This document shows, piece after piece, positions 1 through 64,000 of a DNA stretch of 64,000 nucleotides. The translations under genes and the position numbers were made by a program. Origin of the DNA: Physcia stellaris (taxonomy: Eukaryota > Ascomycota > Lecanoromycetes > Caliciales > Physciaceae); NCBI GenBank assembly GCA_018902385.1, contig JABSSW010000043.1:124001-188000 (forward strand). Direction: 5' to 3'. The stretch's first letter is position 1. Each line of letters starts with the position of its first letter. Under the pieces are notes generated by a model. It saw only the letters and a list, made by a program, of their open reading frames with translations. It ran no database searches and was not told the DNA's origin.

Positions 1-124
1 TCATCTCCCTGCTAGTCACGGATTTCCTCTCTTTTCTTTTATCGGATTCGTCCAGTGCGGACTGTGTGCTAAACGCCAAGTCTTGATGCCGCAAACACTG
101 CAAGAAACATAGCCAATCAGCCCA

Positions 125-2370
125 CTACACCCCTAGAAGCCTTCCCATGATCAACGCTTTGACCTTGTCTCCTTTAGCAAGCACCCCGTCCCCTGCAGGT
201 AAGCACAAAAGTGCGTTTGCTCCTTTAAGACTGCCAACTCTTGAGCTGCGTTGCCCACCCGTGCTTGCCGCGTGAAGGAGCCCGTCCGCTTTCGAGACTA
301 CCGCCGCTCGATGATATTCAGCCCGTACCTTGTCCAGGCGGAAGTCATGGTCCAACACCACCATAACTTGCGGAAGACCTGGTGGACTGATGCCGCAAGC
401 TTGATGGAGGCAAGGCAGTAGGAACAAGTGCGATGTAACTACCGCAGAAGCCGGATTTCCGGGCAACGAGAAGATAAGTCGAGACTCGGGGTCTCCAGCA
501 TTATTCTTGAAGGGCACAGTGGCGAATGTGGTGGGCTTGCCAGGCTTCATGGAAACGCGACCAAAATGTATGGTACCGCCTAATGAGCGCTCAATCGTAG
601 GTTTGAGCAGATCAAGCTCGCCCATGGAGACACCGCCAGTGGTCACGATGACTGAGACTTTGCGCATGGCGTCCCGAAGCGTGTGCTCCAATGCCCCAGG
701 TCTTGTGGAGGTCAGCTTTGGATACCCGGATCAGAACTCGTTCTACTTACGTATCTTTGGCAATACCAAGATCTATTACTTCAAAGCCCCAGCCCTGGAT
801 GGCAGCCATCACTGTTGGCCTGTTAGAGTCTCTGACTTCCCCAAGCCGTAGCTCGCTCGGGCGGTCATGCTCAACAATTTCGTCCCCAGTGCTCAAGACG
901 CCTACAACAGGTTTGTCGTAAACCATGACTTCGGATTTCCCTACCGACGCCAGTAGACCAAGCTCGCCCCCTACTGCGCTGATCTCGTCTCCTTTCCGAA
1001 GTATGGTCTCGCCGTACTTGATATCACTACCTATTTCCCGGACGTTCTCGTTTGACTTGACTTGATCGGTCAGGATTTCAACGATCTCTTCTTCATGGCC
1101 ATCTTCAGTCATGCTGCTGAGGACTGTATCTTCGACCATCACTACAGACGTAGCGCCAGGAGGAAGCGGGGCTCCAGTCGTAATCCTCGCGATGGTTCCT
1201 GGCTCAAGAGTTGGAATCTCGCCGGGAGTCGCATGAGAGACTGAGGCAACAGGGAATGAACCCTTGGTACTCGATCCATTGTCGGAAACAGTGACTGCAT
1301 AGCCATCGACAATACTTGCTCGATACGCAGGTACTGCTTCCCTCGCAAGTACATCTTCAGCTAGGACACGACCAACTAATACACCATCCACAGGTAACTT
1401 CACGGCAACTGGGCTTGGTGTATGCTCCAGCACTAGTCGTGTGGCCTCATCGACAGAAAACATCTGGTATGGTGAATGCCTATAGCGACCCGTAGGGCCA
1501 GCGTGGGGATCATTCGAGAGAGGTCGGTCTTCAGGACGAGTGTGAGCTTTGGGGATGTTATGTCCGGCATGCCCATGGGTATGATCGTGACTATGGCCGT
1601 GACCGTGACCGTGATGACTATGAAATGCCTTTGCTTTACTCGTAACACCTGCCTCTCGCTCGAGCTTCTTGACACCGCCTGCATGTAGAGTTCTGGAGTC
1701 CATGCCAGCAGCTTGCATACAGGCGTGTGGCAGCTGTTTGATCACTGCTTCTAGATTCTCCACAGCTCCATTAGGCGAACCAGGAACCGTAAGAATTAAT
1801 GTCTTTTTACGCATGCCTGCAACAGGCCTCGACATCATAGCAACTACAAGCCATGAGTACCAAAGACAATAAAACGAGTAGAATGGAAATTATCGAAGCA
1901 CATAATGAGCCTGATGAACCAACTCTAGAGTTCTGTTCCTCTTCTAGTCTGTCGGATATTATTGAAAGGGTACTTACATGGAGTGCTTTCTAGGGAAGCA
2001 GCAAGCATTGCATGGCTATCTTATTAGCCCAAACCAACATCATTGGGAGCATAACCTACATTAGTCCGGGGGCCTCTCTGTCAATCAACGGTTTGATCGA
2101 TTCAGGTGTACGATCCTTGACAGCAAAGCCGGTGCCTCCAGTAGTAAGTACGAAATTGGCGTAATCATCCTCATCGTCGCAAAGCTGAAATATATGTTCC
2201 TGTATAACATTGACGTTGTCCGGGATAAATAAGTTATATTTGACATCCCATATTGTGCCTTGTTCGGCAAAGACATTCTCGAGCCTGACTCCAGCTGTGT
2301 CCGTGGAGGGGTCCTTGAAGGCTGTGTCTGAAACGATCAGGATAGCAGCCTTGAGCTTTGCACTGGCCAT
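125..2370 (-). CDS. cnxE: gephyrin-like molybdenum cofactor biosynthesis protein (MogA-MoeA fusion)
   Basis: Adenylates molybdopterin (MogA-like domain) and inserts molybdate (MoeA-like domain), the last steps of Moco synthesis needed by nitrate reductase and xanthine dehydrogenase. Exons run 2370-2060, 2015-1978, 1843-751 and 701-125; they total 2019 nt and give 672 aa in one frame. The small 38-nt exon 2 is needed to join REAPGL to HAMLAASLEST. The MogA domain covers about residues 5-175 and carries TTGGTGF. The MoeA domain covers about 245-672 with STGDE, TTGGVSMGELD, KPGKPTTFA and LPGNPASA. Between them (about 191-211) lies a run dominated by His, Gly and Ser, which could bind metal (inference). 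The start is the first ATG of a segment matching the MogA N-terminus. Fungi of this group normally carry this fused form, so the identification is firm. Confidence 0.95.
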
Positions 2371-2859
2371 GTTAAGATAAAAAGAGAAGGTGAAGCAAAG
2401 TTGATCGTGATGACTGTAAACCTTCAATGTGGCAAAGTTGCACGATAGAAAAATCAAGGCGAGCTCCAAGCACGAATTGCAGTATCGAGTAGTATGAGTT
2501 CACACGGAAGACTCGTGTTCATCTTGCTGTTTATGTGAGAGCCCCCAAGGTGAATTTTACTTCATGTCACCATGTACCCAGCAGCGCGGAGACACAAGCA
2601 GGGAGTCTGCAAGACGAGAATCTGGCCAAACAAGTTGAGAAATTTATGTTGTCAAATGTTACACAACTCTGGGGGAGCGAACGGATGCACTTCCACATCC
2701 CAGCTAGGCTAGGCCCGCTACGATATGCATTTACAGCGTCCATCCTATACCAATGCCCAGAACGCCACATGGAACATGCTGAATGTACAGTATTGAACAA
2801 GCTGATTGGTATTATCATCCCTGGTTGATTGTATATGCATTTCCCACACTCCTAACATC

Positions 2860-3669
2860 TCACTTGAATTCCGGTGCTTTGCCTTGAACCAACAGCCCGA
2901 TGATGAGCCCGAATAATCCCAAGACCGAACTGAAGATCTCGATGACGAGAATCTTGACGAACCTGGCCCATCGGCGTCAGTACACTTGGACGGACAAAGT
3001 AAGTCTCATGGACACCACTCACAGACTGGGATCAGCAGCATCAGCTAAGGCAGCATTGCTTCCGTTGATGCCAACAGAGACACCGCAGATCAGGTTGCAC
3101 ATGCCCACAGTTAATCCAGCCCAGAAAAGTGCGTAGCCTGTGTAGTAATTTCCTGCTGAGTAAAGTGTATCTTCCGTAACCGATTTCAACTTGGCGGAGA
3201 AGACGATTGCCATTATCACGCCATAGATGGCTACCACCTCGCAGAAGATGATGGAGATAAGGTTCTTCGTCCGTATTCGAGGTGCCTTAACGCCTCCGCC
3301 TAATATGGAAGATCCTGTGATGAAGATACCCCTGTCTCGAGTTTAAGCTCCTTCTTTCTGTTGACGAACTGTGTGGTGCCTACCATGCTGCTCCGACGAC
3401 GGATAATCCAATACAAAGACCGATGCCTAGGTCTGCCCAAGCGTAGGGAGATACGGTTTCGAGGAATTGGCCGACCTATGAGCGAGCGTGAACATTCGCT
3501 ACACCTTAGCTGAGAGATGTAATATACGTTGAAGACTTCACCCTCTCCGTTGAATAGCAGATCTATGAAGTATTAGCGGACGGCTCGTGCATGTTGTACG
3601 CTACAACGTACATAGTCCAACGACAGTCAGCCCAGCGGAAGCGCCGCCCACCGCGTAGGTGAGGCTCAT
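2860..3669 (-). CDS. VMA16: V-type H+-ATPase proteolipid subunit c'' (Vma16)
   Basis: Proton-carrying membrane subunit of the vacuolar ATPase V0 rotor. Five exons (3669-3612, 3562-3528, 3475-3384, 3331-3023, 2962-2860) sum to 597 nt and give 198 aa, the usual size. The translation holds four or five hydrophobic helices and the family signatures [36 protein letters not shown] and [12 protein letters not shown]. The Glu of [11 protein letters not shown] is the expected proton-binding residue. Exon 2 is only 35 nt. All four introns are GT-AG. The gene is divergent from TOA2 across 250 bp. Confidence 0.95.
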
Positions 3670-3919
3670 TGTGAGGTCTGGCCCAGAACCGCTACTGCAT
3701 GAGAGAACAGGACGATGAAAATTGCAACACGCAAGAACATAAACACCAGACTATCAATCGATGCGTGCTAGAGGTGAAGGAGTGGAAAAGCAAAGTCGCC
3801 GCACCGTAGGGCTGATGAGTCATCACCCTGCAATCACTTTGGCCCAACTTTGTTCTCTTTCTTTCTTTCTTCAGTACCATCCATCCATCCATCGCAGGGC
3901 TGGTGAGCTCACGGCAAGG

Positions 3920-4374
3920 ATGGCTACTCCAAACTTCGAACTTTATCGCCGCACGAGGTATACTACTTTGTGCTGCTGTAGCTGGGGCAGCATCACTGAC
4001 GGGGATGAGTTAATCTAGCATCGGCTCTGCCCTCATCGATACGCTTGACCACTTTGTCAACCAGGGCAAGATCGAGCCCCAGGCAGCCTACAAAATGCTT
4101 TTACTCTTCGACGAGATAGTCCCGAAAGTCATGGCAGACAAAGTCAAAGCCCGCATGCACTTCAAGGTAGCAATGATGAGACCTCATATTGAGGTTCATG
4201 CTGACTGAATGACTCTTGGAGGGGCATCTCGATACCTACCGCTTCTGCGACGAAGTGTGGACGTTCATGCTCAACGATGTCAACTTTCGACTTGATAACC
4301 AGAATAACATTCAAGCGGACAAAATCAAGATCGTAGCTTGCGTTGCGAAGAAACCTGGCGATGAGAAAGCTTGA
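3920..4374 (+). CDS. TOA2: transcription initiation factor IIA small (gamma) subunit
   Basis: Small TFIIA subunit, which stabilises TBP on TATA DNA in the nucleus. Exons 3920-3957, 4019-4166 and 4222-4374 sum to 339 nt and give 112 aa, typical of the family. The protein starts [11 protein letters not shown] and continues with [11 protein letters not shown], a helical N-terminal half, then the beta-barrel half with [15 protein letters not shown] and [11 protein letters not shown]. Both introns are GT-AG. Upstream, 3857-3895 holds a short CTTT repeat and a CATC repeat, both simple-sequence DNA. Shared 250-bp promoter with VMA16. Confidence 0.95.
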
Positions 4375-4828
4375 GCGTCCGAGATCGTTCCAAGTGCATC
4401 CTCGGTCAGCTGTTTTTGCTAAAAGTAATGAGATGAGATATGACTTGAGGTCCAGATTGATTATGCCTTATGTTGGGAAAGCATCTAAAAGGCGTTGGAT
4501 GGGAAGGATTCTTGGGCATTCGGCGTATGGCGGTTGGGAGTGACCGATCTTATGATACCCAGATTGCGATATATATGTGGAAAGATCAATGGAATCAGGC
4601 CTGCTACAGTTAACGAGGTCCCTCACCAGCCGAGCCAGCTTGATAGTAGCTTCATTCGAGCTCCGAATTATCGAGGCTTCTCTAAGCACCTAAATTATCC
4701 TCCCTCATATTTGACCAAGCCAATACACCTCTATTATTAAGTACGTGAACTGTGAATTAAACTAAATCTCAACGATCTCGACCCGAGTCTTGATAACCAC
4801 TCTTTGGAAATAGACCTATCCTCCACAC
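4375..4828. other. intergenic, no gene seen
   Basis: Stretch between TOA2 and the transporter gene, both on the plus strand. It should hold the TOA2 3' end and the next promoter. Open frames here are short, on both strands, and show no recognisable motif. Confidence 0.5.
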
Positions 4829-5663
4829 ATGCGCCGCACACCCCGAGCTCACAATAAACCCTCCTCAACAAGCGAGGGAACCACCACTCCTCCACCAAGC
4901 ATGGACACCCAAGCTGAACCTCTCCTTCCATCCAGCATCCCGCCCGAAGTAGCCTCTCCCAATGAACCACCTCCCACACCATCAGTCCTAGCCCGCAAGA
5001 CCCCCTGGCTCGCCCTCGCCGTAGCGAGCGGAGCCTGCGCAGCCTTCAATGGCGTCTTCGCGAAGCTGTGAGCGATATACTCCGAAATCACTCCAGACAC
5101 GGCGCTGACACTCTACATGCAGCACCACTACATCCCTAACAACCTCCTGGTCCACCTCCGTAGCCGACGCTTTTCACCTCTCCAGCCCCAACCGCCCAAT
5201 CGAGTTCCTCATCCGTGCGATCTTCTTCCTCCTCAACCTTGCTTTCAACGCTGTGATGTGGACTTTATTCACCGCCGCGTTGACGCGAGCTTCGTCTACA
5301 ACGCGAGTGTCAATCATCAATACAAGCTCGAATTTCATGATCACGGCGCTGTTGGGCTTGGCTATCTTTGGGGAACGGCTGCCGGCGCTGTGGTGGGTTG
5401 GCGCGGCGGGTTTGGTAGTGGGTAACGTGATAATCGGGCGGAGAGAGGAGAAGGAGTTGCAGAGGAAGGTTGAGGCAGGGCAAGGGGAAGGGGGTGAAGA
5501 TGTAAGCTTGATGGACACGCACGGGGAGATAAGGGGGAGGAATACCGGGATCGGGAGGTGGATAGAGGGGATTTGGCGAGGGATGGAGGAGTCGTTAAGT
5601 AGAAGCGAGAATATACTGCAGAGCTTGGTTTCAAAAGCACTGAAAGAAAGTGAGATTGCTTAA
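4829..5663 (+). CDS. EamA/DMT-type membrane protein, TMEM42-like
   Basis: Small drug/metabolite-transporter-superfamily membrane protein; substrate unknown. Exons 4829-5067 and 5123-5663 total 780 nt and give 259 aa. The first 55 residues are Pro/Ser-rich and probably disordered. Hydrophobic segments follow, beginning with LALAVASGACAAFNGVFAKL, then AIFFLLNLAFNAVMWTLFTA, then the conserved half-repeat SIINTSSNFMITALLGLAIF followed by GERLPALWWVGAAGLVVGNV. The arrangement (one EamA-like repeat, GE after a helix) matches TMEM42 proteins. The C-terminal 75 residues are charged and cytosolic by appearance. A second ATG at 4901 (MDTQAEPLL) is a possible alternative start. Confidence 0.8.
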
Positions 5664-5732
5664 ATTTGGTACCTCGCGTAGCTTGCTTGTTGTCAAAAAA
5701 CCCTTTGCTTCAATGATGCTCGACAGTCAGGA

Positions 5733-7806
5733 TCAACTCGGCGCATCCTCGGCAGGTATGCCTGCACTAACTAAATTCTTGAAATCCAGTCCCACTTCAT
5801 CCATCATCCTGGCATGCTCCCTTGCTCGATCCATACAATCTTTCCAGGTCGGACTATCCCTCTGAACGCTGCTGAGCTGCCTTGCCAGAATCACATTGAA
5901 CTTGTCTAACTGTTCCTTCGCCCATTTAACGCAAGCGCTCATCATCGGCTGGGGGAAACATTGCTGATAAATAGCAAAGGTATTCTTGATAAGCATGAAA
6001 TAGACGAAAGAGAGCTGGAAAATGTAATGGCGGAGATCGCCTTCAAAAATACAAAGACGTGCTCTTTGAGCTATGACACCTGTTCGGGCCTTAAGATAGG
6101 ACTCTCTTGCACGGTCATCGAAGTCAAGTCGAACCAGCCACGCAACGTTACTTTGTGTGGCCGTGAGCTGGGAGTGCGTGATAACCAGACGCTGGGCGAC
6201 AACGTCTTTACATTGTCAGCTTAATAACACATGGATCTCTATCGCAATCCGCTTACCAGCAAGCTTGTGAGCCCTGGCGTCAACTTTCGTAGTTATGAGT
6301 TCCTGAGCTATAGAATTGCCTTTCAGGCTTTTCACGATCTGTCGTAATTTCTCGACATGTCTTACGGCATCTTCAAACTTCTGCAAAGCTATGTCGCTAT
6401 CGAGCTCGTCAATCTGAGTTTCGACCCATCGTAAGTTTTGATGCTTTCCATCTACTTCGACGAGGATTTGAGGACGATCGCTTGCTTTTAGAGTCTCTAC
6501 CTCTTTTGCCAACGCTTGATCTCTGGATGCGAAATACTCCAAGTTACTCTTGCTTTTGCTGCTGATCTCCTCCGTTTCCGCTTTGAGGGTTCTTCTTAGC
6601 TCATCAACTGTTCTTCGGAAAGCTAGTAACAAATTTGCTTTTTCAGCGCCAGCGGCCTTATCAATACGGTACGTAAACGACTCATTGCCATGTCGAATAC
6701 TTATTGCATTGGATATCTCGTTCCTATCGCCAGCAAGGTTTGCAGTTGCAGTCGAAAGATCTAGCATATCAATATCTTGTAGAGGCCAGCACTTGTCAGC
6801 CACTATCTTGGTTGTCGTTTCCTGAGCTGCATTGCCGTTCACACTATTCGGATCCACCCGCCGCTTCTTCTTCGTTGCAATCAGTAGCTGGTCGTTTAGT
6901 AAGAAGATGTGAGCCGGCCGCCGAGCTTTCCAGGTTGCTGCATCCAATTCGACCCAATGGCCCGTTTCATGGACGACGTGACGGCCTGGAATGGCGGGAA
7001 GAAATTTCTGTGAGCCTTCCACACTCTTCCACAAAGCATATAGCTGGGTATTCCACATGGCTTCTAGATGGGCCACAGAGCTACGATTCGCTTGCTTGCG
7101 AGCCCTCACTGTGCTGTTTTCGTTGGATACTCGCGGTTCTGGGGCAGAAGAACCTATAGCAGCGGAGCCCAATGATGAGGTGAGCTCAGATATCAAGCCA
7201 CGAAGTGTCCGCATTTCTCCCTTGAGCTTCTCTGCTTCTTTGCTGATAGCAACAAACTGCGTTCGATTCTGATACACATTCAGCTGTAAGTCAGTTGAGG
7301 TTCTGTTCTTGATTCTGCGAAGATTGGACTGATATTCACGAAGATCTACATCGGAGGCGTCTGCAAGAACAGCCGTGCAATCTAGGTAGCGTCTTAGCAA
7401 TAAACTTCAGGACTACGCTACTTTTCACTAACAGCTTACATTTGTCGGCCTGGAGACGCGGATCCTTCAAAGCCGAAATATTGACCGTGACATTCTGCTT
7501 GGTAGGTGACGGTGTTCTGCTACGTCGGTACTGCTGAGGAATTGGGAGGTTTGGGATTGGAGGAGCGTCCGCATTGTTGAAATCAGGAAGTTGATTGAAC
7601 CGAGTCGAATACCTTCTCTTTACAAGATCGGAAGTGCCCCCCCCAGCTTTTGGGCGCTGTAGAGGTGCCTCACTCGAGGTTTCAGAGGTAGCATTTGGAC
7701 GATTGGACTTTGACGTTGGCTTAGAGATCTGCTTGGGACCACTGATACCCTCATGACGATTAGGCTTCTTCTGGCGCAACGATATTCCCTTGCTTCTATC
7801 GGACAT
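5733..7806 (-). CDS. EXO84: exocyst complex component Exo84
   Basis: Subunit of the octameric exocyst that tethers secretory vesicles to the plasma membrane at growth sites. Exons 7806-7440, 7381-6257 and 6205-5733 sum to 1965 nt and give 654 aa. A disordered N-terminus (about 1-120) is followed by a long coiled-coil segment with YQNRTQFVAISKEAEKLKGE (Vps51/Exo84 type). A PH-like domain follows at about 210-350 (WVELDAATWKARRPAHIFLL, then NDQLLIATKKKRR). The C-terminal helical region covers about 370-654. An 8-base C run in exon 1 (7628-7635) stays in frame. Divergent from TOM20. Confidence 0.93.
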
Positions 7807-8219
7807 TTCGTCACCGGAAGGTCTCTCGACTTACGACGGAAACCAAGAAATAGTAACCGGGAGGGTAGAGGCTGGACATGAAAGAGTAGGCCGCGCTCAG
7901 AACAAGACTCTCTGCTGTAGCTTCATTGACAGTTCTGGTTATTATTCCTGAGTGCTGAGAACAATCGCTCAGGAGCTTCCTTGGAAGGTTTCGAATGTAA
8001 ACGCAGAGATAGATGTCTTGCCAAAGTACGGTAGAATACTCGTACGGAGCACCGCTGGAGGTATTTCTGATGCGGTCTTGCGCCGCGCCAAGGCTCCGAG
8101 CAGCGCTTCAACTAGCGCCAAGGCTCTCGAGCTCCAGAAAATTGCCTGGCTCAAGCTCGTTTATCTAGGTCTCCTCAACAAACTCACTTTCTCTTTATAG
8201 GACCACCGAGATCTCCGTG
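7807..8219. promoter_or_regulatory. shared upstream region of EXO84 and TOM20
   Basis: A 413-bp region between two divergent starts. No open frame here has recognisable content. I did not identify a specific transcription-factor site. Confidence 0.4.
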
Positions 8220-8999
8220 ATGTCTACGTCTTCATCAATAAGAGCATCAACCATAGCTCTAGCTTCCATTGGCGCTATTGCAACAGGAATAATAGGTATG
8301 TCATGATTTTCAACTGCCCGAGTCATGTCAATGGGAGCTACCAACACACTCTTTTCGTCGCTCATGCTTATGGTTTCACGCAGCATACGCATTCTATTTT
8401 GACCATAGACGACGAACAGATCCCGAATTTCGAAAGGCCCTCAAGAGAGAATCAAAAAAGGAGGCGCGAGCGGCCAAGGAAGAAGAAGAGGCGCACGGTA
8501 GATGATGCCCCCTCCGCTTTCTATTTAGAACAAAGTGCCCTAGACACATGTCCTCCTAGCTCCGATTGCGAAGGAGAGCGGAATGCTGACTTAGGATTAT
8601 CCACAGGAGCACAGCAAAAACAGGCAATCAAGGCCGCAGTTGCTGAAGCGCGAGAAGAAGGATTCCCAACAAGTACCGAAGACAAGGAGGCATACTTCAT
8701 GAACGAGGTTGGACGGGGAGAGGCTTTATGTCAAGATGGTATGAGGTCCCAATAACCTGATGGCGGGATCCCGCGACTGACGACTACTCCTAGGGTCGGA
8801 TCAAATAGAAGCCGCATTATGCTTCTATAAAGCACTGAAAGTGTATCCCGCACCTGGAGACCTAATAAGCATATATGACAAAACAGTCCCTAAACCGGTA
8901 CTTGATATTCTGGCTGAAATGATAGCTTCAGACCCTACGATTCAAGTGGGACCCGGTGGAAGTCGAGGACCAAGCTCGGAGTCGGGCATTGATGGATAG
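8220..8999 (+). CDS. TOM20: mitochondrial import receptor subunit Tom20
   Basis: Outer-membrane receptor that recognises presequences and passes them to the TOM pore. Exons 8220-8295, 8384-8497, 8607-8738 and 8794-8999 total 528 nt and give 175 aa. An N-terminal hydrophobic anchor ([20 protein letters not shown]) precedes the basic stretch [21 protein letters not shown] Glu-rich linker and the TPR-like receptor domain follow, with [44 protein letters not shown] and [11 protein letters not shown]. Intron 2 (8498-8606) must be spliced to join EEEEAH to [12 protein letters not shown], which matches the family spacing. Confidence 0.95.
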
Positions 9000-9947
9000 G
9001 ATAGCTGTATACTGAGCGACGAAAGTACCATAACTCCGAATATACTCAACTCCTCCTACAAGCCTCGTCGAAAGTTCAGATCTCTTCGCTGACGGTCTTA
9101 TCTTCTTGTGTACAGCTTCATGCACGGTGTTTGACAGCAACTTGGAGTACGAATAGGCTTCTGCATATTGAAGGTCAATAGTTCCCACTGTCGGAGCTCC
9201 GGGCACTCTTTCTGGGCTTTCTGGGCTTTGTGGCGAGCTTTTTTTTCGGTTTGTCTATAAATCACTAGGGTACAGCAAGGGTCTCTTCCATGTTCGGGGA
9301 TCTTCTCGTCCACAAGTATCATCATTGTCAAAGCCTGCTAGCAGATGAATCTATCAGAAGCAGTGCCGATGCTCTATATCTTACCCACCGAGCGTGTGAG
9401 CTCTGGTCCGTTGGTGGTTTATTACCCAGAGATGAGGAGATCCTTGACAAAGCCTCTCAGTGGAGTTCACACAAGTAGGCGAGCGATTCTAATCAAACGA
9501 AGAAATCAATGGTGTCCCTTCAAAGTATAGCTAAGCAGAGGGAATCAACCACCCGATCGTATTGTACAATGGTTGTGGTTGTGTAATTCAACGGCTGCAC
9601 TTAGAACGCAATAATAGACTAAAATGAGTTCGCTACCTGCTTTCGCCCGACTTCTCTGGGGGATAGCAGCAGCTGTAAGGTACAGATGAAGAAACGGAAG
9701 ATAACAAGCGCCTACTTGCTGAAAGCCACTACCACCCTGACTGTGAGCGCAAGCAGAGCTCGAACACCGTAACTGTACTGTAAGCTCAGTGGAAACCCAA
9801 CGAGCAACTTCAAGGACGCCTTTGTTGCGTGCGGACTTTGCTGATGGCCCTTTCGCAGCATCCTCATGTGTGCTGTAATTAAGCCTCCAAAGGATGTTAG
9901 TCCGGGGTTTCCAATATGTAGACATCAATGACTCCTCGCCGACCCTA
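9000..9947. other. intergenic between convergent genes
   Basis: 948 bp separating the 3' ends of TOM20 (plus) and the disordered-protein gene (minus). Open frames are short or antisense shadows of the neighbour. I see no repeat or RNA gene. The length is generous for two 3' UTRs, so an unrecognised short gene cannot be excluded. Confidence 0.4.
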
Positions 9948-12900
9948 TCATACAATGGGGCTTCTTGCCCAGTTCTTGGCCCACGGTCCTTTGCCATGTG
10001 CTTCAGAACCACTCTGCGTCGGTACTCTCTGCCCGCTCTGTGCAGGCTTCTGATTTGCAAAGTTACCAGACACCCCTCTCGACTTTGGCCCTCTGCCGCC
10101 CTTATTGTTGCCCGATGTATTTCGGTTTCCTCGTACACTTGGGCTAGTTGAAGAAACATTGAGCCGAGGCATAATCTTCTTCTTAGGATATGGCATACCC
10201 TTGAAGTTGATAAACAAGGCAAACCCATTTGGATCGTCGTTTTCCTTATCTTCAAGGCGCAACTCCAGGATCTCCTTACTCATGACGTCTTGAACCGGCC
10301 GTGGGTCTTTGACTAGTTTCGAGAACCCTTTGCGATTCTTCTGGAACTTCACTTTGGACGGAGTGGCCGGAAGAAGAACGGTTGGCAAAGAGCCAAACTC
10401 GCGCTCCTCGAACAATGCCTCTTCGTCCTCTACTGATTTAGAGGCCACGGCTTCATGTGCTTCGGCTGTCACGGCGTCTGCAACCCTAGATGGAAGGGAG
10501 ACTGCAGCTGCTACGTGAACAGGAGGGAGCTCTAGCGGCAATTTGGTTTCGGAGAATCCGGCTACTTCGGCGAACTTCTTCTCCGGTGAAATATAATGCT
10601 TTTTGACACCTAATAGACCATTGAATCTATCCTGCCATGAGGGGTTTTGGATCAATGGTTGAGAAACCGCTCGGAGTGGAGCAACGTGGACATCTGCCAT
10701 CATTGGCATCGATGGGGCTGTTGTAAGGGCAGGCGGTAGTCTAACAGTTGGCTTTGGCTTCGTAATAGGAAGATTTACAAGCGGATGGTGCTGGCTGCGA
10801 GCGTATGCAGGATGCTGCATGGAATCAGGAGGCGGCGGAGATGGAGATCTATTGTAGCCCATAGTATAGCTTGCTGCGCGCTGCTGGCTCTGGAATCCCT
10901 GTCCGCCTGAGGGAAAGAATCGAGAACCGCGAGTTGGACCTGCAGGAGGAGCCATATGAGACTGGTTAGCAAACGGAAGCATACGAATATCGTGATGAGG
11001 TGCAGGCCCGTCTGGTATATTGGCACCTTTAGCAACAGCGACTACCCGTCGCTGACCATCTTCATTGTCGACCTTGACCTGTCGCCAGGTTTCGTTCATA
11101 ACTGGAAGCTGAGGCTCGTACCGAACGCCAGTCCGAGCCTCCTCCGCGAGTCGGGCAGCATGCTCCTGAGTTGCTAAGCGACGTTTCTCAGCTTCCTCTT
11201 TGATGGATGTACTGTGGAAGTTACCCCAGGCAGTAAGACTTGACCTTTGCTGGCCAGCATCTAGTGGTAATCGCTCAGGACTGATCTGAGGTGGTGGTGG
11301 CATTGTCACAGCGGCCTCTGATACGGTGACTGATTGCTTTCTGTGATCACTTGGCTCTCCTCTTATGATTTTAGCGGCCGGGCCTTCTTCAGACGGATAA
11401 GATGGCATAGTCTGAAAATTTTCTGTTAAGGGTGAAGTCTTCGTGTGCGATGTACGGCCAGACTCCGGAAACTCTCGTGGACGTTGTGAGGATCTCGGAG
11501 GACCTATGGGCTGAGGCGTTGGCTGAGAATAATGCTCTTGATAATGAGTATGTGTGGATGGTGGTCTGGGTACGTTGCCGTCGAAGACCCCGTTGCCGAG
11601 AGCTTTGTGATTCGATGGTGGTCCCCATAGATTACCGGTAGGTGCTGTGTGCGTAGTCATACCACCCCCATTCCATGCAGTAAAGGCATTGGGGTCTCGA
11701 GGTACGTTGTTCCATGGCCGCTGTCTCTGGGATTGGATAGGATGCTGATCGCGAGACTCAGGTGATCCTGGCACGGCGGGCGATCTTTGCAATGATTTGG
11801 GAACGTCTCCATTTGTCATGGGTGAAGGTTCCTGCTCATTCGCGAGAGGAGGCAGCTCTGTCTTTGCGGGCGATAGTCGCTGGCTAGGTATAGGAGCATT
11901 TTGCAGCTCTTCCCTTGGTTGGTCCACGTTCTCTGGAACACCATTGGTTAATGAGGGTCCGTGCAGCTTCATCATTCCATATTGCCTAGTACCTTGAGAG
12001 GCGTCAGGTACAGGAGGCTTCGGTGGTGACTGGGGAGTAGCATGCGTGGCACTCTCCTGTAACGGCTCCAGAAGCTCTTGATTAACTTCCCGTTTCACGA
12101 CCTGCTTGACCTCGCCAGGCTTCTTCTCTGGTTCCTTTTTCTCTAATGGTGCCAGGCCCAGTTGTTCCATCTTGATTCTGATGCGTTCTCTTTTAGCAGC
12201 CTCCTCCTTTTCTTCCTCTTCTTTCTTGCGTTTGATTGCTAATTCGCGCTTCTCTTTCATCACCTGCCTCTGTCGCTCACTCTCCGCGTTTAAGTCGATT
12301 GTCGTCTGAAGTGCGGTAGCGCCGTCTGCAAGCTGAGCTTGACCTGGCTTAGGCGATGAAGCAGCTGAACCTACATTGTTCAATTGCTGTAGTTTAGCAA
12401 GGCCGGGCGATTGTAATGCCTGCTGTATTCTTAATTGCGCTTGAGAATCTTGACGAGGATGCACGTGCGTTAAGGCTGGAGTCCGTGGTGACTCTAACGG
12501 CTGTGGATCGACGTGCTGCTGGCTAATATCGCCAAGACTTTTGCTGATTGAATCCCTACGGCCTCGAAGTCCACTGCCACCGCTAACATTCGATGAAGTG
12601 CGGCGATCCCATCGGTTAGGCTCTTGCTGCGAGCCAGACCGCTGAGTCTGAAAAGCAGCCGAAGGTTCCGCGGGCCGTTGATCGATCTGTGAGGGCCTTT
12701 GAAGTACAGCTGGAGGCCTAAAGTTCTGATCCTTCCTTACTGAGCCACGACGTCCGGAGGTAACAGGTTCGTACTGCCCAGACTGGGAGTTGTAAAGCTG
12801 ACCTTGAGTTCCACCTTGGTTCTCGCGAGGCGTACGGGTAAAAGAATCAGCTGCGATTTCCATAGCTGTTATAGGGGAGTTGGAGCTGGACTTGGCTCTG

Positions 12901-13975
12901 TATTTTGGTTGTCGCCTGGAAGCATTCTTGGTGTGGATTGCACTGGAGGATTGATTGCTACAGGTGTGACCTTATCTACCGGCGGCAATGGTGCCCATGG
13001 AGACTTTACCGGTGCTGGAGGAATGGGTTTAGCGACCAACGTAGGTTTATCGGACGATATCTTCGGCGCATTTGCGCCTCCAATTTGTTTTGGGGGCCAC
13101 CCGCACCAAGCTTGAGAACCTTAGCATTAGGTCCAACGCTGGTCGTCGGCTTTGGCGGCGGCATCCTAGCCCTGTTCTGTTCCGCTTGCCTTGCCTTCTC
13201 CGCTGCCGCGGCAGCTTTCTCTTCCGCAAGTGCGGCGGCGGGGTCGTTATGAGAAAGTGTAATTTTTGTGCCATCATTCCACTCTATTGTATCCGGCGCC
13301 CAGTCGTCCTCGTCGTCGTCAATGTCGGCCCATTTGGCTTCTTTCCCATCAGCGTCGGCTTGTAGTCGTGTTGCAAGATGTATCCCATATTGCTGCTTGA
13401 GCTCTTCGTCTGTGAAATGTTTTTGCGGTGCCTGTGGGGCAGCTGAAAGCATAGTCAGTCTACGTTGAAGCCTAGACGAGCATCGTAGCATACCTCTATT
13501 CTTGTTCCAGACTTGCATAGGATCGGGCCCGGCCCCACCATTTTTGAATCCTGTACTTGATGTTTTGGGCGCAGAGGCCTGCTGGCCACTCGCAGACTTT
13601 GCGACTAGCCTTGGCCTGGGGATCAAGGGCGCTGTTGTTGTCGTCGTGGTAGACATAGCTGAATTCATTAGCATGATCATCCGCTGGAGCGCAGCCTTGG
13701 ATACCTTTATCACCGTTGACTTTCGCATTGGGATTTGCAACAGTCCCGGCTTTGGCGAGGAAGTTCTTGGTCACGGACACCGCCTTGAAAGTGGTAGGCT
13801 TCTTGATGGAATTGGAGCGAACATGATGCGAGACCTCGTTTGTATATTTGCCTGCATCATCTGAAACCAAAGGTTTAGCTGTCTCTGTATCTGATCCAAC
13901 GCTGCCTTCTGCTAAAGTATGCTCGGCCGGTCCTTCGGCAGTCTCGCGCTCGAATTCATTGTCGATAGATGACAT
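9948..13975 (-). CDS. large disordered conserved fungal protein, interrupted by two single-base frame breaks
   Basis: Exons 13975-13705, 13631-13494 and 13442-9948 total 3904 nt. The frame changes twice inside exon 3: at the G5 run 13092-13096 and the G4 run 12874-12877 (plus-strand bases). One extra base at each gives 3906 nt, or 1301 aa. The most structured part is FTDEELKQQYGIHLATRLQA followed by EAKWADIDDDEDDWAPDTIE (about 155-205). The middle is Pro/Gln/Ser-rich with a charged coiled coil (KREREL-like, Lys/Glu-rich, about 600). A second ordered patch near the C-terminus reads DPNGFALFINFKGMPYPKKK. The tail is Gly/Arg/Asn-rich. I recognise it as a conserved Pezizomycotina protein but know no function; an RNA-related scaffold is only a guess. 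The middle frame (KSPWAPLPPVDK) is needed because its composition continues that of both flanks. Confidence 0.75.
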
Positions 13976-14755
13976 ACGTAGAGTCGATAGTCTGGGGGGG
14001 ATAGGTCTGTATTAAGCTGCAGTGGTACCAGATATATGGTCCTACCTTACTCGCCTGTAAGGGTTCTTCGAAGAATGACTCGAAGGGTTTGGTGTAGGCC
14101 GTCACTTTCCAGCCCGGGTTGATGATGATGGCCAATTAGCGCCTTGGCGCGCTTCTCTCTGTAAAAAGGGGAGGGGATTCGACGACTCTGACACGAGTAT
14201 AACACAGGGAGACGGTAGGGACTTGAGTGTCACGCAAGATGTCAAAATGGCGTTATCGTGCCATCACTTCAACAAAACAGGCTGCCTTCACTTCATTGGG
14301 TATATATGTGTTCACATTCAAAAACAACTTGACACTTTTCATCCGTCTCTACAGAGTATCCCATGCTCTGGCGTGGTGCTAATTTTGCCTCTCTTGCATC
14401 ACCATTTACACGCTCAATGCAACAAGATGTGTACCAATCTTTGGTTCAAAATCGGTGGAATATAAGATGAAGAAGACATCATCTTCAGCTTCCGTCCCAA
14501 GTCGGGTAATCGCAGGTCTGTTAAAAATATCATAAGAAAGATGTGTTACAAGAAATTAGCACCACTTACTACCACACCACGGAATTACATTTTCATTGAT
14601 ATGCAAAGCAACTCGCAGATACCACAGGGCGAGGCCATTCTCCTCAACGCATAGCAATTCCTTGTAGAAAAATGCTTGCAACCAGGCGAGCTAGGCCAGA
14701 TCTCACTTCGATCATGCGCTTGGTCGGAATGACTTACATACAGCGCGCCAGGATA
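13976..14755. other. intergenic, promoter side of the disordered-protein gene
   Basis: 780 bp between the NOP53 stop and the next minus-strand start. It should contain the NOP53 3' UTR and the promoter and leader of the downstream gene. No coding signal or repeat seen. Confidence 0.4.
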
Positions 14756-16176
14756 CTAATCTGCGAGTGTGAACTTCTTCCAATCCTTATAACTCCATTT
14801 CTCTGTAACGTGTCGTCTCGGCTTTTTGGGCTGTGTAATTGGCCTTCTTGTTTCGAGCTTACCCCTCAAAAGGATATTGCGAAATCGATCTTTCAGTAAA
14901 TTGCCCTCAGGCTTCAGGAGTCGCAGGGAATCCTGAAGCTCATCGGGCAGTACAAGTTCCAAAGGAGCTTCTGGGATACTGTATCATGATCAGCAACAGT
15001 AGGCCTCTACTTCAAGCCTGGAATCTTGCCTGCTTTTGCCCAGCTTTCTTCGCCTCAAAATCATCTCTCCGTCGTGCTCAAAAGACGGTTCCTCGGCTTT
15101 GATCGAAATTACAGCATCTACCTCCTCCTTCCTCAAGACTTCCATTGCGATTTCGTTGACCCGTTGCGCTTGTTGTGCCTTCTTTTTCAATTGAGCATCC
15201 TGTTTAGCTTGCCGTTCGGCCTCTTTCCTCCTCTTGATCTTGTTCCTCTCAGCCGGCGTCTTGCGCTCGGGTCGCCGCTTTTTCAGCCACTCTTCGCCTT
15301 CATGCTCGCTTTCAATTCCTTCCCAGGCACTTTCGTCCTCGGCCTGCCAGTCGTTTTCTTCTTTTTGAGCCTCCTCTATTCTGCTCACCCTCTCCTGTTC
15401 CAACTCGGCCTCTCCGATTCTCTTTCTCTCAGCATCAATTTCTTTGATGCCCTCCTCAACCAAGACTTTATCATAGTCCTCGAACACTGGATTGTAACTC
15501 GCACCTGCTCTTGGTTTTGGAACGGCCGGCGGAATTGTTACGCCTTCAACAAGCGAAACTGCAGCTTCCTTTAACGTCTTGGGCGCTTTAATAGGCTTTG
15601 GCTTTGCTAGAAAATCAAATCTCGGATCTAGACAATCAACTTCGCTTTGTGAAGCCCAAGGGTCATATCTTGGCTCATTGCCTTCCTTGATAACATTATT
15701 TGAGGTGGATTCACCCCCGTATGCGATACTTTGCAGTCGCTGGTATTCTTTATGGCTGATACCATTGCTCTTTCGCCTCTTACTGCTCAGTTCTATGACT
15801 CCATCTGTGACTTTAGCCCGTTTGCGACTATCTATGGCGGGAATTGCAGATCTTTGAGCTAATATCTGGTCGGTCTTCAGTGGCTGGTGTTGTTTGTTGT
15901 AAGATTTTTGGATGGGCTCGGATCCCTTTGTATCGAGCGTGAAAAGATCCTCTGAAGGTTTCTCCGCGATGATACCACTTGATTTTCGGACGGTGATTAG
16001 CTTGCTGAGCTTCCTCCATAATGACAAAATTACCCTTGAATTATCTCCTCTCGTGCAACGTCAAGCCCAGCTTGGACGTCTGAAACGTCGACATTCTTCC
16101 TCCACGCCTTTTTGCCCTTTCTTGACGTTTGCTTGTACTGTTGCGGCGCATCATGATCATGATGCGCTGGCGCCAT
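14756..16176 (-). CDS. NOP53: 60S ribosome biogenesis factor Nop53
   Basis: Nucleolar factor that docks the exosome/Mtr4 onto pre-60S particles for 7S pre-rRNA processing. Exons 16176-16034, 15977-15030 and 14978-14756 sum to 1314 nt and give 437 aa. The start MAPAHHDHDAPQQYKQTSRK leads into a Lys-rich segment and DVQAGLDVAREEIIQGGIIA. The centre holds SAIPAIDSRKR and RYDPWAS, followed by a long Glu/Lys/Arg coiled coil. The C-terminus has LELVLPDELQDSLRLLKPEG and KDRFRNILLRGKLETRRPI, both family signatures. Intron 2 starts with GC (AG|GCAAGA) and ends TACAG with branch point CTGAT; no GT donor gives a usable join. Confidence 0.94.
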
Positions 16177-16460
16177 TTTGTTCTCAGTGTAGGTAACGAT
16201 GGCTGCGATAACTTTGATAAATTCGACTCTTTGAGTCTTTAATCTTGTTCCCCCCTCCCCGCGCTAGCGGCTCAGATAGCCGAAGATTATTCCAGACCCT
16301 GTCGATCAAGAGATGTGACATCTCAATGGATGTACCTGATCCCCTGAAGAACAATGACTATGCAACTTGTCATTGAGCGCGTTCGGCAATAGAACACTGG
16401 TGGTTTCGCTTCTTGACTGTCCTTATACGTTACGCTTCTTTCCAACCACAACGAGTCAGT

Positions 16461-17291
<831 letters not shown>

Positions 17292-17767
17292 GAGCGCCTT
17301 GAGCACGAGATGTGTGAAGATACCATTGTACAACAAGATCCCGGCCTGCTTGGCATCCCATATGACATGCTTTGCATGTTCGGCGTATATAAAATCTAAG
17401 GTCGTGCATAACAGCGAGGCGTTTGTAGCGGCTGTTCATGGGAGGACAGAGTTCTTTTGCGATGCCGGATTGATTCTATTTATTGAAACAAGTGGAACCA
17501 ATTCAGATTTCTAAAGACTGTAAGGCGTGCTAATGGTCAAGCTTGGAACCAGCGGCAATCGACGTTTACAAGTCTGCCTCAGCAGACGCTATCTATATTC
17601 TTCTCAATACTCTTAAGGTATGCTGAGTGCCTTCCCAGAAAACCTGAATAACCGTTCAACGCCAATGCTATGCGGAAAGGAAGATGATGGCGAAATTGAG
17701 TGACATGCCTGGCCCTCAGTACCACTTGTCAAATTGAATTGTGCATTCAGGTGGAAAATGTAGCTTT
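17292..17767. other. intergenic between convergent YPT6 and KEI1
   Basis: 476 bp of 3' flanks. Nothing else recognised. Confidence 0.4.
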
Positions 17768-18799
17768 TCATCTTGCCTCAGCTTCTTGCACTCTCAAATA
17801 TTGTCCCTGACCAGCTAGTTGCGGCATGGGAGGCGGTGGGCCAGTCCCACTTCTCCTTCTCCTTTCACGTTCGACCACACCTGGTGGGCCCTCTGCCTCT
17901 TTCCGCCTGAATCTCGCCTCTCCTATCTCCAACCAAGCATCGTCGTCTGAATCATCTCGACCCAACCAGTAGCTTTTGCCCACTCTTATCATCATGCGCC
18001 CAAGCTTTCCTTTCCACCCTTTGCCTTCAACCAAATGCGGAGAGAATGGATCTTCAGCCAGTCCTTGCGATTTACTTCCCGTATGTATAGCTGTGCTAGC
18101 ACGAGACATGGCTGCGATGTGTTGCCGTAAGACGTAGCGCGCATAGCTTAGCACAATGAGGATGAAGTATAGTCGGATGGCCCACAATGCACAGATGACG
18201 ATCAAGGAGTTGATACTCTCTGGCTGGAGAACTCCGTGGCCTAAACTTGGTTCTGCTGCCTGGCCTGCCATTTCGCCTGGCCTTCCCACGGTGACCGCTT
18301 CTTGTCCACCACTTGTGATGTCGCTATTAGGCTGTGGCTTGACGTCCACATGGCTGATATTATCATAGGTAGGACTCGTGAAGCCAGCGGTGTCATCAAC
18401 CGTAGTGCCACCCGGTCCTGGAGCTTTACCTCCCTTTTGATCGCTCAGATGCTGACTGACGACCAGGAACCACGTCACACCGAAAGCGGCCGTGTAAGCA
18501 GCATTGACGAGCGAGTCGAGGGCATAGACAAAGCTGAGCGCCAGGCAATGAAATGGACTCTGGGATCGGATGTAAGGGGCAAGGTAGGCAACGGCGCCAA
18601 GTGCGAGAAGAGAATAGATGTACATGCTGAGCTGGAAGGAAGAAAGGTGAAAGCCTGTCAGGAGCGCGAGGAGGCCATAGAAGCCGGAGATCTTGTTGAG
18701 AAGAAGAGAAAGCGTTATGAGCTCTGTGCCTGTACGTAGGGACATTAAGTAGAGGAACGTCCGCGGTCGCGGTAGACGTATGAAGGAAGGGAGTGCCAT
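17768..18799 (-). CDS. KEI1: inositol phosphorylceramide synthase regulatory subunit Kei1-like
   Basis: Golgi membrane partner of the Aur1 catalytic subunit in complex sphingolipid synthesis. It is a single-exon gene; I start at the ATG at 18799 (MALPSFIRLPRPRTFLYLMS), giving 343 aa. The frame is open further upstream but that part has no family resemblance. Four hydrophobic segments are seen: SLRTGTELITLSLLLNKISG, LLALLTGFHLSSFQLSMYIY, the CLALSFVYALDSLVNAAYTA region, and SLIVICALWAIRLYFILIVL. The tail is soluble and charged, ending Pro/Arg-rich. Yeast Kei1 is cut by Kex2; here the only clear dibasic cluster (RRRR) lies near the C-terminus, so equivalent processing is not evident. Confidence 0.85.
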   Translation of the reverse strand: MALPSFIRLPRPRTFLYLMSLRTGTELITLSLLLNKISGFYGLLALLTGFHLSSFQLSMYIYSLLALGAVAYLAPYIRSQSPFHCLALSFVYALDSLVNAAYTAAFGVTWFLVVSQHLSDQKGGKAPGPGGTTVDDTAGFTSPTYDNISHVDVKPQPNSDITSGGQEAVTVGRPGEMAGQAAEPSLGHGVLQPESINSLIVICALWAIRLYFILIVLSYARYVLRQHIAAMSRASTAIHTGSKSQGLAEDPFSPHLVEGKGWKGKLGRMMIRVGKSYWLGRDDSDDDAWLEIGEARFRRKEAEGPPGVVERERRRRSGTGPPPPMPQLAGQGQYLRVQEAEAR

Positions 18800-19574
18800 G
18801 GTGACTCTGTAAACAATATGCGCAGAAGAGGGAGAGCTGCTCCTGTTCCACAAAGTAGTAATCCCTGAGATGTAGAGGTACGGTATTCGCGAAAGTGTAC
18901 AGGTCATAGGTAGGATGACGACTACGGAGTACTTCATACATGTACCCGAGAGGCCGTCACCCGGAGTATAGTCGGCCCGTCGAAAAATTCTCACTCAATC
19001 ACGCTGCCGAAGATCCATCGTCAGGTACTCGTACCGTTTGCTAGTTTCCTACTCTGAGTGATGGGCTCAGATGCGAAGCTCTAAACCTGTTGGGTAACGG
19101 TGCGCTCAGAAAGCCGAGAATGGAGTCCTGTCGCTCACTTCAATGATAGCTACATGTTCAGCATCGTTCAGAGAGAGAGAGACTCTGTAAAGCAGGCTTT
19201 ACTTCTATCTTCGCCACAGCCGAGTATCTGTGAGTACGAGCAACAATACGGTATCTCAGAGCAGATGGCCACGAGCTGGGGACTGGATTTTCCATGCCAG
19301 GCCGAGTGTGCACTAATGTTCAGCGATAGAGCGAAGGTGTATCCAAGTGCTCCTTGGTACTGATGACTTCAGACATTGGGTGCGGCACCGAAGGACGAAG
19401 GGAGAGAGAAACATATCATTAAATTCTCTATCTCCTTCTAAAGTCTATAGCCATGAGATCCGTAAGCCCAGATGCCAGTATTAACGCCACAACAAACACT
19501 TCTAAGAGTCATGGTTGTCCGCCCAATGCCATATGTCCACCCAGTCTATGCCTTCGTCCTTCCATCAAAACCCC
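18800..19574. other. intergenic, KEI1 promoter side
   Basis: 775 bp between the KEI1 start and the stop of the GPI-type gene, both on the minus strand. In-frame codons upstream of the KEI1 ATG are not considered coding. No repeat or RNA gene recognised. Confidence 0.4.
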
Positions 19575-20056
19575 TTAGAAGAAACAGATCGAAGAAGCCA
19601 CCGCGGCTAAGCACAGCATCATCCCCCCGGCAGAAGCCATTGTGGCAGCACCGTTCTTCACGTGCTTCCCGGCAATGTCAGTCATGGCCGCTGGAAGGGC
19701 CTCAGCCGTAGTCGACACCTCGCTGGTGTCGGTTGGGAAAGCAGAAGTCGCTTCCGGGGTGGACGTTGGAGCCGCGTAGTAGTCCCCAGCAGAGTAGGCC
19801 TGTCCTTTCTCCACCTCCACCTCTACTTTCTCCGCTTCAGTCTCTTCACGTTTGGAGGGAGGCGACCAGGTGCCGTTGACCCATCCATCAGAGGGACCAC
19901 CGCGCACAGCGAGTCCGTCGGTCTCATTATTAATGCTAGAATAGAAGAGGTCAGTTACAGTGCGGTCACGGAAGAGAACGTCGTCTTACCCATTCGCCTG
20001 GGGGAGGCGGTCACGGCAGCGGCGAAAACAACGGTAGCGACAGTGGTGAACTTCAT
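19575..20056 (-). CDS. small secreted GPI-anchor-type wall protein, frame broken by one missing base
   Basis: Exons 20056-19990 and 19935-19575. The start MKFTTVATVVFAAAVTAS is a clean signal peptide. Then the frame fails: 428 nt in total, and the intron phase does not match. One more base in the G5 run at 20000-20004 (plus strand) makes the mature N-terminus PQANGINNETDGLAVRGG, restores the phase and gives 142 aa. The middle is Ser/Thr/Glu-rich with NGT and NET glycosylation sequons. The C-terminus has a small-residue omega region (KNGAATMASAGG) and a hydrophobic tail ending ICFF, as in GPI-anchored proteins. A TATATATA element lies about 175 bp upstream. Function unknown. Confidence 0.75.
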
Positions 20057-21409
20057 GGTTGATACTAGAGTAAGACATCAGTTTTCGGGGTCTTATTTTA
20101 TTCCTAGGAGCTTCTCATTATTACCCTAGTTGGTTATAGGTATTGATGAGAGTGAATATTGTCGGTTTTCGTGAGGACTGTGGGAATGAGAATGGAAGAC
20201 AAGAGGCAGGAGTACTATGCTTTGAGGTATATATATTTTGATTTCTAGGCATGAAAGCTTTGTTGACCCTAGACTCAACCCAATGCTAAGTCAACAAGAA
20301 TAAGGCCCCAAGTATTGCTTATTGAGTAATAAACTTCAGGCCCTGGATAAGGCATAAAAGTGATCCACACACCACCGAGCCTCAGGCTTGCGAAAGAAAA
20401 TGTGGTTGAGGTATCAGATCTAGCGATTTGCTAGTATGGAGCACGGTGATAGGACAGAAAACAGCGTTTTGAGGTTTCGCATCCACACGCCGAGATCTGT
20501 ATCCGGCTTTGATGCGGCCATACGTAGCTGCTCCGTCTACTGAGTGGATACTGATAGGAGTATGCCGGTTGAAATGCTCGTACCGTTGACAAGAGTAGAC
20601 TATCCACTAGATGTTAGGCACTGAATCGTAACTCATACGGGAGTAGAGGCGCTAGACCTCTAAGGATGGTCATTCCGGCTTCTTGAGGAACCTAGAGTAC
20701 TTGAAACATACATGGCTTATTTGCCGGTTGATCCCTAGGTGGAGCCATCCAAGAACCTCCGTCTGGTCAAAAAGTCTTGATTTTGCATGTTTTGGAAGTT
20801 GGGTAAGTACGTGATGAACCGCTAGTTCGATAGAATCTCCAGCTGGCTCCGACACTTACCTAATCAAAGCTTAATGAAAGACAGTTGTTTCCAGACTCGA
20901 TTTGATAGAGTACCCTTCGCAGTTAATCGCTGTTGTCAACTGAGGCATCAGACAATGCTACACAACGTCCTGCACGACATGCAGATTTGATCACCTGAAA
21001 AATAACACATTTGCAAAAACCAGACTTTAACCCTTACAGTACTTGCACGTCTGAATGCCGTGATGGACGAGATTGCTGGCTAGTCAATCTAATCTGCAGT
21101 GAACTGGGCATTCTTCGAAACTTGGCGCCTAGCCGCGTTTTGATCCAAAATACGGTAGACAATGCGATCCCTTCGACGGCACCGTGCTGTTTCCTGTCGT
21201 ATGGTGCAGCCACTGCAGGACTAAGGTATGGAAATTCTTGGGGGTGATTCGGTGGGAGCGGCCCTACTCATCACCGCTTATTAGAGATTAAAGCATGTTT
21301 GCAGTCGGAAATATCAGCGTCACAAGGATGCACACCAAGGCAGAGAGCCAAGTCGGAAAGTAGGACAAAGTTTACCCGACGTTACCTGGAGCTTTCCGTA
21401 ACCGGATTT
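20057..21409. other. 1.35-kb region without a recognised gene
   Basis: Contains the promoter of the GPI-type gene (TATATATA near 20229) and the 3' flank of the GILT-like gene. Open frames are short, with no family signature. I looked for transposon ends, tRNA arms and tandem repeats and saw none. Confidence 0.4.
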
Positions 21410-22202
21410 TCAAATCCGGTCATTGTTATAGATCCCTCGGACGGCGGCGACTAGGTCTTTGGGCTCATTTCCTTCATCGCAATCCTTCCATTTCCCACCG
21501 TCCCTTACACACCATGTTTTGCCATCCAAACGGACTGTGCAGCTCCTGGTGACGGCTGCATCCTCACTGCGCTGAACGCTTTGTCGGAGCAACTCCAGAC
21601 CTTTACCATTGTCACTCACGCAACTGTTCAAGGCATCGAATGAAATGCCATGTTCCAATGCGCAGTTCTCGACCAAATCCCTGTCTGGTATACGAGGGTA
21701 AGATGAAATGAGGCAAGTCGTGAAACCTAGGGACACGATGGTGTTGTTTGGGAAAAGGTTCTTCGCGCAAAGCGAGAGCATGTTTCCTAAACATTCCGTA
21801 GCTCCGTGCATACATTCAATGGTGTCGTCAGGTTTGATCCTAGATGACACGCGTCAGGTAAGGCTATATAGATAGAATCCCCAACTGCTAGACTTACGAT
21901 CCTATGAAAGAGAGTCTGAAGTCTACAATATCCACAACTTTCTCCATAGCAGGAACTACCAAATCCCGCAAACAGTCTTTGGCGTCAGGACATTTAGACA
22001 TGATGTGAGCTTCCAAGGGAACAAGTGCGGATTTGTTCACAGGCGGTTGCAGGTATTCGATCGAATGGACCCAAGATATCTTGTGGGTTGGCGACGTTGC
22101 AGTTCTCGAATTCCCAGGGGATACATACTTAAGGGAAATCCAAAGCAAGACGACGAAGGGAAGCAGGATAATTGCTTTGTGCCGTGAGCGACTGCGAGGC
22201 AT
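21410..22202 (-). CDS. GILT-like (gamma-interferon-inducible lysosomal thiol reductase) protein
   Basis: Exons 22202-21898 and 21839-21410 total 735 nt and give 244 aa. I start at MPRSRSRHK because a hydrophobic signal or anchor segment follows at once (AIILLPFVVLLWISLKYV). An in-frame ATG at 22274 would add 24 residues. The GILT signature is present as ECMHGATECLGNMLSLCAKN. Where animal GILT has a CXXC active site after the first strand, this protein has SKCPDAKDC, a C-X5-C arrangement. Other Cys residues (CALEHG, CSVS-like CVSD, CTVRLDGKTWC) suit disulfides. Likely a secretory-pathway or vacuolar protein; thiol reductase activity is uncertain. Confidence 0.82.
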
Positions 22203-22274
22203 AGCTGAGCTAAACTGCCAGGTCTGCCCTTGATGAAGGTCATCACAGCCTTGGAATGAACGCTTCTCGTCCAT

Positions 22275-23038
22275 GGTTGGAATTTTGGAGTTGGATTAAG
22301 AGGAGTGCCTCCGAATACTGTACGTACTTACTAGTATGATACCACTCGCCCCTGGCAAAATTGAGTGCGGATTTCATTCCACGTACCCGTGCAACCCTAA
22401 CCCTGCTGACAGGATTAATGGTGCGGATCTCCGTAATCAACAATTATTCACCGCAAACGGAATCAATCAACGACAGTCCGAATTGGAAATTTCGGCAAAT
22501 TTAAAACTTCAGTCAGATCGATTCACGTTCTGACTTCCAAAGACGGGTAACCTTGATCTGACAAGTTGTTCCTATTTTCTATCCGCACTCAATTCTGTCC
22601 GGGGCGAGTGTACTCGTACCTACGTACATACAATCAATCATTTTCGTTAAAATTCTTTCAATCAAAAAAATAAAATAATTGTGTAGAACTAGATCAAAAG
22701 AACGGCGCTACGCCAGATTGCCAATAATAGATAACACTCTTCAAGATCCGAAAGCCTTTCGCCAACAAACTCACGGCCAACCGCCTCATAGGACTCATGC
22801 CTTTCAGAAGTCTTATGCGGCGGTTCTTATGTGTTTAAGAGGATTCGGCAAGCGCCGTACATACGTATTTACAGGACATAATGTAGAAACCGAGTATGTA
22901 CATCAAGCTAGTCATGTACAATGCAGCTAACTTTTCAATAATGACGCAAATTCTAAGATCCTTCTCCGTACTCTAGATGCAAAAGAGTGCACCTTCGTAA
23001 AGACCGTTTCGGTCATGTTGTCCGTGTGAGAACCCTGT
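22275..23038. other. intergenic, GILT promoter side
   Basis: 764 bp between the MET5 stop and the GILT-like start, both minus strand. Fairly AT-rich near 22640-22680. No gene recognised. Confidence 0.4.
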
Positions 23039-26000
23039 TCAAGCTTCATCGTCACTCTCCATTTCGGCCACGGCCTCATGGAACGCTTTTCCTTCCGTTG
23101 TCTCGTTGATGATCTTGGAGCGAATGGTCCAATCACCGAAGTGTTCCCCTTCCTGTCTTTCCAAAGCGTAACGTTTGATCATGGGTTTCAATATTTCCAG
23201 AATTTCCTCTTCAGCGATAGAACTCCTGTAAAGCTTGTTGAGCCGTTGTCCATGGTATCCACCACCAAGATACATATTGTACGCTTTGTAGGCCTTTCCT
23301 ACAAACGCAATCTCTGCAAGCCAAGGACGTGCGCATCCATTTGGACAGCCCGTCATGCGCATGACGATGCTATCATGTTTCAGCCCGTTGTCCTCTAGAC
23401 AATCTTCAAGCTTCGTGATGAGCTCAGGCAAGTACCGCTCGGACTCTGCCATTGCGAGGCCGCAGGTGGGGAAGGCAACGCATGCCGACGAACTCAGCCT
23501 TAAACCTGAAAATTTGACATTGTCAAGCTTGTAGTCCTTCATTAGGGCCTTGATATTATCCAGATCATCGTCATGTACTCCAGAGAGACAAAGATGTTGG
23601 TTTGGCGTTAATCGGAACTCTCCCTTGTGGACTTTAGCAATCTCGCGGAGGCCCGTCTTCATTGGGTGATTGGAGGTGTCCTCGACTCGGCCATTCTCTA
23701 TGAAGAAAGTGAAATGGTTCACACCCAGTTCGTCTTTCTGCCAGCCGAATGTGTCAATGTTAGATTTGAATTCGAACTTTCGCTGTTCCTCAAATCTGTA
23801 GCCGAGCAGATCCTCGACCTTACCCCGGAAGACATCGACACCCATGTCATCGATAGTGTACTTCAAGCGAGCATGCTTGCGGTTCTTACGATCGCCGTGA
23901 TCTCGTTGTACCAGCATGATCTTCTCGCACACGATGTGTATCTTATCGGCAGCCACATACCCCATCATGCTGCCTGTGCGAGGATAAGTCTTTTTGTTGT
24001 TGTGAGTTACGCCCATACCGCCTCCCACAAGCACGTTGAATCCCTCGAGCCGCTCGTTCCGATTCTTAATGGCAATCAGGCCCACATCATGAGCATAGAC
24101 GTCCGTATCATTATGGGGTGGTATAGCAATGGTGATTTTGAATTTTCTTGGCAGATATGTGGGCCCATAAAGAGGCTCTTGATCCACTACAGCATCGCCG
24201 GCCACTTTGGTCTGCTTTTCGTTATCGTCTTTGAGCCATATTTCATGGTACGCTGTCGTCGAAGGTAATAGATGGTCGCTGATTATCGCAGAAATTTGGT
24301 GGACGTCAGCGTGAAAGGCCGACTTCGTTGGTAGAGTGCTACACATGATGTTACGATTGACGTCTCCGCAAGCAGCTATCGTCGTCATCAAGGCTTTATT
24401 GATACCCCGCATGGCTGACTTTAGCTTTGTTTTCACGACGCCATGAAATTGGAATGTCTGGCGTGTAGTCATCTTCATGGTGTCGTTTCCGTATGAGCTG
24501 CTGATTGAGTCCATCTGTAGCCACTGAGCTGGAGTCGCGACACCGCCATTCAGCCTGCATCGGATCATGAAAATATAGGCTGGCTCTAGCCCCTGAGCTT
24601 TGCGCTCGTCTCGAAGATCGCGGTCGTCTTGCATGTATGTCCCATGGAACTTTGTAAGCTGTTGATCTGATGCCGCTATAGCACCAGTGGTCGTGTCTTC
24701 GAGCCCTTCAGCAATTGTTCCACGTAGAAAGTTCGACTGAATCTTGATATCCTCATTTGTTATGGGAGGCGGCTCCTCAGGTAAGCCTCCAACGTCGGCC
24801 ACACCAAGTTCTTGCCATAACTTAGGCTCCCACTCGTTGTACCCAGTGTGATAATTATCAGGATCTTGATCATCCCCGAGGCCGATGTCAACCAAGCGTT
24901 TTCCTCCCAAGAATGCAATCCTAGCGTCGAGATCTTTTCCAGGCTTGTTGTAGTAAATTTTGTCCTCCTTTCTAGGCCAATAGTGACTGTCCCCTAGAGC
25001 GAAGACAGTATACTGTATTTGAGACAAGTCAAGTTCGGCATTGTCCTTTATTGCTTCCCAAAATGCACGTCCGTTCTGCGGAATTTCCCCTTGACCAGCA
25101 GTGCTTGTAATGAGGATGACGTTTTCTTCTGTGGCAAGGTCCTCAACAGGAAAGTCATCCATAGACATTACCATAGTCTTCAGACCTCTCGCCTTACCCC
25201 TGTTCCCCAGCCTCTTCGCGAGACTCTCGGCATTGCCATTGTCCGAAGCAAAGAGAACAGTCATCGGAGCACCATACAAACTTTCCAGCATCTTACTGTA
25301 GGCATTCTTAGCCTTTCGTTTCTGGAGGGCGCGGACTTCGGTACCATATGATTCGGAGAGATTGGCGGAGAATTCAGGATGTCTGTTCATTAATTGCGTG
25401 AGGTGGTTGTCGCGTCTCAAAAATTCCTCGAGTTCTTGCTTGATGCGTTCCGAATCTAGAGCGAAGTTGGGCTTCCCACTGTCCTCATGGTAGGGATTCC
25501 ACCTATAGAGAGGCCAATAGCCGAGATCAACGGCTCTCTTGGTCTCTTGCAAAACCGTCAATGGTGAGTCATCTTCTTTGTTGTAGGGCAAGTAGGCGAC
25601 CACCACGGAAGGCCCATCGAACTGATCTGCTTCGATCATAGCCTCAAGGACCTGGGTATATGAACTGTATACAGCGACAGATGCCACGTAACAATTTCCG
25701 AAGTTCATGGCATATAAACCAATGTCCTTCTTCCTTCTCGCAGCATCTGCAGCTGCCCGCTGTGACCATGGTTGGGAATCAATTATCAGCATGTTCACAT
25801 TTGCGCCAGAAGCGATGACATGATGAACCCCGGAATTGCCAAGATCATATGACCACGCATCTGATCCAATCAGCCATTGGGACTCCCTAAAGAAGAGTGC
25901 TTTCGATGAGAGAAGCCTGGAGGACAGTTTCGACCCATCAGTACTTAGGCGCGCAATGACTTCTACCGCGAGTTCATTGGCTTTGCTAGGGTTATCTGCG

Positions 26001-27741
26001 CTCAATGCCCATCTTGACAGCCACTCCTGTGGGACACTGGTTGTAAAATCCTGAGATTTTGCCGCTTCCTCAACATCACCAATGAATCGCTTGCGATGAT
26101 CCATTCGAGCGAGAAGAGAACCAAATCCATATTCTGGACTTGTTGCGATGTTAGCTGACACACCAGCATGAGCTGCCTCAAGGCGGTTAGCCACGTAGAG
26201 CCGCTGTCCAAATAGTTGCTCGAGAATCTTCATATATGCATTTTCAATTTTTGGCTGTATCAAACTGTCATGAATTATTGACTCATGTGGTCTTTCATGG
26301 TTCCCAACCTCTAGATTTTGAACAGATGACGGGGATTTCAGATTTTGGAAGATACCGCGCAATGCTTGCCGTGCAGTTGCCACTTCAATATAGCCCAGTT
26401 GATGACCTACGACCTTCGGTGATTCAGAACTCGAAGTTCCCGTCTTTAGACTTGATAATAAATCGAGAAAAACTGGACCCCATTTGGTAGTCTTCCTGCG
26501 GACTTGCTCTAGTACAGCAATCTTCTTGACTGTAGCAGGTATTGAGTCGAAAAGGCTAGAGCCAAGCCACGGTCTGTAAAGCCGGGCTGTGATGATACCG
26601 CATTCGGTGAATCCATCTGCAGGGTTTGCTGCAAGGATTTCGTCCACGAACAGTCCGGTAGAGCCGAAGACAAAGAGAGCATACTCAGCATTAGGACTGC
26701 CGGAATACTCAAAAGCATGGTATGTTCTTCCGGTGACCGTGTTGAGTTGTGCCCAGATTTGTGAGATGTAATCAAGAATATCTTCGGAGGTTACCGGTCT
26801 AGTAACCCTAGTTGAACTCAAGGAGGTTGCTGAGGAGATTGTGGGCCTGCTATCTGCACTACTTCCACGAGCAGATGAACCAACAGAGGATCCTTCGCCT
26901 TTCGCTACTTTACCGGATGAGACATCAGCTTCCTTGTCAAGCGATTGAACTTGCAAATTTCCCACAAGCCGCAGAGTGCTTTCATTGACCATTGGACGCC
27001 TGCCATCATCAACATATAAAGGCGAATGGTCACTGAGCTCTGTATGATCGGTCCACGCCTCTGTAACATCGAGTAACCCTCTAGCCAACTCTCTATTTTC
27101 CAATCTGATGGGATCGTCATCAAAGGAATTTGCTGGGTCAAAGAAATGGATTACACCCTTCCCGGATCTTATTGCCAAGGCATGAGCAGACAGCGCGATG
27201 TCTTGTGCCTCTTGCAGGGTCTCCGACTGCAGGAAAACAAATCCGGATTGTCTGATCGAGGTAATCTCAGAATAGTCCGGCTGACCGAAGGGCTGTAGAG
27301 AAACGTGAAGGACGATCGGGTATTGTGCAAGCTTGTACAGATGCGGTACCGACGACAGGAGGATAGAGGATGAAGTTGTCACAGAGACGACTTTACCGGA
27401 GCGAAGTGGCTGAAACGCTGCTAGGAGGGGATCGGCGTTATGCCTTAAGATTTGTACCTGTTCGAGGATGAGCAACTAAGCCGTCAGATGCACGATTGAA
27501 ATACTTCTGGCTCTTTCGATACTATGCCAGGCGCCTTTCTAGTGGCAAGTACATGGAGCTGGCGCGAGAAGCCCGAATCATGACTTAGAGATGGCTGTAC
27601 TGAGAGAACAATGTCGCTGGAAATGTACGCGATTCTCGCCACTGGTAGCAAATTATCAGTTGGCCAATATTTCAGGGCTATTGAAGAACTATATCGTGGC
27701 TAAGACGTACCTGCATCCCCAACATACGAGACGGTAGACAT
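23039..27741 (-). CDS. MET5: sulfite reductase [NADPH] beta subunit (hemoprotein)
   Basis: Reduces sulfite to sulfide with siroheme and a 4Fe-4S cluster, together with the flavoprotein Met10. Exons 27741-27711, 27641-27523 and 27475-23039 give 1528 aa. The two short 5' exons (MSTVSYVGDAVARIAYISSD) replace a non-ATG start suggested by the long frame alone. An N-terminal oxidoreductase-like region (about 50-780) is followed by a flavodoxin domain from about 783 (MTVLFASDNGNAESLAKRLG, ITSTAGQGEIPQNG). Sulfite reductase halves occupy about 1020-1500. Cluster ligands appear as CVAFPTCGLA (about 1379) and GCPNGCARP (about 1425), i.e. C-X5-C and C-X3-C. The 4.4-kb exon has no break. Confidence 0.95.
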
Positions 27742-28197
27742 TCCCTATTCACGTACGGGCGATGTGATGCCGATAGATTTGTAGTATTACAATAATATCA
27801 TGAGAACCACAAAGACGATCTAAAAGACAGAATAATGCCACTAACAATGCATGCATGACATCTTATACCGAGTCTCATACCCAAAAAGTTTTCTAGTCAC
27901 TGACATAACTGATAATGCTGTGAAGTGATTGGATAGAAAATGGATCTTGCCGAAGCACGCAATCCGTGGGGTTGAGGCCGAGGGGTTGTTGAATTTTGAC
28001 ATTTAAATTTACGGCTGGAAGCGAGTTCGTTATCGATTAGGGTGCAGTAGTGGGGGAATTATGCATCGCAAGAGTACATGTACGTTACTTTATGTGTTGT
28101 CCGTTCGTCTTGAAGAGCAGAAGTACCTAGGCTTGCTTGATCTCTCAAGAGCTTCAGAGGACTCAATCTCAGTGTGATCAAGTACATATACTGCGCC
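27742..28197. promoter_or_regulatory. divergent promoter of MET5 and ESF1
   Basis: 456 bp between start codons. I searched by eye for the fungal MetR-type palindrome and for CACGTG and found no exact match. Confidence 0.4.
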
Positions 28198-30463
28198 ATG
28201 TCTCATCAATTCAAACAGAAGGCTCCCAAGGGTTCGCGGAGGCCCAAGGATACATCAAATGACCATATAAGTACGGCATTTCCCCTCTTGCAACAGTCGG
28301 GAGCTATTAACACCCCATACTATAGCTGATCCACGATTTGTTAATATCCAGACGGATCCTCGATTTCGTTTGCCATCGCGCAAAAACACTCATGTCCAGA
28401 TTGATAAGCGTTTCGCGCATATGCTGAGCGATGGTGGGTTCTCAAGTAGAGCCAAAGTTGACCGATATGGCCGAAAGCTTCCCGAGGATTCTAGAAAGCA
28501 AGAGTTACGAAAATACTACAGGCTGGATAATATTTCAGACGAAGAACCCGATGACGATGTAGAGGTTGAGGTTGAGCAAGATGTATATCGAGCGAATGCG
28601 GTTGATGGAATTGTCCCGTCGACAGCCTCCGATTCAAGTTCTTCGGAAGATGAGGAGGTAGTGTCGGCCGAAGAAGATGAAGTCTTCGGCCTTCTCGATG
28701 AACAAGGGGCAGATGGAGAGAGCATACCGATGGGAGAAGCTTCGCCAAGAATTGCGGTAGTGAATCTTGATTGGGACAACATTCGCGCGATAGATCTCAT
28801 GGTCGTGTTCTCGAGCTTCGTACCCACCGGAGGCCAGATATTGAATATCTCCATCTACCCGAGCGACTTCGGTAGAGCACGTATGGAGAAAGAAGAATTT
28901 GAGGGTCCGCCAAAGGAGATATTTGGTCAGCACAAGGTCGCTGGTAATAATATGGATTTATCGAGCTCGGAAGATGATGAGTCGGGCGATCTGAACGGAA
29001 GGGATGAAGAGGAGAAAATACGAGATTCCTTATTCAAAGAGGACAAAGGTGAAGAGTTCAATTCGGGGGAATTACGACGTTATCAGTTGGAGCGCCTACG
29101 CTACTATTTTGCCGTCCTTGTCTGTTCTTCTACGCCTGTTGCTCAAGCAATCTACAATGCGGTTGACGGGACGGAGTACCTGACCACTGCGAACTTCTTT
29201 GATCTCAGGTTCATACCTGAAGATGTAGATTTCTCTGCTGACAAGGCACGAGATGAGTGCGAGCGTGTTCCGGATGGCTATAGACCGAATGAGTTTGTTA
29301 CCGACGCCTTGCAACATAGCAAAGTCAGGCTCACGTGGGATGCGGATGATGGCACAAGAAAGGAGGTGCAAAAGAGAGCATTTGGAGGCAGTCGCGCAGA
29401 TATCGATGAAAATGATCTAAGAGCCTATATTGGAAGTGACAGCTCAGACGATGAAGTACCAGAACCAACCATTGTCGACGCCACTTCAGTCGACCAACAA
29501 GAAGAAACCACTTATCAGTCACAAGAATCGTCCGCTGTTGCAAAGCTTTCAAAAAAGGAGGCTGAGCGCCAACGCATGCGCGCACTTCTGGGTTTAGAAG
29601 CCGAACCTGTTTCGAAGGCATCATTAAGACAACCTGCGAGCGAACACGTTGGCGATATGCAAATCACTTTTTCATCGGGTCTGTCTAGTACGAATAAAGG
29701 GTCAGTATTTGAGAACGAGCCTGAGCGCGAAGAGACGACTGTGGAAAAGTATGTGCGCAAGGAAAAGGAGAGAAAGAATCGGCGAAAAGAGAAAATGAAA
29801 AAAGTGAGGGACGGCGGTGGTATTGAGGTAGCCGTCAATGAGGAGAAGGAGGGGACAAAATCGCCGGAGCCTGTATCCACAGATCTTGGTTTCTCAGACC
29901 CGTTTTTCGCGGACCCATCCACAAATAACGCCTCGCTCAAGGCACAGAAGCGGGCTGATCGCCGTGCTGACCTTCCATCAGCAAATCCCGACACGGTTGA
30001 GCGGCGAGAAGAATTGGAACAACTACTCAAGGACGAGAAAGCCGCAAATGGTGGTCAAATACATCATTTCGATGCTACTCTTCTTGCCAAAGGCGAGAAG
30101 TTGGCATCTAAAAAGGGCATAAAGAGAAAGAAAATTAAGATGAGTGAAAGACAGAAGGAGGCTTTGGAAGCGAAAGCACATGATGACTTCCAGGTAGACA
30201 CCCATGACCCAAGGTTCAGTGTCGTGTTCGAGAGGAGCGAGTACGCAATCGATCCCAGTCACAAGGGATTCAAAGACACCAAAGGTATGAAGGCGTTGTT
30301 GGAAGCAGGAAGGAGGAAGAGGAGACGGAACGAGAAGGAAAGAGAGCCACAAATAGAAGACCTCGTAATGGCAAAGAAGCAGAGGAAGGTAAAGGAGCCA
30401 AGGGAAGGGGCAGACGTTAGGAAACTGGTCGAAAGGGTCAAGGGACGGTCCAAAGTAAGCTAA
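28198..30463 (+). CDS. ESF1: pre-rRNA processing protein Esf1
   Basis: Nucleolar factor of the small-subunit processome required for 18S rRNA maturation. Exons 28198-28270 and 28326-30463 total 2211 nt and give 736 aa. The splice creates TDPRFVNIQTDPRFRLPSRK, the typical N-terminal motif, followed by VQIDKRFAHMLSDGGFSSRA. An acidic low-complexity segment (about 70-130) precedes the RRM-like core (IAVVNLDWDNIRAIDLMVVF, YYFAVLVCSSTPVAQAIYNA). The C-terminal NUC153 box is HDPRFSVVFERSEYAIDPSH with FKDTKGMKALLE, then a basic tail. Confidence 0.95.
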
Positions 30464-30869
30464 GACTTTCCCAACGACTCATCTGAGTCATGATGGTCGA
30501 AACCGTTAGTGTATGAGCATCCGCCAACGACGACCCTCTCCACTAAGGAAGTTTCGAGATAATAACAGGGAGATATCGTTGCGAAAGCTTAAGGTCTAAA
30601 GGGTACCGAATGATACAGATCAGCTCAGTACTTTACATAGCCCCGGGAAGACTTTGCTATGCCCGGCTTTGGCACACTTCCGATCGTCACTGTCCGTCCT
30701 CATGAGTCGATAGTTCCGAGTGACAGCGGTACGGCGACTTGGACCAAGCGATTCTGGCGTCCCGGTAAGATGTCGACGAAGTTGCGTTTGACAGCCTCCG
30801 TGAGGAACAGTCAACCATAGCTGTTTCCGACTCCACAACAATGGTATCAGAAGAGGTCAGTTGTATAAC

Positions 30870-30929
30870 TAACCGAGGCCCGCCTCCCAATAACCGAGGT
30901 ACGAGTGTTTGGGAGGCGGGCCCCGGTTA
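30870..30929. repeat. 21-bp inverted repeat, GC-rich hairpin
   Basis: The left arm 30870-30890 and right arm 30909-30929 are complementary at 20 of 21 positions. An 18-nt spacer separates them. The spacer begins with a repeat of the arm end (TAACCGAGG occurs at 30870 and 30891). It lies about 400 bp after ESF1 and about 200 bp before LIA1. It could be a transcription terminator-like hairpin, a tiny mobile-element relic or a regulatory structure; the sequence alone does not decide. Confidence 0.8.
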
Positions 30930-31052
30930 AGGTACTAGTTCCGAAGTGTCCGGCCCGGGTCAGCGTGGTGCCAAACGGGGATTAATGAGCGTGCCAAGCC
31001 CGCAATGTTGGACCCCTCTTTTTTGCTGTGATAACCCCACGCCGTGTTCTAC

Positions 31053-31058
31053 CACGTG
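31053..31058. promoter_or_regulatory. CACGTG E-box upstream of LIA1
   Basis: Palindromic CACGTG about 65 bp before the LIA1 start. This is the core site of bHLH factors such as Cbf1. A functional role is inferred only from position. Confidence 0.35.
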
Positions 31059-31123
31059 AAAATCTACCATTATGATCTCCCAGCTTTCCTGACAACCACC
31101 CAGACCATTCCGGAGTCTTCAGA

Positions 31124-32231
31124 ATGGCGCCATCGGCAACTTCACCTACGTGCTCTTCATTGATACCGGAAGAATCCTTCGAAAACACCATCCTCCCACT
31201 TCGCAAAACTCTCACCTCTGAATCCGCCCCTCTCGCCCACCGCTTCCGCGCTCTCTTTTCACTCAAGCACCACGCTTCACAACAACCGTCTACGCCATTA
31301 ACGTTATCCGCAATAGCCGCTATTGCTGCTGCTTTCCCCTCGCCCTCCGCTTTACTGAAACATGAGCTCGCGTACTGCCTAGGTCAAACACGAAACCTCG
31401 AGGCTGTGCCTTATCTCAGAAAAGTACTTGAAGATAGAGACGAAGATCCCATGTGTAGACATGAGGCCGCTGAAGCTTTGGGTGCATTAGGAGATACGGA
31501 TAGTGTGGAAATACTGAGGTCAATGAGGGATGATGCGCAGGAGGTGGAGGTTGTAAGGGAAACGTGTGAGATCGCTGTCGAAAGGATTCAGTGGGAGCAC
31601 TCGAGCAAAAGAAGATCTGAGAGGCTGCGCAATAGGTTCGTCTGACCGCTATGCCTCTTCACTTATGCTGAGCTACAATGCTGAGTGAGGTAAAAGTGAT
31701 TTCGCATCAATTGATCCAGCTCCGCCAATAGCTCAGACCGCACACCGATTTTCAATCCCCGAGCTTCAGGAAAGACTGCTAGATAAGTCGCTTCCGCTTT
31801 TCGAGCGCTATCGCGCGATGTTCGCCCTCCGCGACCTCGCCTCTCCGCCTGACCTTCCTACGGCTGTCTCTGCAGTCAACGCTTTAGCTTCAGGATTTTC
31901 GGATTCCTCGGCGCTCTTCCGCCACGAGATCGCTTTTGTATTTGGTCAATTATCACATCCAGCCTCGATACCAAGCCTCAGATCTACACTGAGCAACAAA
32001 TCGGAGGAAAGCATGGTACGCCATGAAGCGGCAGAAGCGCTCGGAAGCCTTGGTGACGAGGAGGGCGTAGAGAACTTCCTCAAAGGCTTCTTGAATGATC
32101 GTGAACAGGTTGTAAGGGAGAGCGTGGTTGTCGCTTTGGACATGGCTGAATTCGAGAAGAATGGGGAGAGGGAGTATGCAACTGTGCCAGAACAGCAAGG
32201 TTTTTCGCCCTTTGTCAAAGTCAAGGGGTGA
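31124..32231 (+). CDS. LIA1: deoxyhypusine hydroxylase
   Basis: Iron enzyme that completes hypusine on eIF5A. Exons 31124-31635 and 31697-32231 total 1047 nt and give 348 aa. It is built of HEAT-like repeats in two halves, each with two His-Glu metal pairs: LKHELAYCLGQ and CRHEAAEALGALGD in the first half, FRHEIAFVFGQL and VRHEAAEALGSLGD in the second. Together they form the di-iron site. The intron donor is GTTCGT, weaker than usual, but phase and family alignment (RN|SDFASIDPAPP) support it. The tail after the last repeat is short. Confidence 0.95.
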
Positions 32232-32323
32232 ATGAATGGCTCCATACGAACTTGTCGGCGACTTTGACGTTAGGGCTGCATTCAATCATCATCATTGCAA
32301 AATCCAGAACCTTCGGGGAGGTT

Positions 32324-32820
32324 TCAATTATTGGTACTAAAACTAGACCAGCACGATGTACGATCAGTGACAACTTAAGTTGCAGCCATTGTGAAGGAAG
32401 TACTCACTTGTGACCACAGTCACACACGTAGAATACCGTAGTGCCCTCATCTGCACTCCTTAATTGCCGAGTATACCATCTCATCTCTTCCCTTCCGCAG
32501 ACATCGCAAGTCATCTTGATCTTTGCCGTCGTCTGAGTATCCTCCTCGGTTAGTGTTTGTACAGCAGATCGTTTCGAGCGTAACGCTGAAGGAAAAGCCG
32601 AAGGCTTGGACTTTGTGGTGATCGAAGTCACCGCTGTATCTGTGGAGCATCATGTTAAGTCAAGGGCTATCTCGAAGTGGACGATGCTTAGTTGACAATC
32701 CTCACCTCTATTGTCCGTTCCACACACCTCACACTTGAGGATGGCCTTCCTGTCGCCTGATGACTCTTCAAGGAGGTCGCCACAAGCCGAGCAAAAGACT
32801 AACGATCCAATGGCAGTCAT
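32324..32820 (-). CDS. RPA12: RNA polymerase I subunit A12.2
   Basis: TFIIS-like subunit for transcript cleavage and termination by Pol I. Exons 32820-32706, 32639-32408 and a 19-nt last exon 32342-32324 total 366 nt and give 121 aa. The N-terminal ribbon has CSACG and CEVCG. The C-terminal ribbon has TCDVCG and then YVCDCGHNFSTNN; the acidic hairpin SADEG follows RQLR. The terminal exon gives the family ending FSTNN; without it the frame would stop after GHK. The final zinc knuckle is C-D-C, one residue shorter than the usual CXXC (see findings). Divergent from the SCC2 gene. Confidence 0.93.
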
Positions 32821-33192
32821 GTCTTGCTTCTCATTTAGCAGATTGATGCCTGTTATTCCACATTCGCCAACGTAGGTAGAGAGAATCCTAATTCAGACGG
32901 AAACCAGAGTGACCCTACTCCGTACTTTATGGTGATTGGATTCCAAGGCATGCGAGGGAGATCTACAATGCGATAGGGCTTAGCGGCCTCTCGCTAAGAG
33001 CGGGACATGGATGTCATCTTCATATTAAGGCCGTTGTTTGCGGCCGCATCGAGTCAACACAGTCAGTGGTGAATTGCTCTAGTGGTCCAGGCGATACATT
33101 CTCGCTCTGCTTGCAGCTGTCATGACCAGATGTCAGCTCCAGCCTCCTTGATTTATGAAAACCATGACCGTCCGGGAGCCGTCTGAGGTACA
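32821..33192. promoter_or_regulatory. divergent promoter of RPA12 and SCC2/MIS4
   Basis: 372 bp between starts. No clear factor site identified. Confidence 0.4.
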
Positions 33193-36100
33193 ATGGCATA
33201 CCCAAGCTACAATCAAAAGGCCATGGCTGCCACCAACAGACACATGGTCGAGGTTTATGGACAAGCTCAGCAGAATGCCTCTCAATCTCAGCAACGCTTA
33301 CATCAAGACACTTCTAAACAGCTCAATGGGACACCTAGAGCTAGATTACTCACTGTAGACGAGGCTCTTCAATACTCACCTCTATCTTCTATTAGCCCTT
33401 TCAGCTCCAGTAAATCACCTCGCCTCGATGGAACCTTCTCAGTGTTGCTGACACCGATAAACCTACTTAGGCATCGTTAGTACGCCATCGGCCAACTTCT
33501 CCAGCCCTGAGCCCGTCTTTCCAATGCATCTAGATGAACCTAAAGCTAGGCAGTCAATGGAGCTACTCAACCAAGACCTCCGCCAACATCATGGTCACTC
33601 CAGGATTGCACAAAAAACCTTAAAAGACATTAAGCCGTATCTTAGTCCAGGAGCTTCCACGCAACTGTAAGGCTCCTAAGGTTGATGTCTGAAATATCAG
33701 TGTTAAATTTTGGATAGCAAATTCAAATCACCTTTTGCGTCCAGTCTTCAAACCGTGAAGCATGCAGCGGACGACGACACAAACATGCCTGCTCTTTCAG
33801 ACCGATTGAGCCCTTTTGCCATGATGGTGCTTAACGGGACGGACCTTTCCCATCGTTGTGAGTGTTTTTTCGCGATATAGAGTATTTCCAGGCGCTCATA
33901 CAGTTGGTTCAGACCCAACGCCCAGCTCATCTGACACGCTCTCCCCATCCAAACTTTTCACTCCTGGCACGCAGCCCCTTTCCCTGCTGGAGAATTCGAG
34001 ACGACGGCCTGTACTTCATCCGCACCCACCTAACATTCCGTCCTCAGCAACGTCAAGGGCCGAGAACCAAAGCGCTATCGTTGAAAATGCACAAATATCA
34101 GTCACTAAACCACAGCCTTGCACTACAGGATATCCATCTCAGACGCACAGCAATCAGGTATCAAAGGTAGCAGTCATCGTACCTCCGTTACCGGCTGAAA
34201 CTCGCCCAAGCGATTACATAACACTTGCAGATGATGCTTTAGAGGCGCAGCTTGAGGGTACGCGGAAGCGCAATAAAGATGGTGGTCGCGCAGATGTGCT
34301 AAGCTCAGCGCAAGCAAGAGATCAACGAGCAGTTGCTGAAGAAGAATCGCATCTATTACAAGAGCTGATTAAAGACATCTTCGATGCTGAAGATGAATTG
34401 CAAGGCGAATCCTGCAGCCATGTCGCTTCAGGAGTTCTGCCCTTCTTCGTTTGCATCAGTCAGGATCATGCGGAAAGCCGTGCATTGTCGCAAGTGATAC
34501 AGGTTAAGTTGGACTCATCGCTTCAGAAATCGATACGACATGGAAGGCTCACGGATGTACCACTTGAAAATCTTTCAAGGTTGCAATCAATATGCGAAAG
34601 CGCGATAATTGCGGCTGAGAATTCCGACCTTGCAATTGAACCTTCCTGGAGTGAGGGGGAATTCTCACAATGGAGCCACCGACTCGAAAATGTGGATCTA
34701 GGGCTTCGCTCTGCCCGGACGGTGTTACGTATCATGACTGGCGGACGCGAAGAGAAACAAGTATACTCTGAGGAACTCCTGCAAAGAATATTACGATTGA
34801 CCGCTAATGCACTTCACTCTTGCCTAATCCCTATTGTGGAAGCTCGGAGCATAGAGTCCACTTCGGAAATTTTCCAATCTGCGCAGCCACACAAAAAGGA
34901 GATCTCCCAGCTATTGTACAATGTGGGCAAGCTAATGAATCTCCTTTCGGAGCTTCTGCTCAAGGTTGATATGGCCGAGAGCATTGTCAACGCTGTTGAA
35001 TTCTTTGCGACTAACGTCCTCTTCGTGGAAAACTCGCACAACGAGAAAGACTCTGTTTTAGGAATCCAGAAATTTGAAATGTTGCGCCGTACCGCGATGG
35101 ATATGATCACTGTCATCTTTTCTCGATATCCGGAGCAGCGATCATCTATATTTGACGAGATCTTAACCTCACTGCAAAAATTACCTACAACGCGGCAGCA
35201 CGCGCGACAGTTCAAATTGGCCGCTGGTATCAACATACAACTTGTTTCTGCACTGATCATGAGGCTGGTCCAAACGAGTGCGAAAAGGACTATATCAAGT
35301 GGCCCCAACCGACGGAGTGCTAGAGACGCAACTATCAGCTCCGCAGACAGCAAGGAACGCGGCCAAAAAGATAAAAATAGTGACGCGACTTCTAGTGAAT
35401 CTACAAGTGAGGAATCTGATGAGAGCCCCAAGGCTCAGCACGATAAGATCCTCCGCAAACTGTCACAAGAAGCGACCTCGTTATGCGACAGCGCTGGTAA
35501 GAGCGCTCAATACGTTGTCCGGTTCTTCGTTTCACGTGCCATGACAGCTCCTAAATCGGGCGATCAACCTCACCGCCACCTACTGGATATATTTTGCGAG
35601 GACCTCATTGCGGTTTTAAGCCAGCCAGAATGGCCTGCAGCTGAACTTCTTTTGCGAGCATTACTTGTCCACATGGTCGAAATTGCGGAGAAGCCGAGAT
35701 TCAATGCCCCTGCCAAGAATATGGCCCTGGAGCTCTTGGGCCTGATGGGCTCTGCGATTTCTGACATGGTAGCTAGTACCCGACAATCTGCAAGGAGTCT
35801 TGAAAGCGACGAATCCGACTTTAGTGGTTATCTACGGCAGTTGCTGGATGAATATATGGACGGTGCTTTAGACAGTAATGAGCTTCTGGGCTGGCAAGGG
35901 CCTTATAGAGCTGTTATCGAGCACGTACAATCCAGCGGCACCGACGAAGCACAATCTAGAACCGCTCAGGTGTACTACTTGGCTCAATGGGCTAAAGCTG
36001 TGGCTGGTGGAGGTCTTGAAGCAAATGCAAAGACCGATAAATTGGCTCTCAGTCTTCGCCGCTCGCTTCTGAGATCTGAATGGGTGGCATCTGAGTACGT

Positions 36101-38961
36101 CTTGTTCTTGTGGGCTTCCAGATTACCACCATACTAATGGACACTATAGCAGCTCGCAGGCAACATCGAATAGCCAATGTCATCTTGCTTACACATTGAC
36201 TGTCTTGTGCATGGACTTTTGCCGACAGTTTGACCGAGTACTGAAAATTCTGCTTGATTCAATAAGCAGTGAACAAATCACGGTCCGCACCAGAAGCCTG
36301 AAGAGTGTAACACAAATGCTCGAGAAGGACCCTTCGCTTCTAGATCGCGCTAGAAATGTCAAAGTGCTGATCATGAAGTGTGCAACCGACAAATCGTCCA
36401 TGGTTCGGGATTCCGCACTCATGCTCATAGGAAAATGCATTTTTCTCAAGCCTGGACTGGAACAGGATTTCTGCAAGCCTCTGTTGGTAGCGACTAATGA
36501 TGCTGCCACTGGCGTCCGTAAACGGGCAATGAAGCTGCTGAAAGATATCTATATTCAGAATAGGCAAAAGGACTTCCGATCAGCAATCAGCGATAGTCTA
36601 CTCCAACGGGCGAAAGACCTCGATAAAGGCGTTGCCGATCTCGCACGTCAGATAATTGAGGAAATCTGGCTTACACCTTTCTGGGGGTTTTCAGAAGCCG
36701 TAGGAGGGGATGTCCAAAAGAAACTTGCTATTCAGAGGCAGGTGGCCCTTGTTGTTCAAACAGTGCAGCGCGGAGAGCCAGTCTCGTCCATTTTGTCATC
36801 CCTTATCAAGGAGCTCCTGATGCAAGGATTGAAGAATGCCGCGGTTAACTTCAAAGTCTGTGAGATGATGGTTGCCACGGCATTTGAAAGTATGGTCGAT
36901 ACAGAAAACACACCTGAACGCCCCGAGCAGCGACTTGTCCTACAAACTTTGACCGTCTTTGCCAAGGCCAATCCGCGCTTATTCACGTCCGATCAACTGA
37001 AATACTTACAACCCTACATAGCCAACCTTTCCAATTCCGATGATCTCCACCTTTTCAGGTCCGCTGTTATAATCTTTCGCTGCGTATTACCTACGATCTC
37101 GAGCGTTCAGCATCAGCTTCTCCGCGACGTCCAGAACGCGCTCATGCAAAGCCTCCCTAAGCTCGGCACCATGGAACTTGACGAGGTTGCTGCATGTCTA
37201 TGGACAATCAACGGTACATTGTGCAACCCGGAGAAGCTGGTGAAGCTCATCCTTTCCGTCCTGCGGAACCTGCGGTCTCTCAAGGGTACCGCATTCTCAG
37301 ATCCAGGTCAGAAGGAGAATCTCAATCGGGTCAAGAAATACATCCGAATTGCGGGGTACATGGGGAAGCATTGCAATTTGGAAGACCACCAAAAGGCCTT
37401 CCGGGAATCTATGCCGTCGTGGAAAGGTACCTCGGTGGCAGGGCTCATTATCAGCTGTGTTTTCCCATTCGCAAGCAGTACTCAGCCATTGGCGCTAAGG
37501 GCTGACGCTTTCAACAGTATTGGCCTCATCTGTCAGTCACAGCCCTACCAGTTCAACCAGGAAGACATTAGCAGCGCTTTCGAGACGGTGCTTACTGGCG
37601 ATGAGCCAGAGCTCCAGAACATTGTACTATCGGGCTTCCGCGACTTTTTCGCAAAGCAGGAGAAGCAGTCTGAGGTCAAGTATGAGGAGCCTATACAGGA
37701 TTCGAAGGGGGTCACTACTGGGAAACTCGGCGCATCAATGACGGCAAGCGATAGTGACGGTGCTTCTGCGCTTATCGCGCAACGTTTTTTGAAGAGCGTT
37801 TTGCACATTGCGTTAGCTAGTCAAGACGCTTCAGCCATGGCCGCTACGGAGGTAATTGCGAGTATCAATCGTCAAGGTCTGGTCCACCCGAAAGAGTCTG
37901 GACCAGCGCTGGTCGCATTGGAAACGTCCACTAATCCGACTATTGCTGAGGTCGCGTTCCAAGAACACCGAAATTTACATCAGCAACATGAGAGTATGTT
38001 TGAAAGGGAATACATGAGGGCTATTGCCGAGGTCTTCAGGTATCAAAAAGACATCGTGAAAGATCCACTCGGGTATACTCCTTCGCCATACAGCTCCAAA
38101 TTACGGTCCATGTTCGACATTATCAACACCAGTAAAGGCAAATACCAGAAGAAATTTCTCTCGGGTTTCTGCCAGAAGATAGATTTTGATCCATCCAAGT
38201 TGGATGTCGAGGCTAACCCTCCCGCCTCGCTACAGTACGCACGTTTCCTAATCGAAAATCTGGCCTTCTTTGAGTACGGTCGGATCGACGAGCTTCTCTA
38301 TACAATTGCTTGCATGGAGAAAATAGTTGCCGGCACAGGTTCGGGCATTGCGCACAGCATCAACACCGAAATTTTCCAATTCAAGGTCGATTCAATCCTG
38401 GAAACAGCTGGCAAAGGCCCACTTGGCGCTGAGCGACCGGGAAGTTTCGATGCTAACATTGATCCCCGGAGGTTGCGCCAATTGACAACGGGATCAATAA
38501 TTCTCTCATCACTTTGGGAAGTGCGAACATTTCTGCGTCGACTGTATGGCCTACAAGTGAGCCAGCAACGTCGCGACAGCAAGGTCAAAGCCGTGGCGAA
38601 GGACCTGAATAAAGCGCCGACCAAAGCTCCAGGCATCACAGGCGAGCGTCTAGTCAAGGCAATAGCGGAGATTGTTGATTCACTGGCGAGCAAAGAGTCG
38701 ATGCTTGGCCAATGCCAAAACTTTGTCGAGCTGCTCTCTGTTGACAACGAAATCAAAGTGGCCTCGGAAGACGAGAACGGGGTGGAGGGTGCCGGCACGC
38801 TCAGTGGAGAGGACGAGGAGATGACGCCAACTTCGGGTAGCGCTGGGTCTCGGACGCTGAAGAGAAAAGGATCAGCATCTGTAAGCGGGACGCCACAGAA
38901 ACGCAAGAGGGGGAGGCCCTCAGTGAAGAGGAAGAAGAGCGTCGAGGAAGACTCGGACTAA
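33193..38961 (+). CDS. MIS4: sister chromatid cohesion protein 2 / cohesin loader (Scc2, Mis4, NIPBL family)
   Basis: Loads cohesin onto chromosomes with Scc4. Exons 33193-33409, 33471-33666, 33718-33857, 33892-36094 and 36150-38961 sum to 5568 nt and give 1855 aa, normal for the family. The N-terminus has LLTVDEALQYSPLSSISPF (the conserved fungal start motif) and TVKHAADDDTNMPALSDRLS. The long helical HEAT region includes FDRVLKILLDSISSEQITVR, SLKSVTQMLEKDPSLLDRAR and KDLDKGVADLARQIIEEIWL. The C-terminus is basic (KRKRGRPSVKRKKS), AT-hook-like. The intron 33858-33891 is only 34 nt. The last junction (branch point TACTAAT) restores SDSSQATSNSQ before the HEAT core. Confidence 0.95.
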
Positions 38962-40679
38962 GTGATTTTGACTCTGGATCTATTCCATCGGACGACCTCG
39001 GGGCTGACCCAGGGTGGCATGCAAAACATGGGATTTTGGGAGCATCGAAGAGGCATATGGGAGGTCATCTTTGCTTATTTTGCTAGACATACTTTGGGAT
39101 TTGAGCGGGCATAGATAGAAAAGGAAAGGAACAGGCGATTACGATGGATGATACCCCACTTGCTTTACGGACGCTGCTTCTTAGCATAGAGAGCTCGGAA
39201 GTGCAGGCGACAGAAGAATAACGCAACTTTGACAACAGCGTTGCCCTTCACTTCGGTCCCACCTGTACCCTTTTTCACATGAATCAATCACCACCGTCTT
39301 CCAAGATGCGGGGAGAATTCGACAGGCTGACAGAAAGGAGGGTCGACAGCGGCTAAGAGTGATTGGAACGAATGCGCCCGCCGCGCCTCCTCTTTCCTGA
39401 CCGCGTGTCATTCGCCTCTTATTTACCTGCATTACCTCCACTCGTATTTTAGGACGGTTTTTTTTTCTTTCAATATTAATGGGCAATTCTTGTAAGATGG
39501 TGCAATCGCCAGGTGGATGACGAGTGTGCACGCACATTCGAGGATGATGGCTGCTCTGTGACGTGGAAGACTGGGAGATGCAGCCTCGAGGCTAGGCCTG
39601 GTTGGGTCGGAGACTTCTTTGTTCGGGTGAGTCGATTGGCTTTGACCTGCGCAATCCTTCTCTGCTCCCTACCGCAATCGCCTAACCATTCATCTTGACG
39701 GGCAACTTCTTGCGAGCCCTTAGCCTTCTCCCCTGGGCCCTGGATGGGCGGGTAAGGTGGGTAAGGTGTGCACGCCGATGCAGGTACTCGTACTAGGGCG
39801 CTTTCTTCCACACCATCAGGATTGACTACTGACCACCGCCAGCGCATTATTCGATTGATTGATGCGCATGTTTGGGGAAAACATCCTGACACACAAGAAA
39901 CAACTACCTACAACCTCCTCAGCCACTCGAGTAAAACCACGCGCCTCGACATCCAGCAGCTTCCGGGGGCCGCTGTATGCCGCCGGTCAATGCGACTCGG
40001 AACTGGTATGGTGGTTTGGATCGATGGGTCCGCGGTAAAGCTTAATGCCACGAGGAGGCGTCCGTCTAAACCCAAGTCGCCGTTGGCGTTCCAGTACAAT
40101 GCCCAGGGCGCTGGTGGAGTCTGCTCGGCAGATGGGATAGGTGGGATGTTTCATTGTGCTCATTGTCCTGCCTTGTTCTCGCAGTGTTTTGTTTCCCACA
40201 CGCTCTATTGTTGCTTGGCGTCCAATAGAGTGTGGCTTTTGCCCGTCAAGGCTTCCGTCTAGACTCTCGCAGTCGTGGCCCACTTCTCCTGCAGGCTTAC
40301 TATATAGATCCTGCATGGCCCCCTCTCCTTGTTCTTTTTAACATTTCCAACATCAACTCATACCCTCATTTTTTGCCTTTTTGCTCTCCTTCTTTCCTTC
40401 CCAAAGTCTTGGTGACTAGCTCACCCAACAATCCTTTCCGAAAGAATTGACTCCATACCTCTGCGAGGTCTTTGTCGATTCCCAAACCGTCTATATAAGG
40501 CTATCCGTGCCTGAACCACCACAATCCAGTCAACCAGTAGTCAATCATTTGCTACAAAGCTTTTCCCTTCATTTAAAAGCTATCCTCATCCTGACTTTTC
40601 CTGTCACTACTTTCCAACCGCTGAACAGTTATATATTTTCTGAAAGCCGTATCACTCTAGACGGGGCGGAACTTGCACC
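38962..40679. other. 1.7-kb region with the promoter of the secreted-protein gene
   Basis: Probably the SCC2 3' UTR followed by a long regulatory region. From about 40320 to the ATG at 40680 the plus strand is pyrimidine-rich. It has TATATAAG at 40492-40499 and TATATAG near 40301. The short frames here look incidental. Confidence 0.5.
40492..40499 (+). promoter_or_regulatory. TATA box of the secreted-protein gene
   Basis: TATATAAG 188 bp before the ATG. It is followed by a CA- and CT-rich leader and preceded by a CT-rich tract, an architecture common in strongly expressed filamentous-fungal genes. Confidence 0.5.
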
Positions 40680-41450
40680 ATGTCTCTTCTCTTCGCAACC
40701 CTTCTTTCTGCCCGGGCTGCTCGTAGCAGCCCAGTCATCAGTCCGTTGAAGCTGGCCTTGTCCTTTGGTCTTTTCTTCGCTTCCCTCGTGGCCGGCGACG
40801 GAGGCGTCACCAGCTTCGGCCCTTCTGACCCTCTGATAACCTTCGTCAACACCGCCGGCACTGATCAAGTCTACCAAATCCAAGGCAACTCCGACAATCC
40901 AGGCACCGCCTTCGGTTCCGGCACGTCGCCTCTACCGAGCTTCACCGTTCCCGCCGGCCAAACCATCAACTTCCACCCGGGTGTCGGCTTCGTTGGTGCC
41001 TTCTCAGCCCAGAACGGTGCCGGTACACGACACGAGGTCAACTTCCGCGGCAGTCCAACCTGGTACAACGCCGACATGGAGTTCGGCATGTCCAACTCCA
41101 CTCTCGGCCCCACCGACGGCTCCAAGCGCATTGACGGCGGAGACTCCCTCGCCGGTGAACAAGACTGCCTCGCCAAGGCAAACGCGGCGTGGAGCGACCT
41201 TGACGCTGGCACCCAATCGTCTCTTCTCGACTCGGGCTTCCTTCAGGGGTCCAGCGGAGGCCTGTCATCGGTTTCGATGGGCCAAGGGGCGCCGAGAAGG
41301 GTGGTGGAATTCTTCCAAATGACGGCAGATTTCAATGCCTACGTTGATGCTGGCTCTGTTTCTGGGCAATCCACGGATGACATGGGCAAGGCGGCCGATC
41401 AGTTCTCCTACAGCGTGACGACCAACAAGCTCACAATCACGGCATATTGA
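40680..41450 (+). CDS. secreted protein of a conserved fungal family, function unknown
   Basis: Single exon, 256 aa. A hydrophobic segment at about 22-38 (LKLALSFGLFFASLVAG) works as a signal peptide although the n-region is unusually long. The mature part begins with a beta-rich domain (ITFVNTAGTDQVYQIQGNSD, PSFTVPAGQTINFHPGVGFV) rich in Gly, Asn and Thr, res.55-140, then GTRHEVNF and WYNADMEFGMSNSTLGPTDG. A more helical C-terminal half has SLAGEQDCLAKANAAW and VVEFFQMTADFNAYVDAGSV. I recognise the type from other ascomycete secretomes but know no assigned function. Codon use is C-ending and biased, and with the TATA and CT-rich leader this suggests high expression. Confidence 0.85.
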   Translation: MSLLFATLLSARAARSSPVISPLKLALSFGLFFASLVAGDGGVTSFGPSDPLITFVNTAGTDQVYQIQGNSDNPGTAFGSGTSPLPSFTVPAGQTINFHPGVGFVGAFSAQNGAGTRHEVNFRGSPTWYNADMEFGMSNSTLGPTDGSKRIDGGDSLAGEQDCLAKANAAWSDLDAGTQSSLLDSGFLQGSSGGLSSVSMGQGAPRRVVEFFQMTADFNAYVDAGSVSGQSTDDMGKAADQFSYSVTTNKLTITAY

Positions 41451-43675
41451 GCATGTTTCCCGCGCGTTGATCGCTGCAGTTGATTGGGAGCCGAGCGTTG
41501 GCGCAAAGGCGATGGGTTCACGAAAGTCTGACGATGTTCACGAGAGGACCCGGCGCAAATAGGACCCGCACGCAGGAACAATAGGGTATGTGCAGCACAG
41601 GATATAGATTCCTTTGGATTTGATGGAGAAATTGGTACTTGTTCTTTCTTGGCACTGTATATATTGAGTCCGCCACAAATTATCAAACGGTCGTTACCGA
41701 TGAAATGTCTGTGTTTCCCCAACTTGAATTCTCACGTGTTTTCAACCCCTTCTCTAAGGCGATGCGAGTGGAAGAGCCAAGCAGAATCTGATTTCCTGCC
41801 TTCTCCGTCTCTCCGCGCTCCGTCTGCAAGTGCACATTCAAATTATGACTAACATGAGACGTTGAAAATATCGAGACCGAGGTCGTCCGAGGTATGAAAA
41901 ACTTGATTGAAAGGCCGCCAAATCATCCCCCCACCTATGGCCCACAAATCACAATTGCAGGCGGACACAATATTAATGTTTTAGTAAACCTGTCGCGTCT
42001 GTGGAGGTGACAAGGTACATTAGCGCTCCTCGGTGAACGCAAGCTTTGTCGAGTGGAAACCGAATTTGCTCTAATGGCACCAATGGTTAGTGTCGCGTGC
42101 AGAACCGTCCAATCCCACAATCGGACCTTTCCGATGTCAAAAGCCGACACGAAATCTTCAATCTAAAAAAGCCGATGGCTCTTCACATGGAAATGACAGC
42201 GGGTACGAGTACCTTCAACGAAAAAAGTGCGCCCAGCCGACCTGGCCCAGCGGACCCTCTCCAAGCTTTCGCGACCGAGACGTGGCGAAACGCCAACGTC
42301 TGCTTGGAACTAGCTTCGATCGCACGAAATTCAAAAGGAAAAAGAAGGGGAAAAACCCCCTGTTTCTTGCTCATTCATGCGTTTGCCTGCGAGGGGTAAG
42401 TGTTGGTCGAGTTATACTGCTTGGCACAGCTACGTCTCAGAGCCAAGCTTAGCGAAGCAGTTGGTCTTCGGCATCCCTTTGTTTGGTTACTAGATGTCTT
42501 TCCATCGAGGAGGTGGAATTAAAGTTGAGGGCGACTCGGGCGACGGCAGAGCGCCCAAGCGATCGGGTTGCGGCCTGCGGAAAGGCGTCGTGAGCGGACG
42601 ATCGCATCAATGGGATTTTTTGGGGGTGGCTGGCCTAACGAAGGCTGGTGAGAGGGCGAGGAGGGGTTGTCACGGGGCAAGGGTTGGGAGGGCTTCAAGC
42701 TCTTTCGCCAGCGACGACACTACTATAACACTGTGATCGCTGCGTTGCCATAACATCTTCTGCGCAACATCCCTAGGCTGGCTTTTCAGAACGACAGTGT
42801 GGACTCCGAAGCTTTGGAGTCCATCTCCTTCCCACCTCCCTTCCCAAGTCCTTAAATGAGTCTAGGCTACACGCTGAGACGTAACATCGAATCAATAACA
42901 TTACTTCAACATTACACCGGCAGAGGACTAGTGTTTTTGGGGTAGCTGCTTCAGGCGGCGAGTAGCTGGTCATAGAGAAGTCGAAACCTGATAAAGAGCA
43001 AGTTGGTGTTGAAGGCATCTGTTGCCTGACGGGAGTCTTCACCATTCATCCATGTGCTGACATTTTCCTCACCAGCGTACGAAAACAGACGAAACGTACA
43101 CTTTGCTCTATCCTCATCGGAGATAGAAAATTGGGAGTTCATTAAGCGAAGGCATCTGCACAGGACCTGTTTGGAGTTTCTTGTTCTGAGACCTAGCATG
43201 GTGCAATTGCTCTTCGCAAGATCTGGAAATATCAATAATAATTATTACAAACACTCGTACCTCTTGCCTGTGGTCACATGCTAACCATGTTCATTCATAT
43301 AATGCAATCCCGCTTTCAGCCAGAGATCTAGAGATTGCATTTCCTGGTTTCAGTCATCCTCTATTGGCTTGCTCGCTCAATTGGGTACCTGCCTCAGGTG
43401 CATCATTTTGTGCCCTGCCCGGTTATAATTTAACAATACTCACTTCGCTCAACAAACGGAAAATCGTCGAACATCTGTATCTAAGTCGGACCCTTCCTGC
43501 AACGATATGTTATTATTTACACAGCAGCCTCCCTAGTGGAGTGAGCTACGTGACTGTTGGCCGGAGTTGGACAGCTCGCAAGCAGTCGACACAGGCTAAA
43601 GATCCAGATCAAAATCATCAAGTCAGGGGTATGGAAAGACGAGGGAAAGGGAGCATGCTGCGTGACAAACGAAGT
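41451..43675. other. 2.2-kb region without a recognised gene
   Basis: Lies between the secreted-protein gene (plus) and the URB1 stop (minus). The longest frames (about 70-120 codons) have no motif, no start context and no intron pattern. A minus-strand frame at 42951-43235 is preceded by a possible acceptor, but I cannot tie it to a family. No transposon signature noticed. Confidence 0.4.
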
Positions 43676-46600
43676 TCAGTCATCGCTTGACGATATGCCA
43701 AGCGAAGCCAATACGTCCTGCATATTGCTACCACCTCGTTCAGTCCATTCAGCCACACGGCTTTTGTCGCAGGTTTGAGAGACTCGCATCGCCAGGAAGT
43801 GTAAGAGATGTTGCTGTCTCGTGTTTTCCGAATATAGCTCCATCGAACTCTGAATCCAAGCAAGAATTCCGCAACGGGTCACCAGTGTTGTGGTCCCTTC
43901 GACGTAGGTACAGCGGCAACAGAGCTGAGTGATCTTCTCAACAGTGGATCCGTGCACTGATCTAGATGTAGCCACCGACAGTAATCTTTCAATAACGTTG
44001 CATCGTCTATAAGACTCCATGTCCTGCTATTAGATCAGTGGGAGTTTTTACCTTGAAGCATTCAGCTCCCAGAGAAGAACTTCATGATCTAGTGGTAAGA
44101 GTGACCTACTTCTGGTGTTCTTAGACCGGCAAAGAGAAATTCCAGAAGCCATTCCATTTCCACTCGGTGGCCATTATCTTCAGCAGGTGGCTGCAATAGT
44201 ATTTTGTCGATCCAATATGATGGGAGCTTGCTCACCTTCCACTGTGGGCCCTTGTGTAAGAAGTTATTGACTTTAGTATACAACGGGTGCAAAGGCTCAG
44301 CAAGAACCAGGAAGCAGCGTGCAGCAAACACTCCCGCGAAGTATGGGAAGGGTGTTCCTGGAGCTAGATGCTCCACAGTCTCGATGACCTCTCCAAGAAG
44401 CATGTAAACTTGTAGAGCCTCGGTCCAGTCAGAATCCTGCATCATGTTAGTAATGCCACCATGCGTTGATCTCTAAGTAAAGGATAGCAAACCTTGAGCG
44501 ACTTGTTACAACTACGTAAAGCAGTGAGCGCTTGCCTTCGGATATCGTTATAGGAAGAGCAGAGGCAGAGTGTAAGCTCTCCTAGTGTACCTTCTAGAAC
44601 AATCTCAAGAATTTCCTGGTGAGCCCATCGTGTGAGTGCCTTGTGATCTTCGTCTTCTTTTGGGTTCTCTAGTTCACTTGATAGTCCTTGATCTGATGCC
44701 TTATTTTCGCTTGTTGGTTCTGGAGTCACAGCCAAGCCTTGGACTTTGTCATCGTGAAAGCCAGTGCATCCAACGAGATTCTCAGATCTTTCCAGCGTAT
44801 GTGCATGTAGTGCTGGTGAAAGCGTAGCACGGGCTGATTCATCCTCGGTGCTCTGCATGATTTCATCGCGAATGACCGATAGCAATCCGGGGTTCATCCC
44901 GGCCTGCTCGGATAATCTAAGATAGGAGGCTAGCCATTTCGTTATGTCCGCTAATGCTGATTTCGTTGACGCATTAACGAAGAATGACCATTGATCAGCA
45001 ATCGCGATGACGAGCAAATCCACGTCGGTTTTCCTCAGATCCTCGACGATCAGACCATGTTCTCTTTTGAGCGAGATCATTCGCTCATAGTATTTCACAG
45101 ACTTGCTACCAAGCTGTAGAATGCAGTGATCAATGTAGCTATATGACTGAATCGATGCTTGAGACCTTTGCAAGCTCTGGCTGAGCACATCTATAGCTAG
45201 TACACTATTGCAAGAGAGAAGGTGGCCGTCTTTTGATATTCGCTGCAAAATATCTCTTAGTGATTCGTCTCCTCCTAGAGGCCTTTCGCTACAGTACAGC
45301 CGAAGTAAGGTGGTGAATGGAGAGAGCGCTACATTTTCTGAGAAACAGTCAGCAACCAAATAGAATTGAAAGGAAAGACTGATGCACACCTGCTTTATGC
45401 CACCAATGCATACTTGGTGAGCATTGCGCTATGTTCAAGAGATTTCGAAACTCCAACATGCGCATCTTTGTATCCGACGAGATCTCGTAGTCTGATGACA
45501 GAGCAGTGGAAAGAGCTAAAGAGATATCAAACCTTTCTTCCAAGGCGGTCCGAGGTATCAGACGATAATAGTAGCTTAATAGCCGCGAAAAGCCTTCTCG
45601 TAGTATTGTTTTCTCTTTTGGGCTGCTCCGGAATCCTGCAATTACATGTCGAACGTCTGGGCACTTCATACTGAATTGGTCTATTAAAATCGCTACAGGC
45701 GTTTTTGAGGCTGGATTATCGCTTTTGCAATGGCTGGAGAGTAAGTTCACGAGACTTTCAAGCTTCTGAAATGCGGCAAGCATGATTCTGACAGCAAAAA
45801 AAGTAACAATATCGACATTTTGGTTAAGGCATCGAGTCAGTACCTTCTGAGACAAGGGCGACGGAAGAGTGTATTCAATGATATGATTCACTGGGGTGTT
45901 AGTATGTCTTGATTGAGACTTAAGCAAATGTATGTACTCCATTGGAAGTGGAAGCATGATGACCGATATAAGGAATTTCGAAAATCCAATCCACGTAGCA
46001 GTCAATTTTGGCTCAAAAGAGAAGGATTTTTCATCTTAAAATAGTCCACGAGGGCGTCAGGGGCAGCCTTGAACACGGCCAGAATCAATTGCTCTTCTAG
46101 AATATTAGCATACGGCCTCAACCCCTGCAAAAAGGTTAAGAGTGTTCTGCTACATTGCAATAGGGCCGCACTTGATAGTCCACTGTCAGGTATGTCATTC
46201 AAGTGGGCTACTCCGTCAGCTTTAAGATCTGCAGGATCTATACCATGACTTGGAGAAGCCCTCGTAGTATCCAGAAGTCCTGAATCTGGTGATGCACACA
46301 ATGCTAATAATAAAGAATGCGCGTTCTGCCGTACACTCAGTTGCGGTTCGGTAGGGTCCAATTCCTCTTCGTAGTGATATAAAGCTGCGATACGTGCTAG
46401 AGTCTCATCCCTGAAGACCCCTCTTTTGACGTTGCGCGGCAAGTCAGCGTCTGCAATGATGTACTTTTTGAACACGCTCAGCAACTCATTAAGAATTGCC
46501 GGAGAGTCTTCTCCCAAGCCTTGAAAGATTGCACGAGCTAGTTTGCCATGGGCTAAAGTTAAGATGCCAGCCTTAGCCATTGAATTTTGCAACTTCAGAT

Positions 46601-47318
46601 TAGCAAAAAGGTACCGCAACGCATTGTCCCTCACAGATGGTTTACGAGAAGACTGCTTTTGGTTGTCGAATCTCTCCTTGCGTGTCATTAAAAGCGTCTC
46701 CAGTCGGTGGAACGCAACGTCGCGCCGATGCCAAACAAGCTTTGCGGCGGCACCTCCATCATACGCCACGACTTCAGTCAACAGTCTTAGACATGGTGAA
46801 ATAACATGCTCCTTGGCCCTACTCGCACTCAGACCTCTCTCAAAGAGCCGAGACGAGTCTTCTTCCAGTAGATTTCGACAAAGTTGATTACCATGTTCTC
46901 GAAACTCGAGATGAAAGGAGGTGGTTTTGAGAAACAGTGCTAGAACGGCAGCAATCGCCGAAAAAAGCCTTTCGTCGTTCGACTGGGCCGCAAAACTCCA
47001 GGATCGAACAAGGTCGGCCAAGCCATTACTGGCTTGTAGACGCTGTTGCCCTAGATATTCCTGGAGGAGCGATCGATTGGAAGCTTTCACACCAGCATCG
47101 TCTGAATAAGCGGTGGCATCAAGAAAATTCTTAAAGTCCTGGATATTCTGGCGTGCTTGAGCGCCACCTTGCTGGTCAAAAGCTAGCAGCTGCTGAAGAT
47201 CCTTCCACGAGTGGATTTCCTTGGGGGGAACCTGTACTGATACGTCATTTCCATTTTCCGATCTCTTTTGTCTTCTGGTGTAAGGACTATCTTCTCTCTC
47301 AAACTGGCGTTTGGCCAT
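43676..47318 (-). CDS. URB1: ribosome biogenesis protein Urb1 (Npa1), one frame break
   Basis: Large nucleolar scaffold for early pre-60S assembly. I start at the ATG at 47318 (MAKRQFEREDSPYTRRQKRS); upstream codons start with TTG. Segments are 47318-45390, 45337-44493, 44436-44110 and 44023-43676. The sum is 3449 nt, one short. The break is at the T5 run 46027-46031: with six T the join becomes KMKKSFSFEPKLTATWIGFS, the family sequence, and the protein is 1149 aa. Domains are the Urb1 N-terminal region (about 40-420) and the C-terminal region, with GLRTPEDMESYRRCNVIERL made by the last intron. The 86-nt intron 44109-44024 replaces an apparent second break. Confidence 0.88.
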
Positions 47319-47573
47319 TATTATTCTTCGCTCGGAAGGACTAGGTTGGGCGTGTAGCTTGAGAAGAGTAAGTTTGCTTGCAGGAATGACGTCGTTTGGA
47401 TATGACGCCAAGGAAGCCCGCCGAGTTCTGAGCGATTCACTACTATCAGTTCAATTGCAACGGTACTGAACATAGTTCCCCTGAGACTCAGGAGCTCAAG
47501 AAGATGACAATGCTGGTCACTTGCATATCTACCTAAGTCAATTGACTAGGTAGTGCTCTCTTCCAAACCCGTA
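47319..47573. promoter_or_regulatory. divergent promoter of URB1 and NDE
   Basis: 255 bp separate the two ATG codons. No specific element identified. Confidence 0.4.
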
Positions 47574-49935
47574 ATGGTCACTCAATGTCGGTCTGTCCTG
47601 GCTCTGCTACGAGCTCCCGCAACCACCTCATTGCGGCCGCAGCCATTGTACCGCGGTAGACATGCCTTTGCACCAAAGGCCACTTTGTGTGTGCCATCTT
47701 TACGACCGTTGCGCAATCATAGCTTGCCATATCCTATATCATCAAGCCGACTCGTCCCAACATTAAATCGTATTCCTACATGTTCATCACGCTCGATCTC
47801 AACAAAACCGCTTCCCGTCCAGCGCGGCCCTGCATTTCGATTCTTCTATCGCTTATTCGCCTACTCAGGGGGCTTCATACTCGTGGTGGGAGGCCTTGTG
47901 GTAGCTTTCTTCATTTATGATGCTACGACATACCGGGAAGACCTTACATACACCGACATACCTGTTTCCACTGAAGCGCTGTACCCACGGAGGGGCGGAC
48001 CCAAAAACTTACCCATTGCCGATGTCTTAGTCGACGACGATGACTCCGAGGAAAATACCAGGCAGAAGCACAAACCCAAGCTGGTTGTGCTCGGCAGTGG
48101 ATGGGGTAGCGTTGCTCTGCTTAAGCTATTGAATCCGGAACAGTATCACGTCACAGTCGTATCCCCTGTCAACTACTTTCTCTTCACGCCAATGCTGCCT
48201 TCTGCGACTGTTGGAACGCTCGAGCTTAGGTCCTTGGTAGAACCCATTAGGCGCATTGTACAGCGCGTCAAAGGACATTTTCTGAGGGCTGAGGCTGTGG
48301 AGGTTGAGCTTGCGGAAAGGCTTCTCGAGGTCTGTCAAACAGATGCCAAGGGAGAGAAGAAGCATTTCTATCTACCATACGACAAGCTCGTCGTAGGCGT
48401 CGGTACGAGTGATTTTTCAAGAATTGTAAGACAGAAGCTAAGTTTATCCTAGGCTCTACCTCAAACCCGCACGGTGTGAAAGGGCTCGAGAATTGTCACT
48501 TTCTGAAAACGGTGGAAGATGCCCGGGGCATCAGAAATGCAATTCTCCAGAACTTGGAAGCCGCTTGTCTACCAACTACCTCGGACGAGGAACGCCGACG
48601 CCTCTTATCTTTCGTAGTCAGTGGCGGTGGGCCCACTGGTGTAGAGTTCGCCGCCGAATTATTTGATCTCCTGAACGAAGATCTGGGACGATCCTTCCCA
48701 AAGATCCTTAGAAACGAGGTTTCGGTGCATGTTATTCAAAGCCGTGGCCACATTCTCAATACCTACGATGAAGCCTTATCTAAGTATGCTGAAGCGAAAT
48801 TTGCTCATGATCAGGTTGAAGTTCTCACGAACTCTCGTGTCAAGGAAGTACTCCCAGACAAGATCCTCTTCTCGCAGAAAGACGAGAAGGGAGAGACCGT
48901 CACCAAAGAACTCCCGCACAATTTCTGTCTATGGTCCACGGGTGTCTGTAAGTTTTGTTTCTTCCACATCAATTACCCGATTACTCGACTCCTGGCACCT
49001 TTCTAACCCCGGGTTTATGACAGCACAAACCGACTTCTGCAAACGCATAGCAGACAAAATTGAAGTACAAACAAATCGACATGCCCTGGAAACCGACACG
49101 CACCTTCGTCTCAATGGAGCTCCTCTCGGATCGGTCTACTGCATTGGCGACTGTTCAACGGTGCAAAACAATGTTGCTGATCACTTGATTCAATTTCTTC
49201 GTGGTATTTCTTATGAAAAAGGTAAAGACCCCGAGACGGTCGAAATTACCTTCGCAGAGTGGCGCAACGTTGCACAGAGAGTTAAGAAGAGATTTCCTCA
49301 AGCCGCAGACCACCTCAGGAGACTGGACAAATTATTCGAGCAGTATGATAAAGACAAGAGCGGCAAGCTGGATTTTGGCGAATTGCATGAACTACTGCTC
49401 CAGATTGACTCTAAGCTTACCTCTCTCCCTGCTACTGCCCAGCGCGCGCACCAACAAGGTCAATATTTAGCTCGAAAGTTCAACAAGCTTGCGCAAGCCG
49501 CTCCCGGCATGGCCGCTAATGAGATAGACTACGGCGATATGGATGACGCAGTTTATAAGGCGTTTGAGTATCACCACATGGTATGTACTTCCGTATTTGA
49601 GTGAGATATGTCCTCCAGCCTTCGACAGCGTACATATCAAATATGTACCTTCTCCATGATGCTGTCGCTCACAAGAACAAATTAGGGCTCCCTCGCCTAT
49701 GTGGGAAACGCGGCAATCTTCGACTTCAATGGCATGAGCTTTTCGGGCGGACTCCTCGCGGTGTATTTGTGGAGGAGTATTTACTTCGCACAGAGTGTAA
49801 GCTTCAGGACCCGGGTGTTGTTGGCCATGGATTGGAGTAAGAGAGCTTTGTTCGGCAGAGGTTCGTTCAAATCCCAAGTGCTGTCTGACTCAAGAGTCAA
49901 GGCTGACGGGTCATATAGATCTGATGAACTTCTAA
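47574..49935 (+). CDS. NDE1: external alternative NADH:ubiquinone oxidoreductase with EF-hand
   Basis: Rotenone-insensitive type II NADH dehydrogenase of the inner mitochondrial membrane, feeding electrons from cytosolic NADH to ubiquinone. Exons 47574-48408, 48453-48947, 49024-49580, 49686-49860 and a 17-nt last exon 49919-49935 total 2079 nt and give 692 aa. An Arg/Ser-rich presequence precedes a transmembrane anchor (FILVVGGLVVAFFIYDATTY). Dinucleotide folds are VVLGSGWGSVALL and VVSGGGPTGVEFAAEL. An EF-hand loop (DKDKSGKLDFGE) lies in the insert, pointing to calcium control. The C-terminal anchor has MDWSKRALFGRDLMNF. Intron 4 (49581-49685) is a repeated, folded element (see findings). 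Confidence 0.95.
49581..49685 (+). repeat. NDE intron 4, copy 1 of an introner-like element
   Basis: A 105-nt GT-AG intron. It contains nested complementary arms: GTACATAT (49630-49637) with ATATGTAC (49641-49648), and CGACAGC (49623-49629) with GCTGTCG (49661-49667). GTGAG (49601-49605) can also pair with CTCAC (49668-49672). About 80 percent of its positions from the CTTCCG at 49589 onward match copy 2, counted by eye. Confidence 0.8.
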
Positions 49936-51465
49936 CTCTCCGCAGCCTATCTAGCGGTCTACTGTGCATAGCGATTTTGCACCAAAGCCATGTTATTGTT
50001 ATTGTTATTTTCTTCCGCATGGAGTGAGAATGGAGTGAAATATGCCCTCCAGCCTCGTACAATGTAGATATCAAATTTGTATCATCTCTATGACGCTATC
50101 GCTGATGAGAGCAAATACAAAATAGTGCGATTCTTTGGCAACACCCCGATGAACCTGCGATCTCCCGACTTGGGACGGAATCTGAAGATGACTTCTAACC
50201 CATGTCATGTTCATATGCTTTGTGCCAAAGGCGGTTCCCCGTCTTTTCACAACGAGTGTATAGTGGCGGTGCCCAGGAGGCAAAATCGCACCACACCAGA
50301 CCATGGGATACAAGTTTTGGTAGGGGTTGAGCGGTGAGGTGATGATTCAATATGGCCATATCTCTCCATTTACCCTCTCTTGTGCTCGTTCCTGAGGTCT
50401 ACGGATATCTGAAGCTTATCTCTAGCTTTCAGCCCCATGGGTCCAGAATCTTGCGTGTCCTGATTTCGCAAGAAAGCCTCCACGCCTTAGCGTTGTGCTT
50501 CTGGAGCGTTATTGAGGTCGCCTATGAGGTTCACGAAAAGCTGGTGCCCCGAAAGGAGAGGGGACTGGACTGGAAACTTCTTCGTTCGACAAGGCTTTTG
50601 GGGACTTCGCGAGCTTTCGTGTCTGGTTTGATTCTACAATGTGAACTGCGTCATCATCTAGGTAAAGCACCTCTTTCCGCTTCAGTATAATCTGAGTTTG
50701 CAGAAGAGACTCATTCACCCTACGTCTAGTGCTTCGATCCAAGAGCGGGTACGAGTACATGTCTTGCCACGATTAGGGCCTATACGTTGCCTCAGGGTGG
50801 AAAGTACAGGCGATGCGCCATAGCACAGCTGTACATGTCAGGCCACGGGATAAGCCGAAGTCCGTCCAATGAATCAGAGAGGAAGGTTGCTTGGTGGACA
50901 TTGCTAATTACCAACTACAGCCCCGGCGTTTGTAAATACGATCTGGACAAAACGGACGGTCACAGTAAACGAAAAAAAAAAACCCCGCGAGAATTCCACC
51001 GCTCATACAAGGCAATTCGAACCATTGAGCGTCACGCCATATCAGATATTGGTCAAAAGCAAGATGCCCGATGGTGAGCTTGGATAGCAAGTACCTAGTG
51101 AACAAGAGGTTCTTCGAGCCGGCTCATCGGCATGTGCCGGCTTTACGTGAGAATATTTACTCAACACATTGTGAGAATATCTGTCCACCGTAGCATCCGA
51201 CTTCCCGAACCAACCATTTCGCGAATTTTCCTGTATAATATTGAGCTGCATTCGTACCAGTATAACCCGACGGAGGATCTCTATCCAACCCCGCAACAGT
51301 GGCTGGTCTCTAGTCCCTCAGTATCTTCCAAGCTATGATATCTATTACAAGGTAGTAACGACACAGCAGTTTCAGTCATCAGAAAGACCATCTCGCAGAT
51401 CGAGTCGTTGTCCAGGTTGGCAAAGCAAAATCCTTCGAGAAAGTCAAAACGGATACGAAAGCGAA
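49936..51465. other. intergenic region after NDE
   Basis: 1.5 kb between NDE and the F-box-like gene. It holds the second copy of the NDE intron near its left end, a run of 11 A at about 50972, and otherwise no recognisable gene. Part of the left side is probably NDE 3' UTR. Confidence 0.45.
50011..50125 (+). repeat. diverged second copy of the NDE intron 4 sequence
   Basis: Runs from CTTCCGCATGG to AAAATAG and aligns with 49589-49685 on the same strand. Shared blocks include ATATGCCCTCCAGCCT, GATATCAAATTTGTAT and GACGCTATCGCTGA, each with a few substitutions. The copy ends in TAG like an acceptor and has GTGAG near its start. It lies after the NDE stop, outside any recognised coding exon. 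Confidence 0.8.
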
Positions 51466-52152
51466 ATGGACGATCCTTCTGATCAAGCCTGGAATATACA
51501 TAACCCCTCTTATCAAGCCTGGAAATCGAGATGGTCTCGAAGCAAGTACAAAGCTTTGGCGAAGGATACTGGTGTTCACCCTTTCATGAGGCTGGCCCCT
51601 GAGCTGCAACTGGCTATTGCAGAACATCTCAGTCTCACTGCCACGATATCACTCAAATGGACATGCCGCTATTTCTACAAATTAATAAGCTCGCAATGTC
51701 TCAAACGCCCCATCATTGAACGTACAGCCCACGTCGATTATGGCTCTGAATCTAGCGATGCCGATTCGGACACACCGGGTGATGGCTTTGACCCTGGAGA
51801 GTTGGACGATGTGCCTCATTTCAAGAAACTCGATGTGAGGCAGGCCGAGAGATGGGGTATCTTCCAACGTGCGAACATGCTTGGTTGCGAAATTTGCTGT
51901 TTGCTACGTCCTCGGAGCAGATTCGACGATAGCCAGCGGTCTTTAATCGAAGCCATCACACAAATAGAGAAGAGAGGACGATACTGCATCAAGAATGGTG
52001 GCCATGGCATTTGGGAATCTATGGAAAGCATAGAGCTGGATGGGGTCGCTTATGTTGCATGCACGCGTAAATGTCGACGACTTCATTGCAGAAGCGGCAA
52101 AGCCACGGATAAAAAGAATGAAGACATCGACTTCTATTTCGATGATCTTTGA
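51466..52152 (+). CDS. F-box-like protein, lineage-specific
   Basis: I start at the first ATG in the long open frame (MDDPSDQAWNIHNPSYQAWK), giving 228 aa. An imperfect internal repeat is seen at once (PSDQAWNI and PSYQAWKS). The segment MRLAPELQLAIAEHLSLTAT with LKWTCRYFYKLIS has the Leu-Pro and hydrophobic spacing of fungal F-box domains, though it is divergent. An acidic stretch (about 100-130) and a Cys-containing part (MLGCEICCLLRPRSRF, TRKCRRLHCRSG) follow. Such proteins usually recruit substrates to SCF ubiquitin ligases. The frame is also open upstream to 51241 without ATG and continues for 42 sense codons after the TGA at 52150, so the boundaries may be incomplete or the gene damaged. 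Confidence 0.65.
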   Translation: MDDPSDQAWNIHNPSYQAWKSRWSRSKYKALAKDTGVHPFMRLAPELQLAIAEHLSLTATISLKWTCRYFYKLISSQCLKRPIIERTAHVDYGSESSDADSDTPGDGFDPGELDDVPHFKKLDVRQAERWGIFQRANMLGCEICCLLRPRSRFDDSQRSLIEAITQIEKRGRYCIKNGGHGIWESMESIELDGVAYVACTRKCRRLHCRSGKATDKKNEDIDFYFDDL

Positions 52153-52281
52153 TCTCTCACTACGGATTCAGCTGAGCTAAGTGTGAAGAATAAGGATACT
52201 TATGAGGAACGCAAGAGAATAATGGAAGCTTTTCGTCCGTATCTCAGTAAGGGTATTGGCGCAGGTTCAATGAACCTTTAG

Positions 52282-52648
52282 AGTGCTAGCAGTCGTGAAA
52301 TACTACTTCGACACCACTACATCGTAGCTCTAAGAAGCAATAACATACTTGTATTTCCTTGTCACATCGTGACGGAATAAAAGTGGGTCCATGGAACCAG
52401 AGGTATGGGTTCTGATAATGTGCAAGGCAAACCAGGACGACAAAACCTATCAATAAATATTACAAACACAATGGGTCCAAAAATTGCAAAGTGCTGAAGG
52501 CTGGTCTGAAAGTATTCTTGGTGACAATGCTCCGTGCATATTCCTGGCATCTTATTGGCTAGCTCTCCAGCTACCCAAGGTATTTTAGCACACTACAGCT
52601 GCTTGAGTTGCCCATCAATCCTTCATTTGTGAACGTCCTATACTTGAG
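52282..52648. other. intergenic, promoter side of the TMEM19-like gene
   Basis: 367 bp with no gene recognised. Confidence 0.4.
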
Positions 52649-53871
52649 ATGCACCCTTACGTTGCTGTCCCAGCCACGACAGCTCTAGTTTGGCGGGCTT
52701 ACAGCCGAAGTTCTCTGACACCCGCTGGCATCATCGTCGCAGCTTTGACCGCCATCGTACACACCATTCAGTAGGTGTTTTCGGAGCTTTTCTTGCCCGT
52801 TTCGGTGCGTTCAAGTGTTCAAGACTTGTTCTCTATCGTGAGATGTCTTCAACTTCAACGGTCACCTGAGAGCGGAAGTACTGACGCCAACTTCTACTGC
52901 AGCCCATGGAGCGTTTTCTTCTCGCTCCTCGTAGTGTTCTTTTTGTCAGGCACAGCAGTTACTAAGGTTCTGCCGAAGGCCGATCAAAGTATCCCATTTC
53001 ATTCACTGATGCTATCAAGGTCAAGCACGACGTCAAAGCACGCTTGACGCTATCCTCCTCTGGTACCTCCGGCGGCGAGGGCGCCCGAACCCATATCCAG
53101 GTCCTAGCAAACTCCGGTATTGCCTCTCTTTTGATCCTGTTCCATTACTGGCAACTGCGATATGGAAGCAGCAATGAAGAATGCTGGCCATTCGGAAAGG
53201 ACTTGTTGGTGGTGGGTATCGTCAGTAATTATGCTGCTGTGGCGGCCGACACTTTCTCCTCCGAGTTGGGCATCCTTTCCAAGACTAGACCTCGCCTGCT
53301 TACCTCCTGGTTACGGCAAGTTCCACCAGGGACAAATGGTGGGATCACATTGCTAGGAACGCTAGCCGGTTTCCTTGGTGCTTTCATGGTCGCACTGACT
53401 TCTACCCTACTGCTGCCATTCTGTATCGTTGAGCCCTCATCGAAGATTGGGGGAGGTCTCAGCAAGGATACAGCAGGTTTCGAAGGAGGAAATGGCTGGG
53501 GATGGCGGGAAAGGATGATTTGGCTACTTTCTATGACCATCTGGGGGGGCATGGGTAGCTTGCTAGACAGTGCCCTTGGTGGGTGGTTCCAGGCCAGCGT
53601 AGTGGATACTCGGACCGGCAAAGTCGTAGAGGGTAGTGGTGGGAAAAAGGTAAGTCAACCCTCGTTAAGCTGTAGGGATACGGTATGTCTAATAGACATC
53701 ATCTAGGTACTAATCTCGGGGTCGAGTGCGCAAGATAAGAACGATCCTAATTCTAGCCGCCATGTCGAGAGTGGAATTGGCTTACTTGACAATAATGCAG
53801 TAAATGTACTTATGGCGGCGTCCATGAGCCTTGGTGGTATGTGTATAGCACACTTCATGTGGAACAGTTGA
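52649..53871 (+). CDS. TMEM19/DUF92 family membrane protein
   Basis: Polytopic membrane protein of the family that includes human TMEM19 and plant phytol-phosphate kinase VTE6; the fungal substrate is not established. Exons 52649-52770, 52903-52966, 53020-53649 and 53707-53871 total 981 nt and give 326 aa. Motifs are LTPAGIIVAALTAIVHTIHP, GTAVTKVKHDVKARL, GGEGARTHIQVLANSGIASL, AVAADTFSSELGILSKTRPR and VPPGTNGGITLLGTLAGFLG. Most are the conserved loops of the family. Exon 2 is 64 nt with a weak donor (GTTCTG) but exact phase. The last exon may be read differently after SMSLG, where a GT occurs. Confidence 0.88.
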
Positions 53872-54801
53872 AATCGCGTCCCAAGTTATGTAGAAAGATA
53901 TAGGAGCTGCTGTATGGAAATGTTCCTTTCAGTGCTATTGGGCTACAAAACTCCGTTTGACAACCTCTACTAGATCTCCAATGGACAACTCCTGCCTATT
54001 GGAAGAGGAAGTGGGTATATAAGTTGTCAACGTCTAAGGGTAAGAGAGTTAGTTGCCCTGATTAAGCCTGGCCCATCCTCCAGTGTCCTTGAAGGGATGC
54101 ATTTCCATTCTAGCTTATTGACTATGCTCGAGAATCCATTCTCTCTCACGTCTTTGGTTAGAGAAGACGCTCCGGTCCCTTACTTACGCAATGCCAGCTT
54201 GTCAAATGTCTCCGTGTCTTTTGCTTTCTGCTAGGGGTAAATATTCTCGTGACCTTTCAGACTTGATGCCCTTATCTTGACTCTTGACGGTGTAGTCGGT
54301 CTAAAAGATGCCAGGCGTGGCGGCAAGTCAGATCTTGGCCAATCGCTGTGAGTTCAAGTTCTCTTCCAGCGACACCCACGGGTGTCGTCTCTCGCTCCGT
54401 ACTTACAATTTCATGTTTCGTCACGACATTTCCGTCTGTCAAGTTAACAGCAGCAAAGAGAGATTTTGCTAGCATAATGGTTAGATCCGGATGTCGAAGA
54501 CTTGTGGCTGAACCTCGAGAAGCTCGCTTACCGATGTATTGAAAAGACTCGATATAAGTATAGTGTATGGCGTTGAATTGTCAATATCATGGTAATTGAT
54601 TCTTCCAAGGATCCCTCATGAAGAATTGACGATATATATATAAAAACATGATCCCTGAAAGCATACGAGTGAAACTACTTGCTTTTGGCTGTGACTAAAG
54701 CGGACGCTGGCCATTAGCGAATGTAAATTGCTTGCTAATGAGCAAACGGCTCGTCTCATCGTTGCTATTTACAATGGGTGTCAATACTCTTGGTCTCTAA
54801 T
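53872..54801. other. intergenic; possible unrecognised spliced minus-strand gene
   Basis: 930 bp between the TMEM19-like gene and nuo-21. On the minus strand, good donor and acceptor pairs bracket short open stretches. One is bounded by an acceptor near 54477 and a GTAAGT donor near 54411 and encodes FAAVNLTDGNVVTKHEI. The next begins near 54350 (IGQDLTCRHAWHLLDR). I do not recognise the product and could not find a clear start, so I do not call a gene. Confidence 0.3.
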
Positions 54802-55614
54802 TTACTTCGTAGGAATCTTCTTCAACTTCTTCGGACTATGCATGAAATTGTTCGCGTAAGCCTTCGGAACAATTCGTCTCTCGTTTGGCTCCTGGACAAA
54901 GTACTCGTAGCCTTGTTTTTGAGCGAACCGAATCGCATCCTCTTTACTCTTAAAGTTGAGATGGGTCCCTTGCAAAAAGTCCGCGGACGATTGCCAGCCC
55001 ATTAACGGGTTTTCCCATCGGTGGCCTTTGTGAAGAACATCCCAATCCAAGCGCCAGTGATGACCATGCCAGTCTCCAGATTGCGTGGCTGTTTTGGCAG
55101 GCCGGAAGATCCTGCGTGCGAAAAATATAAGCAAACCGGCGTATACCATTGAAGCAAGCATTGGAGATCTACCTTGCCACGCGAGCTTGCAGCTCAACAG
55201 GTGCGCCAGAGAGTACAGCAGCAGGTACGACATCCCCAGGCTCACTACCATCCATTACACGTTTCGGTATTGGTGAGGAGGTTCTAGGCAGAGTCGTTAC
55301 TAAAACCATCCTGGTATCATCGAACAACGAGAGGCTTACGAGGTTCCATGGTCAACCGGTGCCCTGAAGTCGGGCTGATGTTTCACCATTCCTTCGGCAG
55401 AATCTTCTTGCCTTACCATGGCAGAGTCTCCCGGAGTAGGAGCTGGAGATGTCGAGGAATCGGATTTTGGGGACGGTTCGACGGAGCGGTCTTTGTAATT
55501 GTTGTCGCTGGAAGAATAGCTCGAATTGCGCGCCTGTATTGGCAGGATTCCTTGCTGCGAGCATCTTGAAAAGCGGAGGAGCCCGTAGAAATGCTGCGGT
55601 CGTACTGGGGGCAT
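54802..55614 (-). CDS. nuo-21: complex I accessory subunit NUO-21 (NDUFS4), one frame break
   Basis: Accessory subunit of the NADH dehydrogenase peripheral arm, in the mitochondrion. Exons 55614-55340, 55284-55173 and 55111-54802. The exons sum to 697 nt, one too many. The break is at the CC of 55260-55261: with a single C, SPIPKR continues into VMDGSEPGDVVPAAVLSGAP and all phases fit (231 aa). The N-terminus is Arg/Gln/Ser-rich as a presequence. The core has GAPVELQARVARIFRPAKTA, HRWENPLMGWQSSADFLQGT and KQGYEYFVQEPNERR, ending KKLKKIPTK as in fungal orthologs. The gene is divergent from ATP17. Confidence 0.88.
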
Positions 55615-55855
55615 TGTATTGATTGGCAAGGTCAAATAAGATTTTTCTAATGGTAACAGTTGTTGAAGAGGTCAATGGCGAGAGGAAACTTCTGATGATT
55701 AAGCCGGCCTTGGCGTCGATCGATAACCCCAGACTCCACTTATTAGTAGTTCTATCCTTCGCAACCAATTATCATCTAAAACCTTCTCCGTGAGTACACC
55801 TCGTCTCAAAGAAAAAAGGTACGATCGAGGCTCAATCGTAATAGACATAAGCAAC
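55615..55855. promoter_or_regulatory. shared promoter of nuo-21 and ATP17 with CCAAT box
   Basis: 241 bp between two start codons of oxidative phosphorylation genes. CCAAT lies at 55765-55769 on the plus strand, about 90 bp before ATP17. A second one, inverted (ATTGG at 55622-55626), lies close to the nuo-21 start. CCAAT is bound by the HAP/CBC complex, which controls respiratory genes in fungi. Use of these sites is inferred. Confidence 0.5.
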
Positions 55856-56480
55856 ATGAGCTTCATTGCCCGCCGCAGTCTCTCGACTCTTATTCCTCCA
55901 AAGGCAAGTATCTCCGTTCTGTAGGCCCTTACCTCTGCTAATGGCTATTTTAGATCGCATCTCCAAGCGTGAGCATCCCTCTATGACAAACTTCGCAACC
56001 CGTGGCCACGCCGAAGCAACCATAGTGCCGAGTTCCAGGCTCAGAGAGGAGCAATGAGCTACCTAAAAGATGATCTCGACGCTTAGCTGACTCGCTGTCA
56101 GGGCATTGGCGCAGCCCAAGATGCCGCTCGTATGCAAAGAGTTGTGAGCTTCTACGAGAAACTACCACGGGGTGCTGCGCCAGAGATACAGCCAAAAGGG
56201 TTGTTCGCAAGGTATCGTGCTCGATACTTTGGCAAGAACCCATCACCCGCACGTACGTGGCCTCCTCCTCTTCTTGAAACCATCTCGTATATACAGATCG
56301 GTACATTACGAAACCGTTCTGACCTTGATTTCTTCAGCCATTGTCCATGTCATCGGCTTCCTCCTTGCCCTCGGCTACGCGAATAATTACTACTTCCATC
56401 TCCGTGAGTCTTCTTGTTCTGCGGGACACAGAATTCGCGCCTAATTCCATACAGGACATCATAAAAACAATGCTCATTGA
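55856..56480 (+). CDS. ATP17: mitochondrial ATP synthase subunit f
   Basis: Membrane subunit of the F0 stator. Five exons for only 101 aa: 55856-55903, 55954-55968, 56102-56252, 56338-56403 and 56455-56480, totalling 306 nt. The presequence-like start is MSFIARRSLSTLIPPK. The body has GAAQDAARMQRVVSFYEKLP, ARYRARYFGKNPSPA-like text (FARYRARYFGKNPSPAP) and a single membrane span (IVHVIGFLLALGYANNYYFH), ending RHHKNNAH. Intron 1 uses a GC donor in perfect context (AAG|GCAAGT, branch point CTAAT). Exon 2 is a 15-nt micro-exon coding IASPS. Confidence 0.93.
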
Positions 56481-57043
56481 ATGAAATGCGGCAGGATTGC
56501 AGAGGAGTTACAGAATGTCCATAAATAGTCATCAACCAGACCCAAGGCTGTTCCGTTTACCAAGTTCTCCCAACAAACGCGGTGACCCAATCTCGTACTT
56601 GAGACATTGTAGCGAGATTCATTAGGCAAAGACTACTCCTTCCTCTCCATTGCGCATGTTACCTGCGAAAACATAGCGATTTCTTTGCTGCTGTTTGAAC
56701 CGTAGACTGAGCGCCAATGGTTGTTACTTAGCCAACTTTTGAATCGAAAAGCTAAGGCGACTAGCATCTGGAGTGCAAGCTTTGCACTATGCAATCATCT
56801 GAACTTGCACCAAAAGGTAACTAATTGGACGCTTTGCCCTCAAGATCAGGGCATGGAGATCCAGCGAGACGAAGGGTCTACCTTAGCTACATTATGTACC
56901 TAGGAAGTGGCGGTCACGTGATCGCAAAAGCTTGCGGGGTCGCAACCTTTGAACTCGAGTGGTTTCCTCTGTTGCTAAGCCGAAGACTCCATCACCCGTA
57001 TACTTAACAGCGTGATGCGTCGACGAAGGCCTCGTATCTTACC
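56481..57043. other. intergenic, promoter side of REX4
   Basis: 563 bp. A palindromic TCACGTGA is at 56914-56921. No gene seen. Confidence 0.45.
56914..56921. promoter_or_regulatory. TCACGTGA palindrome upstream of REX4
   Basis: CACGTG core in a full 8-bp palindrome, about 123 bp before the REX4 start, a plausible bHLH-factor site. Function inferred. Confidence 0.35.
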
Positions 57044-58066
57044 ATGGAACTAAAAGACCTTTCTTGTAATTGGAAAAAACTGAGAGCAACCCTGGACGCT
57101 GGCACCTCGAGTCCAAAGCGTAAAGCCAGCACCGATATCCTCCAGCCTCAGCATAATGGCGTGAAGCGCCTCAAACTCGTTACTGCAGCATCATATCCTT
57201 CGAGGAACGTAGCGCTTCGGGAGTCACGCAGTATTGTGAAGATGGGGACCTCTCATTCCAAGCCGCCAGAGCCTGTCGTGGCCCCTTCAGCCTCACTTGC
57301 TCTTTGGGCCGAAGACAATGATATATCTGCTAAGGACCTAGCCGAAGCATATGGAAAATCGATGAAAAGCACATCTATACCCTCGTTACCTGACAGTGAG
57401 CCTGCTACCGAAAAGGTCAACGAAGGACTCTCCTCAACTGTAGAAGCAGGTAAATATATTGCTGTCGACTGTGAAATGGTTGGGGTCGGGCCTGACCCTG
57501 ACAATGACTCAGCCCTTGCTCGAGTTTCTGTCGTCAACTATCACGGCCATCAGCTATATGACTCTTATGTGTCACCGAAAGAGCCTGTCACTGATTACCG
57601 AACATTCGTATCTGGCATAACTTCGGAGCTACTGCGTTCTGCCAGGACTCTTGAGGCTGTCCAAGCCGATGTTGCCAAATTATTGGATGGAAGAATCTTA
57701 GTTGGACATTCGGTGCGAAGCGACCTAGACGCTTTGCTCCTCGGACACCCAAAGCGGGATATCAGGGATACAAGTCGCTATCCAGGCTTCCGTCAGTACT
57801 CTGCGGGCCGGACACCTGGGCTGAAGAAACTTGCAAAGGAAGTCCTTGGCGTTGATATCCAAGGCGGACAACATTCAAGTATCGAGGATGCGAGAGCCAC
57901 TATGCTGCTATTCAGAAAAGAGAGGACAGGCTTTGAATCTGAGCATGCCAAGAAATGGGGCTCATCTTCCAAAAATCAGTTAAGTCGAGATGGGACCAAC
58001 GACTCAGCAGGGACAAAGAGGAAAAGGAAGAAGAAGAAGAAGAAGAAGAAAACGCCCAAGGAATGA
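57044..58066 (+). CDS. REX4: RNA exonuclease 4
   Basis: DEDDh 3'-5' exonuclease involved in pre-rRNA processing. Intronless, 340 aa. A basic N-terminal region (about 1-135) precedes the exonuclease domain (about 140-295) with the catalytic residues in view: AVDCEMVGVG (D, E), LVGHSVRSDLDALL (D) and HSSIEDARATM (H, D). The substrate-side motif YDSYVSPKEPVTDYRTFVSG is typical. The tail is a run of Lys encoded by an AAG repeat (about 58025-58052), a likely nucleolar signal and a length-variable microsatellite. Confidence 0.95.
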   Translation: MELKDLSCNWKKLRATLDAGTSSPKRKASTDILQPQHNGVKRLKLVTAASYPSRNVALRESRSIVKMGTSHSKPPEPVVAPSASLALWAEDNDISAKDLAEAYGKSMKSTSIPSLPDSEPATEKVNEGLSSTVEAGKYIAVDCEMVGVGPDPDNDSALARVSVVNYHGHQLYDSYVSPKEPVTDYRTFVSGITSELLRSARTLEAVQADVAKLLDGRILVGHSVRSDLDALLLGHPKRDIRDTSRYPGFRQYSAGRTPGLKKLAKEVLGVDIQGGQHSSIEDARATMLLFRKERTGFESEHAKKWGSSSKNQLSRDGTNDSAGTKRKRKKKKKKKKTPKE

Positions 58067-58238
58067 GTACCTTGTAATGGACCAATGCCTGCAGGAAGGA
58101 GCATTATGCCTGTATGAAAAAGCATTATGACATTTAGTCTCAATCACCACGACGTACCGTGTCATAGGAATCTATCGCTTGCAACGCTTCAAGGAAAACC
58201 AGCAGGAGACACGAGCAGGGGGGTAACCACAAGGTTAA

Positions 58239-59787
58239 TTACAAAGGTATTTCCTCCAGCATCTCTATAGCTCCTTCACGCCCGGCTGTTATTATCACAT
58301 CACCTAACGTCTTGGTCTTGAAGCCTGCCTCACAATAGGTAAAATAATACTGAGTTTATGTCAGAGTTGGTTAAAACCTTCAGAGGTAGGAGCGACACAC
58401 TTGCCACTTGCGCCTGAATAGTTCAACGTCCTTCTCCGTCATATCTCCATGCTCTTGAAGCAATGCTGGCCTGATCTTGCCAGCAAAGCTTCTCTCGAAT
58501 TTTTCGCGCCAGAGCCTTAAAGTCTTCGCGTAGTGACCTCCAATGTTCAGGATCGCATCGACAACTAACGTACCTTCTGTCCCTTGCTCGATACTCGCTA
58601 CTAGCTGGCTTACTGTTGGTAGATGGCCGCCTGGAAAAATGTATTTCCTGATGAAGTCCTCGCCTTTTGAGTAGGCGGCGTACCTTGCTTCTGGCATGGT
58701 GATGCATTGAAAGACAGCAATACCACCTTGAGGCTTCAGCAGTCTATTCACGCAATCAAAGTATGTCTGAAGAAACTCTCGTCCAACAGCCTCCAGCATC
58801 TCGATGCTGACCAACTTGTCATAGAAACCATGGTCGGGCATTGGGAGAGCACGATAGTCACAGAGGAGAACTGTAATGCGATCCGAGTACCCTGCGGCCT
58901 CGATTCGTTGCTCCGCTAGCTCCTTTTGCTCTTTGCTTAAGGTAAGACTTGTAACCTTGCATCCTGTCTTCTTCACAGCGGCAATAGCAAAGCTACCCCA
59001 ACCGGTCCCTATTTCCAGCACGTGATCCGAGCCTTTAATCCTGGCTTGAGTGATAAAATATTGAAGCTTGGTGCCTTGGGCATCTTCTAGGGCTTCATGA
59101 GCGGCACCAGGGTAGGAGGATGATGACCATATTGGGCATGAGTAGGTCATATCTTTGGAGAGGAAAGCGGCGAACATAGCGTTGCTAATGTCGTAATGCG
59201 CAGAGACATTCAATTGCGAATTCGCAAGAGTGTTGGTACTACGGGCAACATTTGCAACGGTCGAAGCGATAGACGAAGTCAGGGTTGTAGCATTGGACAG
59301 GCGGGCGCGATTCAAGATGAAGATCTGGATATCTCAGTGTTCACGCTGAGCCATGACCAACGAAAGCCATACCTCAAAAAAAGCAACGAGGTCCGAACAG
59401 GAAAATTCGCCAAGCATGAAACTTTCTGCAAAGCCCTACAAGTTCGACATCAGCTACACATGCTTTCGCTCTCTACGTCGGAGACAGCTCCGTCTACGGC
59501 GGCACATCTCGACCAAGCGTTCCGCTCACCATATCCGCGAACAAAAGCACCCGCACCCAGAAAGCTTCCTTCAGGACCTTCAATTCTGCCCTTGGTGTCC
59601 CGTCTTTGACCTGTGGCGTGCCGCACACTATCCTTGCTCCGTCGCTATCCGTCACCAGGAGCTGGCCTACGGCGATGCGCTTGAAAAGACCCAGGACTGT
59701 ACTGCGTGATAAACGGACGAAGGGCTGCCAAGTGAATGAACCGGTATATGAACGGAACACGTCTAATGGGTATTTCAGAAGAGCCAT
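58239..59787 (-). CDS. cyclopropane-fatty-acyl-phospholipid synthase-like methyltransferase
   Basis: SAM-dependent methyltransferase acting on unsaturated acyl chains of phospholipids. Exons 59787-59530, 59435-59373, 59324-58401 and 58349-58239 sum to 1356 nt and give 451 aa. The N-terminal part has FADMGFAESFMLGEFSCSDL across exon 1-2. The catalytic domain begins with SAHYDISNAMFAAFLSKDMT, then the SAM loop VLEIGTGWGSFAIAAV and SLTLSKEQKELAE, and the bicarbonate-site style segment SIEMLEAVGREF. After GGHLPTVSQLVASIEQG comes a C-terminal part ending YYFTYCEAGFKTKTLGDVII. The enzyme is common in bacteria and patchy in eukaryotes; an ancient bacterial origin is likely but cannot be tested here. 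Confidence 0.88.
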
Positions 59788-61067
59788 TGCTCAGGGGAGG
59801 TAAGGGAGAAGAGAATGGGTTTTGGCAACCACTGCCCCACATCTAATGATGGCTTATTTGTGGGTGGAATGGATCCTTCAATGTTGGAAAACGCAAAGAT
59901 CAATTGACCTCACCCAACATCGCGTCGACTCCACACGCCACGGCAGGCACCGAAGTTCTGGCTGAGGAAGAACAATTCAGGTACGGCGGCGGAAGTGTCT
60001 ACGACGCCGAAAATAATAATGTACTTGTCACCACATGCAGGGATCATGCGAAATGCACTAAAAAACCCCTTGGTGGGGCTCAACCGCTCAAGGCAAAATG
60101 GATCGTCAAGTGAGCCGGAAGCGGCGTAACCCGGAAGCCGCCATCCCGCCGTGCCCGTCTAACCCTGACCCTTTGCATTACCCTAACTATCAACCATGAC
60201 CATTGATCATTTTTATTCAACAAGGACAGCGGTCGAGAACTCTATGTGTGTGCTCGTGTATGCGTTGGCAGGCTGACGATCAAGCACGTGCTCTTCGAGT
60301 GTAGGAAGCTGGAAGAGCTTCGATAAGGCCTATGGATCGATGAGATCCGAAAAGCGAAATGTGGGGAGTTGAGAAACTGGTGGATGTACGGGGTACTGAC
60401 CAAGCCGGCCAGTCTGAAGAAAGCGGCGAAATTAATAAAAAAAATCCGAGCTTATTGGCTATTTCAGATTTTTAAACGAAGACGACCAGGAATAAAGGTT
60501 GCGTAAGAAGTGCATTGGAATGGAGAATTTCATACAGAAAGGGAGTTAGGGGAGGCCATGAGGGTGATGGTGCTTGAAGTCGCCTGCTCGAACGGTATAA
60601 TAATACACCAAAGGGTAAATCAGTTTGTATAGAGCCAAGAATCTCCTAGAGGTGATTGGCTCGGTCAGTCTTGAGCCGCATGACAGCCATTGATCAATAT
60701 ATGTACTACAGTTGGAGTCATTGATAGATCCTCCCAGACTATTCCAGTGAGCTGCATCTCCAATAGGCACATCTTGGATGAATCATTTGTAGTAGCGTTG
60801 ATGCACTCATGTAATCAACCCCTGCACTCGTTGTTTTATACTGAAGGAATCTACCACAGATCTGATGGATCTTTGATCTGTGGTATTAGAACCTTACCCA
60901 TATGTACTCTTGGTGCTGGATGTGCCGTTGCTCGAGTCCTACTACTCCAGAGCTTTAACGAGAACCTCAATATACATGTACACAAAATTCCACGAGGAGA
61001 ATGTCCTCGCCAAGAGATCTTGACCCCCTTTTCATTTGGAAATGATTAAAAGGGCTAGCGCAGCACC
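59788..61067. other. intergenic with LINE remnant
   Basis: 1.28 kb between the methyltransferase start and the URK1 stop (both minus). Contains the retrotransposon relic below. The rest shows no gene. Confidence 0.5.
60235..60495 (+). mobile_element. 3' end relic of a LINE (Tad1-like) retrotransposon
   Basis: In the frame starting at 60273 the text reads IKHVLFECRKLEELR, a stop (TAA at 60324), then GLWIDEIRKAKCGELRNWW and SLKKAAKLIKKI. After a shift near the A8 run around 60440 it continues LIGYFRFLNEDDQE and ends with TAA at 60493-60495. This is the pattern of the C-terminus of fungal LINE reverse-transcriptase/RNase H polyproteins (a zinc-knuckle-like HVLFEC and a final FR motif). The piece is 5'-truncated and inactive. 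Confidence 0.6.
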
Positions 61068-62700
61068 TCAGCAGCCAAAATACCTCTTCTCGATCCACCT
61101 CTCCTCGTTGTCCTCCACAAGACCCCCAACCACAGCCTTCACACCTGGAAACACCTTCGTAAGTCTCTTCACACCCATCTTTCCCGCAAAAAGAGTGACG
61201 AATACGATCTTTTCCTCCTTCACCCCGTGATCAACCAGAACCTTGACCGCCATGAGCGCTGCGCCTCCACTGGACATCTGTGTGTCAAGCACCAATACTC
61301 CCGCATGTTCCTCAATATCAGGAGGGAGTTGATTGAAGTGTAGCTCCGGTTCACCGGTGCGGTAATTAGTCTGAATCAAAATTCGCCCTGTTTGACTGTC
61401 GGGGATTATTCGCTTTAGTCCGGTTTCAAGACAGCTGCCGCCGCGAAGGATGACGACTGCAGAGATGGGCGATGGTAGACGAAGTCCATGGTAAGGAAGG
61501 GAGAGTGGCGTCAAGACTGTGGTGGGGCTGCAGTTGAGGGTTTCCATTGCCCTGAAAAGGCATTAGCGCCATATGTAGAGAAAGTTTTTGAGGTCGACTA
61601 AATAGATTTAGGGAAACTCGGGGTCCTCACCGGTCGACCAGGAGCGTAGTTATCCTGTTGAAGTAGAAGTTGAAATCCACATCATCTGTCATCGGATCCT
61701 GCAATATCGTAGTCATGCCCATGAACTGCTTGGTTTGCTTCATAAGCAGGACGTTTGCGGAAAACGGCTCCTCTTTCACCTCCTGCCCGAGCCTTTTGAG
61801 ATCCTCCCTGTGCATTCTCGACTTCTCTGCCAACGTCCTTTGGACATGCTTGACAATCATATCGATGGCTACACTGTTTTGCATTCCCCGTGGGACAATG
61901 ATGTCTAACATTTTTCTCAGCTTCGTCCTCAAGTTCTTGTTTGCCAAGCAGACACCCTACCTGCACACTTCCGCTGTGGTTGGACGTAGCGCTCAAAGTT
62001 GGGTTTTACATAAGCAATCCATTGCTTAATACAACCTTCAATGTCTCTACCCCTGTCCTTCACGTCGCGAGTGACTTGCTTAATCTCAGCATCAGTCAAG
62101 AGTTCACGGGCAATAGACCTCTGATCGATCATTGACTTACTTCGTCTGGCAAGGCATAAATCCGCATCCGCTTCAGTGAAGATCCTCATATCCAGCAAAT
62201 CCAGTATTCGTTGATCATACAACGCATATATACCTTCCAGTATGAGAACATGAGGCGAATAGATAGGAGTCGTTCGTTCTTGGCGTTGGTGGTCTTCAAA
62301 TGAATACACTGGAATGTCCGCACGTCGGCTTGACAGAGATCAGAACAACGAGCGGAAGCAAGGAGCAGAACGCAACAGACATACCCTCGCTTCAGATCTC
62401 TCAATTGCTCGACGAGAAGATCAAAGTCAATCGCTTCGGGCGAGTCTAAGTCATATTCGTTCTGGTGTGCTAGCGTATGTTGATCTGGGGTCAAGACCTT
62501 GTAATATGAGTCCTAAGATAACATTAGCCTGGGTAGATTTGATCCGGAAGAAGACATGCCATAGAGAGGATGACAACCCATGGTAGATTTAAAGAAGACA
62601 CTATCTTCAGGGCCAGAGAAGTCTTGCCTGATCCAGAACTCCCTGCGACCCCAATGATACTAGTGTCTGCCCAGGGTGGAGAGTAGTGGGCTTGATTCAT
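61068..62700 (-). CDS. URK1: uridine kinase with C-terminal uracil phosphoribosyltransferase-like domain
   Basis: Pyrimidine salvage enzyme that phosphorylates uridine and cytidine. Exons 62700-62560, 62512-62385, 62328-62141, 62074-61961, 61904-61631 and 61551-61068 total 1329 nt and give 442 aa. The kinase domain has the P-loop GVAGSSGSGKTSLAL, WVVILSMDSYYKVL, SPHVLILEGIYALYDQRILD and ITRDVKDRGRDIEGCIKQW. The UPRT-like domain (about 230-442) has VDRAMETLNCSPTTVLTP, GGSCLETGLKRIIPD, HFNQLPPDIEEHAGVLVLDT and QMSSGGAALMAVKVL. Intron 1 has a GC donor (ATG|GCATGT) with branch point CTAAT; it is required to make LSMDSYYK. The PRPP loop (DTQMSSGG) departs from the active UPRT form. Confidence 0.94.
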
Positions 62701-63404
62701 CACGACAATATAATAGCAGAATGGACTCGTTGAATATCATATGAAAAAGGCCATCGTGCTTTCATCAAGTCGCCTTCGGCATCCAGTGGAATAGGCAAAG
62801 ACGTGTGAACCTTTCTAATCCGCCGTCATGGTCAGCTCTTAGGAGCAGTGTTGCGATTGAAGGAGAGATGGTCGATTAGGTAATTAACTTATACCACGCT
62901 AGATCTAATGTGATATTAAGTTGACTGAGTGATCGTTTGGCATCTGTATCTGGTAGACATAGAGTAGGCGTACATTATAAAACAGTCGCTGTATGGGGCT
63001 TGTAATGTTGAAAACTTTTGAAATGACTTGAGAGGAAGCATTCTGATTTATCTCACCTGGGTCCAAGATGTCTATTATTCGACCTCAAACCCAAAACAGG
63101 GGATTGTGTCACTACAGGGATAGCCAGGCTTCCGGGACAACATAAGATCAATCAACAGTAAAGTACATGAATACATGTAAGTTCATGGTGATGAAGTCTC
63201 GAACGGGAGAGGCAGTCCGGCCCGACTCCCGGCTTCCGTTAGCATACTCCTACGTGCTGAAGAGAGGGACTCTTCATTTAACGCTTCATTTACAGGCTCT
63301 ACGGGCACATCATTCTTCATGACTACGCTTCTGATCCATCCAGCTTGGAGGATTTAGTTCTTGCACCACATGGCACAGATGTAGTCCTTGATAGAGATTC
63401 AAAA
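62701..63404. other. divergent region between URK1 and GID8
   Basis: 704 bp, longer than the other divergent promoters here. It may hold untranslated leader exons of GID8. No gene recognised. Confidence 0.4.
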
Positions 63405-64000
63405 ATGGTAGGTCTCTCCTGCTCATGTCTGACATTATTTCACAGTATCTGACCGACTTGTAAGACATCCTCAACTGCATCTACTGCCACTCCAACCCTA
63501 CATCCTTTCGAACGGCGCGTGGATGAAGTCAAAATATCCAAACAGTAAGTTTTTGTATCTACGTCTACTTGTCCATCTTTGGTGGCTTCAAATGATGTGT
63601 CAAATTCAAGTTGGGAATCTCTCCGAATCCCCTGTAGAGAAATAGAAACTTGTGTATCTGAATCAGGACCTCAACAAAAGTTCCGCTTGCCTTCGTATAA
63701 CTCGGAAAAGTGCACTGACATCTTACAATTTTACAGTGACCTCAATTCCGTCGTCATGGATTATCTTATCAGCGAGGGCTATCCCGAAGCGGCCGCAAAA
63801 TTCGCTACCGAGGCGAATCTGAGCCCCAAAGTCGATATGGACTCGATCAATCAAAGGGTGGAGATACGTAATTTGATCTTCGAGGGCGATATCAAAACTG
63901 CGATTGAAAAGATCAACGACCTGAACCCCCAAGTAGGTATCCAATACCCGACGCAGCTCCATTTTCTGGTGGTTACACCGTGCGATGATTAGCTTTGTTC
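63405..64000 (+). CDS. GID8: GID/CTLH ubiquitin ligase subunit Gid8, partial (runs off the window)
   Basis: Scaffold subunit of the GID E3 ligase that degrades gluconeogenic enzymes. Visible exons are 63405-63407 (the ATG alone), 63465-63544 and 63737-63932; a GTAGGT donor follows and the rest lies beyond 64000. Joined, these give 93 codons: a short Thr/Ser-rich start, HPFERRVDEVKISKHDLNSV, then the LisH motif VVMDYLISEGYPEAAAKFAT and the beginning of CTLH (VEIRNLIFEGDIKTAIEKIN). The start exon is inferred: the frame has a stop just before the acceptor at 63464, and ATG|GTAGGT is the nearest usable upstream donor with an ATG. Confidence 0.82.

Follow-up and report, generated by a model that had tools for sequence, protein, structure and literature searches.

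The third intron of a fungal gene for an external/alternative NADH dehydrogenase (NDE) is repeated once, in diverged form, in the 3' flank of the same gene. The repeat is confined to the intron, has no further copies in the genome at the sensitivity reached, and meets a left-truncated MITE-like element at its right end. These observations are tentatively read as one old, local, one-off duplication of the almost exact intron into the gene's own 3' flank, leaving a decayed relic fused to the truncated element, and this duplication was perhaps made at the DNA level by break repair. Copying would have run from the intron to the flank, at the site of a break. The features, numbered within the window (the whole stretch of 64,000 nucleotides that was analysed), are as follows.

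47574..49935, + strand: NDE, external/alternative NADH dehydrogenase gene (type II NDH with EF-hand); complete reading frame, Pfam matches
49581..49685, + strand: copy 1, the third intron of NDE, 105 nt, GTATGT...CTCAC...TTAG; placed by frame and homology, a paralogue being uninterrupted there
50012..50116, + strand: copy 2, the diverged intron copy in the NDE 3' flank; 79% over the 84-nt block 50033-50116
50019-50029 / 50030-50040, + strand: 11-nt tandem duplication within copy 2, ATGGAGTGAGA / ATGGAGTGAAA; read from the sequence
50116..50310, + strand: MITE-like dispersed repeat adjoining copy 2, right terminal repeat intact, left 15 nt missing; profile E 1.2e-45
14357..14585, - strand: second window copy of the MITE-like repeat, close to full length (model 2-210); profile E 1.8e-40

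The NDE gene and its repeated intron

The gene model of NDE was built from reading frame and homology alone. In it, the coding sequence from 47574 to 49935 consists of five exons and four introns, ends with a stop codon at 49933-49935, and reads as one protein of 690 amino acids. The product is a mitochondrial NADH dehydrogenase of the fungus, with Pfam matches to Pyr_redox_2 (8e-36), NDH2_C (7.3e-23) and EF-hand_1 (3.6e-06); no relatives of the protein were present among 167 bacterial or archaeal pattern matches and 12 from a viral collection. The introns lie at 48403-48452, 48948-49023, 49581-49685 and 49861-49918 and measure 50, 76, 105 and 58 nt, the third being the longest. The repeated intron is thus the third of the four coding introns and not "intron 4", as it had been called in the original prediction; the last is 49861-49918. 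Once 49581-49685 is spliced, the protein reads through from FEYHHM into GSLAYVG, which identifies the segment as an intron by reading frame, and with 49861-49918 spliced out the C-terminus becomes FGRDLMNF. This resembles FGRDVSRE, the end of an NDH-2 paralogue in the same genome (L040, G000:C44:132767-132973, on C44). In its aligned part the paralogue lacks the EF-hand insertion, and at the position of the third NDE intron it is uninterrupted, reading FEYSHQGSLAYIG. It is only 48% identical to NDE, counting the matched part only, and its intron pattern therefore says little.

A same-strand repeat of the intron, about 80% similar and located after the stop codon, had been predicted, and this was borne out by alignment. 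A gap-free match pairs 49599-49682 with 50033-50116 (84 nt, 79%, same strand, 434 nt apart), and its 18 differences comprise 12 transitions and 6 transversions. With one gap allowed, the match spans CTTCCG (49588 / 50012) to CAAAT (49682 / 50116), so that copy 2 starts about 76 nt past the stop codon. The local score of the intron against 49936-51000 was 81, whereas none of 500 dinucleotide shuffles scored above 27 (the highest value), and the repeat in the 3' flank is far above chance. Extension leftward beyond CTTCCG was not significant (p 0.11). The similarity accordingly covers bases 8 to 102-105 of the intron and comes close to both of its boundaries; the ends left without a confident match amount to about 7 nt at the 5' side and 3 nt at the 3' side. 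Most of the extra length of copy 2 is due to its 11-nt tandem duplication, which appears in the alignments as a 10-column gap in copy 1.

Exon sequence does not accompany the repeat. The preceding exon has no counterpart around copy 2 (score 13, equalled in 207 of 300 shuffles), and extending the comparison further into that exon gave a score reached in 189 of 300. The later exons, compared with the sequence downstream of copy 2, scored 22, a value equalled in 58/300 shuffles; compared with the sequence beyond the MITE-like element, their score was reached in 209/300. For the 3' flank at 49936-50005, also compared with the sequence beyond the element, the figure was 94/500. Since neither flanking exon finds similar sequence near copy 2, the shared unit is essentially the intron, in agreement with the earlier view that the flanking exons are not duplicated.

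Copy 2 and the adjoining MITE-like element

In copy 1, CTCAC is a candidate branch site and the donor is GTATGT. The bases of copy 2 in register with that donor are TTATTT, and a GT one base earlier would give GTTATT (50004), a poor donor. Toward the other end, CTGAT at 50102-50106 lies upstream of the TAG at 50125. Judged from these motifs and from the lost hairpin pairs described below, copy 2 is probably not spliced and would represent a decayed relic. An intron in the 3' UTR, as had been proposed for it, appears unlikely given TTATTT at the donor position and an acceptor that coincides with the transposon junction.

Folding was also compared between the copies. Copy 1 can form a hairpin with a z-score of -1.53 (11 of 200 shuffles as good), and the fold of copy 2 has a z-score of -1.05 (37 of 200). 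Of 23 base pairs in the copy 1 hairpin, 15 are still pairable in copy 2 and 8 are gone; none of the kept pairs has changed at both of its bases, and differences between the copies are no rarer in stems (11/50) than elsewhere (7/34). An Rfam search of 49400-50500, up to E 10, found no family over the copies, its lone match (50339-50494) being below threshold. A conserved RNA within the intron was rejected on the lack of an Rfam match together with the unpreserved stems.

The sequence to the right of copy 2 belongs to a dispersed family of about 210 bp with inverted ends TATCCCATGGTCTGG...CCAGACCATGGGATA. The segment 50120-50330 is widely repeated: 40 of 279 candidate places were scored, this one included, with a weakest best-match E of 4.1e-19. 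Thirty loci were returned, 29 of them elsewhere, and 28 were aligned after exclusion of L033, which has no recognisable left end. The aligned copies measure 193-236 nt, with TA at the start in 21 and at the end in 23 of the 28, and their pairwise identity has a median of 0.78 (range 0.67-0.95, 378 pairs). The family is MITE-like: its members are short, carry inverted repeats at their ends and are scattered in many copies. A profile of the 28 other copies, 210 positions long, aligns with 50116-50310 over its positions 16 to 210, which indicates that the element beside copy 2 is without its first 15 nt, although the first few positions of the match at 50116 are weak. The copies of the intron, at 79%, and those of the MITE-like family, at a median of 0.78, are both old on this comparison.

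Intron similarity stops on the same base where the MITE profile begins (50116), and the last bases of copy 2, ACAAAATAG, are readable as MITE or as intron alike. Loss of the MITE end and gain of the intron copy therefore share one junction. The position of this junction also bears on the earlier statement that both copies finish in TAG: a TAG is present in copy 2 (50123-50125), but it lies at or inside the MITE junction, so that neither it nor the right boundary of copy 2 is independent evidence for an acceptor.

The stretch 49949-49981 was considered as a left MITE end, which would have placed copy 2 inside the element, but was rejected as being at chance level. Against the right terminal repeat of the window element it scored 13, equal to the best chance tile; against the family consensus it scored 9, under the best chance tiles; and the MITE profile gave no match at 49949-49981.

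Search for further copies

Three IUPAC patterns from different blocks (23, 30 and 27 places) were scanned through the assembly of 43,974,083 bases with up to 3 mismatches each. Every pattern found two places, both at this locus, and the reversed-pattern control gave 0 matches. A 23-nt pattern from the MITE-like element, likewise scanned with 3 mismatches, served as positive control and found 71 places in the assembly, the one beside copy 2 included (reversed control 0), although this block is well conserved within the element and so flatters the method. By the author's estimate, the patterns would very probably have picked up a family of some 10 copies at close to 79% but would have missed a handful of copies at 70% or below. 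The patterns were relied on because a DNA search of the genome with each copy, as well as with copy 2 plus its left flank, returned only the query's own place and thus missed even the 79% partner. In an nhmmer profile scan without filters over 196,301 bases, many of them from overlapping loci of this place, the first match beyond the two copies had an E of 0.6, among the matches listed.

A longer DNA query of 20.0 kb, including NDE up to 49930, showed as repeated places only 30869-30929 and 40196-40231, and queries of 13.7 and 15.4 kb covered other parts of the window; the sensitivity of these long queries is doubtful, as their own place was absent from their matches. The stretch 30869-30929 is short, palindromic and G+C-rich and is present in 11 contigs; in 3 of them it occurs as inverted pairs spaced by some 480 nt, much like the ends of another element. 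A further dispersed short repeat with inverted ends occupies 22340-22613 (arms 22334-22372 / 22581-22619); 39 of 74 candidate places were scored for it genome-wide, and the window copy seems about 40-50 nt longer internally than several others. Another repeat, of about 435 bp, lies at 60210-60686; 24 rows from elsewhere in the genome match it, with identities of 65-88%.

Introner-like elements of Dothideomycetes were reportedly described by van der Burgt in 2012. The intron of NDE is like them in that a whole intron is repeated in the sense orientation, and unlike them in that the set consists of a single intron and a single non-coding relic, 79% alike, beside the same gene. In the available excerpt of PMC4457414, such elements number in the hundreds, as near-identical introns spread over unrelated genes; other intron duplications in Zymoseptoria tritici, including tandem ones within a gene, make up less than 1% of single gains there. 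Introner families in the accessible portion of PMC9860276 were kept if they held at least four introns with similarity near both boundaries, compared with the one intron and one non-coding copy found here. The same portion reports no terminal repeats or target duplications for ascomycete introners, and internal symmetry is described for fungal introner-like elements in an excerpt of PMC8469720. The original prediction of a candidate introner-like element gains no support from the pattern scans, since these find two places, both at this locus, compared with 71 for a similarly diverged repeat; at this sensitivity, membership in such a family is not supported.

Origin of the intron copy

In the repair reading put forward above, a break at the left end of the MITE-like element downstream of NDE would have been followed by resection, and repair would then have copied about 100 nt from the nearby intron as template, leaving filler DNA at the transposon end. 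Such a single event would both remove the 15-nt MITE end and add the intron copy. What disfavours it is that repair has no reason to stop at intron ends. When segments of 50-250 nt were drawn at random from NDE, a fraction of 0.0015 agreed at both ends with one of the four introns (tolerance 5 exonic or 10 intronic nt), and a fraction of 0.021 did so when the left end alone was counted, the right end being set by the MITE junction; this favours an intron-aware process, although the fit was computed after the fact and its right end is compromised by the MITE. By eye, no flanking microhomology or direct repeat was seen.

An intron-aware process is offered by transposition in cis, a possible if doubtful origin. 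Here the excised intron RNA would have entered, by reverse splicing, the 3' UTR of the pre-mRNA it came from, or an RNA copy would have been inserted, followed by decay and by a separate loss of the MITE end. Such transposition would account for a unit that is an intron without exon, in sense orientation and in a likely 3' UTR, with similarity from intronic base 8 to at most 3 nt from the acceptor. These limits fall within the tolerance of 5 exonic or 10 intronic nt used for introners in the accessible portion of PMC9860276. As a mechanism, intron transposition has been proposed and has indirect support, with 14 events in Mycosphaerella and Oikopleura in the available part of PMC3443670. The ends of copy 2, however, are not seamless, with GTATGT absent in register, the first 7 nt unrecognisable (p 0.11) and TAG within the MITE junction; later decay could explain some of this imprecision. 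The missing MITE end, moreover, requires a second event. Copying in the opposite direction, in which sequence of the 3' flank was inserted into an exon and the third intron was thereby born, is distinctly unlikely but keeps some probability because the C44 paralogue has no intron at that position, and the length of the third intron relative to the other three (105 vs 50, 76 and 58 nt) is in keeping with it. Against such a gain, the paralogue is little informative at 48% identity in the matched part, and no direct repeats flanking the intron were seen by eye.

The remaining two explanations have still lower probability. That the intron belongs to an introner-like family whose other members were lost or degenerated past recognition is highly improbable. 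Copy 1 is long and can fold into a hairpin, and fungal introner-like elements are said in the excerpt of PMC4457414 to become rapidly indistinguishable from regular introns and to be longer than them; but the three patterns led to two places of this locus each, the fold z-scores are only -1.53 and -1.05, and the copies fall short of the four introns asked of a family in the portion of PMC9860276 cited above. The slightest chance attaches to an ordinary tandem duplication that took in the 3' part of NDE and afterwards lost its exon copies by deletion. Two nearby copies on the same strand would fit, but exons would be expected to survive better than introns, and the later exons are unlike the sequence after copy 2 (58/300) or beyond the MITE (209/300), as is the 3' flank 49936-50005 unlike the latter (94/500).

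Intron transposition and intron gain during break repair are reviewed in the available part of PMC3443670. The case resembles the intron-copying mechanisms set out there in that one intron was copied locally, and differs from them in that copy 2 lies outside the coding sequence, is imprecise at both ends and is joined to a transposon. As for MITEs, the adjoining 195 bp are a member of the ~210-bp inverted-repeat family, whereas the intron copy has no counterpart in the 28-copy profile and is thus outside the family. Among the papers listed in a literature search that did not use the gene name, no earlier report of this case was found. New here is that the right end of copy 2 abuts a left-truncated MITE-like element.

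Copying of single introns is still debated, and the best-documented cases are introner bursts. DNA repair and reverse splicing make different predictions about the ends of a copy and about the order of events with respect to the transposon, and a solitary intron-bounded copy next to its source would therefore be useful for testing them. In its present state, this old and decayed single case carries modest weight. The copy may, although this is rather unlikely, be a fossil of RNA-mediated intron movement in cis, a spliceosomal intron that entered the 3' UTR of its parent transcript by reverse splicing and became fixed in the genome as a one-off; if true, this would mean that single, non-proliferating intron transpositions occur outside introner families.
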